The position numbers were made by a program, and so were the translations under genes. Below the pieces are notes generated by a model. That model ran no database searches and was not told where the DNA came from. It saw nothing but the letters and a program-made list of their open reading frames with translations. A stretch of 43,266 nt of DNA, taken from a virus. This document shows, piece after piece, positions 1-43,266 of this stretch; position 1 is the first letter of the stretch, and each line of letters starts with the position of its first letter. Where the stretch lies: positions 1-43,266 of IMG/VR virus record IMGVR_UViG_3300049847_000569; one strand, written 5' to 3'.

Positions 1-303
1 CACCCCGACCGCTACCCGGTCGAGTTCCACAAAGCCTTCGCTGCGACCCTCCGTGAAGGGGAATTCATCATCCCCTCCACCGACCCCGGCCGCCTCCGCA
101 TGAAGTTCTATGGCTTCATCGGCGCCCTCCGCCGCCACGGAAACTCCTCCGGCGACCTCATCGAAATCCTCGTCGAGCCCGGCCGCATCATCCTCCGCCA
201 CCGCTCGAAGAATCCCCATTCCCTCGAAATCTCTGCCGCCCTGGCGGAAATCCCCGAAACCTCCCCCGACGAATCGGCCATGTTTGAGAGGCTTACGAAA
301 TGA
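1..303 (+). CDS. Hypothetical protein, 5' end outside window
   Basis: The reading frame is open from the first base to the TGA at 301-303 and has the C-rich third positions of the neighbouring phage genes, so the gene starts before the window. An internal ATG at 100 is in frame, but residues upstream of it also look coding. About 100 residues are visible, ending in an acidic stretch (ETSPDESAMFERLTK). No motif is recognised. The stop overlaps the next start as ATGA, so it sits in the same operon. Confidence 0.7.
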   Translation, partial: HPDRYPVEFHKAFAATLREGEFIIPSTDPGRLRMKFYGFIGALRRHGNSSGDLIEILVEPGRIILRHRSKNPHSLEISAALAEIPETSPDESAMFERLTK

Positions 304-644
304 CCTCCTCCCTCCTCGACGAAATCGAAGCCGAGCGGCATGAATTCCTGCTCGAAAAGGGCAACCTCGTCAACGCCCGAAAGGGCTCGCACGCGTGGAC
401 CGGCGCGAATAACTGGACCGCACGGGGCTACTTCGTGCGCGCCCTCCGCGCGACATGCAAAAACTGCGGCACACAACACGACTCCCTTATGGGGGTCTTC
501 CTCCGCGAAACGAATGGAAGGGGAGACCTCCGCGAAACCGCCCTCAATGGGAAGGGGCTCCCTTGCACGCCGTTTAATGTAGCGCCCCTTCCGAGGGAAT
601 ATCACCCCGTCAATATTCCGATGTGTTTGGATTGTATCCCCTAG
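300..644 (+). CDS. Small zinc-ribbon-like protein
   Basis: 114 residues, starting at the ATG that overlaps the previous stop. It carries two Cys pairs, CKNC near residues 53-56 and CLDC at the extreme C-terminus, the spacing expected of a zinc ribbon or knuckle. The middle is hydrophilic. Function is unknown. The metal site is inferred from the Cys pattern only. It is the first of several Cys-pair mini-proteins in this operon. Confidence 0.7.
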   Translation: MTSSLLDEIEAERHEFLLEKGNLVNARKGSHAWTGANNWTARGYFVRALRATCKNCGTQHDSLMGVFLRETNGRGDLRETALNGKGLPCTPFNVAPLPREYHPVNIPMCLDCIP

Positions 645-742
645 TTTCATCGCTGTGCAAAAGGGGTGTGTGCTACCTAAATGAGATTCCAAAAGGGACC
701 GCCGAGCCCTTCCCAACCTCAGCAACCAAAGAGAGACCAACC

Positions 743-1069
743 ATGGAAACCTCCGAACCGAAGTGCCGCACCCACGAAATTCTCGCCGCCGCCGAAGCGC
801 GGGGCGACGGCACCGCCTACAAACGCGCCGCCGCATGGGTTGAGCTGTTAACCTGCAAGCACAAAGCAATGAGGGCGCTTTTCCGCCACGATCCCATTCG
901 CGCGATCCTCATCGATGAAGTGCTCTGCGTCGCCTTCGGAGATGTGCTGGTCGCCTACGGCGAAAGCCCCGATAAGCTCATCCCGGTCATGGAGCAACTC
1001 GTCGCCTCTTCCGACGCCGACGTCGCCGACATTGCGGCCGGCAAAATCAAGCTCTCCGACCTCGAATGA
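743..1069 (+). CDS. Hypothetical protein, helical
   Basis: 108 residues if translated from ATG 743, which follows a GAGAG-type ribosome site at 731-735. The longer frame back to 623 would overlap the previous gene and codes a low-quality leader, so I prefer 743. The protein is Ala/Leu-rich and probably helical, with a C-terminal acidic tail. A 98-nt non-coding gap precedes it and holds a small AAGGG/CCCTT dyad. No family recognised. Confidence 0.65.
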   Translation: METSEPKCRTHEILAAAEARGDGTAYKRAAAWVELLTCKHKAMRALFRHDPIRAILIDEVLCVAFGDVLVAYGESPDKLIPVMEQLVASSDADVADIAAGKIKLSDLE

Positions 1070-1115
1070 AGGTCGCGCTGTAATCGTCCGCACGAAATCC
1101 TCGGTGACCTCTAAC

Positions 1116-1316
1116 ATGCCCGAAAAACTAACCCCCTCCGAGATGCAATCCCTTCGCGAGCGCACCGCGAAGGGGGTTATTCCCTCCCTCGAAGAAGTCG
1201 CGCGGTACGTGGCGACAATCCGCGTCTCATACACTTCCGCCGCCGCGAAAGCCAAACCTAAAAATCGCCTCGCCGCCGTGAAAACCTCCGACGAGGATAT
1301 GGATGGAGTTTTCTAG
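1116..1316 (+). CDS. Small hypothetical protein
   Basis: 66 residues beginning MPEKLTPSEMQSLRERTAKG. The frame is open further upstream but overlaps the previous gene, and ATG 1116 gives a natural-looking N-terminus. The central part resembles the short lysine-rich proteins found in podovirus early operons (E-E-V-A-R-Y-V). No domain is identified. It ends one base before the next gene. Confidence 0.6.
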   Translation: MPEKLTPSEMQSLRERTAKGVIPSLEEVARYVATIRVSYTSAAAKAKPKNRLAAVKTSDEDMDGVF

Positions 1317-1317
1317 C

Positions 1318-1746
1318 ATGTTCACCCATCAAATCGTTTTCTCCCCTGCGTGGGATAAACGGGACCCGAACCCCTCCAAAAACTACGGGGTACACGGCGT
1401 GCATATAACCTTCACCATCCGAAAAGACGGAGAGGGCTTAACATTCTCTATCGGCACAAACTGGCATCTTCCCCATGTGCAATTGGAAACCGACAACCGC
1501 CCAAGCGATTCCCGTTTTCCATTCCTCTTCCACAAACCCCTAGCCTTCGGGGTAGATATCCACCTAAAAACAAAGCCGAACGAGTATTCCCCCCACCGGG
1601 AACACTGTGAAGTCACCGGCGGCGAGTGTTGGTCGAAGGGCTCAGCGCTTCTCGGCGAAGAATTCCTTCAAACCCTCATCGAAAAAGGTGACGAAGCCCT
1701 CTTCCGCCGCATGGAACTTCAATTCGAGGAATGGAAGGGGAAATAA
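1318..1746 (+). CDS. Hypothetical protein
   Basis: 142 residues from ATG 1318, which follows GGAG at 1305-1308 and the previous gene's TAG. An in-frame ATG at 1303 is an alternative and would overlap the previous gene. The sequence is mixed alpha/beta with many aromatic residues and no Cys cluster or nucleotide-binding motif. Codon use matches the surrounding phage genes. Function unknown. Confidence 0.7.
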   Translation: MFTHQIVFSPAWDKRDPNPSKNYGVHGVHITFTIRKDGEGLTFSIGTNWHLPHVQLETDNRPSDSRFPFLFHKPLAFGVDIHLKTKPNEYSPHREHCEVTGGECWSKGSALLGEEFLQTLIEKGDEALFRRMELQFEEWKGK

Positions 1747-1747
1747 C

Positions 1748-1981
1748 ATGTTCCGCGCCCTCCTCACCCAGCGCACCCATATCCGGGACAACTCCGGCGA
1801 CTTCGTAAAGGTCGAATTCCTCCCTATCTCGGGAATAATCCCCGCCGCCGACCCCGAAACGGCGCTCCGCAAAGCCCAGGAATTACATCCCCTCTTCCCC
1901 CACCGCCTCGCGGTCGAACCCCTCTACCCCCATCGCCTCGCAGTCAAACCCCACCATGGAGACCACCATGCCCAAAACTGA
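1748..1981 (+). CDS. Small hypothetical protein with C-terminal repeat
   Basis: 77 residues from ATG 1748, with AAGGGG at 1735-1740 as ribosome site. The C-terminal part contains a short internal duplication: HRLAVEPLYP is followed directly by HRLAVKPHHG (PHRLAV twice), from a tandem DNA repeat near 1898-1952. The end is His-rich (HHGDHH). The last 14 bases overlap the next gene. Function unknown. Confidence 0.6.
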   Translation: MFRALLTQRTHIRDNSGDFVKVEFLPISGIIPAADPETALRKAQELHPLFPHRLAVEPLYPHRLAVKPHHGDHHAQN

Positions 1982-2270
1982 ACGCAACTATCTCGGCACA
2001 AAAAGCCGCTTCCTCCTCACCCAGAAAATCCACACGGAATACGCCGCGAGCAAACTCGACGACGTGAGTTTCGCTAAGCTCATGGCCGAGAAGCTCGGTT
2101 ACCCCATCACAGCCTCCCATGTGAGTTACATCCGCCGCGAATTCAACATCCCCTCGAATATCGTGAGAACATCAAAGGTAGATATTTCCAATCTCCTCTC
2201 GCGAATCGAATATCTCGAAGAGCGCATGGAAATCCTCCTCCGCGAACGCGCCCAAAATGGCCGACACTAA
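1968..2270 (+). CDS. Putative small DNA-binding regulator
   Basis: 100 residues from ATG 1968, preceded by GGAG 1959-1962. ATG 1956 is an alternative. The stretch around residues 30-60 (F-A-K-L-M-A-E-K-L-G-Y-P-I-T-A-S-H-V-S-Y-I-R-R-E) has the spacing of a helix-turn-helix, followed by a C-terminal leucine-rich coiled segment (S-R-I-E-Y-L-E-E-R-M-E-I-L-L). A dimeric DNA-binding protein is a reasonable inference, not proven. Confidence 0.6.
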   Translation: MPKTERNYLGTKSRFLLTQKIHTEYAASKLDDVSFAKLMAEKLGYPITASHVSYIRREFNIPSNIVRTSKVDISNLLSRIEYLEERMEILLRERAQNGRH

Positions 2271-2430
2271 CCCTCTCCCCCTCACCGCCGCGGAATTAAC
2301 CCGCCGCATTCTCGCCGGCGAGAAGATTCCCCTTGCCGAGTTAAAAGACTTCATCCTCGCCGCGCACGCTGATACCAAAGCCGACCGTAAGGCGAAGGAT
2401 AAGGGGGAGAAAGATGTTGAATTCTTCTAG
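2257..2430 (+). CDS. Small conserved-type phage protein
   Basis: 57 residues: begins MADTNPLPLTAAELTRRILA and continues as a charged, Lys/Asp-rich helix to a TAG at 2428-2430. It overlaps the previous gene by 14 nt and the next by 17 nt. Third positions are C-rich, which supports expression. This type of short protein (LTAAEL, GEKIPLAELKDFI) is familiar from podovirus early regions, but no function is known to me. Confidence 0.6.
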   Translation: MADTNPLPLTAAELTRRILAGEKIPLAELKDFILAAHADTKADRKAKDKGEKDVEFF

Positions 2431-3079
2431 TATGACCCCACGCGAGATCATTGCAAAGCTGGTCACGCTGCATCGCCCTCCATACAACGATGATCGGTTT
2501 ATTGAGTTCGATGCTGTTTTAGCCGCCGCTGATGCCTACCTAGCAGTGCAGCCGGGGGTATGCGAACACGATGCCGCATTCGAGGCGGCGCTGCCGGAGC
2601 AGGCTGGCTGGGCCGTTGAAATGCACGGTGCCTGCGTGCTTTTTGCAAACAATGCAGAAAAGGCAAGCGGTCGGAGCCCTGGTGCAAAGACTCAAGTTTT
2701 CACTCGCAACCAAATGCGCGCCATCTTCGATGCAGCCTGGAACGCCCGAGGTGAAGCGGATGCGAGGGTGTGGCGATGCTTTCACTGCGACGAAGTGTTC
2801 ACGACCGCGGAGACTGCTGAACTGCACTTTGGTCGCGGTGAATTGGATAAGCCGGCATGCCAGATAAGCATCGAGCACATTCGCTGGCTCGAACAGCAGC
2901 ACCACCGCGGCGTTCAAGACGACACCGAGGCTTTGCGCACGATTCGGACTATCGTTGGCGAGCATGAGGCTCTGCGTCGTCGCGCAGAAGAACAAGGCTA
3001 CGCACGAGGGCTTGCCGATGCGAGGAAGCACCCGCAAGAACTTGGCCTAGTCGCTGCGCCACCGCTATCAGGGGGATGA
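2414..3079 (+). CDS. Hypothetical protein with single Cys2-His motif
   Basis: 221 residues. ATG 2414 follows a strong GGGGGAG site; in-frame ATG 2432 is an alternative that avoids overlap with the previous gene. Residues near 118-135 read CFHCDEVFTTAETAELHFG, a C-x2-C-x12-H pattern like a partial zinc finger. The C-terminal third is a charged helix (EHEALRRRAEEQGYARGLADARK). Codon use is more mixed than in the upstream genes, and this change marks the start of a probable imported cassette reaching 4440. Confidence 0.65.
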   Translation: MLNSSSMTPREIIAKLVTLHRPPYNDDRFIEFDAVLAAADAYLAVQPGVCEHDAAFEAALPEQAGWAVEMHGACVLFANNAEKASGRSPGAKTQVFTRNQMRAIFDAAWNARGEADARVWRCFHCDEVFTTAETAELHFGRGELDKPACQISIEHIRWLEQQHHRGVQDDTEALRTIRTIVGEHEALRRRAEEQGYARGLADARKHPQELGLVAAPPLSGG

Positions 3080-3080
3080 A

Positions 3081-3275
3081 ATGACTCGTGCGCTCGAATC
3101 TCTCTTCTGGGCGCTTGTTATCACCTACGTTTTCTCGGGCGTGGTTGGAGTATTCACCCTGGCCTCGATTGAGATTAATCGTTCAGGAGTGCCTTGGTAT
3201 GTGCGGTATGGCATCGGCGCCTTCCTAGTGCTGTGGGGTCTCATCCATTATATGCTGAACAGGGGGATGAAATGA
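3081..3275 (+). CDS. Small two-helix membrane protein
   Basis: 64 residues with two hydrophobic segments, roughly residues 7-28 and 43-60, separated by a short polar loop (IEINRSGVPWYVRYG). It is probably an inner-membrane protein of unknown role. The start lies in CAGGGGGATGAAATGAC, the same start-signal sequence that precedes the next gene. Overlaps the next gene by 4 nt. Confidence 0.6.
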   Translation: MTRALESLFWALVITYVFSGVVGVFTLASIEINRSGVPWYVRYGIGAFLVLWGLIHYMLNRGMK

Positions 3276-3535
3276 CAGAGCGCCTTGACTGCGATGACAT
3301 GAGCGACGACCTACCCAACGGCGTACTACTGATCGACGGCATGGGCGGGCCTGTCGTGGCTTGGTTTGCCAAGATGGATGACGCGGAGGCCTTCAGCGAG
3401 GAATACTACTTCGGCCGTCGCCTGTTCTGGGGGCAGTGCAAGCCGCCTGAACTCATCCCGCTGTCGGAAGAACAGATGGAAGTGGTACGCAAGCGCGCAC
3501 TGGAAATCGCTGCCTTCATCACGGGGACGACATGA
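3272..3535 (+). CDS. Hypothetical acidic protein
   Basis: 87 residues starting MTERLDCDDMSDDLPNG, acidic at the N-terminus, with a helical C-terminus. The start is preceded by the repeated CAGGGGGATGA signal (3260-3270). The frame upstream of ATG 3272 overlaps the membrane protein gene and is not used. No family is recognised. Overlaps the MazG-like gene by 4 nt (ATGA), so the two are likely translationally coupled. Confidence 0.6.
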   Translation: MTERLDCDDMSDDLPNGVLLIDGMGGPVVAWFAKMDDAEAFSEEYYFGRRLFWGQCKPPELIPLSEEQMEVVRKRALEIAAFITGTT

Positions 3536-4440
3536 GACTACTGACGGACGAGGAAATGCCGCCGCTGCCGGAGCCTCGCTGGCGCTACGTGTGGCTGGTT
3601 GAGTTATTCGAGCGGGGCGGCAATTCTATGGGCCGCTATCACACAGGGTTGGTTGGCCTTGGCAACCGCAGCCGTTCCACGGACAGCCCCTATAAGGCCG
3701 CCGAGTACACCAAAAACGAGGCAATCAAAGTTTCCAATGCCCTAAACGTCTGGATGAAGGCTAACAAGTGGCGCGCCGTAGAACACGGATTCCAAGAACC
3801 GTACACCATCGAAGACCTGCGCGCCCGTGACCGCGCAGTCGAATCCGCTGTACTAGAGCGGCTGGTGCCGGTGGCGTGGATGCTCGATCCGAACGGTGAT
3901 TTGTTCACGGCCAAGATCGATGAAGACTGGCAAGGCTGTCAGCGGCTCTACGCCCTCCCCCATGCAGAGCCGCCTACCTCGGAGGATACACCCGAGGCAA
4001 ACAGGCGCACTACATACTACCCAACGGCCATGACCATCGCCATGCGCCAAGTAGAGGCCGCAGTGCTGAAGAAGCTGGGGCTCACCTTTGCAATGTTCAG
4101 GCAAGCCAACGTCACCCGCTGCCTGAAGTGGCATCCGCAGGGCATCGAGTCGTGGTCGTCGTCCGACTGGCTCACCGCCGTCACCGGCGAGTTGGGCGAA
4201 CTGGCGAGTCTCATCAAGATGCGCAACCGAGAGCGCGACGGCCTGCCAGGCAACAAGTTCTCGCCGACGCAAAAGCACATTGCCGACGAAATCGCCGATG
4301 TGTTGACATACCTCGATCTGTTGGCCGCCTCATTCGGCGTCGATCTTGGCGCCGCTGCCGTCGAGAAGTTCAACGAGGTATCGGAGCGCGTCGGGTTTCC
4401 TGATCGCATCCCTACCTCTGCACCGCTTCCGCCCACCTAA
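3532..4440 (+). CDS. MazG-like nucleotide pyrophosphohydrolase with N-terminal extension
   Basis: 302 residues. The C-terminal 100 residues carry the two MazG-type metal-binding motifs: E-x2-E in GELGELASLIK and E-x2-D in DEIADVLTYLDLLA, within an all-alpha arrangement. Enzymes of this superfamily hydrolyse (d)NTPs to monophosphates, and in phages they are proposed to clean the nucleotide pool or lower host alarmone levels. The N-terminal 170 residues are not part of the MazG fold; they include a segment (VAWMLDPNGDLFTAKI...LYALP) resembling short phage domains of unknown function. Codon use is less C-rich than the genes on either side, suggesting import. Confidence 0.8.
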   Translation: MRLLTDEEMPPLPEPRWRYVWLVELFERGGNSMGRYHTGLVGLGNRSRSTDSPYKAAEYTKNEAIKVSNALNVWMKANKWRAVEHGFQEPYTIEDLRARDRAVESAVLERLVPVAWMLDPNGDLFTAKIDEDWQGCQRLYALPHAEPPTSEDTPEANRRTTYYPTAMTIAMRQVEAAVLKKLGLTFAMFRQANVTRCLKWHPQGIESWSSSDWLTAVTGELGELASLIKMRNRERDGLPGNKFSPTQKHIADEIADVLTYLDLLAASFGVDLGAAAVEKFNEVSERVGFPDRIPTSAPLPPT

Positions 4441-4441
4441 A

Positions 4442-4570
4442 ATGCCCATCAACCACCGCGCCTACCGCGATAATCCCCGAGCGTGGCTAGGAACATGCGT
4501 CGAGCCGGCGTACATCCGCCGCTTCTCATTCCTCCGCCTCCTCCGCGCGATAAGGGAGTTTTTCCGTTAA
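4442..4570 (+). CDS. Possible small basic protein
   Basis: 42 residues (MPINHRAYRDNPRAWLGTC...RAIREFFR), Arg-rich. The ATG lies one base after the MazG-like stop with no clear ribosome site, so expression would depend on coupling. C-rich third positions agree with phage coding DNA again after the foreign cassette. It may be a remnant of a larger gene cut by that insertion. Confidence 0.4.
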   Translation: MPINHRAYRDNPRAWLGTCVEPAYIRRFSFLRLLRAIREFFR

Positions 4571-4590
4571 CTTTTCAGGAGACCAGAAAC

Positions 4591-5211
4591 ATGGGTACAG
4601 ATATCCACGGCGTTTTTCAACGCAAGACAGACAAGGGTTGGGAAGATATCCCAAGTAAATGGAAACAGGAACGGCATTACTTTCTGTTTTCATTCTTAGC
4701 AGATGTACGGAATGGGTATGGCTTTGCGGGTGTGCCAACCTATGAACCAATTAATCCCATTTCGTCTCCGCGTGGCCTGCCAGAAGACTTCTCCATGGAC
4801 GGCGATGAACATCTAACCACCATGGAAGTGTTAGGGCGCCGTGCTAAATACGTAGAAGATAAGAACAAACCGACTCTCTGGATGGGAGACCACTCACATT
4901 CGTGGTTACTTAGCAGCGAAATCTTGACTGCGGCAGAAAAGATGAAAAACACCACTAGGACTGGAGTTATATCGCTTGAAGCCTTCAAGAAATGGGACCG
5001 CATTTCATGCCCGGCTGAATACAGTGGAGGCATAAGCGGACCAAACATTCATGTTGCGGCCTCACCACTAGCCATTAACAGCAAAACGAGTCATGTGCAA
5101 GTAACATGGGTCGAAAACGATAAAGACGACATTGCCTATTTCTTAAAAGAAGTCATCCGATTGCAGAAAGATCATGGGTTGATTCGCTTAGTCTTTGGGT
5201 TTGACTCATGA
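4591..5211 (+). CDS. Phage protein of the MGxDIH-type unknown family
   Basis: 206 residues from ATG 4591 with AGGAGA at 4577-4582. The N-terminal MGTDIHGVFQRK, the F-L-A-D-V-R-N block and PISSPRGLPEDFS are hallmarks of a family seen in many phages and bacteria whose function is unknown to me. DNA is clearly more AT-rich, with different codon choice from the neighbours, so it was probably acquired separately. The start Met-Gly followed by Asp-His may suggest a metal site, which is inference. Overlaps the nuclease gene by 4 nt. Confidence 0.7.
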   Translation: MGTDIHGVFQRKTDKGWEDIPSKWKQERHYFLFSFLADVRNGYGFAGVPTYEPINPISSPRGLPEDFSMDGDEHLTTMEVLGRRAKYVEDKNKPTLWMGDHSHSWLLSSEILTAAEKMKNTTRTGVISLEAFKKWDRISCPAEYSGGISGPNIHVAASPLAINSKTSHVQVTWVENDKDDIAYFLKEVIRLQKDHGLIRLVFGFDS

Positions 5212-6119
5212 CTGAATTCCCCTCCGTCTGGGATAACACCCTCCGCTCCGCCTTCGTGGCGTGTCCCCGGCGCTTTAACTGGGAGTACATGCGCCACTAC
5301 AAGCACCAAATCCCCTCCGTCCATCTTCACGCGGGGAGCGCATGGGCGAAAGCCCTCGAAGTCGCCCGAGAGGTGTATTATACCCAAAAACTCCCCGCCC
5401 TCGACGCGCAAGCCCTCGGCCTCCTCGCACTCGTCGAGGCGTATGGCGACTTCGAGCCTATCGCGAAGAGTAATAAAAGTCTCGACCGCATGATTGAGGC
5501 GTTCAAATACTATTTCCGCGCCTTTCCCCTCGAATCGGACCCCGTTCAACCCTACATCGGCGCCGACGGCAAGCCGATGATCGAATTCAACTTCGCCCTT
5601 CCCCTCGACCCCGATCTAACCCACCCCGAAACCGGCGAACCAATCCTCTACACCGGCCGCGCAGATATGATCGCCACCTACGCCGGCGCAGTGAGCATCT
5701 ATGATGATAAAACTACTCAATCTCTGGGCGCCTCTTGGGCTAATCAATGGGATCGACGCAGTCAATTCACTGGTTATGCATGGGCCGCTAAAGCCTACAA
5801 CATCCCAGTTTCGCAAGTTGTGGTCCGTGGCATTGCCATTCTCAAGACTGAGATTAACCATGCTCAGTGTATCTCAGTCCGGACTCCCCACCATATTCAA
5901 GAATGGCACACGCAAGTTGTTCGTGATATACGTCGAGCGATCCAGTGCTACAAAGAGGGGTACTGGGACGTAGACCTTTCGGATTCGTGCTCCTCCTACG
6001 GAGGGTGTCTTTTCAAGCAACCTTGTATGAGTTCCGACCCCGAGCCGTGGCTCTCCGGCGGAAACTACGCAATCCGAATCTGGAACCCCCTAACCCGCCA
6101 GGAGACTGAAAATGCATAA
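5208..6119 (+). CDS. Cas4-like PD-(D/E)XK nuclease with Fe-S cluster
   Basis: 303 residues. A RecB-type nuclease core is visible: G-R-A-D (D152), the D-x-K element IYDDKTT (D166, K168) and the Q-x3-Y helix motif (Q186, Y190). One Cys near the N-terminus (C19 in VACPRRF) and three near the C-terminus (C261, C267, C273) match the four-Cys Fe-S clamp of Cas4/AddB nucleases. Expected activity is metal-dependent DNA end resection in replication or recombination. It precedes an ATPase and SSB candidate, fitting a phage recombination module. The CRISPR role of Cas4 is not implied; no cas genes are present. Confidence 0.85.
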   Translation: MTEFPSVWDNTLRSAFVACPRRFNWEYMRHYKHQIPSVHLHAGSAWAKALEVAREVYYTQKLPALDAQALGLLALVEAYGDFEPIAKSNKSLDRMIEAFKYYFRAFPLESDPVQPYIGADGKPMIEFNFALPLDPDLTHPETGEPILYTGRADMIATYAGAVSIYDDKTTQSLGASWANQWDRRSQFTGYAWAAKAYNIPVSQVVVRGIAILKTEINHAQCISVRTPHHIQEWHTQVVRDIRRAIQCYKEGYWDVDLSDSCSSYGGCLFKQPCMSSDPEPWLSGGNYAIRIWNPLTRQETENA

Positions 6120-6297
6120 ACCAAACCCCGAAACAACATGGCTTGTTTTGACCCTAGGCGGCGCCGGCCCGTGGGGTTTCTTCGTCTGGCTCAACCAAAC
6201 ACTTGGGATCGTCGGGCTTTCAATGCAAGTTCTTTGCATGATCGTTATGCTAATCCTCTACCTTCGCGGCTATTTTCGCCAGGAAGACGAGAAATGA
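6112..6297 (+). CDS. Small membrane protein
   Basis: 61 residues with hydrophobic stretches at about 9-27 and 33-50, ending in a charged tail (RGYFRQEDEK). AGGAG at 6099-6103 supports the start. It overlaps the nuclease gene by 8 nt and the next gene by 4 nt. Unknown function; probably inner membrane. Confidence 0.6.
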   Translation: MHKPNPETTWLVLTLGGAGPWGFFVWLNQTLGIVGLSMQVLCMIVMLILYLRGYFRQEDEK

Positions 6298-6422
6298 CCT
6301 ACCTCGACCTCTATCTCGCGCCGTTGTTCCTCCTCGCCAACCTTCTCATCCTCGGGATAAATGTCAAGCTCTATTCCGAAATCGTGAAGACCTCGAAACT
6401 TTCCCAAATCGCGGAGAAGTAA
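6294..6422 (+). CDS. Very small membrane protein
   Basis: 42 residues, MTYLDLYLAPLFLLANLLIL followed by a short charged C-terminus (INVKLYSEIVKTSKLSQIAEK). One transmembrane segment. The ATG overlaps the previous TGA. The frame has C-rich third positions. No known family. Confidence 0.55.
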   Translation: MTYLDLYLAPLFLLANLLILGINVKLYSEIVKTSKLSQIAEK

Positions 6423-6423
6423 C

Positions 6424-6612
6424 ATGCCCTGGCAACAACTTGACCTTTTCCCCGAGACTCTCCCCCGGCTCGAACCGCATTTGCAGTTCCTCGAAAACTG
6501 GGTGAGCCGCGAGAAAGCGCGACGCGAGCAGGCCGAGCATGATGCATGGCTCGAATCCCAATGGGCCATGAACCAACCCAAGCGCGATGAGGGGAGTGAA
6601 TTCGATGTTTAA
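6424..6612 (+). CDS. Small hypothetical protein
   Basis: 62 residues, MPWQQLDLFPETLPRLEPHL then a charged helix rich in Arg, Glu and Trp. It stops at TAA 6610-6612. The same frame remains coding-like for another 77 codons beyond this stop (see the next entry), which raises the question whether the TAA is a true end. Confidence 0.6.
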   Translation: MPWQQLDLFPETLPRLEPHLQFLENWVSREKARREQAEHDAWLESQWAMNQPKRDEGSEFDV

Positions 6613-6843
6613 CCTCACCCCTTCGGCCCGCACGTCACCTACCAATTCTCCCCGCACGGCGCCTTTTACTCTCTCCCCGAGCATGAATTTAACCTCCTTT
6701 TCTCCCAAACCCCATGCCAAGAGAACCCTCCCCACGCGAGTTGCTTCTCCAAAATCGCCTCGCTCTTGCGGCGGGCCTCCTCTGGCAAACTAGCCGCATC
6801 CTCGCCGGGAAAGAACGATGCTCCCTCCCCCCGCTCCTCTTAG
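6605..6843 (+). other. Coding-like frame without a start codon
   Basis: From 6613 to TAG 6841-6843 frame 1 reads PHPFGPHVTYQFSPHGAFYS and onward with strongly C-rich third positions, typical of this phage, yet has no ATG or GTG, only a late TTG. It directly continues the frame of 6424-6612 after TAA. It could also be entered from ATG 6605 (M-F-N) by a -1 slip at TTTAAC. Possible causes are stop readthrough, frameshift, a one-base sequencing deletion or a decaying gene. I cannot distinguish them. Confidence 0.45.
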
Positions 6844-7166
6844 AAATCGAAGATTTTTTCTCCGAGACCAAGAGCTTACTCTCTGCGGCGCTCGAAGCGG
6901 AAGCTCGAATGGAGGCTTCGCCTATTTCTGCCCCGTCTGTGGAGAAATCTGGGGAAAGGTGGAAACCGGCGGCTTTCAATGGATGGCAGTCGCCATCCCC
7001 TGCTCCCTCCCCCACACAGGAGGAAGAGGAGTCGTCCCCGGCAGTTTCCTCAAACCCCTCATCTGGTGGGACGAGCGAAACGGCACCAACTTGGCGGGCC
7101 AACTTAATAACGCGGATTCGGCTCTCCTACACTACGAAGCCCTCCGGCACGCAGAATGGATGTTAG
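6714..7166 (+). CDS. Overlapping hypothetical protein
   Basis: 150 residues in frame 3. The first 65 residues (ELLLQNRLALAAGLLWQTSRIL...EIEDFFSETKSLLSAALEAEAR) look like a genuine helical protein with phage-like codon use. The remainder is Ser/Pro/Glu-rich and overlaps the zinc-ribbon gene in another frame, so it may be non-native. No ribosome site precedes ATG 6714. Real coding may be limited to the first half. Confidence 0.4.
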   Translation: MPREPSPRELLLQNRLALAAGLLWQTSRILAGKERCSLPPLLLEIEDFFSETKSLLSAALEAEARMEASPISAPSVEKSGERWKPAAFNGWQSPSPAPSPTQEEEESSPAVSSNPSSGGTSETAPTWRANLITRIRLSYTTKPSGTQNGC

Positions 7167-7174
7167 CGAAATGA
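6818..7174 (+). CDS. Zinc-ribbon protein
   Basis: 118 residues. C37 (residue stretch TLCGARSG) and CPVCGEIWG near residues 52-60 with a downstream Cys (IPCSLPH) make a zinc-ribbon-like module, followed by a helical tail (SALLHYEALRHAEWMLAK). GGGAAAG lies just upstream of ATG 6818. It overlaps the frame-3 gene over almost its whole length; from about 6900 onward the codon signature favours this frame. Ends as ATGA with the next gene. Confidence 0.7.
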   Translation: MLPPPAPLRNRRFFLRDQELTLCGARSGSSNGGFAYFCPVCGEIWGKVETGGFQWMAVAIPCSLPHTGGRGVVPGSFLKPLIWWDERNGTNLAGQLNNADSALLHYEALRHAEWMLAK

Positions 7175-7359
7175 AATGCCCCCGCTGCTCGACCCTCAAT
7201 AACACCGTCCTCGAAACGCGCCGGGACGATTCCCATGTCTGGCGAAACCGCGCATGCAACACCTGCAACCATGTCTGGCCGACGTGCGAGACACAAACCA
7301 AAAAACTCCCCCACGCTATCTGGCGAAAGGCCCTTTCAACCAACCGTATCATGAAGTGA
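7171..7359 (+). CDS. NrdR/Ogr-type zinc-ribbon mini-protein
   Basis: 62 residues from ATG 7171, which overlaps the previous TGA. Two Cys pairs, CPRC at residues 3-6 and CNTC near 30-33, frame an Arg-rich strand (LETRRDDSHVWRNRAC). This is the layout of the zinc ribbon at the N-terminus of NrdR, but the ATP-cone domain is absent. A DNA- or protein-binding mini-regulator is inferred. ATG 7156 is an alternative start. Confidence 0.65.
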   Translation: MKCPRCSTLNNTVLETRRDDSHVWRNRACNTCNHVWPTCETQTKKLPHAIWRKALSTNRIMK

Positions 7360-7365
7360 GGCCAA

Positions 7366-7587
7366 ATGAACCACTGCGAAACCTGCGCATATTTCAAACC
7401 CGACCTTGAAGATTGGCGTGTCCGTCTTAGTAACGGCATCCACGGCGGTCTCTGCAAAAGCCCATTCATGAAAGAGGAATACGACCACACCGAAAACAGC
7501 CTCGTCTATTCCTACTCAGAAGGCGGCTCCTTTTGGGTCGGCCCTAAGTTTGGCTGCGTAAACCACGAACCGAAAGAGACCAAATGA
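7366..7587 (+). CDS. Cys-rich mini-protein
   Basis: 73 residues, MNHCETCAYFKPD with a first Cys pair (C4, C7), then Cys near residue 30 (GGLCKSP) and another near 65 (FGCVNHEP). The four Cys probably bind one metal ion. Similar short proteins occur in many phage early operons without known role. GAGG precedes the start; it overlaps the ATPase gene by 4 nt. Confidence 0.6.
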   Translation: MNHCETCAYFKPDLEDWRVRLSNGIHGGLCKSPFMKEEYDHTENSLVYSYSEGGSFWVGPKFGCVNHEPKETK

Positions 7588-8435
7588 CCTCCTCCTACCC
7601 CGGCTTCAAAGTGCATATTATGGGGCCTACCGGCTCCGGCAAAACGCACTCTCTTGCCTCCCTTCACAAAACAGGGTTAGAGGTCTTCATTCTCTTCCTC
7701 GATCCCGGCCTCACAACATTGATAAAAGCCTTCTGTGATCCGCCGCCTGATGGATTAGGAATGCCCACACCCCCATCCAATTTCCACTGGCAATCCGTCC
7801 GCGTGTCCACTCCAAACTTCGCCAATCTCGAAGCCACCGCCAAACAAATCGGTCAGTTTGACCTTGCGGGTCTAGCCCGTATAAAAGACCTTAAGCGTAG
7901 TATTAACAACCCTCTTGAACGCATTTACGGGGCGCTTAACAATTTCATCGATGAGCGCACCGGAAAAGAATACGGCCCTGTTGTTGATTGGGGAACGGAT
8001 AAAGTTCTAGTTATTGACAATCTCTCAAGCCTGTCTCGGGGGATTATGCAGGCCGTAGTAGGAAGTGCGCCGCTCCGCGACAAGCCCCACTACGGTTTAG
8101 GGCAAGGACAACTAAGCAACACCATCCTCGGCCTAACTGAAGGCACCGGAACCCACTTTATTCTACTCTCTCATCCCGACAGAGAAATGGATGAAGTCAT
8201 GGGAGGAATTAAACTCTTTCCCTCGAACATCGGAAAAGCACTAAATTCAAATTTCAATCAACCCTTTGACGACGTCATCCTAGCCGCAAGGGAGACTGAT
8301 AAATTCTATTGGGACACGGCGTCTTCACAGGCCGATCTAAAAGCGCGCCATCTCCCGATATCGCCCAAACTCCCCGCCACTTTCGAGCCGATCTGGCGGA
8401 AGTGGGAGGCGAGAAAGGCCGCGGCGACAGCATGA
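7584..8435 (+). CDS. P-loop ATPase, RecA/Sak4-like
   Basis: 283 residues. Walker A GPTGSGKT at 14-21 and a Walker B strand VLVIDN at 141-146, followed by a second core strand FILLSHPDRE, fit the RecA-like fold of phage AAA_24/Sak4-type single-strand annealing ATPases. The C-terminus is a basic helix. Position between a Cas4-like nuclease and an SSB candidate supports a role in recombination-dependent replication or repair. A generic AAA ATPase of other function cannot be excluded. Confidence 0.75.
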   Translation: MTSSYPGFKVHIMGPTGSGKTHSLASLHKTGLEVFILFLDPGLTTLIKAFCDPPPDGLGMPTPPSNFHWQSVRVSTPNFANLEATAKQIGQFDLAGLARIKDLKRSINNPLERIYGALNNFIDERTGKEYGPVVDWGTDKVLVIDNLSSLSRGIMQAVVGSAPLRDKPHYGLGQGQLSNTILGLTEGTGTHFILLSHPDREMDEVMGGIKLFPSNIGKALNSNFNQPFDDVILAARETDKFYWDTASSQADLKARHLPISPKLPATFEPIWRKWEARKAAATA

Positions 8436-8692
8436 GGCTCTCCGTCTCTACGTTAGACAACTATTCACACTTATCATGGGTTCTCCAATTCGCCACAGTA
8501 GATGTCACAACAGGATTTTGGTGGTTCAAAAAAACCACTCCCTGCGCAGTTACAAATACAGGCGTGGGCTGGTTCTGGGACGAAACTGGTGCCTATTGCA
8601 GCTTTTATAACTTTGGCTCCCCTACAGTGGCTGAACTCGCCCGAGCCTACGCCGTGAAGAATAATATCACGGACATGAAACACCTTCCCTGA
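8432..8692 (+). CDS. Hypothetical protein
   Basis: 86 residues from ATG 8432 (ATGA overlap with the ATPase). The frame is open farther upstream but that part overlaps the ATPase gene. The sequence is rich in Trp, Phe and Thr (GFWWFKKTTPCAVTNTGVGWFWDE) and probably beta-structured. No family recognised. Confidence 0.55.
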   Translation: MRLSVSTLDNYSHLSWVLQFATVDVTTGFWWFKKTTPCAVTNTGVGWFWDETGAYCSFYNFGSPTVAELARAYAVKNNITDMKHLP

Positions 8693-8704
8693 GCAGTTCC
8701 GCCC

Positions 8705-8721
8705 GGGGGACGGCTTCCCCC
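8705..8721 (+). other. Stem-loop in leader of SSB-like gene
   Basis: GGGGGA and TCCCCC form a 6-bp stem with a 5-base loop in the 60-nt gap before the 8753 gene. There is no T run after it, so it is not a standard terminator; it may mark an RNA-processing or translation-control point. Confidence 0.3.
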
Positions 8722-8752
8722 ACCCTCCTCAACCTTAAATGGAGTTTTGAAA

Positions 8753-9232
8753 ATGTCGAAAGACCGCCTCTTTGATCCTTCCGCCTTCCTCAACGATGCC
8801 GTGCCGGCCAACGCAACCCGCCGCGATCCCCTCCCCATCGGGGAAGGCATCGCCCAGGTTGTTGACCTCTCCTTCGAGTCGGGGACCGTCCAGAAACAAT
8901 CCTCCAAAAACTACGGCCTGCCGTGGTATCGGATGGACGCCAAAATCCAAATCGACGACCCCTCCTACCTCCGGGATATCGTGGGGAATGACGGAAACAC
9001 CCCCGTCTTCTCGACGGTGCGGATCATGTACGATGGCCTCGAAACCGGGGCGCCGAAGTCCGGCCCGAATGTCAACGTCCAACTCGGCCGGTTCCGCGAA
9101 GCCTGCGGCGTGAACGGGAAATCCCTCAACGCCCTCATCGGCCAGCGGTTCCGCTTTGTCATGTCCCACAAGCCCCACCCGTCCGAGCCGGATGTCGTCC
9201 TCGACGAAATCACCGGCTACACGAAGGCATAA
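8753..9232 (+). CDS. Putative single-stranded DNA-binding protein
   Basis: 159 residues from ATG 8753, with GGAG at 8741-8744. The core alternates beta-type segments (AQVVDLSFESGTVQ..., WYRMDAKIQID, FSTVRIMYDGLE, RFRFVMSHKPH), consistent with an OB-fold-like phage SSB. Its place directly after the recombination ATPase and before the DNA polymerase fits. It has its own leader and well-biased codons, suggesting high expression. The assignment rests on context and pattern, not on a diagnostic motif. Confidence 0.5.
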   Translation: MSKDRLFDPSAFLNDAVPANATRRDPLPIGEGIAQVVDLSFESGTVQKQSSKNYGLPWYRMDAKIQIDDPSYLRDIVGNDGNTPVFSTVRIMYDGLETGAPKSGPNVNVQLGRFREACGVNGKSLNALIGQRFRFVMSHKPHPSEPDVVLDEITGYTKA

Positions 9233-9274
9233 CTTTTCCGAAAGCGGCGGCGTGGAAAGCAGACACGCGGTGGT

Positions 9275-9301
9275 GCATAGCAACCCCTGGACCTGCTATG
9301 C
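9275..9301 (+). terminator. Perfect 8-bp hairpin, possible weak terminator
   Basis: GCATAGCA (9275-9282) and TGCTATGC (9294-9301) are perfectly complementary with an 11-base loop. It lies 43 nt after the SSB-like stop and is followed by CCTTTG rather than a T run. It could partly stop transcripts or stabilise the 3' end of the SSB-like mRNA. Confidence 0.35.
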
Positions 9302-9364
9302 CTTTGATAGATGTCAGGAGCCGGAGTAGCGCCCGGCCCGCTTTCACTTTCTCCCTCAAAAACC

Positions 9365-9580
9365 ATGTTCAAATACCTCCACACTGGCCCTTCTGGTTGC
9401 GGGAAAGAGGCTTTCTCTTACGAATTCAAGCTCTCACTTCATGACTGGCTTGATGCTAGCTTCGCCGTGCAAAATGGTTTACCTTGTCTGAATGGTACTA
9501 GAATAGTCTGCGCCTCTTGTGGAAGCCCCATAACAAGCCAGCCAACTCTAGAGGAAGAAAATGCGCCCTCCCCTCCCTAA
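9365..9580 (+). CDS. Small Cys-containing protein
   Basis: 71 residues from ATG 9365. GPSGCGKEAF near the N-terminus resembles a P-loop superficially, but GCGKEAF lacks the Ser/Thr; with CASCGSPI near residue 57 it more likely belongs to the short Cys-pair phage proteins (CGKEAF...C.SCG.PI). ATG 9311 is an alternative. Its 3' end overlaps the next gene by 20 nt. Confidence 0.55.
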   Translation: MFKYLHTGPSGCGKEAFSYEFKLSLHDWLDASFAVQNGLPCLNGTRIVCASCGSPITSQPTLEEENAPSPP

Positions 9581-9857
9581 CCACACTCCAATGCTTTTAA
9601 TCCTCCTAGCAGATAAAGGTGCCGGGAAGACTTGGTTAATACAAAACACTTTTCTACCCGCCGGTTGGGTTTCCGGTGAAGGTCATACAATGAAGTGGAT
9701 AGAAAAACAGCTCAACGCCGGTAAAAGGGTCGTTTTAGGAGCTACTGGGAATCCCATCGCTTATGAGTTGTACTTTCCCAATTTCCACACGCAATATTGG
9801 TGTCTACAATTTAGAGAGAACCCCCAAAATGCGCCCTACCGGACCGATCCCACCTGA
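9561..9857 (+). CDS. Small P-loop-like protein
   Basis: 98 residues from ATG 9561 with GAGG at 9552-9555. A Walker A-like ADKGAGKT sits at about residues 17-24 after a hydrophobic strand (MLLILL), but the first Gly is Ala and no Walker B is obvious, so it is at most a minimal nucleotide-binding domain. The DNA is more AT-rich than its neighbours. Function unknown. Confidence 0.5.
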   Translation: MRPPLPNHTPMLLILLADKGAGKTWLIQNTFLPAGWVSGEGHTMKWIEKQLNAGKRVVLGATGNPIAYELYFPNFHTQYWCLQFRENPQNAPYRTDPT

Positions 9858-10161
9858 AACCGACGAGTCAAAACTCGCCCGTTTCGACTGGTACTCTTCC
9901 CAGTGGGCGTGGCACTATCGCCGGCGAAATAAGAGTCTCTGGCACACCCAACAAGCCCGGTGGTTTCGCCGGCAATGGCGCCGGATCCCGGGGCTTTTTG
10001 TCCTTATTGTCGGGCGAACAATCCGAAAGCACAGCGCTAAAATCGCCAACAGTATCACAATGAACAATACCCTCTTCGCGCGACTCAAGGAAAGAACAAA
10101 TGAGACCAACCGGACCAATTCCTGCCGAGGTTATGGTGATCGGGGAGGCTCCCGGCCGTGA
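9829..10161 (+). CDS. Hypothetical basic protein
   Basis: 110 residues from ATG 9829. Trp/Arg-rich (WAWHYRRRNKSLW...RWFRRQWRRIPGLFVLIVG) with one weak hydrophobic segment. Its first eight residues, MRPTGPIP, are identical to the first eight of the downstream polymerase, although the codons differ. It overlaps the polymerase gene by 62 nt. No family is recognised; it may be an insertion that duplicated the polymerase gene start. Confidence 0.5.
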   Translation: MRPTGPIPPETDESKLARFDWYSSQWAWHYRRRNKSLWHTQQARWFRRQWRRIPGLFVLIVGRTIRKHSAKIANSITMNNTLFARLKERTNETNRTNSCRGYGDRGGSRP

Positions 10162-12526
10162 AGAAGAACTCCAAGGCATCCCCTTCGTCGGCCCCTCTGG
10201 GGCACTTCTCAATAGTCTTCTGCAGAAAGCCGGCCTCTCGCGGGAAAGCGCCTTCGTTACTAACGTCGTCCGGGAACGTCCTCCGGGCAACGATATCTCG
10301 GCGTGGATATCTGACCGTAAGACTCCGCCCGGCCCGGAGTGGAAGCACATTTTCGGCCGGTGGTGTCATCCGAATGTCGCTCGTGGTGTGGATTCCCTCT
10401 ACGCCGAAATCGAAGAAGTCTCCCCGAAGATAATCATCGCCCTCGGAAACACGCCTCTCTGGGCGCTTTCGGGGAATGTCGGCATCATGAAATGGCGGGG
10501 CTCCCGCCTTTCCCCGCCTGGAGTGCAGTGCAATGTCCTCCCTACCATCCATCCTGCGGCCTGCCTCCGCCAGCGCGAGCTTACGCCGATACTCCTCATG
10601 GACCTCAAGCGCGCCCGGGCCATCTACGAGGGGACCCAGACTCCCCGGGTGTATAAGTTCCTCGCTCCGCCGTCGTTCGACGATGCGATGGGATATCTCG
10701 AAAATCTCCTGCGAAGAGCAACCGATAGTCGAGATTCCTTGGTACTTTCCGGAGACCTCGAAACCCGCTCCGGCCACATCGCCTGCTTCGGTATCGCCGA
10801 TTCAGCCAGCACCGCTATATGCATTCCCTTCCTTCGAGATTCTGCGGATTCCCTTTTCTACTGGACCGAAGAACAAGAAACAGTTCTAATTCGCAAGATT
10901 ATCCAACTCTTCCTCTCCCCCAACATAACCTGGATCGGCCAAAACTACCTCTACGACTGCCAATACTTCCACCGCTTTTGGGGCGCCGTGCCGGCCAAAA
11001 TCTGGGACACGATGATCGGCCACCATTCAATATACAGCAACCTCCGAAAAGGTCTCGACTTCCTCTCCTCGATGTACGCCCAGGATCACGTCTATTGGAA
11101 GGACGAAATCAAGAACTGGGACCCCGCGATTGGAGAGCAACAACTGTGGGCCTACAACTGCAAAGATTGTTGTATCACCTACGAAATCTGGGACAAAATC
11201 ATCGAGGAGCAAGCCTCTGAGGGAGTCTCCGAGCATTTCTATTTCCAACAATCTCTCTTCATGCCGGTCTTGAGGATGATGAACCGAGGAATCCGCCTCG
11301 ACACCGATCAACGCACCGTCCTCCGCCGCGACCTCACAAAACTCGGCATCGACCGCCAGGAAAAACTCGACTATATCGCCGGCCACCCCCTCAACCCCAA
11401 ATCTCCGGCGCAACTCCTCAAATTCTTCTACGAAGACCTCAAAATCCCCGGGATTCGGAACCTCGACACCGAAGCCCTAACCACAAACGCCGGCGCGATG
11501 TTAACCATTGCCACTCGCCACCCAATTCTCAAACCCCTCTGTCAACTCATCCTCGAACTCCGCTCTATCGGCGTCTTTATCTCCACCTTCATAAACGCCG
11601 ATTTGGATGTCGATGGAAGGATGCGCTGCTCTTTCGCCGTGGCGGGGACAAAAACCTTCCGGTTCTCCTCCTCCGAGAACGCCTTCAACTCAGGGATGAA
11701 TCTCCAAAACGTCCCAAAGAATACCTCTGGCCGTGCCCGCCTAAAAAGCGACGATCTTATTCTCCCCAATATCCGCAAACTCTTCATCCCTGACCCGGGA
11801 TACACCTTCTTCGACCTCGACCTCGACCGCGCGGATATGCAAGTCGTCGCGGCAGAGGCGGATGATAAACTCCTAAAAGAGATCCTCGCAAAAGGTATCG
11901 ACATCCACTGCATGTCCGCCGCCGAAATCTACGGCGTGAAAGGAATCCCCATCGATGAACTCGTCGAAACCCACCCCAACTACCGCGATCACCGAGCTAA
12001 AATTGGCGAAGGGAACCGTGATAAGACTAAAAACGGCGGCCACGCTACAGATTACGGCGTCCACGACCGGAAACTCGCAATTACTCTTGGAATCACCGTC
12101 GCGGAAGCCGCTCGTTTTCGCGCTCGATGGTTTGGGCTCTTTCCTGGTATTAAGAAATGGCATGAACGCGTCGAAACCGAGGTCCGGCTTAGAGGGTTCC
12201 TCCAAAACAAATTCGGCGCCCGTTTCTATCTCCAAGGCGACTTCGACCTCCCGGAATTCCTCGCCTGGACCCCAAGCAGCACCGTCGCCGGGGTCATTAA
12301 CCGCGCTCTTGTCCGAATCGATAATGCGCGCGAAAGCGGCGAAAGCAGCATCGAACTCCTCCTGCAAGTGCACGACTCCCTTGCCGGACAGTATCTTACA
12401 ACCCGCGCTGAGCATGAATTGCGCCTCCTGCGGGAAAAGGCTCAGATTACAATCCCCTACGACGACCCGCTCGTGATTCCGGTGGGGATTAAAACATCCG
12501 AGAAGTCTTGGGGAGATTGTAAGTGA
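10100..12526 (+). CDS. Uracil-DNA glycosylase / family A DNA polymerase fusion
   Basis: 808 residues, AAGGAAAG upstream of ATG. Residues 11-180 form a family 4-like UDG: GEAPG at 15-19 with the following E-G-x-P-F-V-G-P-S-G block, and HPA at 151-153. The N-terminal Cys pair of Fe-S family 4 enzymes is missing. Next comes a 3'-5' exonuclease (DLE 219-221, N282/D286, Y352/D356), then the polymerase: motif A around D574, motif B R640-K644-Y652-G653, motif C HDS 758-760. No 5' nuclease domain. It is the replicative polymerase with built-in uracil surveillance. Three normally conserved sites differ (see findings). Confidence 0.92.
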   Translation: MRPTGPIPAEVMVIGEAPGREEELQGIPFVGPSGALLNSLLQKAGLSRESAFVTNVVRERPPGNDISAWISDRKTPPGPEWKHIFGRWCHPNVARGVDSLYAEIEEVSPKIIIALGNTPLWALSGNVGIMKWRGSRLSPPGVQCNVLPTIHPAACLRQRELTPILLMDLKRARAIYEGTQTPRVYKFLAPPSFDDAMGYLENLLRRATDSRDSLVLSGDLETRSGHIACFGIADSASTAICIPFLRDSADSLFYWTEEQETVLIRKIIQLFLSPNITWIGQNYLYDCQYFHRFWGAVPAKIWDTMIGHHSIYSNLRKGLDFLSSMYAQDHVYWKDEIKNWDPAIGEQQLWAYNCKDCCITYEIWDKIIEEQASEGVSEHFYFQQSLFMPVLRMMNRGIRLDTDQRTVLRRDLTKLGIDRQEKLDYIAGHPLNPKSPAQLLKFFYEDLKIPGIRNLDTEALTTNAGAMLTIATRHPILKPLCQLILELRSIGVFISTFINADLDVDGRMRCSFAVAGTKTFRFSSSENAFNSGMNLQNVPKNTSGRARLKSDDLILPNIRKLFIPDPGYTFFDLDLDRADMQVVAAEADDKLLKEILAKGIDIHCMSAAEIYGVKGIPIDELVETHPNYRDHRAKIGEGNRDKTKNGGHATDYGVHDRKLAITLGITVAEAARFRARWFGLFPGIKKWHERVETEVRLRGFLQNKFGARFYLQGDFDLPEFLAWTPSSTVAGVINRALVRIDNARESGESSIELLLQVHDSLAGQYLTTRAEHELRLLREKAQITIPYDDPLVIPVGIKTSEKSWGDCK

Positions 12527-13719
12527 GCCAAAGAGAACTCCCCGATTGGCTCTCGGAATTCGTTCGAAATACGGAGTGGGGCGAGCCGCCGCAGAGGGTG
12601 TATTTCTGGGTCGGCGTCGCCGCCATCGCCGCCGCGTTGCAGCGCCGGGTATGGATCGATATGGGCACCTTCCAATGGCTCCCCAACCTCTACACCGTCA
12701 TCGTCGGCCCGCCGGGGATCATCAACAAATCCACAACCTGCGACCTCGGCTTTGCGCAACTCCTATACCACGTCAAAAATATCCACTTCGGCGCGAGTAC
12801 GTTAACGTGGCAGTCCCTCTACGACGCCTTTACTGAGGTCCACGAAACCATCCAACTCGATGACAGGACCCAAATCAACCAAAATGCCCTCGTCATCGTC
12901 TCGCGGGAATTCGGAAACACCATCAACCCCACCGACACCGAACTAATCGACCAACTCGTCGCGTGTTGGGACGGGATGCGGATGGCGAAGCGCACCCGTA
13001 TGGACGGGGAGATTGTCATCGAAACCCCCTCCCTCAACATAATCGGCTGCACGACGCCAAGTTGGATTTCAGAGAACGTCCCCCAATATCTCATCGGCGG
13101 CGGTTTGACCTCGCGGATGCTCTTCGTCTACGCCGATAAGAAAGAGAGATACGTCGCCTACCCGAAAAGGGTCATGCCGCTCGACTACCGCGAACGCCAA
13201 GCGCGCCTTCTCCGCGACTTAACCCGCATCGCCCAGTTAAAAGGGGAATTCCTCCTCACCGAAGAGGCGTTGGATTGGGGCACGGCGTGGTACGAAGACT
13301 TCCACAAAAACCAAGCGCAGAAGCTCGATAAGACCCTAATCGGCGGCTACATCGCGCGGAAGCAAACCCTCGTGCATAAGGTCGCCATGTGCCTCTCCGC
13401 CTCAAGCGGGGATAGCCTCACAATAACCCTCACCGACCTCCAACGCGCCGAGGCGTACATAACCAAACTCGAAGAACACATGCCCCTCGTCTACTCCAAA
13501 ATCGGGATGAGTAAAGAAAGCTCCGCCGCCGAAACCATCATCGCGTTTATCGAACGCAACGCCGACAAAGAAGGGTGGGTGCCGTGGACCGTGATTTATC
13601 GGTATATGCACAAAGCCTTCCCCAACCCCGAACACCTGGAGGATATCGTCCGCGGCCTCCTCGAATCGGGGCAGGTCAAAATCAACAAATCCACAAACAG
13701 CTTGAGGTTGAATAAATGA
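12523..13719 (+). CDS. DUF3987-like primase-associated helicase/ATPase
   Basis: 398 residues, overlapping the polymerase gene by 4 nt. The P-loop region VGPPGIINKSTT (G62-S70) departs from the canonical GxxxxGKS spacing, as in some phage DUF3987 proteins. A Walker B-like strand ALVIVSREFG and a later R-rich helix follow, and the C-terminal 80 residues look like a winged helix (VPWTVIYRYMHKAF...VRGLLESGQVKI). Likely replicative helicase or helicase-primase component acting with the polymerase. No separate DnaB or primase gene is visible. Confidence 0.7.
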   Translation: MSQRELPDWLSEFVRNTEWGEPPQRVYFWVGVAAIAAALQRRVWIDMGTFQWLPNLYTVIVGPPGIINKSTTCDLGFAQLLYHVKNIHFGASTLTWQSLYDAFTEVHETIQLDDRTQINQNALVIVSREFGNTINPTDTELIDQLVACWDGMRMAKRTRMDGEIVIETPSLNIIGCTTPSWISENVPQYLIGGGLTSRMLFVYADKKERYVAYPKRVMPLDYRERQARLLRDLTRIAQLKGEFLLTEEALDWGTAWYEDFHKNQAQKLDKTLIGGYIARKQTLVHKVAMCLSASSGDSLTITLTDLQRAEAYITKLEEHMPLVYSKIGMSKESSAAETIIAFIERNADKEGWVPWTVIYRYMHKAFPNPEHLEDIVRGLLESGQVKINKSTNSLRLNK

Positions 13720-13883
13720 CAGCAGATCGTCTCCTAATCGAGCTTTTCGTAAATCACTGGCTATTCACTACAATCTGTTTTCCTTGGTTAACTTTTATTT
13801 ATGCCTGGGTTACAGATGCAACAAGTTGGTGGATATGTAGTTTTATTATAGGACTTTTTTATCTAGCGGATAAAAAGAAATGA
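13716..13883 (+). CDS. Small membrane protein, AT-rich
   Basis: 55 residues beginning MTADRLLIELFVNHWLFTTI, with two hydrophobic segments and a KKK end. ATGA overlaps link it to the genes on both sides. It is noticeably AT-rich compared with the flanking genes. Function unknown. Confidence 0.55.
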   Translation: MTADRLLIELFVNHWLFTTICFPWLTFIYAWVTDATSWWICSFIIGLFYLADKKK

Positions 13884-14158
13884 CCAAAGGCCGCAAAGTC
13901 CTTCTCCCGAAGGTCTATTCCGAGGAATACTGCTGCCTGTGGGGGTATCTCACCCTCTGCCGCGAGAGGGGAGAGACCTACCGCGAAATGGCCGGCTTTA
14001 TCGGAGTGCCATATGAGCAAATCCGAAAGGCGTATCGGTTCCTCTCCCGAGGAAAATACGCCTGCGCGAAACGGGGAACCCTCTGCCTCTCACCCGTAAT
14101 AGAGGACATCCAGCGTGGCGCTGACGGCGGTCTCGATGATCCGGAGCGAGGAGATTGA
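13880..14158 (+). CDS. Putative helix-turn-helix protein
   Basis: 92 residues. Residues 30-60 (GETYREMAGFIGVPYEQIRKAYRFLSRGKYACAKRG) have the spacing of a helix-turn-helix with a basic end. It is the last gene of the rightward operon. Its final 23 codons overlap, in opposite orientation, the end of the leftward structural operon, with no terminator between them. A DNA-binding role is inference. Confidence 0.55.
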   Translation: MTKGRKVLLPKVYSEEYCCLWGYLTLCRERGETYREMAGFIGVPYEQIRKAYRFLSRGKYACAKRGTLCLSPVIEDIQRGADGGLDDPERGD

Positions 14159-14380
14159 TTGTGAGGCGTAGATATAAGCCTCACCAACGGGGATCAACAT
14201 CCCGAGGGAGGCCGTCGGTGCCGTGCCGTCGTCCCGGATTCGGACCGTTTGCGCCCCGGGCCGAAGGATCGCAACCTGCGTCCCCGCCGGCACCGTCAAC
14301 GCCTGCGCCGTGGCAAGGGAAGTCGCGGCGAAGTTCTGATACCCCTTCGCCACCATACCCCAGTTGTTTGCCTCTTTCAT
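14090..14380 (-). CDS. Small structural-type protein
   Basis: 96 residues, beta-rich and Ala/Thr-rich (QALTVPAGTQVAILRPGAQTVRIRDDG...SISSLRIIETAVSATLDVLYYG). This pattern is common in small virion-associated proteins coded after tail fibres. It is the last gene of the leftward operon and ends inside the opposing gene. No specific function assigned. Confidence 0.6.
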   Translation of the reverse strand: MKEANNWGMVAKGYQNFAATSLATAQALTVPAGTQVAILRPGAQTVRIRDDGTAPTASLGMLIPVGEAYIYASQSISSLRIIETAVSATLDVLYYG

Positions 14381-14381
14381 G

Positions 14382-14783
14382 TTAGAACTCCTTGAAGTAA
14401 GTCAGTCGATATCTATCGCCAGTCTTCTCGGCGATGAGGTTCCCTGCGGCCACGCCGATTGCAGCACCCACAGCGTCAGAGATCAAGTCTTTTCGGGAGA
14501 ACAGGCCATGTCGATATCCGGGGGTCTCCTTGTGGTAGTCCTGAATCTCCTTCACCACCCCGGGGACCATCGCCAAAGCCCACGCTTTCACGGGGTCTTT
14601 GAAGACGAAAGTCCTCGATGCCAGCCCGAAAGCTGCCGAGTAGCCGATGTGAGCCCGGTAGCCGCCCCATCCATCCGGGGGCATGCTCCCTAACTGTGGA
14701 CTGGATGGAACCTCATATTCGGGTTTGTTCGCATACCCAAGGCTCGGGAGTAGGCATAGGATAAGAGCGAGGACTTTGAACAT
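14382..14783 (-). CDS. YfiM/DUF2279-like exported protein
   Basis: 133 residues from the ATG at 14783. Residues 1-20 (MFKVLALILCLLPSLGYANK) form a typical Sec signal peptide with Ala-Asn-Ala-type cleavage. The mature part has the H-x-x-x-S helix (YRAHIGYSAAFG), VVKEIQDYH and RKDLISDAVGAAIG, the layout of DUF2279/YfiM-type envelope proteins. A periplasmic role at the host envelope is inferred. The longer upstream frame overlaps the opposite-strand gene and is not used. Confidence 0.65.
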   Translation of the reverse strand: MFKVLALILCLLPSLGYANKPEYEVPSSPQLGSMPPDGWGGYRAHIGYSAAFGLASRTFVFKDPVKAWALAMVPGVVKEIQDYHKETPGYRHGLFSRKDLISDAVGAAIGVAAGNLIAEKTGDRYRLTYFKEF

Positions 14784-15006
14784 GAGTAAGCTCGTTGAGG
14801 TTAGGGGGGTTTGGTGCCGTCCAGAAGATTTGGAGCGGGTCAAGTTGTATGCATCCATGCTGGCTGAGGCTTCTGAAACGGTGGCGATCATTGCTGAACA
14901 AGGCCGGGCTTACAAGGTAGTGCGAAAAAGCAACGTCAAGATGCGAAACGACCGCTTATCCAGTGAGATCGACCGTTCGTCGGAGACTTATGGACAAACT
15001 GATTGA
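14782..15006 (+). CDS. Hypothetical protein, opposite-strand island
   Basis: 74 residues (MSKLVEVRGVWCRPEDLERV...), amphipathic helix in the middle and a basic/polar tail. Its ATG overlaps the start codon of the divergently read 14382-14783 gene in a CATG palindrome. GAGG-like bases 14768-14772 precede it. Codon use is less C-rich than in the surrounding structural genes, pointing to a moron inserted against the direction of the operon. Function unknown. Confidence 0.55.
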   Translation: MSKLVEVRGVWCRPEDLERVKLYASMLAEASETVAIIAEQGRAYKVVRKSNVKMRNDRLSSEIDRSSETYGQTD

Positions 15007-15069
15007 CAAGCGGGAGACTCATTTATCGGCTGTTTCACTCCTTTGTCGTGAACGCGCCGAATACACACC

Positions 15070-15093
15070 AAGGGGATTAGCTCTCATCCCCTT
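15070..15093 (+). other. Perfect 8-bp inverted repeat
   Basis: AAGGGGAT (15070-15077) and ATCCCCTT (15086-15093) with an 8-base spacer, in the gap between the two + strand island genes. It may be a hairpin in the lipoprotein mRNA leader or an operator. No T run follows on either strand. Confidence 0.35.
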
Positions 15094-15127
15094 AAACCCC
15101 TTCTCTCAAAGTCACCCTGGGTAAACC

Positions 15128-15262
15128 ATGAAATACGTGATTGCACTGTGGATAAGTCTGTTGGCTGGTTGTGGTGGTGGTGATCCTCTGCCTGATGAGC
15201 ATGAAGCGAAACTTCCGCCGACTACCTGCAAAGATATCCCTCGTACTGTAGAGTGCCTTTAA
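15128..15262 (+). CDS. Small phage lipoprotein
   Basis: 44 residues. MKYVIALWISLLAGC has a charged start, hydrophobic core and lipobox LAGC with the lipidated Cys at 15; the mature peptide of 30 residues is Pro/Asp-rich with two further Cys (positions 34 and 43). Expected location is the inner leaflet of the outer membrane. Candidate roles are superinfection exclusion or an outer-membrane spanin. No partner i-spanin is next to it. Its TAA overlaps the tail fibre stop in a TTTAAA palindrome. Confidence 0.6.
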   Translation: MKYVIALWISLLAGCGGGDPLPDEHEAKLPPTTCKDIPRTVECL

Positions 15263-16629
15263 AGGACCACATAGGTAAATGTCAGATAGTGATCGAGAAT
15301 TGCTATCGAAGTAGCCACATAGGCATACTGTGCCCTGTCGTTGGTTGTGTCTTCAATCACTGCGCCACTTATGGAAGACGCTGCGACACCACCAAAACCA
15401 GACAGTTGTGCAATCCCAGCAAGATTGGAGGCGATAGGCAGTGATACACCGATGGTGGTGGTGGTACTTGCACCCGCTATTGGGTCTATGTTTACCGCAC
15501 CAGATACAGTGACCACATTGCCGACGCGAATCCACTGGAAATTGCGAGCAGTTGTCCCCTCAATGTTTGCTACGCTTGTGATCGTCGGCGTATACGTTCC
15601 GCTTGCGATGTATTGCGACGTAATCCCTGTGACTGCTCCTGCGTTGTTGTGGAGGGCTGTTCCGTACCACCTACCATCAGTGGTGACATTCAGGTAGTCA
15701 TTCGTTCCTAGCCCAGTAGATTTGCTGACCTTGAACGAATCACTATCGCTGTTATCTACTCCAATAGACCAGTTCGTGACACCAGAGACATCGAAACGTT
15801 GATATGCATCTCCTGCCGTTCCTCCAGCAACTTCCAGGATTTGAAGAGCGGTAGAACTGGCGGTGTTGTTCGTGTTTCGGATATAGGTCTGTGTCGCTCC
15901 ACCAGAGGGCCCAGTAGCAACGAACGAGAACTGTCCAGCAATGTTTGACAGCGATAGCGTATCCCCACTACTCGATGCATTGATAGTGACGTTGCCGGCA
16001 GCGCCCCAGGTAGTACGGGTGATGTTATTCGTGAAAACAGCAACAGGACTATTACTGGTCGCTCCCCAGTTCATAGAGGAGCCACTAAAGTTAATCTGTC
16101 CAAAGATAGTGGCATCTGTGAACTGAGTTGCGGTCCCTGCCGCAGAAGCAATGAAGTTCGCAGTGATCCCGCTCGATGCAGCAGCAAACGTATGATTCCC
16201 CGTCGAGTTGCAGTCATATCGCAGGGTAGTGTTGCTCGCCAACGCCGGGTTGTTCGCTGCTTTGAGGTACAGGCCGTTCGTGGGGATGGTTGAGCTTGAC
16301 GGGATCAGCGCCGCGCCGGTAACATTCCCCGTCGCAGTAAAGGTCGTCCCACTAAGAGTCGTGATAGTAAGCGACCCCACAGCGGTGGCTTGATTAAAGG
16401 CGATATAATTGCCCGCCACCGTCCCATCCGCCGCGCCAGTGTGCTTAAACCCGCCCATCGGCAAATTCGCGGTAGGTGCATTCTCCCCGTTTTTCGCCAG
16501 CGCCGCGGATATCCCCGTCGCAACGTCTGACGTGAGGCCATTATACCTCGTCGCGTCAATCGTCGTCCCGTTGACCTCCGGGCTATACGCCGGGGGGAGG
16601 GAGTAAGAGCCACTTCCAGACCAAGGCAA
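15259..16629 (-). CDS. Tail fibre / receptor-binding protein
   Basis: 456 residues. The start is a TTG at 16629, decided by AAGGAG seven bases upstream; no ATG is available. The N-terminal 50 residues (GSYSLPPAYSPEVNGTTIDATRYN and the following helix) resemble the particle-binding domain of podovirus fibres. The rest is a low-charge Thr/Ser/Asn/Gly-rich beta structure typical of trimeric shafts and tips. Codon use becomes less C-rich through the C-terminal two thirds, suggesting exchange of the receptor-binding part. Confidence 0.8.
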   Translation of the reverse strand: MPWSGSGSYSLPPAYSPEVNGTTIDATRYNGLTSDVATGISAALAKNGENAPTANLPMGGFKHTGAADGTVAGNYIAFNQATAVGSLTITTLSGTTFTATGNVTGAALIPSSSTIPTNGLYLKAANNPALASNTTLRYDCNSTGNHTFAAASSGITANFIASAAGTATQFTDATIFGQINFSGSSMNWGATSNSPVAVFTNNITRTTWGAAGNVTINASSSGDTLSLSNIAGQFSFVATGPSGGATQTYIRNTNNTASSTALQILEVAGGTAGDAYQRFDVSGVTNWSIGVDNSDSDSFKVSKSTGLGTNDYLNVTTDGRWYGTALHNNAGAVTGITSQYIASGTYTPTITSVANIEGTTARNFQWIRVGNVVTVSGAVNIDPIAGASTTTTIGVSLPIASNLAGIAQLSGFGGVAASSISGAVIEDTTNDRAQYAYVATSIAILDHYLTFTYVVL

Positions 16630-16630
16630 T

Positions 16631-18343
16631 TTAGTTCTCCTTCATTTGATTCAAATACGCCGAAAGCCCCGTGATGCGGGAGAGTTGCGCGCGCAAATTC
16701 GGGTCGAACATAGAGAGTTCCTGCAACTTCCGAATCTCCTCCGGCGTGGGGTTCCCCGAGAGGAGTTTGTGGACTTGCGCCTCGTAGTCGGCCTTTCCGG
16801 CAAAGCGCTCCATGATTCCGGGCCGGAGGATACCCCTCACACTAACCCCGCTCGGGCGGAGTTGGAGGTATTCGGTGAGGGCGTTGTTATTCTTGAGGGT
16901 ACTCGCGAGGGTATCGGCAGCATTCAACGGCGCGCGGATAGATTCCGCCTTCGGACCCAACGCCGCCGTTAGTGCCGCCTCTTCCGGGCTTCCCGGGCCG
17001 CCGAAAGCCGTCCTCCCTGACGCTAACGGGCCGCCAGCGAGTTTCTTCTGCAACAGCGCCCTCGCAATCTCGCCCGTATCCGCGCCCCCTTCTTTAAGAA
17101 GAGAGAGGGTCGATTGCACATCCCCCGGAGACCGATCCGCCGTTATCGACGTGAGCCGCCCAATCGGCGCGGCGGTGGGGATATTCGGGTTCTTGTCCGC
17201 CACTACCCCGATAGTGCCCTCTTTGAGGGGATTCGCGACATCTTGATGCCACGCCCGGAAGGCTTCATTCGCGCGCTTAAATGCCGGCGAAACACCGCCA
17301 AGCATCATTTCCGCGTCATTAACGGCGCCGAGCATATCATTCGTGCCCCACTTCTGCGCCGAGGAGGCATTTCCCACCGGATTAACGGCGTTCGATTTTA
17401 GCCTCTTCAACTGCGCCGAGACGGTATCCAGGTCTGTCAGGAAGCCCTTTTTGTCCTGCCGCAGAAGCGAATCCATGACCTCGCGGTATGCGCTTGCGAC
17501 CGATTCTGGGGTTTTGGGGCTATCCGCGACGGCTTTCAAGCCGGTGTAGAGTTGGGCGACTTCCCTCGGTTTGAGTTCAACTCCCGCCAACCTCTGCCTC
17601 ATCGATTCCGACGCCACATCTACCGTTGCGCCGACAACCTTATTCGCCGCTCCCGCCGCTTTGTTCGCGGTTTGGGCAATGTCAAATCCGCCGGGAGGCG
17701 TTGGAGAGGCGCGGCTCAGCGCGACATCAGTCAGAATGCCCGTATCTTTCGCGGCTTTCTCGACCGTACCTCCCCCCGTATTGAGGGCCGGATGCCCCGC
17801 CGCGCCAGCGCCGTAGGGAACCGCTGCACCCGTCAAAACCTGCGCAAGCGCATCCGCAAGACCGGCATTCTTCTCCCCGAGAACAGGCTTCGAGAAGTCC
17901 CTTGCCGCCTGCCCTGCGGCTTGGGGGAGCATCGTACTAACCGCCGCCAACGCCGGCGCGGCTTTGACCGCCGCCCCACCGAAAGCCATCGACGGAAGCG
18001 CCTCCACCATCCGCCGGTTGTAGGTTTCGAGCTTCGGCTCGTTTTCGGGGATGGGGGAAATCTTATCCGCAATCCCTCCCCAGTCGGGAGAGGGGGGCAT
18101 AATCCCGAGCTTCGTCGCCGCAGCCTCGCCTAATTGCGCCGGGGGAAACTTGCGATAAAGGTCCGAAAGCCCGCCCACCGTGTTAACGGCACCCCTCCCC
18201 AACCACCCGCCGACCGTCTTCGCGCGATCAATCCCCGTTTCGAGGGCTATCTTCGCCTTCTCCAACGGCGAAAGCTCAGGCTCAGCCGGCCTTTGCAGTT
18301 CCGCTAACCTACGCAGCGCAGCAAGTTCTTCATCGGGCGTCAT
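16631..18343 (-). CDS. Putative internal virion / DNA-ejection protein
   Basis: 570 residues, Ala-rich and mostly helical with a long central region lacking Cys (none seen). The N-terminus is charged, with a Gly/Ala-rich hydrophobic part near residues 120-200 that might insert into membranes. Size, composition and position between hub/tail genes and the fibre match ejection proteins of P22-like phages. Starts in a TAATG overlap with the preceding gene. No enzyme motif is recognised. Confidence 0.55.
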   Translation of the reverse strand: MTPDEELAALRRLAELQRPAEPELSPLEKAKIALETGIDRAKTVGGWLGRGAVNTVGGLSDLYRKFPPAQLGEAAATKLGIMPPSPDWGGIADKISPIPENEPKLETYNRRMVEALPSMAFGGAAVKAAPALAAVSTMLPQAAGQAARDFSKPVLGEKNAGLADALAQVLTGAAVPYGAGAAGHPALNTGGGTVEKAAKDTGILTDVALSRASPTPPGGFDIAQTANKAAGAANKVVGATVDVASESMRQRLAGVELKPREVAQLYTGLKAVADSPKTPESVASAYREVMDSLLRQDKKGFLTDLDTVSAQLKRLKSNAVNPVGNASSAQKWGTNDMLGAVNDAEMMLGGVSPAFKRANEAFRAWHQDVANPLKEGTIGVVADKNPNIPTAAPIGRLTSITADRSPGDVQSTLSLLKEGGADTGEIARALLQKKLAGGPLASGRTAFGGPGSPEEAALTAALGPKAESIRAPLNAADTLASTLKNNNALTEYLQLRPSGVSVRGILRPGIMERFAGKADYEAQVHKLLSGNPTPEEIRKLQELSMFDPNLRAQLSRITGLSAYLNQMKEN

Positions 18344-19659
18344 TACATCCCCAATTGCTTACGCAAGCGAGCAATCTCTGCCGCCTTTTCCTCGGGAGTC
18401 ATAGATCCGATCGGTTTCTGCGGAGGCGCGGCTTGCGGCGCTACTAACGGGCTGTTAAAGCGTACCCGGCCATTAACTGTCTCGGGGAATTGCTCCTTAG
18501 GCATATTGTACACGCCCATCTGCGGCATGGGGAAGAGCTTTCCAGTCTCTTCTCCTCCCTCGACTGTTAGGGCGGAGTTGTATTGCTGCACGGCGTTTAG
18601 ATACCGATTGTGGTTAAGCGCCATCGAGATTCCCGCAAGATGCTGCAACGCCTCTGGCGTGTACGCAATCCGGCCAGCTTTCGCCTCTTCCAAGAAAGGC
18701 TTTTCTTTCTCCGAAATCGCGCCCTTGAGTTCCTTACTCGCCTCAAGAGTTTGCGCGGCGATACCAGACATGAGCGCCTGCGTCTTCGCCGGGGCTTCGT
18801 TAGGCGCCCAACCCATCTTCGCCGCGAGAGCCGCCAATCCCAACTGTGGATTCGCGCCGAAGCCCGAAATAACACTCGGGTCTTTCGCCAGCGTCATAAT
18901 CTGCTCTGCTTGCCTCCGCCCTTCGAGAGCATCAAGCGCCGTCTGACGGGCCGTTTCTAGCACCTTCGGTTGATGTTCAAGGGCAACACTCTTCCCCTTT
19001 AGATCAACCTTGCTATCGACGTTAATGGTCTGCCCGCCGAGGCCGTGGATACTCTGCTCACCCTTCCGATTTTGGGTAACGCCGTAATTAAGCGGCCCAT
19101 TTGGGCCGGGAATCTGACCTAGCCGCAGCGCAGGTAGGGGTTTCGGCTGATACCCCGACGGCACCGTATCCGTGCGGAGAGCATCCATCGCCGCAGAGGG
19201 ATCACCGTAGTCGCCGAGAACCTTCCCCGCGTTTTGGGCAGATTCGTGCCGGCGTTTCATGATCTGCTCCGTGAACGCCCTTACCATCGGATTCGAGGAG
19301 GACATCCCGTACTGTTGCGCCGCTTGGGGGTCAGACATCCCCATCAACTCTCTCATCTGCCGCTGGCGGTCTTGTTCCGCCTGGACCCCAATCTGGCCGA
19401 CTTTTTGATCCGCCTCGGCGAGACCTTTCCGGCCCATATAAACCTGAAGGGCCTGCGCCAGCGGCGCGATTCCACCCTTCACCGCCTGCCCATACGGGCC
19501 GGGGGTATATTGCGTCGGCTGGTTCGCGCCTTGCAGCCCCTGCTGCATAAACATCTGCGACATCTGCCGGCGGCGGAGAATTTCCGCAAGCTGCGCTTCC
19601 AACTCGGGCGGGAGGGGATTCGGGGCCGGCTTTGGGATCGTGGCGTCAATCGGGTCCAT
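18343..19659 (-). CDS. Putative internal virion / DNA-ejection protein
   Basis: 438 residues, Gln/Ala/Met-rich helical protein (ILRRRQMSQMFMQQGLQGAN...) with Pro-rich ends, consistent with an ejection protein packed inside the capsid. AGGTGG precedes the ATG at 19659. Co-located with two other proteins of similar type. Function is inferred from position and composition. Confidence 0.55.
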   Translation of the reverse strand: MDPIDATIPKPAPNPLPPELEAQLAEILRRRQMSQMFMQQGLQGANQPTQYTPGPYGQAVKGGIAPLAQALQVYMGRKGLAEADQKVGQIGVQAEQDRQRQMRELMGMSDPQAAQQYGMSSSNPMVRAFTEQIMKRRHESAQNAGKVLGDYGDPSAAMDALRTDTVPSGYQPKPLPALRLGQIPGPNGPLNYGVTQNRKGEQSIHGLGGQTINVDSKVDLKGKSVALEHQPKVLETARQTALDALEGRRQAEQIMTLAKDPSVISGFGANPQLGLAALAAKMGWAPNEAPAKTQALMSGIAAQTLEASKELKGAISEKEKPFLEEAKAGRIAYTPEALQHLAGISMALNHNRYLNAVQQYNSALTVEGGEETGKLFPMPQMGVYNMPKEQFPETVNGRVRFNSPLVAPQAAPPQKPIGSMTPEEKAAEIARLRKQLGM

Positions 19660-19668
19660 ATTCCACCT

Positions 19669-20901
19669 TTACGCCAAAAACATCGCCAGCGCCGAGAGGA
19701 GGGCTTGGGTATTCGCGTTATCGGTCGAGACCCCCGCATTATAGCCGGCGAGTTGGCCTTGGTATTGTTGGTTGAAGGGACCCATGACATCGGTTCCGCC
19801 GAGATTTGGCGTCCCGCCCGAGCCGGCGCCGGTCGGCATTTGGACCCCTGTTCCGCCGCGCAACGCCGCGAGTTCGTTGAGGGGTTGATTCCTCCCCGTT
19901 AGAATCGACTGCAACGCCTGCGCAAACGCCTGCCCCTGATTCCCCGAGAGAAGCTGCCCAATTTGAGTTTGCGCGCCGAGCTGAGTATTCCCCTGTGCGA
20001 ATCCCTGCGATACCGCCGCATTCCGCGCGGATTCATATTGGCGATTATTCGAATCCTCGAAATCCCGCATGGCTTGGCTATAACCCGGCGTGCCCGGGGT
20101 AAACCCCTGATCGGCGAGCCTCGCCTCAAGCGCCCTCCGCGATGACGCAACCTGCGGGTCGAGATACGTCGTCGCGTGCTTATACGCCGCGTCGGAGACA
20201 GTATTGTTGTAGTTATCCCCGAGGCTCCGATCCGCAAGGCCGGAGAAGAAGCTATCCACCCCACCCCGCCCGGGGAGAGAGGAGAGGTCTAGCGGCGAGC
20301 CGAGGGTGCTTTTCGCTTGGCCAAGAATTTGGTTTGAAAGTTCACTCTGCCCCTGCGCGCCGCGAGTATTACTCTCATAGAGCGCCTGTTGCTCGGGGCT
20401 TAGGACGGTGTTAAGGGTCCAATCCCAATTCGTAAAATCACCCGGTGTTGGTTGTGGGGGGCGGGTTCCCGTTTGCGGAGGGGCAGCGCCACCAGTTCCC
20501 GTATTAGAGTCATTCGGCCCGCCAGCACCCGGACTACCCGGATCAGCCGGTCCACTAGGCCCAACCGCCCCACTTGGCGCGCCTATACCACCACTAGGGT
20601 CACTTCCGGCGTCTTCAAGCGTCCTCTCCCGAGTCGGCGGCGATAGTGTACTAACCCCCGATGGGGGCGTAGGAATCGCCTCTCTCGGCTGACCCGGCGC
20701 CCCACCCCACGCGGCGAGAGCGGCATTATACGCCGCCTCATCAAACCGAGGGACGCGGCTCCACGTTTGACTTCCCGTTGGGCCAGTAGCGTTTGTCCGC
20801 ATCTGACCGAGTTGGTAGTTGAACGTCTTCCGATTCTCGGCCCCTTGTAACGGGATCGTCAAGCTCGGATCGGGGGATTGCGGCGCGTCTCCGCTTTTCA
20901 T
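19669..20901 (-). CDS. Virion-associated protein with Pro/Gly-rich linker
   Basis: 410 residues from ATG 20901. Residues 65-165 are a Pro/Gly/Ser-rich, partly collagen-like linker (GPSGPADPGSPGAGG). The C-terminal half is Gln/Asn/Ala-rich helical (LEARLADQGFTPGTPGYSQAMRDFEDS...). This two-part design occurs in podovirus ejection or connector-associated proteins. Its first 161 bases overlap the 3' end of the GNAT gene in another frame. Confidence 0.6.
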   Translation of the reverse strand: MKSGDAPQSPDPSLTIPLQGAENRKTFNYQLGQMRTNATGPTGSQTWSRVPRFDEAAYNAALAAWGGAPGQPREAIPTPPSGVSTLSPPTRERTLEDAGSDPSGGIGAPSGAVGPSGPADPGSPGAGGPNDSNTGTGGAAPPQTGTRPPQPTPGDFTNWDWTLNTVLSPEQQALYESNTRGAQGQSELSNQILGQAKSTLGSPLDLSSLPGRGGVDSFFSGLADRSLGDNYNNTVSDAAYKHATTYLDPQVASSRRALEARLADQGFTPGTPGYSQAMRDFEDSNNRQYESARNAAVSQGFAQGNTQLGAQTQIGQLLSGNQGQAFAQALQSILTGRNQPLNELAALRGGTGVQMPTGAGSGGTPNLGGTDVMGPFNQQYQGQLAGYNAGVSTDNANTQALLSALAMFLA

Positions 20902-21307
20902 CGAAGCGACTCCATAGTTTGCAGTCTTCCGGGAACAGCGAGAATATGAGCAAGTCGCCGGAGGGGTCTGCGTCCCGAAGTGTCGCTTCGAGCGTCGCGC
21001 CAAGTTTGCGCGCGAGGGTTTGGGATTTGAGATTATCCTCGGCGATGAGAAACGTCAATCGCCGCAGGGCAAGTTGGTGGAAGGAGTAGAAAAGGCCGGC
21101 GCGGAGAAGACCGACGGGAAATTTCCCCCCGGCCAGCGCCACATTCACGAGACAGTGCTTTTTGTTAAAGTGTGAGAAGGTAATTCCGCCGACGAGTTTG
21201 TAGTCCTCCACCCAACCCAGTGCCGCGAAACTCCCCGGCGCCGCATACCCGCCGCCGTGGTCTCGAATCCAATAATTAACGGCTTCGGGCTGGTTGTAGA
21301 CTAGCAT
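20741..21307 (-). CDS. GNAT-type N-acetyltransferase
   Basis: 188 residues from ATG 21307 (AAGG upstream). The strand-helix pattern GGITFSHF...VNVALAGGKFPVGLLRAGLFYSFHQL, then LTFLIAEDNLKSQTLARKLGATLEATLRD, fits the acetyl-CoA-binding core and the asparagine-helix of GNAT enzymes. The Gly-rich pyrophosphate loop is weak. The last about 54 residues are coded in a frame overlapping the next gene and are Arg/Asp-rich, probably outside the fold. Substrate unknown; a role in modifying a virion or host protein is inference. Confidence 0.65.
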   Translation of the reverse strand: MLVYNQPEAVNYWIRDHGGGYAAPGSFAALGWVEDYKLVGGITFSHFNKKHCLVNVALAGGKFPVGLLRAGLFYSFHQLALRRLTFLIAEDNLKSQTLARKLGATLEATLRDADPSGDLLIFSLFPEDCKLWSRFDEKRRRAAIPRSELDDPVTRGRESEDVQLPTRSDADKRYWPNGKSNVEPRPSV

Positions 21308-21434
21308 TCTTCGCCTTTGCGCGGCGTTGGGTGGCGAGGGCAATAGCGATGGCTTGGACATGCGGCTTCCCCGCCGCCATTTCGGCCTCGATATTCTTCC
21401 CCACGGCTTCTTTGCTTGGGCTTTTGATTAGCAT
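21276..21434 (-). CDS. Short conserved phage protein (DUF6496-like)
   Basis: 52 residues: MLIKSPSKEAVGKNIEAEMA, then A-G-K-P-x-x-Q-A-I-A-I-A-L. This Lys/Ala pattern is typical of a short protein family often coded beside phage structural genes. It overlaps the GNAT start by 32 nt, which also supports the GNAT start at 21307. Function unknown. Confidence 0.65.
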   Translation of the reverse strand: MLIKSPSKEAVGKNIEAEMAAGKPHVQAIAIALATQRRAKAKNASLQPARSR

Positions 21435-21509
21435 TTCTCACTCTCGCGAAGGAGACATCTAAGGTACTCTGCAGCTTTTGAATCAATCTCCGGAGTAAAA
21501 TGACCAAAA

Positions 21510-21695
21510 TTAGTGACGCAGCCCCACACAGCGCCAAGCATCCGCAACACAAGTCACAACAAAAGCATGATGGCAAGAGCCATCAGGAAAAATTAGCTCA
21601 AGCCGAGGCTTATTAGAGGTCTCCGCCGTACCCTGATTCATAAAGAACCAATATAAAGCATCTTCGTGGGATTGAAAGATTACTGCATGCATCAT
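21510..21695 (-). CDS. Small hypothetical protein
   Basis: 61 residues (MMHAVIFQSHEDALYWFFMN...), with three Cys. Starts in an ATGA overlap with the gene before it in the operon. Composition is more AT-rich than neighbours. A 75-nt gap follows before the next gene. No function assigned. Confidence 0.55.
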   Translation of the reverse strand: MMHAVIFQSHEDALYWFFMNQGTAETSNKPRLELIFPDGSCHHAFVVTCVADAWRCVGLRH

Positions 21696-21892
21696 AGAGA
21701 AGGCTCCGGGCCGTAGATGAGTCTATTCTCCCCACGCGAAGTTAGCACAATCCAATAATTGCTTCGCTTAACTGGATCGTTCTCTCGCAGGGCTTCATCC
21801 CAGTATCGATATTCTGCATGGGCTTTGTTCCGTGCTTTTATCACGGCCTCTTGCTCTACCGTTAGATTGCAGTGGACTAGAAGAATGTCCAT
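21692..21892 (-). CDS. Small hypothetical protein
   Basis: 66 residues from ATG 21892, overlapping the hub protein stop as ATGA. The sequence is a charged helix (NLTVEQEAVIKARNKAHAEYRYWDEAL) followed by a beta segment (WIVLTSRGENRLIYGPE). It is linked by overlap to genes on both sides. No family recognised. Confidence 0.55.
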   Translation of the reverse strand: MDILLVHCNLTVEQEAVIKARNKAHAEYRYWDEALRENDPVKRSNYWIVLTSRGENRLIYGPEPSL

Positions 21893-23424
21893 CAAAAACT
21901 CCCCCCTTGGGTTGAGAGCATATCGCAGCCGAGATACGAAAGCGTCACACTTTTCGACACGACTTGGAGGTAGAGAGATTTATAGGTGGAGTAGGTATCG
22001 GGAACTGCGCGCCACGCACGGGTGATGTTATTGGAACCACTCCACAAAGCCGCGCCGAACTGCGCTGTCCCCCACAACGCGGCAGAGCCAGCACTCGCCC
22101 CCGACACGGGATTCGTCTGTCCGATATCCTGAAAATCCGACGCCACGCCGATGTTGTACGAGAAGTCCCCATTCGCCTCGAAGACGGGGCGAATCTCCTG
22201 TATCTTCTTCGAGCGGGCATACCCAAGATTCGTGTTCGCCTGGAACATCGTGGCGGTGATATTCCCCCCATAATCCGATGAGCCGCCGGCCTTAACCGTC
22301 TTCGTGCCGACGCCCATGTAGAGGGCACTTCCCGCCCGCGCAAAACACTGCGCCTCCCACCCCGAAAAAATCGTCCACGAACCCGTCGCGGGGTGCATGC
22401 AATACTGATACCGAATATTACTCCCCGGCACATTCACGAGAATCAGCGGAATATCCGGCATCGCCGTGATCTGCCAGCCGAAGTTCGAGAAATACGCGCT
22501 CCCGGCGTCGGCGAAGGTTTGTTGGATTTTCTGGGAAATTGCCGTCGTGCGGTCGAGAGACGCGACGAGGAGGGCTTTCGAGAGAGGGAAAAGCCCCTGC
22601 TCGCAGAGATAGAGAAGGTCGCCGCCGTACTTGAAAAACGGCATCGTGCCAAGCGGCCGGCCAATATAGTACGTCCCCTTGTACGACCATGTGGAGGGGT
22701 CGGCGCCGACAAAGACGGCAAGTTCCCCCATACTCGTGCACATGACCAAATGGTCATCAGGGCCAGTCCCCCCATCAATCGTCCATGTGCCGAGGGCGAC
22801 AAGATACCCCCCGCGCCTAAACACACTCCCCGTGTTATAGGACGTATCCGCGCCGGAGACCGCATTCGCGGCAAGGTAGTGGAGGTTGAGAGAATTCTTC
22901 TCGATGAAATAAAGCCTCTGCCTATACGTCTCGACGTAGGAGAGGGTATTCGTCGCCGCCGTGAAGGTCGCTATCGAACTCCACGTCGTGCCGTCGTATT
23001 GCTTCGCATTATCCGTCCCATTGACGAGGGTTAGATAATTACTCGCGCCGGTCGAAATGATCGCGCCGCTCGTCTTCCCGTTCGTGAGGGCGGCTACCGT
23101 TGCGCCTACGGCGCCGGAAGAGGTCGCATTAAAAACCCCATCATCCGTCGTCGCCCAGAGGGTTTCGGCCCCCGTTGGGGAGGAATACGTGTGGATGCGA
23201 TAAACCGTCTTCGCAAACCCCGTCGTCCAGTCAGACACCCCCATCCGCATTTGGAGGCGGTCGGGGTAGGGAATCCAGTTCTCCAACACAATCGCATCTG
23301 TCGGCGGCATCGCCATGACAGAAGAGACCGCATTCAATCCCCCAACCGCGGCGGGGAGATTAACGGGGGTATTTCTCCGCTGCGCAGCCTGCTTCGCACG
23401 GGGAACGTCGAGATAGTACGCCAC
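21892..23424 (-). CDS. Tail hub / packaged-DNA stabilisation protein (P22 gp10-like)
   Basis: 510 residues with a GTG start just after the adaptor stop (TAG-CC-GTG). The N-terminus (VNLPAAVGGLNAVSSVMAMPPTDAIVLENWIPYPDRLQMRMG) and repeated beta strands with Trp/Gly turns are typical of podovirus hub proteins that form a propeller-like ring below the adaptor. Position directly after the gp4-like adaptor matches the P22 order. It would close the DNA channel and bind fibres. Confidence 0.75.
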   Translation of the reverse strand: MAYYLDVPRAKQAAQRRNTPVNLPAAVGGLNAVSSVMAMPPTDAIVLENWIPYPDRLQMRMGVSDWTTGFAKTVYRIHTYSSPTGAETLWATTDDGVFNATSSGAVGATVAALTNGKTSGAIISTGASNYLTLVNGTDNAKQYDGTTWSSIATFTAATNTLSYVETYRQRLYFIEKNSLNLHYLAANAVSGADTSYNTGSVFRRGGYLVALGTWTIDGGTGPDDHLVMCTSMGELAVFVGADPSTWSYKGTYYIGRPLGTMPFFKYGGDLLYLCEQGLFPLSKALLVASLDRTTAISQKIQQTFADAGSAYFSNFGWQITAMPDIPLILVNVPGSNIRYQYCMHPATGSWTIFSGWEAQCFARAGSALYMGVGTKTVKAGGSSDYGGNITATMFQANTNLGYARSKKIQEIRPVFEANGDFSYNIGVASDFQDIGQTNPVSGASAGSAALWGTAQFGAALWSGSNNITRAWRAVPDTYSTYKSLYLQVVSKSVTLSYLGCDMLSTQGGSF

Positions 23425-23426
23425 GG

Positions 23427-24143
23427 CTAAACAATATTCCAGTTACCGCTCGGCACCCACACACCCGGCTTTTGGCCTTCCCTCCCCGACCCGTCGAGGC
23501 TCAGAACGGGTTTCGACGGCGAGTACATATCCCCCGAGAGGATATCCATGTAGTCGTTATAGTCATTCTCCCACGGCTCCCCTTTTGCGCGCTTCCACCG
23601 AAAGTCGAGGGAGCGCTGCATAAGCGAGTCCGAGAGGAGGAAGGTGTCGTCATCCGCCGTTATTGTATTCTTCGCCGTCCCCGCATTACTCACGATCCCA
23701 TACGTGGTTTCGTAGTAGACCGACATTGTATGCCCGGCAGGGAGGATGGGGAGGATTTTGAGCCGGGACGCCTCGATGCGATATTGGTAAAGCGGGCCGG
23801 TGCCGACGAAGACTTTGAGGGTTTGCCAAGAAATATCCCCGAGCGGCCCGAGGACGGGGAGTTTCTGGCTTACATCCCACATCGTGCCGGCCTTCAGGGC
23901 GGAGAAGCCCGGGAGGAGGGTCGAAAGCGCGCCTTGATCTTCCGCCGCCGTCGAAACCCACGTCCCTCGGACAAGCTGCTCCTGCCACCCCCCTTTATCC
24001 GTCACCGCCTCCCGCACGGCTTCTTGGAGGAGATACCTAATCTGCACAACGGACGTTTCCGTATTCCCCACCACCGATGTCGGCACGGGGAGGGTCTTCT
24101 TCCCACAGAATTCCTGCACCAGCGCGAGAACGGTTTGGCCCAT
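23427..24143 (-). CDS. Head-completion / tail adaptor protein (P22 gp4-like)
   Basis: 238 residues. Helical N-terminus (TVLALVQEFCGKKTLPVPTSVVGN...QIRYLLQEAVREAV) followed by a beta/alpha region with W-x-K-R-A-K-G near the end (LDFRWKRAKGEPWENDYNDY), characteristic of gp4-type adaptors that bind the portal after packaging. It follows the capsid genes and precedes the hub gene. No catalytic motif for muramidase activity could be identified. Confidence 0.75.
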   Translation of the reverse strand: MGQTVLALVQEFCGKKTLPVPTSVVGNTETSVVQIRYLLQEAVREAVTDKGGWQEQLVRGTWVSTAAEDQGALSTLLPGFSALKAGTMWDVSQKLPVLGPLGDISWQTLKVFVGTGPLYQYRIEASRLKILPILPAGHTMSVYYETTYGIVSNAGTAKNTITADDDTFLLSDSLMQRSLDFRWKRAKGEPWENDYNDYMDILSGDMYSPSKPVLSLDGSGREGQKPGVWVPSGNWNIV

Positions 24144-24144
24144 T

Positions 24145-24735
24145 TTATGCCTTCGACGAAACTGCCTTGGTTACGAGCTTGTCTTGGAGTTCTTTGATGG
24201 TTTGCATCTGCTCCCGCGCCAGCCGTTCGAGGTCGGAAACCTTCGCCTCAAGGGCGGAAATTTTCTCAACCGGCTTCCCGATCTGTTCCGCGGCTTCGAG
24301 CCAGGTTTTGGCCTTCTGCTTGAAACCAATCGCCCCCATTCCAATCCCGGAGACCTCATTATCGCTCGATAGCGCGAGGTCTTCGACGGTGAGGTAGCCC
24401 GCGCGGATAATCATCGCCTGCGCGGCGGGCGAGACCACCGGCCACCCCTTAATCGGCGTCCCCGAGGCGGGAAGTTCTTCCCCCTTCTTCCACGCCGAAT
24501 ATTTCTCCGAGAAGAACTTAAACCAATTATCGGGGATCATCCCCTCCCTCGCGGCTTTTTCGATCCCCGCGAGCCACGCATCGGCCTCTTTTTCTAGCTT
24601 GTCCTTCGAGCCCGCCCGCCAGATGTGGGCGAAGGCGACATCCTTCGACGTGTAATGGCCGTTCGTAATCGTCGCGGCGCGATCCTCGACAGGTTTATAG
24701 TGAAACTCGACATACGGTGGGCGTTCTTCAGACAT
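24145..24735 (-). CDS. Hypothetical helical protein of capsid operon
   Basis: 196 residues. Residues 90-145 contain GTPIKGWPVVSPAAQAMIIRAG followed by a helix-hairpin-helix-like pattern (TVEDLALSSDNEVSGIGMGA, then FKQKAKTWL). The C-terminus is a coiled coil (ISALEAKVSDLERLAREQMQTIKELQDKL). It may bind DNA or act in head assembly. It is the first gene after the intrinsic terminator at 24747-24829. Confidence 0.6.
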   Translation of the reverse strand: MSEERPPYVEFHYKPVEDRAATITNGHYTSKDVAFAHIWRAGSKDKLEKEADAWLAGIEKAAREGMIPDNWFKFFSEKYSAWKKGEELPASGTPIKGWPVVSPAAQAMIIRAGYLTVEDLALSSDNEVSGIGMGAIGFKQKAKTWLEAAEQIGKPVEKISALEAKVSDLERLAREQMQTIKELQDKLVTKAVSSKA

Positions 24736-24746
24736 AAACGGTCTCC

Positions 24747-24829
24747 AAAAAAGAAGGGCGGGAACCCCGTGAAGCGTGAGGGGAGGAGACCAATCCGACC
24801 TCCCGCCTCACGTCTACCGGTCCCCGCCC
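24747..24829 (-). terminator. Strong intrinsic terminator downstream of capsid genes
   Basis: Read on the - strand, the sequence forms an outer stem (24756-24766 with 24819-24829, 10 of 11 pairs) enclosing a 12-bp inner stem (24775-24786 with 24799-24812, 2-base bulge), then TTC and six T residues (complement of 24747-24752). It lies just after the 24852-25634 stop. It should end or attenuate transcription so that head genes are made in excess of tail genes. Confidence 0.75.
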
Positions 24830-24851
24830 AGTTAAGACCCTCACGGGCCGA

Positions 24852-25634
24852 TTAGGTGATCTGACCTTGCACGAACGGCCGGTTGATCTGCACGATGCCG
24901 TAGCCGGTATGGGTGAAAGTCCCCGTCACCGTGCCCGTCGCCGTCGCATTCACCGGCGTGCCGACCGCCGAGCCGATAACGAAGCCCGTGCCGCCGACAT
25001 CAATCGAGGAAACCACGCTCGCGCCGGGGATACCGGTGCCCGAAACAGCCTGTCCCACGAAGATGCCGTTAACCCGCGCCACCTTCACGAAGGGAGAGGT
25101 AGCTTGAGTCGTGACACTCCGCGTGAACGAGCCGGCGGCGGCAATCAGCGTCGTGGCGTTTAGCACCTGCTTACCCGCCGCCGCAGTTGGCGTCAGGTTT
25201 AGCGACGTGCCCAGGAACGCCGCACCCGTCGTCGCCGCGACGGAGAAGGTCGCGGGGCAAATACCCGCAACCAACACCCACCCGCATTGACGAGTCGTAT
25301 TCCCCGCCGTGAAGCGGCTCAGACACACATAAACCGGCGCCCCGGTGTTAGCTGTCGTCGCCGCCGCCGCGATGGCGAAGTTTTTGTCAACCTGCACCAG
25401 ATTCCCGGGGAGGAACGAGCTCGCCGACGTATTGACGACGAACATAACCTCCGCCGCGCCCCAGTTCGGGACGTTGGCGGTGGTATCGATCCCGCCGTCG
25501 GTCGGGGCCGCAGAGAAGATCGTCCCGGGTTGGACTTGACTGTTTGAAAAAACTGGGGTCGTACCGAAATCTTCGGACAGACCGAAGTCCAGCAACATAC
25601 CCGTCAGTTGACCGCTTGTGATAGCAAGACGCAT
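24852..25634 (-). CDS. Putative capsid decoration / head protein
   Basis: 260 residues, AAGGAG upstream. Almost entirely small and beta-branched residues (Ala, Thr, Gly, Val), few charges, arranged as repeated beta strands. It directly follows the major capsid gene and shares its strong codon bias, as expected of an abundant capsid-surface protein. A decoration role is inferred. Confidence 0.55.
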   Translation of the reverse strand: MRLAITSGQLTGMLLDFGLSEDFGTTPVFSNSQVQPGTIFSAAPTDGGIDTTANVPNWGAAEVMFVVNTSASSFLPGNLVQVDKNFAIAAAATTANTGAPVYVCLSRFTAGNTTRQCGWVLVAGICPATFSVAATTGAAFLGTSLNLTPTAAAGKQVLNATTLIAAAGSFTRSVTTQATSPFVKVARVNGIFVGQAVSGTGIPGASVVSSIDVGGTGFVIGSAVGTPVNATATGTVTGTFTHTGYGIVQINRPFVQGQIT

Positions 25635-25651
25635 TTTGTGCTCCTTTTCCT

Positions 25652-26629
25652 TTAAGCCTTCAACACGCCTTGGAGGGAGCGATTCTGCGTAATCAGGTTA
25701 CCCTGCCACAGAATCGGCACCACAACCGCGTCTTGGTTATAGGGCTTGGCGTCTTCCAGGACGGTGAGGTTGGCCTGGGAGTGGACGACAAGTTCGAGAT
25801 ATTGCGTGTTGAGGAAGTACATATGCGCGGCGGGCATCCCACTCACGCCGTCGAAGAAGACGGGGATCCCCTTGTACTGCAACGCCATGAAGCCAGCGTT
25901 TGCCATATCGCCATCAACGTACCGCTTGATGGTAACTTGGCCGCCCTCGAAGAAGGTGTAGTAGTCATCCGACGACACGATCATATCGGGCTTGTCGGCG
26001 TTCCGCGTAAGGCGCATGAAGAGGGGAAGCATGAGCGATTCCATGACCCCCGTCGCGGCGGACGGCGTGATAGCACCACCGCCCTGCAACGGCGCGGCAG
26101 CACTCTGCACGATATTCTGCCAGAAGGTGAAGGTCGAGGAGTCAATCCCGCCCACTGTGCCCGTACCCGCATCGGCGACGAGCTTTTGCAAGCCGTCGAT
26201 CTGGTTCGGGAGCGTCCCATCGCTATACAAGTCCGACGAGAAGTTGTTCGCGAAGGTGTGGATGGCATTCTGAATCCGCGCTTTCGCGAGGTTCGCAATG
26301 CGCTGCGGGCCGGCGTTGGCGCGAATTTCCGTCCCGGTTGAGACGACATTCAGCGCGATATTCCGCCAGGAGTATTCCGCCGCGGAGAAGACATCGCTCT
26401 GCGCGACATTCAGCATATCCGCGCCGGAGTAGCGTTGGTATGTGCCGTTCGCCGCGTATTCCAGCGCCGCGACGATGCTATACCCGCCGTCCTCCGACCG
26501 AGTACGGCCGCCGCCCTTCATCTTCCGATAAAGAGCATTATGCTTCGAGACGTTATCGGCAATTTGTCCGGTGTGATTCCGAAACGTCGTCGTCACAATC
26601 TCTGTGAAGACACTATTTGGAGAGGCCAT
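25652..26629 (-). CDS. Major capsid protein
   Basis: 325 residues with AAGGGAT upstream. The order of a helical N-terminal arm (NSVFTEIVTTTFRNHTGQIADNVSKHNALYRKMK), a long central helix (GPQRIANLAKARIQNAIHTFANNFSSDLYSDG) and beta-rich P- and A-type segments (DMIVSSDDYYTFFEGG..., GIPVFFDG, LELVVHSQANLTVLED) fits an HK97-fold coat protein. It follows the scaffold gene and is followed by an abundant small protein and a terminator. Confidence 0.85.
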   Translation of the reverse strand: MASPNSVFTEIVTTTFRNHTGQIADNVSKHNALYRKMKGGGRTRSEDGGYSIVAALEYAANGTYQRYSGADMLNVAQSDVFSAAEYSWRNIALNVVSTGTEIRANAGPQRIANLAKARIQNAIHTFANNFSSDLYSDGTLPNQIDGLQKLVADAGTGTVGGIDSSTFTFWQNIVQSAAAPLQGGGAITPSAATGVMESLMLPLFMRLTRNADKPDMIVSSDDYYTFFEGGQVTIKRYVDGDMANAGFMALQYKGIPVFFDGVSGMPAAHMYFLNTQYLELVVHSQANLTVLEDAKPYNQDAVVVPILWQGNLITQNRSLQGVLKA

Positions 26630-26654
26630 TTTGGCTTATCCCTTTCGAAAATGG

Positions 26655-27620
26655 TTAATGAGACGGGAAGTGTTTTGCAATCACGCCCGCGATCGTTTCA
26701 TCCATAGTCGCAGGTTTCCGCTTCGAAGGGGTGCCTTCTCCAGAACCGTTGATATTGGTGGGTTTGAGCTTGCTTTCTAGCTTTCCGGCGGGGGCGGCTT
26801 GCTGTTCGGCAAGGAGTTTCGCCCGTACGCTGGGGTTTAGCCAGCACGCTTGCTCATATGCGGATTCAAGGCTATCCGCGACCTGATTTTGGATGAGCCG
26901 GAGCATATCTGCGCCGACTTCGTTGAAGTATTTGTTTTCCGGCTTCGCCGCGAAAGCGGCAATCTTTGCCTTCTCCCCCTCAACCTCGCGGGTGAATTGG
27001 GCATTCTGCGCCTCGGTCCAGCCTTGTTTTAGCTGCGAGACTTCCTGCCGAAGGGCGAGTAGTTCGGCCTGGGTGGCGTCGGGGGTGGGAGTTCCACCCG
27101 TCCCGAGGTCAATCCCGTAGGATTTGATAAGCTGCGCCGCGAGCGCCTTCTTCTGCTCCGGCGTCCCCCGCACGATGGCGAGGTGGTTATTCATGAGTGT
27201 CTGGAGAAGCTGAACAGGATTTACATCCGGCTGCTCTTTCAGCAGGGGTTCGTAGGGCTTAACCAAATTCCCCCACCGATCCGCGGATTCCTTATACATC
27301 TGAATCCCGCGCATAACATCGGCTTCGCGGTCATAGACGTAATCATGGACCTCCGGCGGCAGTTTCGACCAATGCGCCTCCATTTCCTTTTTCCAGGACT
27401 TCGGGAGGGCCTTAATCTGCGCCGGGGTAAGGCTTGGCGGGGGAGGGGCGCCCGGTGACGGCGTGCTCTCTGAGGGGGAGGAAGGAGAGGAGGACTCAAC
27501 AACCTCAGAAGGGGTTCCATCACTAGGGGGCGCGGCGTCTCCCCCGCCAAAGATATCCGCCGCAATATCCTTCGCCGCAGCGGAGGCGTCGAAGTTTTCG
27601 AGACTATTTTCGTCAGGCAT
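26655..27620 (-). CDS. Scaffolding protein
   Basis: 321 residues from ATG 27620 with GGAG spaced 7 nt. Highly acidic and Pro/Ser-rich N-terminus, then a helical Gln/Lys/Glu-rich core (LKQGWTEAQNAQFTREVEGEKAKIAAFAAKPENKYF) and a basic C-terminus (KLKPTNINGSGEGTPSKRK). This organisation and the place immediately upstream of the coat gene identify it as scaffold. It would be removed on maturation. Overlaps the zinc-ribbon gene by 8 nt. Confidence 0.75.
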   Translation of the reverse strand: MPDENSLENFDASAAAKDIAADIFGGGDAAPPSDGTPSEVVESSSPSSPSESTPSPGAPPPPSLTPAQIKALPKSWKKEMEAHWSKLPPEVHDYVYDREADVMRGIQMYKESADRWGNLVKPYEPLLKEQPDVNPVQLLQTLMNNHLAIVRGTPEQKKALAAQLIKSYGIDLGTGGTPTPDATQAELLALRQEVSQLKQGWTEAQNAQFTREVEGEKAKIAAFAAKPENKYFNEVGADMLRLIQNQVADSLESAYEQACWLNPSVRAKLLAEQQAAPAGKLESKLKPTNINGSGEGTPSKRKPATMDETIAGVIAKHFPSH

Positions 27621-27987
27621 GGAGGTCTCCAAGTTTGCCGGAAACATTCATTTCCGTCACGATGTTATCCACCGCTTTCGCAATCGGCTCGAAGGCTTTC
27701 TCTTTCTCGTATTGCGACTTGCGGGCGATGTCTTTCTCGACGCCGGGCTCCCATTCGAGGGCATTGCAGCGCGCGAGGTCTTCGCGGCGCTCGGCACGGG
27801 ATGTTATCACGCGGTCGCTCCCCGGCGAAATGTAGGAGGCAATCTCGGGAATAACCATCGGGGCTTCGATAATTCGGGCGTAGGTCGTTCCGCATGAGCA
27901 ACGGGGGACCAAATCCCTCTCATACACCTTTCGGTGCATGATGTTCCGGTCGCCGCAGTTCGGGCAGAGAAGCGAATAGATCGGCAT
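27613..27987 (-). CDS. FmdB-like zinc-ribbon protein
   Basis: 124 residues starting MPIYSLLCPNCGDRN, with CPNC at 8-11 and C-S-C at 30-32, the FmdB-type zinc ribbon. The C-terminal half is charged and helical. Proteins of this type are often coded beside phage capsid genes with unknown role. Possible part of head assembly control. Confidence 0.65.
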   Translation of the reverse strand: MPIYSLLCPNCGDRNIMHRKVYERDLVPRCSCGTTYARIIEAPMVIPEIASYISPGSDRVITSRAERREDLARCNALEWEPGVEKDIARKSQYEKEKAFEPIAKAVDNIVTEMNVSGKLGDLHA

Positions 27988-28039
27988 GTCGGAGGAGTCT
28001 AGAAGGGGTCTCGGCGGCCGTCAATCGAAACGGGGCAAC

Positions 28040-29404
28040 TCAGAGTAACCCCATCGAAACGAGATAAGAAATCGTCTCTTCATCATCGTCGGGGGGAGGT
28101 CCGGCCGGCGTTTTAAGGGGGATCGCATCAACACTCGGCTTGTAAACGGGGACGATTTGATAATCCCGGTTCTCCGCAATAGCCGGGGCGTCGGGCGACA
28201 AAACCGGCGGGGGAGTCTCCCTCTCCCGCACAACTTCATCAATGAGTTCTTCTATCTCGCGGCGGGGATGTTTTGTCTTCTTACGGGTCGGAACTCCACC
28301 ATCAATAATCTCGACGACAACGATAGGCGGAATGACATCTTCCGGCGTCGGATCGACGCTGAAACCGTAGCTCTCGTCGTCTTCTACGTCCTGCGGGTCG
28401 TCATCGTATTGACTGAAAGGTAGTGGCTCGTCGATAACAAGTTCAGGAGTCGTCGGCGCGGCGGCGAAGCCGTAATCCTCATCTTCAGCCTCTTCCGCTT
28501 CATCGGGGAAGAGATTAAAGACCTGATCGGACTGGATACTATCGGGCTGAGGTCCGGCCTCGAAGCCGTGGGGTTCGTCCTCTGGCTCTTCCGCTTCATC
28601 GGCGTATTGCGGCGCAGGTGCTTGGAGGTTATCGCTTGCTAACGGATCGCTAACCGCCCCGAAGTCTTCATCCTCGGGTTCTTCAGATTCATCAGGGTAA
28701 TAGGTGGCGTTCGGCTGCTCAACAACAGCAGCATTGTCCGAAAGCGGGCCGTCTGCGAAGCTGAAATCCTCATCTTCCGGCTCTTCGGACTGCTCAGGAA
28801 GGACAGAACCAGCGAGGAGGTCGTTATCTCCCGCTAGCGGATCGCTTGCGAAGGCGAAATCTTCGTCTTCTGGTTCTTCAGCCTCATCGGGATAGTAGGT
28901 TGCCTGGGGTTGCTCAACGGCAACTGCATCATCCGCAAGGGGGCCATCAGCGAAGGCGTAATCCTCATCCTCAGGCTCTTCTGCCTCGTCAGGATAATAG
29001 ACACTTCCCTGCTCATTCCCGGGGCGGACGGCATCTACGGTGAAACCGTAGTCTTCGTCTTCTGGTTCCTCCGCCTCGTCGGGGTAGTAAGTCCCCAACG
29101 CGACGAGGTTATCGTCAATCGGGGGGGCTTGGGACCAGGGGAGTTGGTACGGGGTGTCGTCTAACTGTTCCGGGTCCTCCCATTCATACGACTCAGGAAG
29201 AGCTTCTCTCGCGTTCGAGATGAGGTTATTCGCTCGATTCGGGGTATTGTCGTCCGCATACCATTCCGTTGGGGCGGATTCTTCGTAAGCGGCGTCATCA
29301 ACAGCCCCAAAGCCGCTTGCATCTTCAAAGCTGTATATCTTGTCATCGACAACCGCTACAGCGGCGGCCTGTCGTATCGGGCGAGGTAGCCAGAATTGGG
29401 ACAT
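28040..29404 (-). CDS. Acidic tandem-repeat protein of the head operon
   Basis: 454 residues. After a 100-residue N-terminus come eight imperfect repeats (about 106-352) of 30-34 residues, each beginning like YYPDEAEEPEDEDYGF followed by a Pro/Ala/Asp-rich linker. The C-terminal 90 residues include a basic patch (RKKTKHPRREIEELIDEVVRE) and end in ISYLVSMGLL. The protein is extremely acidic and probably unstructured in the repeats. Candidate roles are a capsid-surface brush, a DNA mimic or a binding scaffold; none is proven. It lies between lectin-like surface genes and the capsid core genes. Confidence 0.7.
   Translation of the reverse strand: MSQFWLPRPIRQAAAVAVVDDKIYSFEDASGFGAVDDAAYEESAPTEWYADDNTPNRANNLISNAREALPESYEWEDPEQLDDTPYQLPWSQAPPIDDNLVALGTYYPDEAEEPEDEDYGFTVDAVRPGNEQGSVYYPDEAEEPEDEDYAFADGPLADDAVAVEQPQATYYPDEAEEPEDEDFAFASDPLAGDNDLLAGSVLPEQSEEPEDEDFSFADGPLSDNAAVVEQPNATYYPDESEEPEDEDFGAVSDPLASDNLQAPAPQYADEAEEPEDEPHGFEAGPQPDSIQSDQVFNLFPDEAEEAEDEDYGFAAAPTTPELVIDEPLPFSQYDDDPQDVEDDESYGFSVDPTPEDVIPPIVVVEIIDGGVPTRKKTKHPRREIEELIDEVVRERETPPPVLSPDAPAIAENRDYQIVPVYKPSVDAIPLKTPAGPPPDDDEETISYLVSMGLL
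28349..29089 (-). repeat. Eight-copy coding tandem repeat
   Basis: DNA of the acidic repeats in the 28040-29404 gene. PDE-type motifs start at residues 108, 138, 172, 203, 237, 268, 300 and 334, giving unit lengths of 30-34 residues. Codons differ between copies, so the repeat is old rather than recently amplified, and selection seems to act on the protein. Confidence 0.85.
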
Positions 29405-29405
29405 C

Positions 29406-30116
29406 TCACCACCGTCTTAGCCGGCCGAATCTTTGAAGTGAGAACGGGTTCCCCTGTTCCGCCCCCCAGTCGTCCTCTCCCCGCTCATCCCGAGCCAGAG
29501 GGAACATAAACGGCAACTTACCTCCGGCAGAGACGATATTAAAACCTTGCCAGTTGTCGGCGAATGCCGCGGCAGTAGCAGATGCCCCCGGTACCCCCGT
29601 CGGAAAACCGGTATCTACCTGAGTAAACGACCCTCCCAGTGCGACGCCGTTCTTATAACAGGTGAACGTCGAACCAACCGCGTCGAGCGAAGCGGTGTCA
29701 TTCGTATTCCACGTGACGGTTGTCGAAACGAAAAGAGTTGAAGTGCCGTTGTTGAGTTTATGAAAGACAGTTGTGAGTGGAGCTCCAACTGTGTTGTCTT
29801 GGGTTATGTAGAACTCGACGCAATTTCTCGTTGCGCTTGTCGTCCCAGTACACCGAACAGTGACGCCATAACAGACATTGGCACCGTTATTGAAATTGAC
29901 AAGTTGAATCGAGGAAGATTGATTATTCGTGAATGTTCCAGCGCCGACCCAAATAATGCTTGCCAACTGACGGGTAGGCTGAAGGGAAAACTGGCCGGTA
30001 AGCTGGATTGAAGTATCAATCGAGCAATCGCCAGCGTTTGTGTTATTCGTCTGCGTCCAGCCCGCGCCAAGTGCAGCGCGGTTGAAATTGTCGGAGGCAA
30101 CAAGAACATATGGCAC
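29406..30116 (-). CDS. Concanavalin/laminin G-like virion surface protein
   Basis: 236 residues with a GTG start close after the previous stop. The N-terminal SDNFNRAALGAGWTQTN is the signature of a jelly-roll lectin-like domain found in phage surface proteins, followed by alternating beta strands up to about residue 195. The C-terminus is charged (ARDERGEDDWGAEQG...RLRRW). Likely a capsid or tail surface protein able to bind glycans. Confidence 0.6.
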   Translation of the reverse strand: MPYVLVASDNFNRAALGAGWTQTNNTNAGDCSIDTSIQLTGQFSLQPTRQLASIIWVGAGTFTNNQSSSIQLVNFNNGANVCYGVTVRCTGTTSATRNCVEFYITQDNTVGAPLTTVFHKLNNGTSTLFVSTTVTWNTNDTASLDAVGSTFTCYKNGVALGGSFTQVDTGFPTGVPGASATAAAFADNWQGFNIVSAGGKLPFMFPLARDERGEDDWGAEQGNPFSLQRFGRLRRW

Positions 30117-30117
30117 A

Positions 30118-30669
30118 TCAGATTACCGATTCGAGCAAGTATTGATGAAGTTGAATGGTATTACCTGCCGTAGCGTTTGACCACGTGGCCGTGAAGTCTA
30201 GCGTTGCTGCCGCCGATGAATCGAAGCCAGTGCCGACCGCTGGAGCAGATGTCTGCCATTGGTTATTCAGGTTCGTAGCAGACACAAGTGCGGTCAATGT
30301 ATTGCCATTGAACATGAATTTGGCAGTCGTTCCGTCGCCGACGGCAGTTAAAACAAGATCGACATTGGCTTGCCATGAAATGTTGGTCTGACTCGCCAGC
30401 GAAGTCAGACTGGCCGCGGTTGCCACAGCCACCGAGCCAATCTTGACTTTGAAGATCATGTTCCCTTGCGTCGCCGCTGGGGTGGAAATCCGCCCCTTCG
30501 CATAGATACGGAGGATTTGGCCCGGAGCAATAAAGAAGCCTCCCGGCATTGCCCATTTCCCGGTGGCAGCGACACCAGTAAGCAGGGAGGTTTCTGTCGT
30601 GGTCGCAGCGACGGCCGTACCGTCGCCAACCGCCCAGGCGAGAGGGCCAACGAGTACGGACAGTGCCAT
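30118..30669 (-). CDS. Structural protein, beta-rich
   Basis: 183 residues, rich in Ala, Thr and Val with regular beta-strand alternation (GQILRIYAKGRISTPAATQGNMIFKVKIG...). No enzymatic motif. Its place among head-surface genes suggests a decoration or head-fibre role, which is inference. Confidence 0.6.
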   Translation of the reverse strand: MALSVLVGPLAWAVGDGTAVAATTTETSLLTGVAATGKWAMPGGFFIAPGQILRIYAKGRISTPAATQGNMIFKVKIGSVAVATAASLTSLASQTNISWQANVDLVLTAVGDGTTAKFMFNGNTLTALVSATNLNNQWQTSAPAVGTGFDSSAAATLDFTATWSNATAGNTIQLHQYLLESVI

Positions 30670-30670
30670 T

Positions 30671-31141
30671 TTACAGTTCCTCGATGATCGAATGGAACGA
30701 CACCGAGCCGTTCGCGCTGGTAGCGATGACCTTCCAATTCAGCGACTGATAACCAGCGGTTGCGTTCGCTGCTTTTAACTCGAAGTTCGTCTTAGCCAGC
30801 CAGCGGTAGTTGCCGCCGTTGCTATTCACGCCGGGGGCGAGGCCGGCTTGGGCGTTGACGGTCGGGATCGCCGTGGCGTAGGTCGTGCCCATCGTGAAGC
30901 CGGCCGCAGCGGTGCTAATCGGATCGATCGGGAACGGCGCGATGTTGGTCAACGCCCCGGTACCCGCGTTTCCGGGGGCCGCCTGGAACTCGTTGAAGCC
31001 CGAGGCCGTGAAGTTACCCGAGAGGGAAAACTCCACGCACCGAAGGGCTCGGTTGGTAGCCGCGAGAGCGGATGCGAAAGTGACCGTGCCAGTATCCACG
31101 GCCGGGGTTGCGCCAGCTTTGCGCCAAGTGAAAACAGCCAT
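30671..31141 (-). CDS. Structural protein, beta-rich
   Basis: 156 residues with AGGAG upstream of ATG 31141. Sequence is Ala/Thr/Asn-rich with few charges (TVTFASALAATNRALRCVEFSLSGNFTASG). It is one of three consecutive genes coding beta-type proteins after the portal region. Probably virion surface or decoration. Confidence 0.6.
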   Translation of the reverse strand: MAVFTWRKAGATPAVDTGTVTFASALAATNRALRCVEFSLSGNFTASGFNEFQAAPGNAGTGALTNIAPFPIDPISTAAAGFTMGTTYATAIPTVNAQAGLAPGVNSNGGNYRWLAKTNFELKAANATAGYQSLNWKVIATSANGSVSFHSIIEEL

Positions 31142-31150
31142 GGTAGGCTC

Positions 31151-31507
31151 CTATGAAAAGTCAGGTTTAACGAGGTTGGACTTGCACAGCGATGAGTACT
31201 CGTCATCCTCATCGATGGCTTGGACGTAATCTAGGCTCATCCCGAAGAAGCCTTGCATATCTTCGGGGGCAAGGCGTTCGGCTTTGTGGTGGCTGTAGAA
31301 GGAGTAAGGGTCCGTACAGCGGCGGAAGAGGGCGAATTGACCCTCCGCATTCTGGCCGAGGTCATGAGGGTCGCCGCCTTTAGTGCAAGTTCCGACGAGG
31401 CGATACCCATCGGGAAGGAGACACACTCCCGCCTCAATCATCGCGCCCGAGGAGGGGTCATACGCCTCGGTGATGCCAGATTTGCCGGGGATGATAATTT
31501 CTGCCAT
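31151..31507 (-). CDS. Hypothetical protein of head operon
   Basis: 118 residues from ATG 31507, AGGAG five bases upstream; a GTG at 31513 is in frame. Mixed composition with four Cys and a His/Tyr-rich stretch (PYSFYSHHKAERLAPEDMQ), acidic near the end (IDEDDEYSS). No family recognised. It separates the portal gene from the surface genes. Confidence 0.55.
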   Translation of the reverse strand: MAEIIIPGKSGITEAYDPSSGAMIEAGVCLLPDGYRLVGTCTKGGDPHDLGQNAEGQFALFRRCTDPYSFYSHHKAERLAPEDMQGFFGMSLDYVQAIDEDDEYSSLCKSNLVKPDFS

Positions 31508-31515
31508 TTCCACTC

Positions 31516-33804
31516 CTATTTCGACACAACCGACTTAAAGCCGGTTGGGGTTTTGATGACCTCTCTCGGTGCGTTCGCGGATTCAGTCATCTTGTCCATG
31601 GCGGCCTGAAGCGCGGCGAGGGCCTGCGTCACCCCTTGCATGAGGGGGGCGGTCTGCGCCGCCGCTTGTTGTTGACTCTTCTGGGCCACTTTCGCGCCGG
31701 TTGCGGCGGAAGTTAACTCCATCTTCTGCTTTGTGAAAGTGGCTTCATTTTGCGCCTGCTTCGCCTGTTCCGAGGCGGCCTTCGCCTGATCTTGGGCCGT
31801 CATAATGGCCTTCTGCGCATCAAGCTCGGCACGGACGACCCTAACCTCGGCGTCGAATTCCTTCTTCGCCGTTTCGAGGTTTCGCTGCTCGTCTTGGATA
31901 GCGGTGAGTTGATCTTTGAGCTTGGATTGGGTTTGCTCAAGCTGGGCTTGTTGCTGTTTAAGGTCTTGGTCTTTCTTTTCCTGCTCGGGGGTGGGGCCAG
32001 TCTGCGCCGGCGGGGGCTGCTGGACGGCCATAATCGAGTCCACGATAGCGAGACCGAATTTGAACCTCTGGCAAACGGCGACCAAAATCGACTTCGCGGC
32101 GGCAAGGCCCGTCGGCCCGAGTTGGACGAGAGGCGCCAACCCCGCCATGAGTTGTCCCATCGCGTTCATAAACTCACCGACTTCTTGCTTATCGGTGGCG
32201 GTGTCCAAATCTACGGTGGAGTTGGATTGGACATTGATTGTGTAAGTGCGGTTCGCGTCGGAAGCGATCTGCTTCACGACGGATTCGATGGAGGGTTTTG
32301 AAGCGGTAGCTTGGGCTTGTTGGAGTTGTTTTAGGCCCTCGGGCGGCGGAGGAACGCCTTGTGCTTGCATTTGCGAGCCGAGCATCATAAGGTGCTGGAC
32401 GGTCGCGGCGGCGGCGGCCTTCTCCTGCTCCGTGGGGAGGCCCATCTGGATCATCGCATTCCACTGCGCGGGAGGAACCCTCTTCGCGCCGCAATCCAGC
32501 GCGAGGCGATACAGGTCCCTCACATAATCCGCAACGGCTTTCTGCATATCTCTTAAGCGGATGGTCCCCCATTTGTTTTTGAGGTCCTGTGCAGTAGCCG
32601 TCTCACTCGCGACAGAAGAGCCGCGAAGAATGTCCGAAATGCCGGTAAGTTCATAAATGACCGCCTTTATCTGTTGCCGGGCTTGGTACAGTTCTGTCGC
32701 GACCTGCACGAGTTTTTCGATGGGCAGCATCCAAATCTGCCGCTCGAAGCCCCCATTTTGCGCCAACATCATCGATTCTTTGGCGGGGAAGAGTTTGTTC
32801 TCAGAATCGTCGGAGGAGAGGATGTGCTCCATTTCCGTGCCGAGGAGGAGATTATACGCGCCCCTCACCTTAATCGCGGAGAGGACCTTATTCAACCGCA
32901 CGGTGACGCGGTTTAGCTCTTCGGCTTGATTGCGATAGTATTGATAGAGGGGGATCGGAACGATCTTCCCGGGTTTCCGGGTTAGGAGCAGCGGGCCGGG
33001 GGTGGGGAAGAAGCCCTCCAACCCAAGAACGTCATCCTCGGATTTTAATTCGAGTTCTTTCCAATCCTCACAGAGGAAATAGACCTTCTTCTCGGCCTTA
33101 ACCCAGAGTTCATAGACAATCGTGCCCTTTGGAGAGGCGGATTTTCCCTCTCCCTCCTCGCCCGGGCCGGCGACGTAGTTATCTTCGTCCTCGCCGGGAA
33201 TTTGGAATTGGTCGAAAAGCTCCTGCTTCGTCAGTTCGTGGCGGAACGCAACCCAGGGGACTTTCGCCCATTTACGGGCCGGCCCCCAGATTAGGCCCTT
33301 GTAGTGGCCCGACTCGAAACAAAGGGGGATGGGGCGGTTATCGTAGTAGCGGAGGCGGATGAAGCCCATCCCCGGCACGAGGGACGAGAGGGTCGTCTCC
33401 GACATCGCATCGTCGAGGGATTCTTCGCCGGGATTCGAGGGGTCGGAGAGGACGGTTAGGAACCGTTCCGCCGCAATCGGCACCGGGCCGAGGTCAATCT
33501 CTTTGAAACGGCTCCGAACGTCCGGCTTCGGAGTTGCAGAGTACAGGGACGGCTTTATAACCTCAGTATTGGAATAGAGAATGTTGTACGGCTCAAGCTG
33601 CTCCGTATCTTTTTCGGAGGAGTAGATCGTAACCGCATTTTCCGCGGCCTTCCACCACCCACTCTCGAAGAATTTCTCACGGGCTTGTATCTTATCCAGC
33701 CACTCCCGCGCCTCGGAGAGGCGTTCTTTCGCGCCGCCCGAGGCGTCCTCTGCACGAGTGGTCTCCGCGCTGCCTTCGGCAGGGTTTACATAATTATCAC
33801 TCAC
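31516..33804 (-). CDS. Portal protein, P22-like
   Basis: 762 residues with a GTG start in a GTGA overlap with the large terminase. The N-terminal and central parts hold typical portal helices and beta segments (NILYSNTEVIKPSLYSATPKPDVRSRF; YQYYRNQAEELNRVTVRLNKVL; the ELTGISDILRG loop). From about residue 560 a very long Gln/Lys/Glu/Ala coiled region follows (QEKKDQDLKQQQAQLEQTQSKLKDQL), analogous to the P22 portal barrel. Forms the dodecameric DNA channel. Confidence 0.9.
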   Translation of the reverse strand: MSDNYVNPAEGSAETTRAEDASGGAKERLSEAREWLDKIQAREKFFESGWWKAAENAVTIYSSEKDTEQLEPYNILYSNTEVIKPSLYSATPKPDVRSRFKEIDLGPVPIAAERFLTVLSDPSNPGEESLDDAMSETTLSSLVPGMGFIRLRYYDNRPIPLCFESGHYKGLIWGPARKWAKVPWVAFRHELTKQELFDQFQIPGEDEDNYVAGPGEEGEGKSASPKGTIVYELWVKAEKKVYFLCEDWKELELKSEDDVLGLEGFFPTPGPLLLTRKPGKIVPIPLYQYYRNQAEELNRVTVRLNKVLSAIKVRGAYNLLLGTEMEHILSSDDSENKLFPAKESMMLAQNGGFERQIWMLPIEKLVQVATELYQARQQIKAVIYELTGISDILRGSSVASETATAQDLKNKWGTIRLRDMQKAVADYVRDLYRLALDCGAKRVPPAQWNAMIQMGLPTEQEKAAAAATVQHLMMLGSQMQAQGVPPPPEGLKQLQQAQATASKPSIESVVKQIASDANRTYTINVQSNSTVDLDTATDKQEVGEFMNAMGQLMAGLAPLVQLGPTGLAAAKSILVAVCQRFKFGLAIVDSIMAVQQPPPAQTGPTPEQEKKDQDLKQQQAQLEQTQSKLKDQLTAIQDEQRNLETAKKEFDAEVRVVRAELDAQKAIMTAQDQAKAASEQAKQAQNEATFTKQKMELTSAATGAKVAQKSQQQAAAQTAPLMQGVTQALAALQAAMDKMTESANAPREVIKTPTGFKSVVSK

Positions 33805-35252
33805 AGGCGGGCATTCCTAGAAAGGGAGCGGGCACTCTGCCTCTTGATAAGCTCGTCGATGGTGGGGTAAGAGCGCGCCTTCGTCCAGTCGATTGGGGTA
33901 ATTGGCTTTTTAAGGTCCTCAATCGAGGGGCGCGACATTACAGCGTAGCGGGTTTCGTCCGCGGCGTGGTCTTCGCCGTCGGAGTCGAGGTCTTCGGGGT
34001 TTTTCTCATCATGCTGGAGATAGGGGAGGGTGCGGATTGTGTGCTCGCACGATTCGTGGAAGTAGATTAGCGCGGGGGAGATAGCGAGCCTCTTTCGGAG
34101 TTGTTCCCAACCCGGCTGGCGCGCATTATCCCCCCGAAACCAAGAGCACTTCTCGATAATCATCATTTCCGCGATCGAGGGGCCGCCGTTGGTGATGAAG
34201 ATGGACGGATCAGACACGCCGTAGGAGAGGCGTTTGATGTCCTCCTCGCGCTTAATCACGCCCTGGGCGACTTGCGCGGCGTCCATTTTCAGCCCTTTAT
34301 TCGGCCGCCCATTCCATCCATACCATTCACGGAATTTGATGAGGGCGCCTCGGGGGAAGTTTGTTCCGCCATCCGCGACCGCATACCACCCGACGCAGAA
34401 GGGGGCGGAAGAGCCCCAGTCCAGCGCGCGGAACCTTGTCCAGTGTTCAGGGAGATCAATCTTCCCACCGAAAACGTGTCGATCCTCGGAAAACTCGGAA
34501 AAGAAGGTCCCATCGACGCCATTCCAATCTCCTTCGAGCCAGGCTTTTACGAGTTGGGGAGAACCCGTCTCCCGGAGACGCATGATATACGTCGGGTCGT
34601 TTTGAAGGAGTTTGGGGTTGTCCTTCAGTTTGGAGGGGATGAAGACACGATCGATTTCCGCCGTTACGGTTTCGCCGTCCGGGAGTTCGATGTCTTCGGT
34701 CTCTTTCACGACGAGATAGCCGGTTGGGCAGGGATCGACGTAGCGTTCTTTGACCCAATGGTGGCCGGGGCCGCCAGGGTTGCCGGTCATGCGGATGCCG
34801 CAAGGAACGCCCTGCGCTGAGCGGAGAGTCCCTTTGAGCTTCATTATCGGGTCAGGGAAGGGGAAGTTGGTAACTTCCTCAACGTAGATTCGGGTGTATT
34901 CGTGGCCCTGATATTCCTCCGCGTCTTCGTCGCGTTCGAGATACGCGAATTTCAAGGTCGCGCCGTTGGGCATGATGAGTTCTTTTTTCTGCTCATGCCA
35001 CTTCGCGCCAATTTTCGCGGTGTAGCGGCGGAACCGCTTGATAACGTCGGTGAGTTGGGTTAGTTTCCGGCGGATGAAGAGGCCGGAGGCGTGCTCGCCG
35101 TAGGCGTTGGAATGGGCGAACCAGTCGCCGATGCTGCCTTCTGTCTTCCCCCCTCCCCGAGCGCCGCCGAAGAAGACCTCGAACACTGGGCACGAAACGA
35201 GGTCCGTCTGCGGGCCCGGTTGAGCGGCCCAAAGAATCGTAGGCTCAATCAC
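33801..35252 (-). CDS. terL: Terminase large subunit
   Basis: 483 residues, GTG start with AGGA upstream. ATPase motifs: GGARGGGKT (29-37) as Walker A, RIYVEE (121-126) as Walker B, and TGNPGG (156-161) as coupling motif. The nuclease domain begins with ALDWGSSAPF (D278). Pumps DNA into the prohead and cuts it. It overlaps the portal gene by 4 nt and the short upstream gene by 8 nt. Confidence 0.93.
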   Translation of the reverse strand: MIEPTILWAAQPGPQTDLVSCPVFEVFFGGARGGGKTEGSIGDWFAHSNAYGEHASGLFIRRKLTQLTDVIKRFRRYTAKIGAKWHEQKKELIMPNGATLKFAYLERDEDAEEYQGHEYTRIYVEEVTNFPFPDPIMKLKGTLRSAQGVPCGIRMTGNPGGPGHHWVKERYVDPCPTGYLVVKETEDIELPDGETVTAEIDRVFIPSKLKDNPKLLQNDPTYIMRLRETGSPQLVKAWLEGDWNGVDGTFFSEFSEDRHVFGGKIDLPEHWTRFRALDWGSSAPFCVGWYAVADGGTNFPRGALIKFREWYGWNGRPNKGLKMDAAQVAQGVIKREEDIKRLSYGVSDPSIFITNGGPSIAEMMIIEKCSWFRGDNARQPGWEQLRKRLAISPALIYFHESCEHTIRTLPYLQHDEKNPEDLDSDGEDHAADETRYAVMSRPSIEDLKKPITPIDWTKARSYPTIDELIKRQSARSLSRNARL

Positions 35253-35406
35253 GCTTGATCCTGCGCAAGTCCATCAAGACTTTTGTGCGTATCTCAGACA
35301 CTGACCCGCCGATGTCGTATCTTCTATCATACGTGTTTCGACTGATCTGTTTTGGGATAGGAGTGCTAGCGGCTATCGCTATGCCGCGCAAGCATTCTCG
35401 CTTCAT
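35245..35406 (-). CDS. Small basic protein before large terminase
   Basis: 53 residues beginning MKRECLRGIAIAAS and ending in a basic helix (KVLMDLRRIKRD). It is linked by an ATGA overlap to the upstream gene and overlaps the terminase start by 8 nt, the same junction style as the operon. It fills the only gap between 33801 and 37691. Might modulate packaging, but no function is known. Confidence 0.6.
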   Translation of the reverse strand: MKRECLRGIAIAASTPIPKQISRNTYDRRYDIGGSVSEIRTKVLMDLRRIKRD

Positions 35407-35738
35407 CAGGCAATTCCGAACGCCGCTGCTATCGCGTTCACAGCGGATTTGAGCCGCTGCGCGTCGTTGGCCGAGTCCGCGTCGATATTGGCTTGCAGGG
35501 TGCTGGTCGTGGTGGGCTTGCAGTAGTTCGCCGCGATCGCAATAGCGATATTCTGGCGGAACTCCTGGTTCGAAGTCAACGAGGCCCCCAGGACGCCCTG
35601 ATCCTGAACCTGTTTCTGCACTGCAACAAGCTGCCCGGTTCTGTACGAAGCCAGGTTCGCCAGTTCGTTCCTGTAGTCCTGCGCCTTAATCTTATCGAGG
35701 TCGATGGAGGTCGTTGCTGCGGTGATGTCTGCGTCCAT
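35406..35738 (-). CDS. Hypothetical protein
   Basis: 110 residues, Ala/Thr/Asp/Gln-rich, probably helical (DLDKIKAQDYRNELANLASYRTGQLVAVQKQVQDQG). Starts in a TAATG overlap with the preceding membrane protein gene. Codon use is somewhat less C-rich than the terminase and portal genes. Unknown function. Confidence 0.55.
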   Translation of the reverse strand: MDADITAATTSIDLDKIKAQDYRNELANLASYRTGQLVAVQKQVQDQGVLGASLTSNQEFRQNIAIAIAANYCKPTTTSTLQANIDADSANDAQRLKSAVNAIAAAFGIA

Positions 35739-35977
35739 TATTGGGGCTCCGTGGGTTTATTCCCGAGAAGTTCAGTTTTCTGCTGCGAGCCGGAGGAACT
35801 GCCGAAATAGTAGTTCACAATGGCGCCGAAGCAGGTGGCGAGATTACCGATGAGGATGAGCAGCGCGTCGCGCATACTACTATCGACATCATTTTTGAGG
35901 ACGAGCCATAGCGCCGCGAAAAAGCCCACGCATACAGCGAAGGCGAGGAAAGCCTGGACTTTTCCGAGGTGCCTCAT
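35738..35977 (-). CDS. Two-helix membrane protein, holin-like
   Basis: 79 residues with hydrophobic segments at about 8-26 and 38-58 and a polar C-terminus ending in GSSSGSQQKTELL. Size and topology match small class II holins or holin-associated proteins. It lies in a cluster with a 3TM holin and endolysin. Whether it is holin, antiholin or another envelope protein is open. Confidence 0.55.
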   Translation of the reverse strand: MRHLGKVQAFLAFAVCVGFFAALWLVLKNDVDSSMRDALLILIGNLATCFGAIVNYYFGSSSGSQQKTELLGNKPTEPQ

Positions 35978-36291
35978 TTCCCGATGGCTTTCCAGAGTTG
36001 GGCGATATCCCCCGTTTTCGCGGCGAGGAAGAAGATAACCGTCAAAACCACCGCCTTCGCGGAGAAGAGAATAAATCGGCCGAAGGAAAGTTGGTGTTTT
36101 ACGTCGATTATGGCATTTTCCATTTCTTTTAGTCGGCCTTCCTCGGCGTGGATGTGGAGTTCGAGGCGTTTCGCGAGGAGGTCAATCTTCTCATTCGAGT
36201 GGCGAATGGCGGTGGTTATTTCGCCAAGCTCCCGGGCTATTTGCTCGCCGTTCATAAGGGGTACCTCGTAGGTGGGGAAGACAGCGAGCAT
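35974..36291 (-). CDS. Coiled-coil membrane protein of lysis cluster
   Basis: 105 residues from ATG 36291 (TAATG overlap with the holin gene); ATG 36255 with GAGG upstream is a shorter alternative. Residues 15-70 are an amphipathic helix (GEITTAIRHSNEKIDLLAKRLELHIHAEEGRLKEMENAI), then one hydrophobic segment near 82-98. An inverted arrangement compared with Rz-type spanins (TM at the C-terminus). Exact lysis role unknown. Confidence 0.55.
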   Translation of the reverse strand: MLAVFPTYEVPLMNGEQIARELGEITTAIRHSNEKIDLLAKRLELHIHAEEGRLKEMENAIIDVKHQLSFGRFILFSAKAVVLTVIFFLAAKTGDIAQLWKAIGK

Positions 36292-36728
36292 TATTTGGTG
36301 AGACCGCGGGACTTCTCGAAGGAGCGGAAGCCGGAATAGCCGACATAGCCTACGCCGAAGAGAGTCCAGAGGGAATCGGGGACCGCCGCGAGCCATGCTT
36401 GCATGCCGGCCGCGACTTGGACCGCTATTTCGGGCCGGAAGGCCGATAAAACCCCCATCGGGAGGGCGGCGAGGATCATGATATAGATGACGTACATGAA
36501 ACTCGGCCGCGCACGGGAGGTCCAGGGGTCGGAACTTTGCGCCTCCGCGAGGATGGCGGACATGGAGACTTTTAACTCCTCCATCGCGCCCTCTTGTTGG
36601 AGTTGGGCGAGGGCGAGGGTTGCCGCGGCGCGCTCTTTCTCCTGCGCGATCTTGTCGGGGAAGATTTTATCGATAACCTTCCCGCCGAAATCGAAGATTG
36701 CGCCGAGGCCGGCGATGTCAAGAGACAT
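36291..36728 (-). CDS. Holin, 3TM family
   Basis: 145 residues. A basic/amphipathic N-terminal half is followed by D-P-W-T-S-R-A-R-P-S-F-M-Y-V-I-Y, the hallmark of the phage 3TM holin family, and hydrophobic segments near 78-95, 100-115 and 118-135. Permeabilises the inner membrane to release endolysin. Adjacent to the GH108 endolysin. Confidence 0.8.
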   Translation of the reverse strand: MSLDIAGLGAIFDFGGKVIDKIFPDKIAQEKERAAATLALAQLQQEGAMEELKVSMSAILAEAQSSDPWTSRARPSFMYVIYIMILAALPMGVLSAFRPEIAVQVAAGMQAWLAAVPDSLWTLFGVGYVGYSGFRSFEKSRGLTK

Positions 36729-36897
36729 TTTTGCTCTCCTCTTCGGCTTTCTTCTCGATAAGCTCTTTGGATTGGAGGGTTTTATCGTTGGCTTGGGAGA
36801 AAATCTTCTGGATGAGGTCGTTTGAACGGCGCCACGGAAGTTCGGCGAGGCCGTTTATGAGGGTATCAACCTCGGCGGGTTCAAGGAGGAGGTACAT
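36718..36897 (-). CDS. Short conserved lysis-cluster protein
   Basis: 59 residues from ATG 36897 (MYLLLEPAEVDTLINGLAEL), then a Lys/Glu-rich tail. The longer frame upstream overlaps the endolysin gene and is Pro/Ser-rich noise. This short protein is commonly coded next to phage endolysins without known role. Overlaps endolysin by 17 nt and holin by 11 nt. Confidence 0.6.
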   Translation of the reverse strand: MYLLLEPAEVDTLINGLAELPWRRSNDLIQKIFSQANDKTLQSKELIEKKAEEESKNVS

Positions 36898-37396
36898 CGC
36901 AGTCCTTTTGGAGGTATTCGAGGTTAGAGCAAACGCGCTCGATCCACCCCCGGCCAAAAGCGGGCCAAGTGGGGAGTTTGGTGTAGAAACGAGTCCTCTC
37001 GGTGAGGAAGGAAAGGCCGATAAAAAGGGGGCCGGGGGCTCCATTCGCAGCGGCGAGGGTTTTCGGGCCGATTATGCCGTCATCTTCGACGGAGAGGGCG
37101 TGTTGGAGCCACTTTATCGCCTGAATCGGGCCGTGGTTGACGGCGGCGTCGAAAACCTGGAAAGCGAGGGGAGGGGGAAGGCCGTCGCAGCGGGGCGTTT
37201 CCCAATATTCGTTCTTGTATATCTCGACGGCGGTCTCTCGGGGGAGGAAGCGCATTTCGCCTTTATAGCCCCATTTCGCGGCGGTGCGGGAGGTTATGCC
37301 CCAATTCGTCGCACCGCCGGGGTCGAGGGGGTTGTTGACGTATTTTCCCTCATGGCCGAGGACGCGGGAAATGAAGAGGGGGAAGTTATCGGCCAT
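36881..37396 (-). CDS. Endolysin, GH108 muramidase
   Basis: 171 residues. The catalytic motif HEGKYVNNPLDPGGATNWGI with E16 identifies glycoside hydrolase family 108, followed by a Leu/Lys-rich linker and a PG-binding-3-type C-terminus (VEDDGIIGPKTLAAAN). It cleaves the beta-1,4 bond between MurNAc and GlcNAc. No signal or SAR segment is seen at the N-terminus, so release depends on the holin. Confidence 0.9.
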   Translation of the reverse strand: MADNFPLFISRVLGHEGKYVNNPLDPGGATNWGITSRTAAKWGYKGEMRFLPRETAVEIYKNEYWETPRCDGLPPPLAFQVFDAAVNHGPIQAIKWLQHALSVEDDGIIGPKTLAAANGAPGPLFIGLSFLTERTRFYTKLPTWPAFGRGWIERVCSNLEYLQKDCDVPPP

Positions 37397-37691
37397 TTAG
37401 ACCCTCCCAAATGCCGAGGTAGCCTTGTTTCATCTGGTCGAGGGAGGGAGGGGTGCGGGCTCCGGCGCCGGTGAGGAGTTTTTGGAGTTGGTAGGCGGGA
37501 ATTGCGCCGGCGAGGGGGATGGCGGAGAGGGGGTTTTGGGAGACCTCCTCCCGCGCGAAGGCGCGATGTTCGTAGGGGGATAGAAGGGCCTGCATTTGGG
37601 GGGAGGGCGCGGCGGCGCGTAGGTCGAGAAGACCCCGGTGGGGCATCCTCGCGAGGAGTTCGGCGAGACGATCTTGGTAGTCGGGGGTCAT
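37386..37691 (-). CDS. Hypothetical protein
   Basis: 101 residues. N-terminal helix (DYQDRLAELLARMPHRGLLDLRAAA) and a Pro/Ala-rich second half with a weak hydrophobic patch (SAIPLAGAIPAYQLQKLL). Coded between small terminase and endolysin and overlaps the latter by 11 nt. Similar short proteins accompany podovirus lysis genes. Function unknown. Confidence 0.55.
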   Translation of the reverse strand: MTPDYQDRLAELLARMPHRGLLDLRAAAPSPQMQALLSPYEHRAFAREEVSQNPLSAIPLAGAIPAYQLQKLLTGAGARTPPSLDQMKQGYLGIWEGLNGR

Positions 37692-37721
37692 TTGATCCGT
37701 TCCGCGCCGCCGTTGGCGGGG

Positions 37722-38207
37722 TTATTCCCCTAAACCCCGGGGTGAGACGTCGATAACTTCGGGAACCCCCCGGCCCTTCGATGCGGCGAGCCATTGGGCG
37801 GAGGTTTGTGCGACGGGGGGAAGTTGGACGATGTAGTTATTCGTCTGCGCGAAGGGATTGATGGGGGCGGGGGCGCCCTCAACGCCGAGTTTCGCGATGG
37901 CGATTAACTCGTTCGTCTTCATCGGCGCGTTAGCGTCCATCCGCTCGATTAGCTTATCGAGGGAGCGTTTCGCGGCGGCCTCGACGCGCTCTTTGACGGA
38001 GGCGCGGAGGATAGGGTCGGAAATCTCGGCTTTTCGCTCCGCAAGGCGGTTTTTGAAGGCGTCGGTATTGACCATGATCGAAACCCACGACTCGGAGTAG
38101 CCGCAAAGGCGCGCGAGGTCGCCTTGGGAGATAAGGGGGTTCGCCACGATCGCCTCGATGAAGGCGTCATGCCAATAATGGACGTGAGAAAGGCCGGGCT
38201 TGTCCAT
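37722..38207 (-). CDS. Terminase small subunit (probable)
   Basis: 161 residues from ATG 38207. Residues 10-50 contain a helix-turn-helix-like segment (ISQGDLARLCGYSESWVSIMVNTDAFKNRL), followed by an oligomerisation-type helix and a Pro-rich C-terminus. Promoter-proximal first gene of the packaging/structural operon. Would recognise the packaging start and load the large terminase. A TTG farther upstream (38246) is unlikely. Separation from terL by the lysis genes is unusual but known in podoviruses. Confidence 0.7.
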   Translation of the reverse strand: MDKPGLSHVHYWHDAFIEAIVANPLISQGDLARLCGYSESWVSIMVNTDAFKNRLAERKAEISDPILRASVKERVEAAAKRSLDKLIERMDANAPMKTNELIAIAKLGVEGAPAPINPFAQTNNYIVQLPPVAQTSAQWLAASKGRGVPEVIDVSPRGLGE

Positions 38208-38414
38208 AGACCTGCGGATTTTCGGCCAGCGGCGCGGGGTTGTCAACCAAAGAAGGGCAATTTGGGGCCGTATTCACTGTCGGTGTACAGCCCGGCTAAA
38301 CCCCCCTCACCCGCCCCCCGGCCTGCGGGGAGATACCCCCCTCGCTGCGCTCGGGAGAATGCGGGGAATATGATAGTACACGCTCACAGACTTTCACCCC
38401 GCCGCGCGCGCAGT

Positions 38415-38679
38415 GGATGCGCAGTAGTAGCCCGTTCTCCCGGAATGGGGGGATTTCGTATCAGGCTGAGTTGATGTTGTGAGAAAGAGACATAACTTCC
38501 CTGTGTTGCTTTTCTGCCACCTCTTGTATGTGTGTGTGTACTTACTAATTTTTTTTTAAATATGTAACAACACATACAGACAGCAGCGTCTCTTTTTCAC
38601 AACACTGTAACAGAGCCGTGGCGCCAAAGTACCCCCCACACGGGAGAACGGTCACCTACTGGGGAACCACTGCGCATCC
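38415..38679. repeat. Large nested inverted duplication
   Basis: Four ordered blocks are repeated in inverted order about a centre near 38545: GGATGCGCAGT (38415-38425 with 38669-38679), CCGTTCTCCCG (38432-38442 with 38641-38651), TGGGGGG (38446-38452 with 38632-38638) and TGTTGTGAGAAAGAGAC (38475-38491 with 38588-38604, one mismatch). AGTAG/CTACT also matches. An inner TGTATGTGT/ACACATACA pair (38525-38533, 38570-38578) frames the core. Spacing differs by small gaps, so it is a diverged inverted duplication rather than a chance palindrome. Could be an origin, packaging or regulatory site. Confidence 0.85.
38540..38562. other. AT-rich core of the inverted duplication
   Basis: A 23-base A/T-rich stretch with nine T followed by AAATAT, the most AT-rich tract in a GC-rich genome, at the centre of symmetry of the large inverted duplication and just after a GT-rich run. 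Compatible with a DNA-unwinding element or a strong promoter spacer. No experimental evidence. Confidence 0.5.
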
Positions 38680-38691
38680 CTTGCGGCAAAC

Positions 38692-38710
38692 ATTGTCACC
38701 TTATGACAAT
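38692..38710. promoter_or_regulatory. Operator-like dyad
   Basis: ATTGTCA-N5-TGACAAT, a perfect 7-bp inverted repeat, centred about 106 bp upstream of the predicted sigma-54 transcription start. This is a typical distance for an activator binding site. A repressor operator is the alternative. Confidence 0.5.
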
Positions 38711-38725
38711 TTCCGTCCCTTCCAT

Positions 38726-38742
38726 GTGACGTTATTTGTCAC
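38726..38742. promoter_or_regulatory. Second operator-like dyad
   Basis: GTGAC-N7-GTCAC, a 5-bp perfect inverted repeat centred about 73 bp upstream of the predicted sigma-54 start. Its half-site order (TGAC...GTCA) is the reverse of the dyad at 38692, so the two may not bind the same protein. Confidence 0.4.
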
Positions 38743-38779
38743 TCCCCGGGAAAAATCAAGGGGTTAAGCGTGTTTCGCC

Positions 38780-38797
38780 CTGGCACGGGGTTTGCAT
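38780..38797 (+). promoter_or_regulatory. Sigma-54 (-24/-12) promoter
   Basis: CTGGCACG-N4-TTGCAT exactly matches the RpoN consensus YTGGCACG-N4-TTGCW, with GG and GC elements 12 bp apart. Predicted start near 38807, leaving a 35-nt leader with AAGGA before ATG 38842. It would make the AAA+ operon dependent on sigma-54 and an enhancer-binding activator. No such activator (GAFTGA-type ATPase) is coded in the window, so the host's would be needed. Confidence 0.7.
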
Positions 38798-38841
38798 GTT
38801 ATAGGTTCTCCCCGAAACCACCTCTCGAAAGGATCCATGCT

Positions 38842-39027
38842 ATGACTATCACTATCGCTATGCAACGCACCTACGATCATCAACATACACAGGCACCGTG
38901 GCTCCTTACCCTTTATACAGGGTTGGGCACGCTTCGGGAGTGGGGCTGCGTCGGGCCCGACTTTCCGCAAGCTCGTGCCGTAATGGACGATTACGGCAAT
39001 CTCGTGATTGTAAGTCTGTGGAAGTAG
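38842..39027 (+). CDS. Hypothetical protein, first gene of AAA+ operon
   Basis: 61 residues from ATG 38842 with AAGGA at 38828-38832. Mixed composition with many aromatic residues (WLLTLYTGLGTLREWGCVGPDF). It lies just downstream of the sigma-54 promoter. An ATG at 38837 would stop after two codons. No family known to me. Confidence 0.6.
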   Translation: MTITIAMQRTYDHQHTQAPWLLTLYTGLGTLREWGCVGPDFPQARAVMDDYGNLVIVSLWK

Positions 39028-39061
39028 TTCACGCCCCTTGCGTCTGCTTTGGGCGCAATAG

Positions 39062-39076
39062 CGTGCACTATGCACG
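39062..39076. promoter_or_regulatory. Short palindrome between first two genes
   Basis: CGTGCA-CTA-TGCACG, a 6-bp perfect inverted repeat in the 82-nt gap. Could be a protein-binding site or a small RNA hairpin; too short to decide. Confidence 0.25.
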
Positions 39077-39109
39077 AACCCCTCAACCACTGGCCTAGGA
39101 GCCTGAAAC

Positions 39110-39394
39110 ATGACAACCCGCTATCAAACCGCGCTTGCATTCGCCCGCCGCGAGCCGGCGCAATGCCACAACGCGCGCACCCAGGGCACGAGCTACTGGC
39201 TACACGGCCACCTTATCGCACTGCGCATCGCACCCACAATCGTGCGGTTTAACTGGTGCGGCTGGCACACGCCAACCACAGCCGCGCATATGAACGACAT
39301 CCTGCGCGCGCTCGGGGTTAATATGCGTGTCTCCTACGCGCAAGCGCGGGAGGGCAAAGCCGATGAAGTTTTCGACATCACGGTGCCCCAATGA
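39110..39394 (+). CDS. Hypothetical protein
   Basis: 94 residues, AGGAG upstream. Ala/Arg/Trp-rich (SYWLHGHLIALRIAPTIVRFNWCGWHTPTTAAHMNDILRALG). It looks like a compact alpha/beta protein. ATGA overlap couples it to the AAA+ gene, so it may be an accessory subunit, though this is inference. Confidence 0.6.
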   Translation: MTTRYQTALAFARREPAQCHNARTQGTSYWLHGHLIALRIAPTIVRFNWCGWHTPTTAAHMNDILRALGVNMRVSYAQAREGKADEVFDITVPQ

Positions 39395-40641
39395 ACGCAC
39401 CCTATCACGACATCGCGGCCGCCCGCGCGGCGCTGGAAGCCGCAAACGTTGTCCACCTCGTACCCGCCGCGCGAATGGCGGGTTTCAGGTTCCGCATCGG
39501 CCTGACAAAGGCGGGAATCATCGAAGGGCTAGCACGCTACCCCGCGATGATGGCTGCGGCCGTTATGGCGCTTCAGCGCTTGCAAGCGGGGGATTCTCCC
39601 CCCGCGCCACCCCGCGCGCTGGCCGCAGACTGGCTCGACGACGATAACGCGCCGGCCCCTCCCCCCGCGCCCATTCTCACGCCCCCAACACCACAACCCG
39701 AACCGAGGGGCGACGTTGACCTTTCCGAGTACGCGAAACGCACATGGACGCGCGAGGAAATTCTCGTGGCCGAGGGGCGCTCCACCCGGCGCATGGATGC
39801 AGTGCAGGCTATGGTCGCCATTGCGCAACAGGATATTAAGGCGCTCCAAGAATCGCGCCCGATTGTCATCGCGCTGCCCGAACGACCCGAGCCGATCCCC
39901 GTTCACGGGGTCGCCCATCCCCAATTCCCGGACCTACTCCTCACCCTCCGCGCCGGCTTGCATTGCATGCTAGTCGGCCCAGCCGGCTCAGGAAAAACCT
40001 ACTCCGCCGAACAAGCCGCAATCATCCTCGCGAAGAAGTTTTTCGCCCAAGGCGCCGTCACCTACGCGCATGAGTTACTAGGCTACATCGACGCCCATTC
40101 GCGCTACGTGCGGACCCAGTTCCGTGACGCATTCGAGCATGGGGGTATCATCCTACTCGATGAATTCGACGCGAGTAGCCCCGAGGCCGCGCTGGTGGTC
40201 AATGCGGGGCTTGCGAACGGTTTCTGCGCCTTCCCCGACGGGCTAGTGCAAAAACACCCCGAGTTCGTCTGCATCGTCGGCGCAAACACGGACGGTTCCG
40301 GCGCGACTATCAGCTACTCCGGCCGGGCGCGACTCGACGGCGCGTTTCTGGACCGGTTCATCATGTTCCGGTGGAATGTTGACCCACGCATCGAGGCACA
40401 GCTATCCGCCGGGAATGGGGAATGGCTTGAACTAGTCCGCGCCGTTCGCGCGTTCGCGCTCAAGCGGGACATCCTCGACGTGGTTGCAACCCCTCGCGCC
40501 GTCAAATTCGGGGCGGCCCTGCTCCAGCAGGGCATGCCGCGCGCTGCGGTTCTCGAACGCACCCTAAAGCGCGGCGCACTCGTTGAAGCATGGCCCGAAG
40601 TCGAACGCTTGCCCATCGTCGCTAACTTTCTGAGGGGCTAA
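39391..40641 (+). CDS. MoxR/CbbQ/CobS-type AAA+ ATPase
   Basis: 416 residues. An N-terminal helical region (1-65) and a Pro-rich linker (70-106) precede a AAA+ core: Walker A GPAGSGKT (196-203), Walker B ILLDEFD (254-260), sensor 1 GANT (297-300) and a candidate arginine finger in DRF (R322). MoxR-type proteins act as chaperones that remodel or activate partner proteins, often together with a VWA-domain partner. No VWA domain is coded next door. Codon use is different from the structural operon, with more GCG and CGC. Confidence 0.85.
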   Translation: MNAPYHDIAAARAALEAANVVHLVPAARMAGFRFRIGLTKAGIIEGLARYPAMMAAAVMALQRLQAGDSPPAPPRALAADWLDDDNAPAPPPAPILTPPTPQPEPRGDVDLSEYAKRTWTREEILVAEGRSTRRMDAVQAMVAIAQQDIKALQESRPIVIALPERPEPIPVHGVAHPQFPDLLLTLRAGLHCMLVGPAGSGKTYSAEQAAIILAKKFFAQGAVTYAHELLGYIDAHSRYVRTQFRDAFEHGGIILLDEFDASSPEAALVVNAGLANGFCAFPDGLVQKHPEFVCIVGANTDGSGATISYSGRARLDGAFLDRFIMFRWNVDPRIEAQLSAGNGEWLELVRAVRAFALKRDILDVVATPRAVKFGAALLQQGMPRAAVLERTLKRGALVEAWPEVERLPIVANFLRG

Positions 40642-40642
40642 C

Positions 40643-41458
40643 ATGCTTTTCTCCCCCGACGTAATGCAAGCCTACCGGCGCGAAACCATCAATACCGGCA
40701 AGGGCGCGCTCCCTATGTTTGTCTGGCAGGGTTCCTATTCCGCATGGCTCGAACACGCCCGGGCCATGCATGCCGACTCGCGGCGCTATCGGGGTCTACT
40801 CGCGGAGCGCTGTGATGAGGGATGGGCCGGCATGCCCGGGCAGGATGTCGCAGCCCTGCTATCTACCGGCATCATCGACGCCGCGCTGCGGGACTTCGAA
40901 GCCGCGCAGGCAAAGCTACTCAACGACAATCTCCTCCCCGGCTCGATGCAGCCCGCAGTCGCGGGCGGAGCGTGGATTGTGCCCCTCGTGCTCGCTAACA
41001 ACCCCATGCCCGCCCGCATCCGCACGCGCTCGAAACTCCCCCCGCGCTCCCTCGACCTGTGCACAAACGTGTCATCGCACATCAACCCCGCCGACGTAAC
41101 CGCAAGCATGGCCCGCATCGCGAAAGCTGCTTGGCTTTATATCCTCGCGGGTGGCGCCGTCACCATTACGGCACACTACATCCACAAATTTAGCAAGCCC
41201 TGCGATGGGCAGTGGGGGGTGTTGCATAGTATCAAGGTGCCAATCACGAATTGCGCGGCGCTCGCCAGTGCATGCTCGGTGCAGCACTATCGGGGGATGG
41301 ACATAATTGCGGCACAGTGTCTGTCGGGCGACCCGCATGATGGGCTGCCGCTGGTCAAGTGGAAGCGGCCGGGGCTGCTCCATGTCACGGGCAGGCTCGA
41401 AGATGATGCCAAGGCGCGAGCCGCGCTGCGCATCGAGGATGCCCCCCACGCACCATAG
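40643..41458 (+). CDS. Unrecognised partner of AAA+ ATPase
   Basis: 271 residues starting one base after the ATPase stop. N-terminal half: aromatic/charged helices (SYSAWLEHARAMHADSRRYRGLLAERCDEGWAGM). C-terminal half: alternating strands and helices (RSLDLCTNVSSHINPADVTASMARIAKAAWLYILAGGAVTIT), somewhat like the fold of VWA-type partners, but I see no MIDAS D-x-S-x-S. The spacing implies a functional pair with the ATPase. May resemble the DUF7192-type phage proteins; unconfirmed. Confidence 0.6.
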   Translation: MLFSPDVMQAYRRETINTGKGALPMFVWQGSYSAWLEHARAMHADSRRYRGLLAERCDEGWAGMPGQDVAALLSTGIIDAALRDFEAAQAKLLNDNLLPGSMQPAVAGGAWIVPLVLANNPMPARIRTRSKLPPRSLDLCTNVSSHINPADVTASMARIAKAAWLYILAGGAVTITAHYIHKFSKPCDGQWGVLHSIKVPITNCAALASACSVQHYRGMDIIAAQCLSGDPHDGLPLVKWKRPGLLHVTGRLEDDAKARAALRIEDAPHAP

Positions 41459-41468
41459 GGTTTCCCCT
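41456..41468 (+). repeat. TAGGGTTTCCCCT repeat, copy 1
   Basis: 13-bp sequence that starts in the stop codon of the 40643-41458 gene. The same 13 bases occur at 43204-43216. In both places a TACACYCCTCT sequence follows within 40 bp and a gene start follows within 60 bp. Confidence 0.5.
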
Positions 41469-41521
41469 CTAGCTTTGTCAATACACCCCTCTATCATTTG
41501 GATCACTTTAGGAGAACCGAC

Positions 41522-41659
41522 ATGAGTGAAGGTGTTGCAGGGCACGAAAGTGCGAGCGTCCTAATGCTCCCGATTGAACTCTACTCCCTAACCCTCTGCG
41601 GTCGATTCTGGATCGCTTACCTTGGGTTGTTGCTTTATTTGCTTTGGAGGTTTCTGTGA
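41522..41659 (+). CDS. Small membrane protein
   Basis: 45 residues from ATG 41522, AGGAG six bases upstream. One or two hydrophobic segments (FWIAYLGLLLYLLWRFL at the end), so a membrane anchor with a cytoplasmic or periplasmic N-terminus. Its TGA overlaps the following GTG start. Function unknown. Confidence 0.55.
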   Translation: MSEGVAGHESASVLMLPIELYSLTLCGRFWIAYLGLLLYLLWRFL

Positions 41660-41883
41660 AACAAACTAATTGGTCAAACCCGGACGACAGAGAAAGCGCC
41701 ATAGCAGCCAAGTGGGCAGAGGCCGCCGCCGAACTTGACCGGCTCAAGGCAATCAATGCCGAGCTAGTGGCGGTACTGGAGAACGCTGTTTTCCATGTAC
41801 ACAATCAAGGCGACGTTGGCGTTGATGAATGGATCGCGGTTGAGAAAAGAGCCCGCGCAATTATCGCAAAGGCCACATCGTGA
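41656..41883 (+). CDS. Small coiled-coil protein
   Basis: 75 residues with a GTG start, chosen because GGAGG lies five bases upstream and the codon overlaps the previous TGA. A helix of Ala/Glu/Leu (ESAIAAKWAEAAAELDRLKAINAELVAVLENAVFHVHN) dominates. This type of short coiled-coil protein is widespread in phage genomes. Function unknown. Confidence 0.6.
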   Translation: MKQTNWSNPDDRESAIAAKWAEAAAELDRLKAINAELVAVLENAVFHVHNQGDVGVDEWIAVEKRARAIIAKATS

Positions 41884-42083
41884 AGGATGCGACTGCGATG
41901 CACTCAATGCCGCTCCAGTAGCCGGTTCCGATCCCGGCGTTGGTTCCCCCCCCCCACGCACCCTAGGATCGCGCAGGGGCGCACGTCGGGGGTACGAGGC
42001 ACTCGCGGGCCGCACCCCTATATAGATAGGCGTGGCGGGCCGGCGGCGCCATGCTGCACCGCAACAAGTTAGTGGAGACTCAC

Positions 42084-42161
42084 ATGCTGCCCTTCATCCT
42101 TTTCGCCGCTCGCCCCTCCTCCCTCGGCTGGGTGGTCCTCGCCACCCTCAGCTTTTGGTGA
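42084..42161 (+). CDS. Possible 25-residue membrane peptide
   Basis: 25 residues (MLPFILFAARPSSLGWVVLATLSFW), hydrophobic, with GGAG upstream of ATG. The preceding 200 nt (41884-42083) hold no gene I can support. Very short, so confidence is low. Might be a toxic or signalling peptide, which is speculation. Confidence 0.35.
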   Translation: MLPFILFAARPSSLGWVVLATLSFW

Positions 42162-42197
42162 GCTCCTATCTGGCTCACTTTATTCGCATGACCCCCC

Positions 42198-42225
42198 TTG
42201 ACATCCCGCGCCCCGGGCTTATACT
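42198..42225 (+). promoter_or_regulatory. Sigma-70 promoter
   Basis: TTGACA (42198-42203), 16-bp spacer, TATACT (42220-42225). The -35 is perfect and the -10 has five of six bases. Predicted start near 42232, giving a leader of about 19 nt to ATG 42251 with GGAG inside it. Would drive the last two genes independently of the sigma-54 promoter. Confidence 0.7.
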
Positions 42226-42250
42226 TCCCTCACCCAACCGGGAGAATGCA

Positions 42251-42448
42251 ATGGAAACCCTCTTCGATGTCGTGCTGATCGACAATCAAATCCGAGTCCT
42301 GATCGACCCCGCGACCGGCGAGCCCGCCGCAGTGCAGTGCGCCGTCTCGGGCGCCCCGGCCGAATTCTTTTTCTCGCGCAAGCAAATCTCCGACGCCCTG
42401 ACCATCGCCCGCAACGCATGGCAAGCGACGGCGGACTGCTACATCTAA
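42251..42448 (+). CDS. Small hypothetical protein
   Basis: 65 residues from ATG 42251 (METLFDVVLIDNQIRVLIDP...), GGAG 42241-42244. Acidic N-terminal strand pair followed by helices ending in NAWQATADCYI. The first gene after the sigma-70 promoter. Frame upstream of 42251 is open but not supported. No family recognised. Confidence 0.6.
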   Translation: METLFDVVLIDNQIRVLIDPATGEPAAVQCAVSGAPAEFFFSRKQISDALTIARNAWQATADCYI

Positions 42449-42475
42449 AAACGCCCGGGGACGTTTTCCCCGTTT
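42448..42475 (+). terminator. Alternative hairpins / weak terminator
   Basis: CGGGGA (42456-42461) can pair with TCCCCG (42467-42472), followed by TTTCCC; alternatively AAAACG (42448-42453) pairs with CGTTTT (42462-42467). The two folds exclude each other. It may attenuate transcription into the 42503 gene. Confidence 0.35.
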
Positions 42476-42502
42476 CCCTCACCCCTCCTTGGAGACTTAA
42501 CC

Positions 42503-43066
42503 ATGTCTGATGTTCAAGCCCCTGTCCAGACCCGCAACCGTCAAATGTCTTTCACCGTCCTCGACACGGGCGACATTCGCGCCGACTTCGGCGAAGGCAT
42601 CGAGCCCTTCACCTTCAACCCCGCGACCATGCCCGAAACGCTATTTCCAACCGCCGTCGCTAAGGGCGTGATCGCGAACCTGTCCGGCGCCACGGCCAAG
42701 CTCACCGGCGACGACCGCAACGGCGCGAATCTCCGCAAGGCCGTCGTCGGCCGCTGGGATTTGCTAAAGTCCGGTATCTGGGGCGCACCGCGCGGCGAAG
42801 GCGCGGGCGAAGAGGTTTCGATGGAAGCCGAAGCCGCGCACGTTTTCCGCATCAAGCGCGGCGAGAAGAAGGGCCAGCCCTACACCGGCACCCTCGACCA
42901 ATCCGCCGCCGACTTCGCGGCCCTGTCCGATGAGCAAACCGCCAAGCTCAAGGACACCCCCCTGTACAAACTCGCCTATGCCGAAGTCAAGGCCGCCCGC
43001 AGCGCCGCGAAGCTGGCGAAGCTCCAAAAGAAGGCCGCCGAAGCCGGCGACGATGGGGACTTCTAA
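42503..43066 (+). CDS. Hypothetical protein of AAA+ module
   Basis: 187 residues, GGAG upstream. N-terminal half is beta-type with DxGxI/F motifs (SFTVLDTGDIRADFGEGIEPFTFNP), the middle is charged, and the C-terminus is an Ala/Lys-rich helix (EVKAARSAAKLAKLQKKAAEAGDDGDF). Such Lys/Ala tails often bind nucleic acid or form oligomers. High codon bias suggests strong expression from the 42198 promoter. Function unknown. Confidence 0.6.
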   Translation: MSDVQAPVQTRNRQMSFTVLDTGDIRADFGEGIEPFTFNPATMPETLFPTAVAKGVIANLSGATAKLTGDDRNGANLRKAVVGRWDLLKSGIWGAPRGEGAGEEVSMEAEAAHVFRIKRGEKKGQPYTGTLDQSAADFAALSDEQTAKLKDTPLYKLAYAEVKAARSAAKLAKLQKKAAEAGDDGDF

Positions 43067-43083
43067 TCGATCACCGCAGCACA

Positions 43084-43142
43084 GGGGGAATAATAACTCC
43101 CCCCGCCTTTTCCCGATTTGGACGGCGTTAAAAGCAAATCGG
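43084..43142 (+). other. Two stem-loops after last gene
   Basis: GGGGGA (43084-43089) pairs with TCCCCC (43098-43103), then CCGATTTG (43113-43120) pairs perfectly with CAAATCGG (43135-43142). Together with the terminator at 43148 this gives three consecutive hairpins in the 3' region. They may protect the mRNA end or make a small RNA. Confidence 0.4.
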
Positions 43143-43147
43143 ATTGC

Positions 43148-43178
43148 AGCCCCCGTGCGTCACAGCCGGGGGCTTTTT
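43148..43178 (+). terminator. Intrinsic terminator of right operon
   Basis: AGCCCCCG (43148-43155) and CGGGGGCT (43167-43174) form a perfect 8-bp stem with an 11-base loop, followed by TTTTT. Standard rho-independent terminator, 80 nt after the last complete + strand gene. Confidence 0.8.
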
Positions 43179-43203
43179 GTTGTGTGAAAACAACGCATGG
43201 ACC

Positions 43204-43216
43204 TAGGGTTTCCCCT
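43204..43216 (+). repeat. TAGGGTTTCCCCT repeat, copy 2
   Basis: Second exact copy, shortly after the right-operon terminator and just before a weak promoter-like TTGCCC-16-TACACT (43219-43246) and ATG 43253. Suggests a recurrent upstream element for phage genes. Confidence 0.45.
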
Positions 43217-43266
43217 AATTGCCCTTGTTCTCCCGTCGCCTACACTCCTCTCATGCCCTACCCCTC

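Follow-up and report, generated by a model that had tools for sequence, protein, structure and literature searches.

What is the function of a long mirrored stretch of DNA that lies beside the small terminase gene of an uncultured phage? Replication origins and packaging sites can seldom be recognized in such phages because their sequences are not conserved, and the stretch could be either of them. It lies in a record of 43,266 bases, the whole of which is called the window here. The late genes run leftward from a putative small terminase gene, terS (37722-38207), through the large terminase gene, terL (33801-35252), to the portal gene (31516-33804), and the early genes run rightward and, when the map is closed into a circle, include those for a PDDEXK nuclease, a RecA-like ATPase, a PolA polymerase and a DUF3987 protein. 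Between terS and terL are lysis genes for a glycosyl hydrolase 108 endolysin and a GTA-type 3TM holin (36881-37396 and 36291-36728). The first large early genes, one for an AAA+ protein (39391-40641, MoxR/CobS-like by Pfam and PHROGs) and its neighbour (40643-41458), are restricted to the closest relatives of the window, and a scan for relatives with the AAA+ gene found none. Among named genomes, MW202489 and, judged by its polymerase, Microcystis phage Mel-JY34 are the nearest; a nucleotide search of named phages returned no relatives.

The mirrored stretch and its surroundings

An earlier note, made from the letters alone, had described an inverted duplication around an AT-rich core at this place and proposed an alignment against shuffled controls. 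Positions 38400-38545 align with the reverse complement of 38545-38690 at a local score of 59, which none of 2,000 dinucleotide shuffles equalled (mean 15.7, sd 2.4, maximum 34), and nowhere in the rest of the window does the inverted-repeat score exceed 29. The mirrored stretch is thus confirmed as real and above chance. Its parts, and the neighbouring terminase gene, are as follows.

37722-38207, minus strand: putative small terminase, an HTH protein also found in those element-bearing relatives that were examined
38408-38491, no strand assigned: left arm, on the terS side; matched by BLASTN to the inverted right arm at 73% identity (E 3e-6)
38525-38533, no strand assigned: inner exact arm segment TGTATGTGT, pairing with 38570-38578 at 100%
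38549-38557, minus strand: A9 tract on the terS-sense strand (T9 on the plus strand), the core of the element, also found in relatives; the sole A8+ or T8+ run in the window
38563-38569, plus strand: TGTAACA motif beside the tract, common to a subset of relatives
38570-38578, no strand assigned: inner exact arm segment ACACATACA, pairing with 38525-38533 at 100%
38588-38675, no strand assigned: right arm, on the early-gene side; found by BLASTN and by local alignment with the left arm

The T9 run and the AAATATGTAACA that follows it make up the AT core. The inverted order of the blocks that had been noticed holds, but not their exactness: the arms are imperfect inverted copies with indels (73-76% identity), in which 38408-38456 pairs with 38627-38675 (49 nt, 76%), 38475-38491 with 38588-38604 (17 nt, 94%), and the inner segments over 9 nt. 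As a single strand, the element is predicted to fold into one long hairpin (z -8.9 as DNA, -8.4 as RNA). An assembly inversion, which might have produced such arms artificially, is excluded because the same architecture, in other sequence, recurs in assemblies made independently and in the genome of an isolate.

The neighbour of the element deserves some caution in its naming. The HTH of the putative TerS resembles TerS DNA-binding domains and other HTHs equally, and the C-terminal half is of low confidence; Foldseek with the TerS model gave no significant match, and a PDB sequence search with the protein returned nothing meaningful. Weak homologs are found directly upstream of TerL elsewhere, and the annotated terminase of PaMx41, PaP2 and Neko is matched weakly (E 4e-4 to 5e-4).

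In the window, the element does sit by terS between two divergent operons, as had been pointed out, and duplicated sites there could give both operons the same regulation. The placement at the divergence point does not extend to MW202489 and Mel-JY34, however, whose elements are found about 2 kb into the early side, and the most promoter-like sequence in the window, TTGACA at 38246 on the minus strand, falls outside the element. We therefore consider a shared transcription-control region quite unlikely; of the three functions that the earlier note offered, a replication origin is the best explanation, and a pac-type site is its main rival.

The element in related phages

About 60 related uncultured phages carry a comparable element at the same place, around a short A run, each with its own sequence. 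Among relatives found through TerL, inverted repeats of different sequence occupy the same place, and an A8-A11 tract marks the centre of most. In a search for the tract together with TGTAACA, the GC-rich matches were confirmed relatives of this phage, except for one short case, and the AT-rich matches look like chance. A scan with a TerS profile gave 80 loci, and most of the non-redundant ones with enough upstream sequence have an A8-12 tract followed by T at 0.35-2.4 kb upstream of terS, a proximity that a pac site would also show. At these loci, the tract often carries the strongest inverted repeat, with arms of about 60-200 bp; spacers between the arms of relatives vary from 13 to about 200 nt, and the element appears to be non-coding.

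Thirty-three long genomes allow the architecture to be counted: the A strand is the terS-sense strand in 32, the tract is the sole A8+ run of the genome in 28, and the repeat of the element is the best inverted repeat of the genome in 24. There are exceptions, such as G013 and G014, which have the tract without a strong repeat. The TerS proteins of these relatives are only 29-59% identical to that of the window, and yet position, core and polarity are fixed. Absence of the arms from relatives had been named as an outcome that would count against the element, and the opposite was found, in that the architecture is kept and the sequence is not.

Several observations were made alongside this survey. 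One genome (G017, loci L319-L321) has further strong inverted repeats away from the element, with scores of 65, 57 and 55, and bacterial contigs fetched through TerL contain inverted repeats that score 340 (L275, near 14110-14370) and 224 (L268, near 2830). The best inverted repeat of the PaP2/PaMx41 group (42480-42583 in PaMx41, locus L480) occupies a non-coding stretch some 3 kb upstream of terS, lacks the A tract and is possibly a distant version of the element; in PaMx41, PaP2 and Neko, this kind of repeat is the top one of the genome but weak (34-39), without an A tract, and these phages were counted neither for nor against. Metagenome contigs of the group often break inside the element, many of them ending within 50-250 bp of the A tract. 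We considered these as physical genome ends, but the ends of one contig overlap in an 8-bp tandem repeat (L110/G023) and those of another resemble two variants of one arm (L065/G005), and contig ends were therefore treated as assembly breaks. Thus, many records of the group that are labelled linear may be complete circles.

The arms match each other within a genome (median arm-to-arm score 55.5) and not between genomes (median about 18), with the sole exception of close pairs, for example L095/L097 and L085/L086, whose arms can be aligned with each other at roughly 70-80%. From this, we infer that the symmetry is maintained or repeatedly renewed, and the suggestion of two once identical arms that diverged was too simple. 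Fast turnover, together with the simple tandem repeats that some arms contain, might also be expected of a palindrome-forming hot spot without any selected function, but position, core and polarity would then hardly be fixed across phages with such different TerS proteins, and we regard this explanation as very improbable.

Read toward the centre, the arms have a pyrimidine bias, and their most biased 5-mer is TTCCC (55 v 17 arms). Pooled arms repeat themselves at lags of 8-12 (peak 11, z 13) and 20-23 (peak 22, z 6), and the lag peak remains after obvious tandem repeats are removed; control segments of the same genomes show the 3-bp codon signal only, the helical lags being absent. Genome by genome, repetition reaches z of at least 3 at one of five lags in 24 of 48, compared with none of 42 controls, which were tested at three lags. 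In the arms of the window itself, helical repetition is not significant, so that the combination of an AT-rich unwinding element with helically spaced repeats, typical of iteron-type origins, is found in the pooled group and is not significant in the window alone. As far as such patterns can tell, the arms look like two arrays of protein sites that mirror each other across an easily melted core, with the sites of each array spaced by one helical turn.

The arms could instead form the stem of a long structured RNA, and both the predicted RNA hairpin and a slight excess of wobble-type mismatches when the early-sense strand is read (60 v 35) are in keeping with this. Nevertheless, transversions account for 158 of the 253 mismatches, near the random expectation, the spacers are variable, and Rfam covariance models gave no match to the window at E 1. 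The mismatch types and the Rfam result disfavour the RNA stem, which we regard as very unlikely.

Replication or packaging

PolA, the DUF3987 protein and the RecA-like ATPase were found in all 23 long genomes first examined, and the nuclease in nearly all. Two replication genes of the window are listed below.

10100-12526, plus strand: PolA-family DNA polymerase (phrog_17), part of the co-occurring replication module, in 23/23 of those genomes
12523-13719, plus strand: DUF3987 protein (PF13148), modelled as an MCM-like AAA+ helicase

A PolA scan gave 19 long records. TerS is present in 17 of them; for TerL, nine show no match and three a weak one. Ten of these last 12 carry TerS, and all ten have an upstream A7-A14 tract with a strong-to-moderate repeat; the other two (G042 and G044) have PolA without TerS or the element, and their contigs were judged to be broken at that junction. 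Conversely, the element is absent from 33 loci that have TerL homologs and no TerS match, and 17 of the corresponding virus records lack PolA. Relatives found by TerL among genome contigs have marginal terS matches at most, with no A8+ tract in those listed. Because it is kept in ten genomes with a swapped or barely matched TerL and absent from 33 TerL-only loci, the element, judged by these sequence comparisons, does not follow TerL. Seven of the genomes (G026, G028, G030, G035, G038, G040 and G041, loci L445-L465) keep TerS and have a TerL without detectable similarity in place of the usual one, which is an unusual split of the two terminase subunits.

Inside the group, TerS and PolA co-occur and are inseparable. 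Outgroups that have PolA and DUF3987 and no detectable relative of this TerS carry comparable elements, namely MW202554 (inverted-repeat score 80, AT core without A8), a Desulfofustis phage (A17, score 46) and the Caulobacter phage Kuura (A12, weak arms scoring 26, GGGCAGTT repeats). On these three distant genomes, the module pattern leans toward replication.

A possible partner is the DUF3987 protein, a family predicted to be helicases of mobile elements (PMC5862659). Its AF2 model, which is of high confidence (pLDDT 88.6), matches MCM helicases (VIA Z 20.9, rmsd 3.1, 275 residues, 6mii), so that an MCM-type AAA+ core is present by predicted structure only, and its C-terminus has, by eye, a secondary-structure pattern typical of a winged helix; a PDB sequence search gave no meaningful match. 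The annotation of the PaMx41 counterpart reports an HHpred match to archaeal Orc2. The MCM likeness of the model is one of fold, not of function, and the protein is a candidate initiator or helicase that may act at the element.

Taken together, we give about an even chance to the element being the replication origin of the phage. Unwinding would take place at the A/T tract and in the AT-rich DNA around it, with melting at the tract, and each of the mirrored arms would offer a phage initiator a series of sites spaced by about one helical turn. The initiator may build one complex on each side and open the centre, leading to bidirectional replication. The DUF3987 protein would be the likely loaded or acting factor, and the phage PolA polymerase would act after it. 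In favour of an origin are the AT core between mirrored, phased arrays; the conserved position, core and polarity in the 33 long genomes; the retention of the element where TerL is unrelated or barely matched and PolA is kept, and its absence from the 33 TerL-only loci, 17 of whose virus records lack PolA; the three outgroup elements; and the MCM-like model and the similar layouts of the SPP1 origins and herpes simplex OriS. Against it are the inseparability of TerS and PolA inside the group, the lack of significant helical repetition in the window's own arms, and a mapped terminal repeat that starts inside the element of Kuura. GC skew, which had been suggested as a check, lends no support: the cumulative maximum of the window is at 38490, but the sign reverses in VS-ABTNL-3, MW202554, the Desulfofustis phage and PaMx41, and because it differs between phages, the skew appears to follow gene direction.

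The case of Kuura, whose genome ends have been mapped to a 606-bp direct terminal repeat (PMC9959647), leads to the main rival, a packaging-initiation or genome-end site. This repeat, which PhageTerm identified, begins between the two weak arms at 43208, a distance of 56 bp from the A12 tract that precedes it. In SF6 and SPP1, TerS rings present HTHs one turn apart and select bent DNA with little sequence specificity (PMC4737164), and SPP1 TerS binds both sides of the cut (PMC6316719); such a choice of DNA would explain phasing without sequence conservation. These three points, the start of the Kuura repeat, the ring geometry and the two-sided binding, make packaging a serious rival, in which small-terminase rings might wrap both arms in a pacL-core-pacR layout and the large terminase might cut in or near the AT core, setting the terminal repeat or the first headful cut. 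That the element is always upstream of terS, with the A strand almost always in the terS sense, points the same way. On the other hand, the element stays when TerL is swapped, and it is absent where weak TerS homologs lie upstream of TerL in phages without PolA. The Kuura element may not be the same one, given its weak arms and G-rich left arm, and it is in this outgroup only that a genome end has been mapped at the element. To our knowledge, no described pac site has mirrored arms of 60-200 bp. We thus take a packaging or genome-end site, as well as the ring wrapping and the central cut that it would involve, to be possible and on balance unlikely.

Known systems and the meaning of the element

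The literature that we searched, with subscription journals mostly outside its scope, contained no earlier description of such an element, and searches on Mel-JY34, on an A tract with an inverted repeat and terminase, and on a T7 hairpin found no papers. Origins and packaging sites as kinds are known, but we know of no combination of mirrored phased arms, a unique A tract and fast arm turnover.

The closest parallels differ from the element in various ways. The oriL and oriR of SPP1, a dsDNA phage of similar size, also have repeat arrays beside an AT-rich core, but these are direct repeats with an AT-rich DUE, gp38 is the protein that binds them, and oriL is located inside gene 38 (PMC6316719), whereas the arrays of our element are mirrored on both sides, non-coding and different in sequence between genomes. 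Herpes simplex OriS and oriL have inverted protein sites around an AT-rich spacer and can form hairpins (PMC12543377), although they consist of two or three defined boxes of known sequence, used by a different initiator in an unrelated virus. The pacL-pacC-pacR site of SPP1 and SF6 is likewise near terS, with flanks bound by a TerS ring of weak sequence specificity (PMC6316719, PMC4737164), but that of SPP1 overlaps both gene 1 and the promoters of this gene, and its repeats are direct, without long mirrored arms. The terminal-repeat boundary of Kuura (OQ067476; PMC9959647) shares a unique A12 followed by T, two-sided repeat arrays and a place upstream of the terminase genes, and differs in its weak inverted symmetry, in a left arm that is G-rich instead of C-rich, and in terminase proteins that are not detectably related.

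With rather low confidence, we propose that the element may represent an undescribed and widespread class of origin, in which mirrored, helically phased arrays flank a genome-unique A tract, an MCM-like AAA+ helicase is loaded from both sides, and sites turn over fast while the arms are kept matched. Since place, polarity, the unique A tract and the mirrored phased arms are conserved where sequence is not, the site is recognizable by its architecture in dozens of genomes, with no need of homology. As an origin, it would link an MCM-like helicase of the phage to a defined site and offer a small bacterial-virus model of symmetric helicase loading, and if it is a packaging site, these phages would provide a natural series in which to test the selection of DNA by TerS rings through shape and phasing.

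Follow-up and report, generated by a model that had tools for sequence, protein, structure and literature searches.

Genome organization of the phage

The window analysed here is the whole of IMG/VR record IMGVR_UViG_3300049847_000569, from an uncultivated virus (positions 1 to 43,266; 43,266 bases, 57% GC). The structural genes are located on the − strand, from ~38.2 kb down to ~15 kb, and the replication genes on the + strand (Table 1). The two gene directions are parted by a divergent region (38208–38841), at the + strand end of which lies a −24/−12 site of the sigma-54 type. The HTH-like gene on the other side of this region was used as the anchor of the homologous control region in relatives. 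No tRNA genes were found in the window, and no RNA family (Rfam) was found at the site. Genome-borne relatives of the terminase, considered as a guide to the host, are only distant (at most 54% identical) and belong mostly to alphaproteobacterial records and MAGs. The DNA polymerase A carries an N-terminal domain of the uracil-DNA-glycosylase superfamily (residues 4–160, E 2.3e-24).

Table 1. Genes and sequence elements of the window
Feature	Position	Strand	Remarks
Exonuclease	5208-6119	+	
Sak4-like	7584-8435	+	
DNA polymerase A	10100-12526	+	
Primase	12523-13719	+	
Portal	31516-33804	-	
Terminase	33801-35252	-	
Holin	36291-36728	-	
Endolysin	36881-37396	-	
Divergent gene before large terminase, HTH-like, probably small terminase	37722-38207	-	Weak HTH matches
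Candidate enhancer (UAS), putative function	38692-38742	+	TGTCAC boxes; alignment with near relatives
TGTCAC box	38694-38699	+	Within dyad ATTGTCA-N5-TGACAAT (38692-38710)
TGTGAC	38725-38730	+	
TGTCAC box	38737-38742	+	
Sigma-54-type -24/-12 element, TGGCACG-GGGT-TTGCA	38781-38796	+	Exact match; conserved in homologous regions; recovered de novo without the window
First operon gene, 61 aa	38842-39027	+	Function not assigned; ATG 45 bp after -24/-12 element
94-aa gene	39110-39394	+	Weak match to phrog_554 (E 0.0012)
AAA+ ATPase, 416 aa, CobS/MoxR-like	39391-40641	+	Pfam AAA E 1.5e-8; AAA_5 E 1.4e-7; phrog_249 'porphyrin biosynthesis' E 2.6e-40
271-aa gene	40643-41458	+	Beside the AAA+ gene also in relatives L002, L003 and L022

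Several other elements are present in the divergent region. A large imperfect inverted repeat (38408–38675), with 49-nt outer arms (38408–38456 and 38627–38675, 76% complementary) and 17-nt inner arms (38475–38491 and 38588–38604, 94%), surrounds an AT-rich tract and is a possible replication origin. Positions 38540–38570 read TTACTAATTTTTTTTTAAATATGTAACA, and in this same region a T[AT]ACAAT-T(8-10) element is common to the related loci L002, L003, L006, L022, L010 and L105. Positions 38294–38305 read GGCTAAACCCCC, and in many relatives a GGCTAAAC-C-rich element is found again toward the late-gene side of the divergent region. The divergent regions of L003 (7936–8867), L022 and L108 contain many DnaA-box-like TTATCCACA/TGTGGATAA sequences, none of which is obvious in that of the window.

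An exact −24/−12 element in front of the AAA+ operon

The sequence CTGGCACGGGGTTTGCAT (38780–38797, +) includes TGGCACGGGGTTTGCA (38781–38796), a perfect TGGCACG-N4-TTGCW, corresponding to the sigma-54 consensus TGGCACG-N4-TTGC (PMC3224663). The GG (38782–38783) and GC (38794–38795) have exactly the 10-bp spacing within the motif that a sigma-54 promoter requires, and the element has both the preferred pyrimidine before it and the preferred purine after CG. The initial annotation had described a match to the RpoN consensus at every conserved base, improbable by chance in 43 kb, and both statements are borne out. The element is the single exact match to TGGCAC-N5-TTGCW in the window, all other sites with the GG/GC invariants having at least two mismatches, and a first-order Markov model gives an expectation of 0.0088 perfect matches on both strands of the 43 kb, against the one found, and of 0.00006 on the early strand of the 595-bp divergent region. 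The window shows no excess of near-matches with up to two mismatches (12 versus 15 expected), so the within-window case stands on this single site.

Taking the C of GC as −12, the predicted transcription start is at ~38807, the same position that had been proposed before. The first good start codon, the ATG at 38842, is preceded by a Shine-Dalgarno-like AGGA. No sigma-70-like site scoring at least 9/12 was found on the + strand between 38641 and 38842. An extended −10-like TGTTATAGG (38798–38806) was considered as a sigma-70 promoter for the operon and rejected, as it has no usable −35. Elsewhere, sigma-70-like sites are found at 42198 (TTGACA-16-TATACT), for later + strand genes, and on the − strand at 38246 (TTGACA-17-GAAAAT).

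The AAA+ protein was rejected as its own sigma-54 activator, since it is devoid of PF00158 (Sigma54_activat) and has no GAFTGA-like loop; a GAFTGA-like string is absent from every frame of the window. No PF00158 activator is encoded in the 26 phage records tested, and a phage-encoded sigma-54 was likewise discarded, as no sigma-54 DNA-binding domain occurs in 20 records, several of the records in both sets being fragments. From these results we infer that the activator would be provided by the host.

Conservation in related phages

Relatives were collected by a terminase search (23 loci), a terminase profile (80 more), an AAA+ profile (51 loci) and a profile of the HTH-like anchor (80 loci). 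The AAA+ gene alone returned no close relatives in direct DNA or protein searches, and the terminase and the HTH-like gene were used as anchors in its place. The nearest relatives are L002, L003, L105 and L239, with terminases 77% (L002) and 72% (L003) identical to that of the window, and AAA+ proteins 57% (L002 and L239) and 56% (L003) identical. The control region was defined as up to 1300 bp upstream of the anchor gene, in the early orientation, and the main set comprised 73 non-redundant homologous regions, from which the window and the loci fetched by pattern were excluded.

On the early strand of these 73 regions, six have a site with no mismatches, 16 with at most one and 27 with at most two, versus means of 0.01, 0.30 and 4.84 for permuted motifs, a null that keeps the base composition and uses the same sequences; none of the 3000 permutations reached any of the observed counts, which are to be read bearing in mind that the phages are related to one another and the regions thus not fully independent. 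The corresponding late-strand counts are 0, 6 and 13. An initial set of 24 regions, from which the window was also left out, gave four perfect sites, six with at most one mismatch and 10 with at most two (permuted-motif means 0.003, 0.11 and 1.56). The match in the window is thereby confirmed to be clearly beyond chance. No site with up to two mismatches is present in 46 of the 73 regions, so the motif is frequent, and not universal, in the lineage. Its loss in close relatives, which the initial annotation regarded as evidence against its proposal, is not what we observe, as the motif is kept there, mostly with 0–2 mismatches (L006 has three).

Examples outside the window include TGGCACGGGGATTGCT (L003), TGGCACGGATGTTGCA (L011), TGGCACGAAGGTTGCA (L021), TGGCACGCTCCTTGCA (L239), TGGCACGGCTTTTGCT (L249), TGGCACGCGGGTTGCA (L299) and TGGCACGGGGCTTGCT (L108). 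Among the relatives, the N4 spacer and the flanks diverged while the motif was kept. In the 27 best sites (up to two mismatches) the most frequent changes from the consensus are C6 to T (seven) and T1 to A (five), and three mismatches are at the GG/GC positions. A pyrimidine precedes the motif in 20 of 26 cases and a purine follows the CG in 17 of 26, preferences that agree with YTGGCACGrNNNTTGCW. De novo Gibbs sampling of ten relatives, with no consensus given, the window excluded and homopolymer runs masked, returned the motif; in all ten a site was known beforehand, so this result shows the form of the motif, and its frequency comes from the 73-region count. When all 23 regions were searched de novo, other conserved elements ranked first. 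A scan of all viral contigs with TGGCAYGN4TTGCTACGCG gave matches of which those listed were mostly in unrelated contigs, and these were kept out of the statistics. The presence of the motif does not clearly track the absence of sigma-70-like sites (6/17 versus 20/46). Taken together, the comparison with relatives strongly supports a putative sigma-54-type site.

In L120 (1454–1575) and L126, two phages whose kinship with the window lies chiefly in the AAA+ gene, two −24/−12-like sites are found on the same strand in an intergenic position.

Architecture of the putative promoter in the nearest relatives

In the clade of the window, the distance between the end of the site and the first start codon is nearly constant: 45 bp in the window, 50 bp in L002, 36 bp in L105 and 48–51 bp in L239, measured from the copy nearest the gene. 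In more distant relatives this distance is mostly 150–400 bp. The group formed by L003, L022 and L108 shares another upstream block and has the site at a greater distance from the main gene, and in L003, L011 and L013, as read by eye, sigma-70-like hexamers lie closer to the gene than the site, which is farther upstream.

Upstream of the site, TGTCAC boxes are conserved in the near clade, with eight copies of TGTCAC/GTGACA in the four 130-bp stretches of the window, L002, L105 and L239, versus 0.125 expected in these same records. Together with the −24/−12 site, the boxes resemble the enhancer layout of activator-dependent sigma-54 promoters and may represent an upstream activating sequence, but they could equally be operators of another regulator. 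The usual position of such sequences is 70–150 bp upstream (PMC3844500), and the nearest TGTCAC box is closer than this.

Arrays of sites and alternative explanations

Seven relatives (L239, L261, L286, L288, L292, L040 and L089) have arrays of three to seven copies of TGGCAYG-N4-TTGCW. Three or more copies are present in eight of the 73 regions, compared with 0.07 expected. The seven copies of L239 are on the early strand, and two of these are separated by just 15 bp; in L261, L286, L288 and L292 the copies are on mixed strands; and in the more distantly related L089, six copies stand in tandem on the terminase strand with a spacing of ~26 bp. Some arrays contain convergent site pairs. With copies 15–26 bp apart and convergent pairs, not every copy can be a working promoter. 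Decoys, polymerase parked in closed complexes, or binding sites for a different protein are conceivable roles, and the arrays complicate an interpretation of the motif as a promoter only.

The explanation that best competes with a promoter, which we nevertheless consider rather unlikely, is that a different DNA-binding protein, of the phage or of the host, recognises the motif, which would be an iteron or origin operator that resembles the sigma-54 consensus by coincidence. Such a protein would account for the location of the site in a divergent region that looks origin-like in several relatives, with a conserved AT tract and, in L003, L022 and L108, DnaA-box-like sequences, as well as for the excess of multi-copy arrays, with copies on both strands and in convergent pairs. 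It would have to be highly conserved, however, as the motif is kept in phages whose anchor protein is only 30–50% identical, and what is kept comprises 12 positions of the sigma-54 consensus together with the Y/R preferences on its flanks. Moreover, within the clade of the window the spacing between the start codon and the copy nearest the gene is constant, and no candidate binding protein was identified.

We regard as very unlikely that the sites bind Esigma54 mainly as decoys, or to hold closed complexes in the way of sigma-70 RNA polymerase, instead of acting as promoters. In E. coli, sigma-54 is reported to repress when bound at a sigma-70 promoter or close to one (PMC4551910), sigma-70-like hexamers occur close to the site in some relatives, and the arrays and convergent pairs would fit such a role. 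In contrast, the window has one copy, 45 bp from the first gene and with no recognisable sigma-70 promoter to block, and one copy titrates little unless the copy number of the phage is high.

Finally, a chance resemblance has a negligible probability and is refuted as far as the comparison allows, for in spite of the unenriched near-matches in the window and the many motif types open to choice when the site was first noticed, the conservation in relatives versus permuted motifs speaks against it.

Proposed function of the site

As a rule, phage early genes are transcribed by the housekeeping sigma-70 polymerase once the DNA enters the cell. Sigma-54 is generally tied to nitrogen, motility or stress, and it is on this general basis that the initial annotation proposed a link of the operon to such host states. 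In our view, the site at 38781–38796 is likely to be a genuine binding site, most probably a host sigma-54 (RpoN) promoter for the first early-strand operon. This reading is based on the exact motif, its early-facing conservation with diverged spacer and flanks, the short and constant distance to the start codon in the window, L002, L105 and L239, the upstream TGTCAC boxes kept in these phages, and the absence of any sigma-70 promoter that could be recognised for the operon. The original suggestion of a sigma-54 promoter before an AAA+ operon is thus upheld in part: conservation, position and the enhancer-like boxes support it well, but relatives with other early genes carry the motif too, so it is not tied to the AAA+ gene itself, and the arrays are a complication.

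Assuming that RpoN is present in the host, Esigma54 would bind the site and wait as a closed complex, to be opened by a host AAA+ enhancer-binding protein acting at the TGTCAC boxes. If this activator were switched on by the infection or by the stress or nutrient state of the host, the operon with the 61-aa, 94-aa, AAA+ and 271-aa genes would be conditional on a host signal, which suggests a phage family that waits for host stress or nutrient signals. Infection would then depend on a host activator, and the nutrient, envelope-stress or motility state would decide whether the phage proceeds. A bolder extension, which we hold to be doubtful, is that the whole lineage routes its early operon via host sigma-54 while the arrays of some members soak up or park Esigma54, so that these phages would both sense and disturb the sigma-54 network of the host. 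As an arrangement of sigma-54 sites, the arrays in relatives would be of a new kind.

Comparison with known systems

The glnA and nif promoters are bacterial sigma-54 (RpoN) −24/−12 promoters with an upstream enhancer. The phage site is like bacterial sigma-54 promoters in its match to the consensus (PMC3224663), its orientation and its short distance to the gene, and also in the repeated or dyad boxes ~40–90 bp upstream, partly within the UAS range (PMC3844500). Unlike them, it belongs to a phage control region before early genes, has no activator nearby, and has counterparts in some relatives that form arrays. Bacteriophage sp. ctMlz233 (MW202489.1, Manatee Spring), with a 40-kb circular genome, a terminase 56% identical to that of the window and the same bidirectional layout, has a divergent region without a clear −24/−12 site, unlike the window.

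Sigma-54 promoters are already known; of one that is conserved in the early control region of phages of a lineage we found no description in the literature searched, such an absence being weak evidence. Links between RpoN and phage-derived DNA have been reported, namely predicted sigma-54 sites upstream of genes related to phages in Xylella (PMC3224663) and, in Salmonella, Fels-2 genes that respond to rpoN (PMC3844500). Those cases likewise involve RpoN-linked sites or effects, but they are scattered, low-scoring or indirect, whereas the present site is kept in one and the same control region of a phage lineage. Another phage interaction with the sigma-54 holoenzyme is that of the Xp10 protein P7, an inhibitor of sigma-54 RNA polymerase (PMC5053324); in contrast to P7, which inhibits the holoenzyme, the present phage appears to use it.
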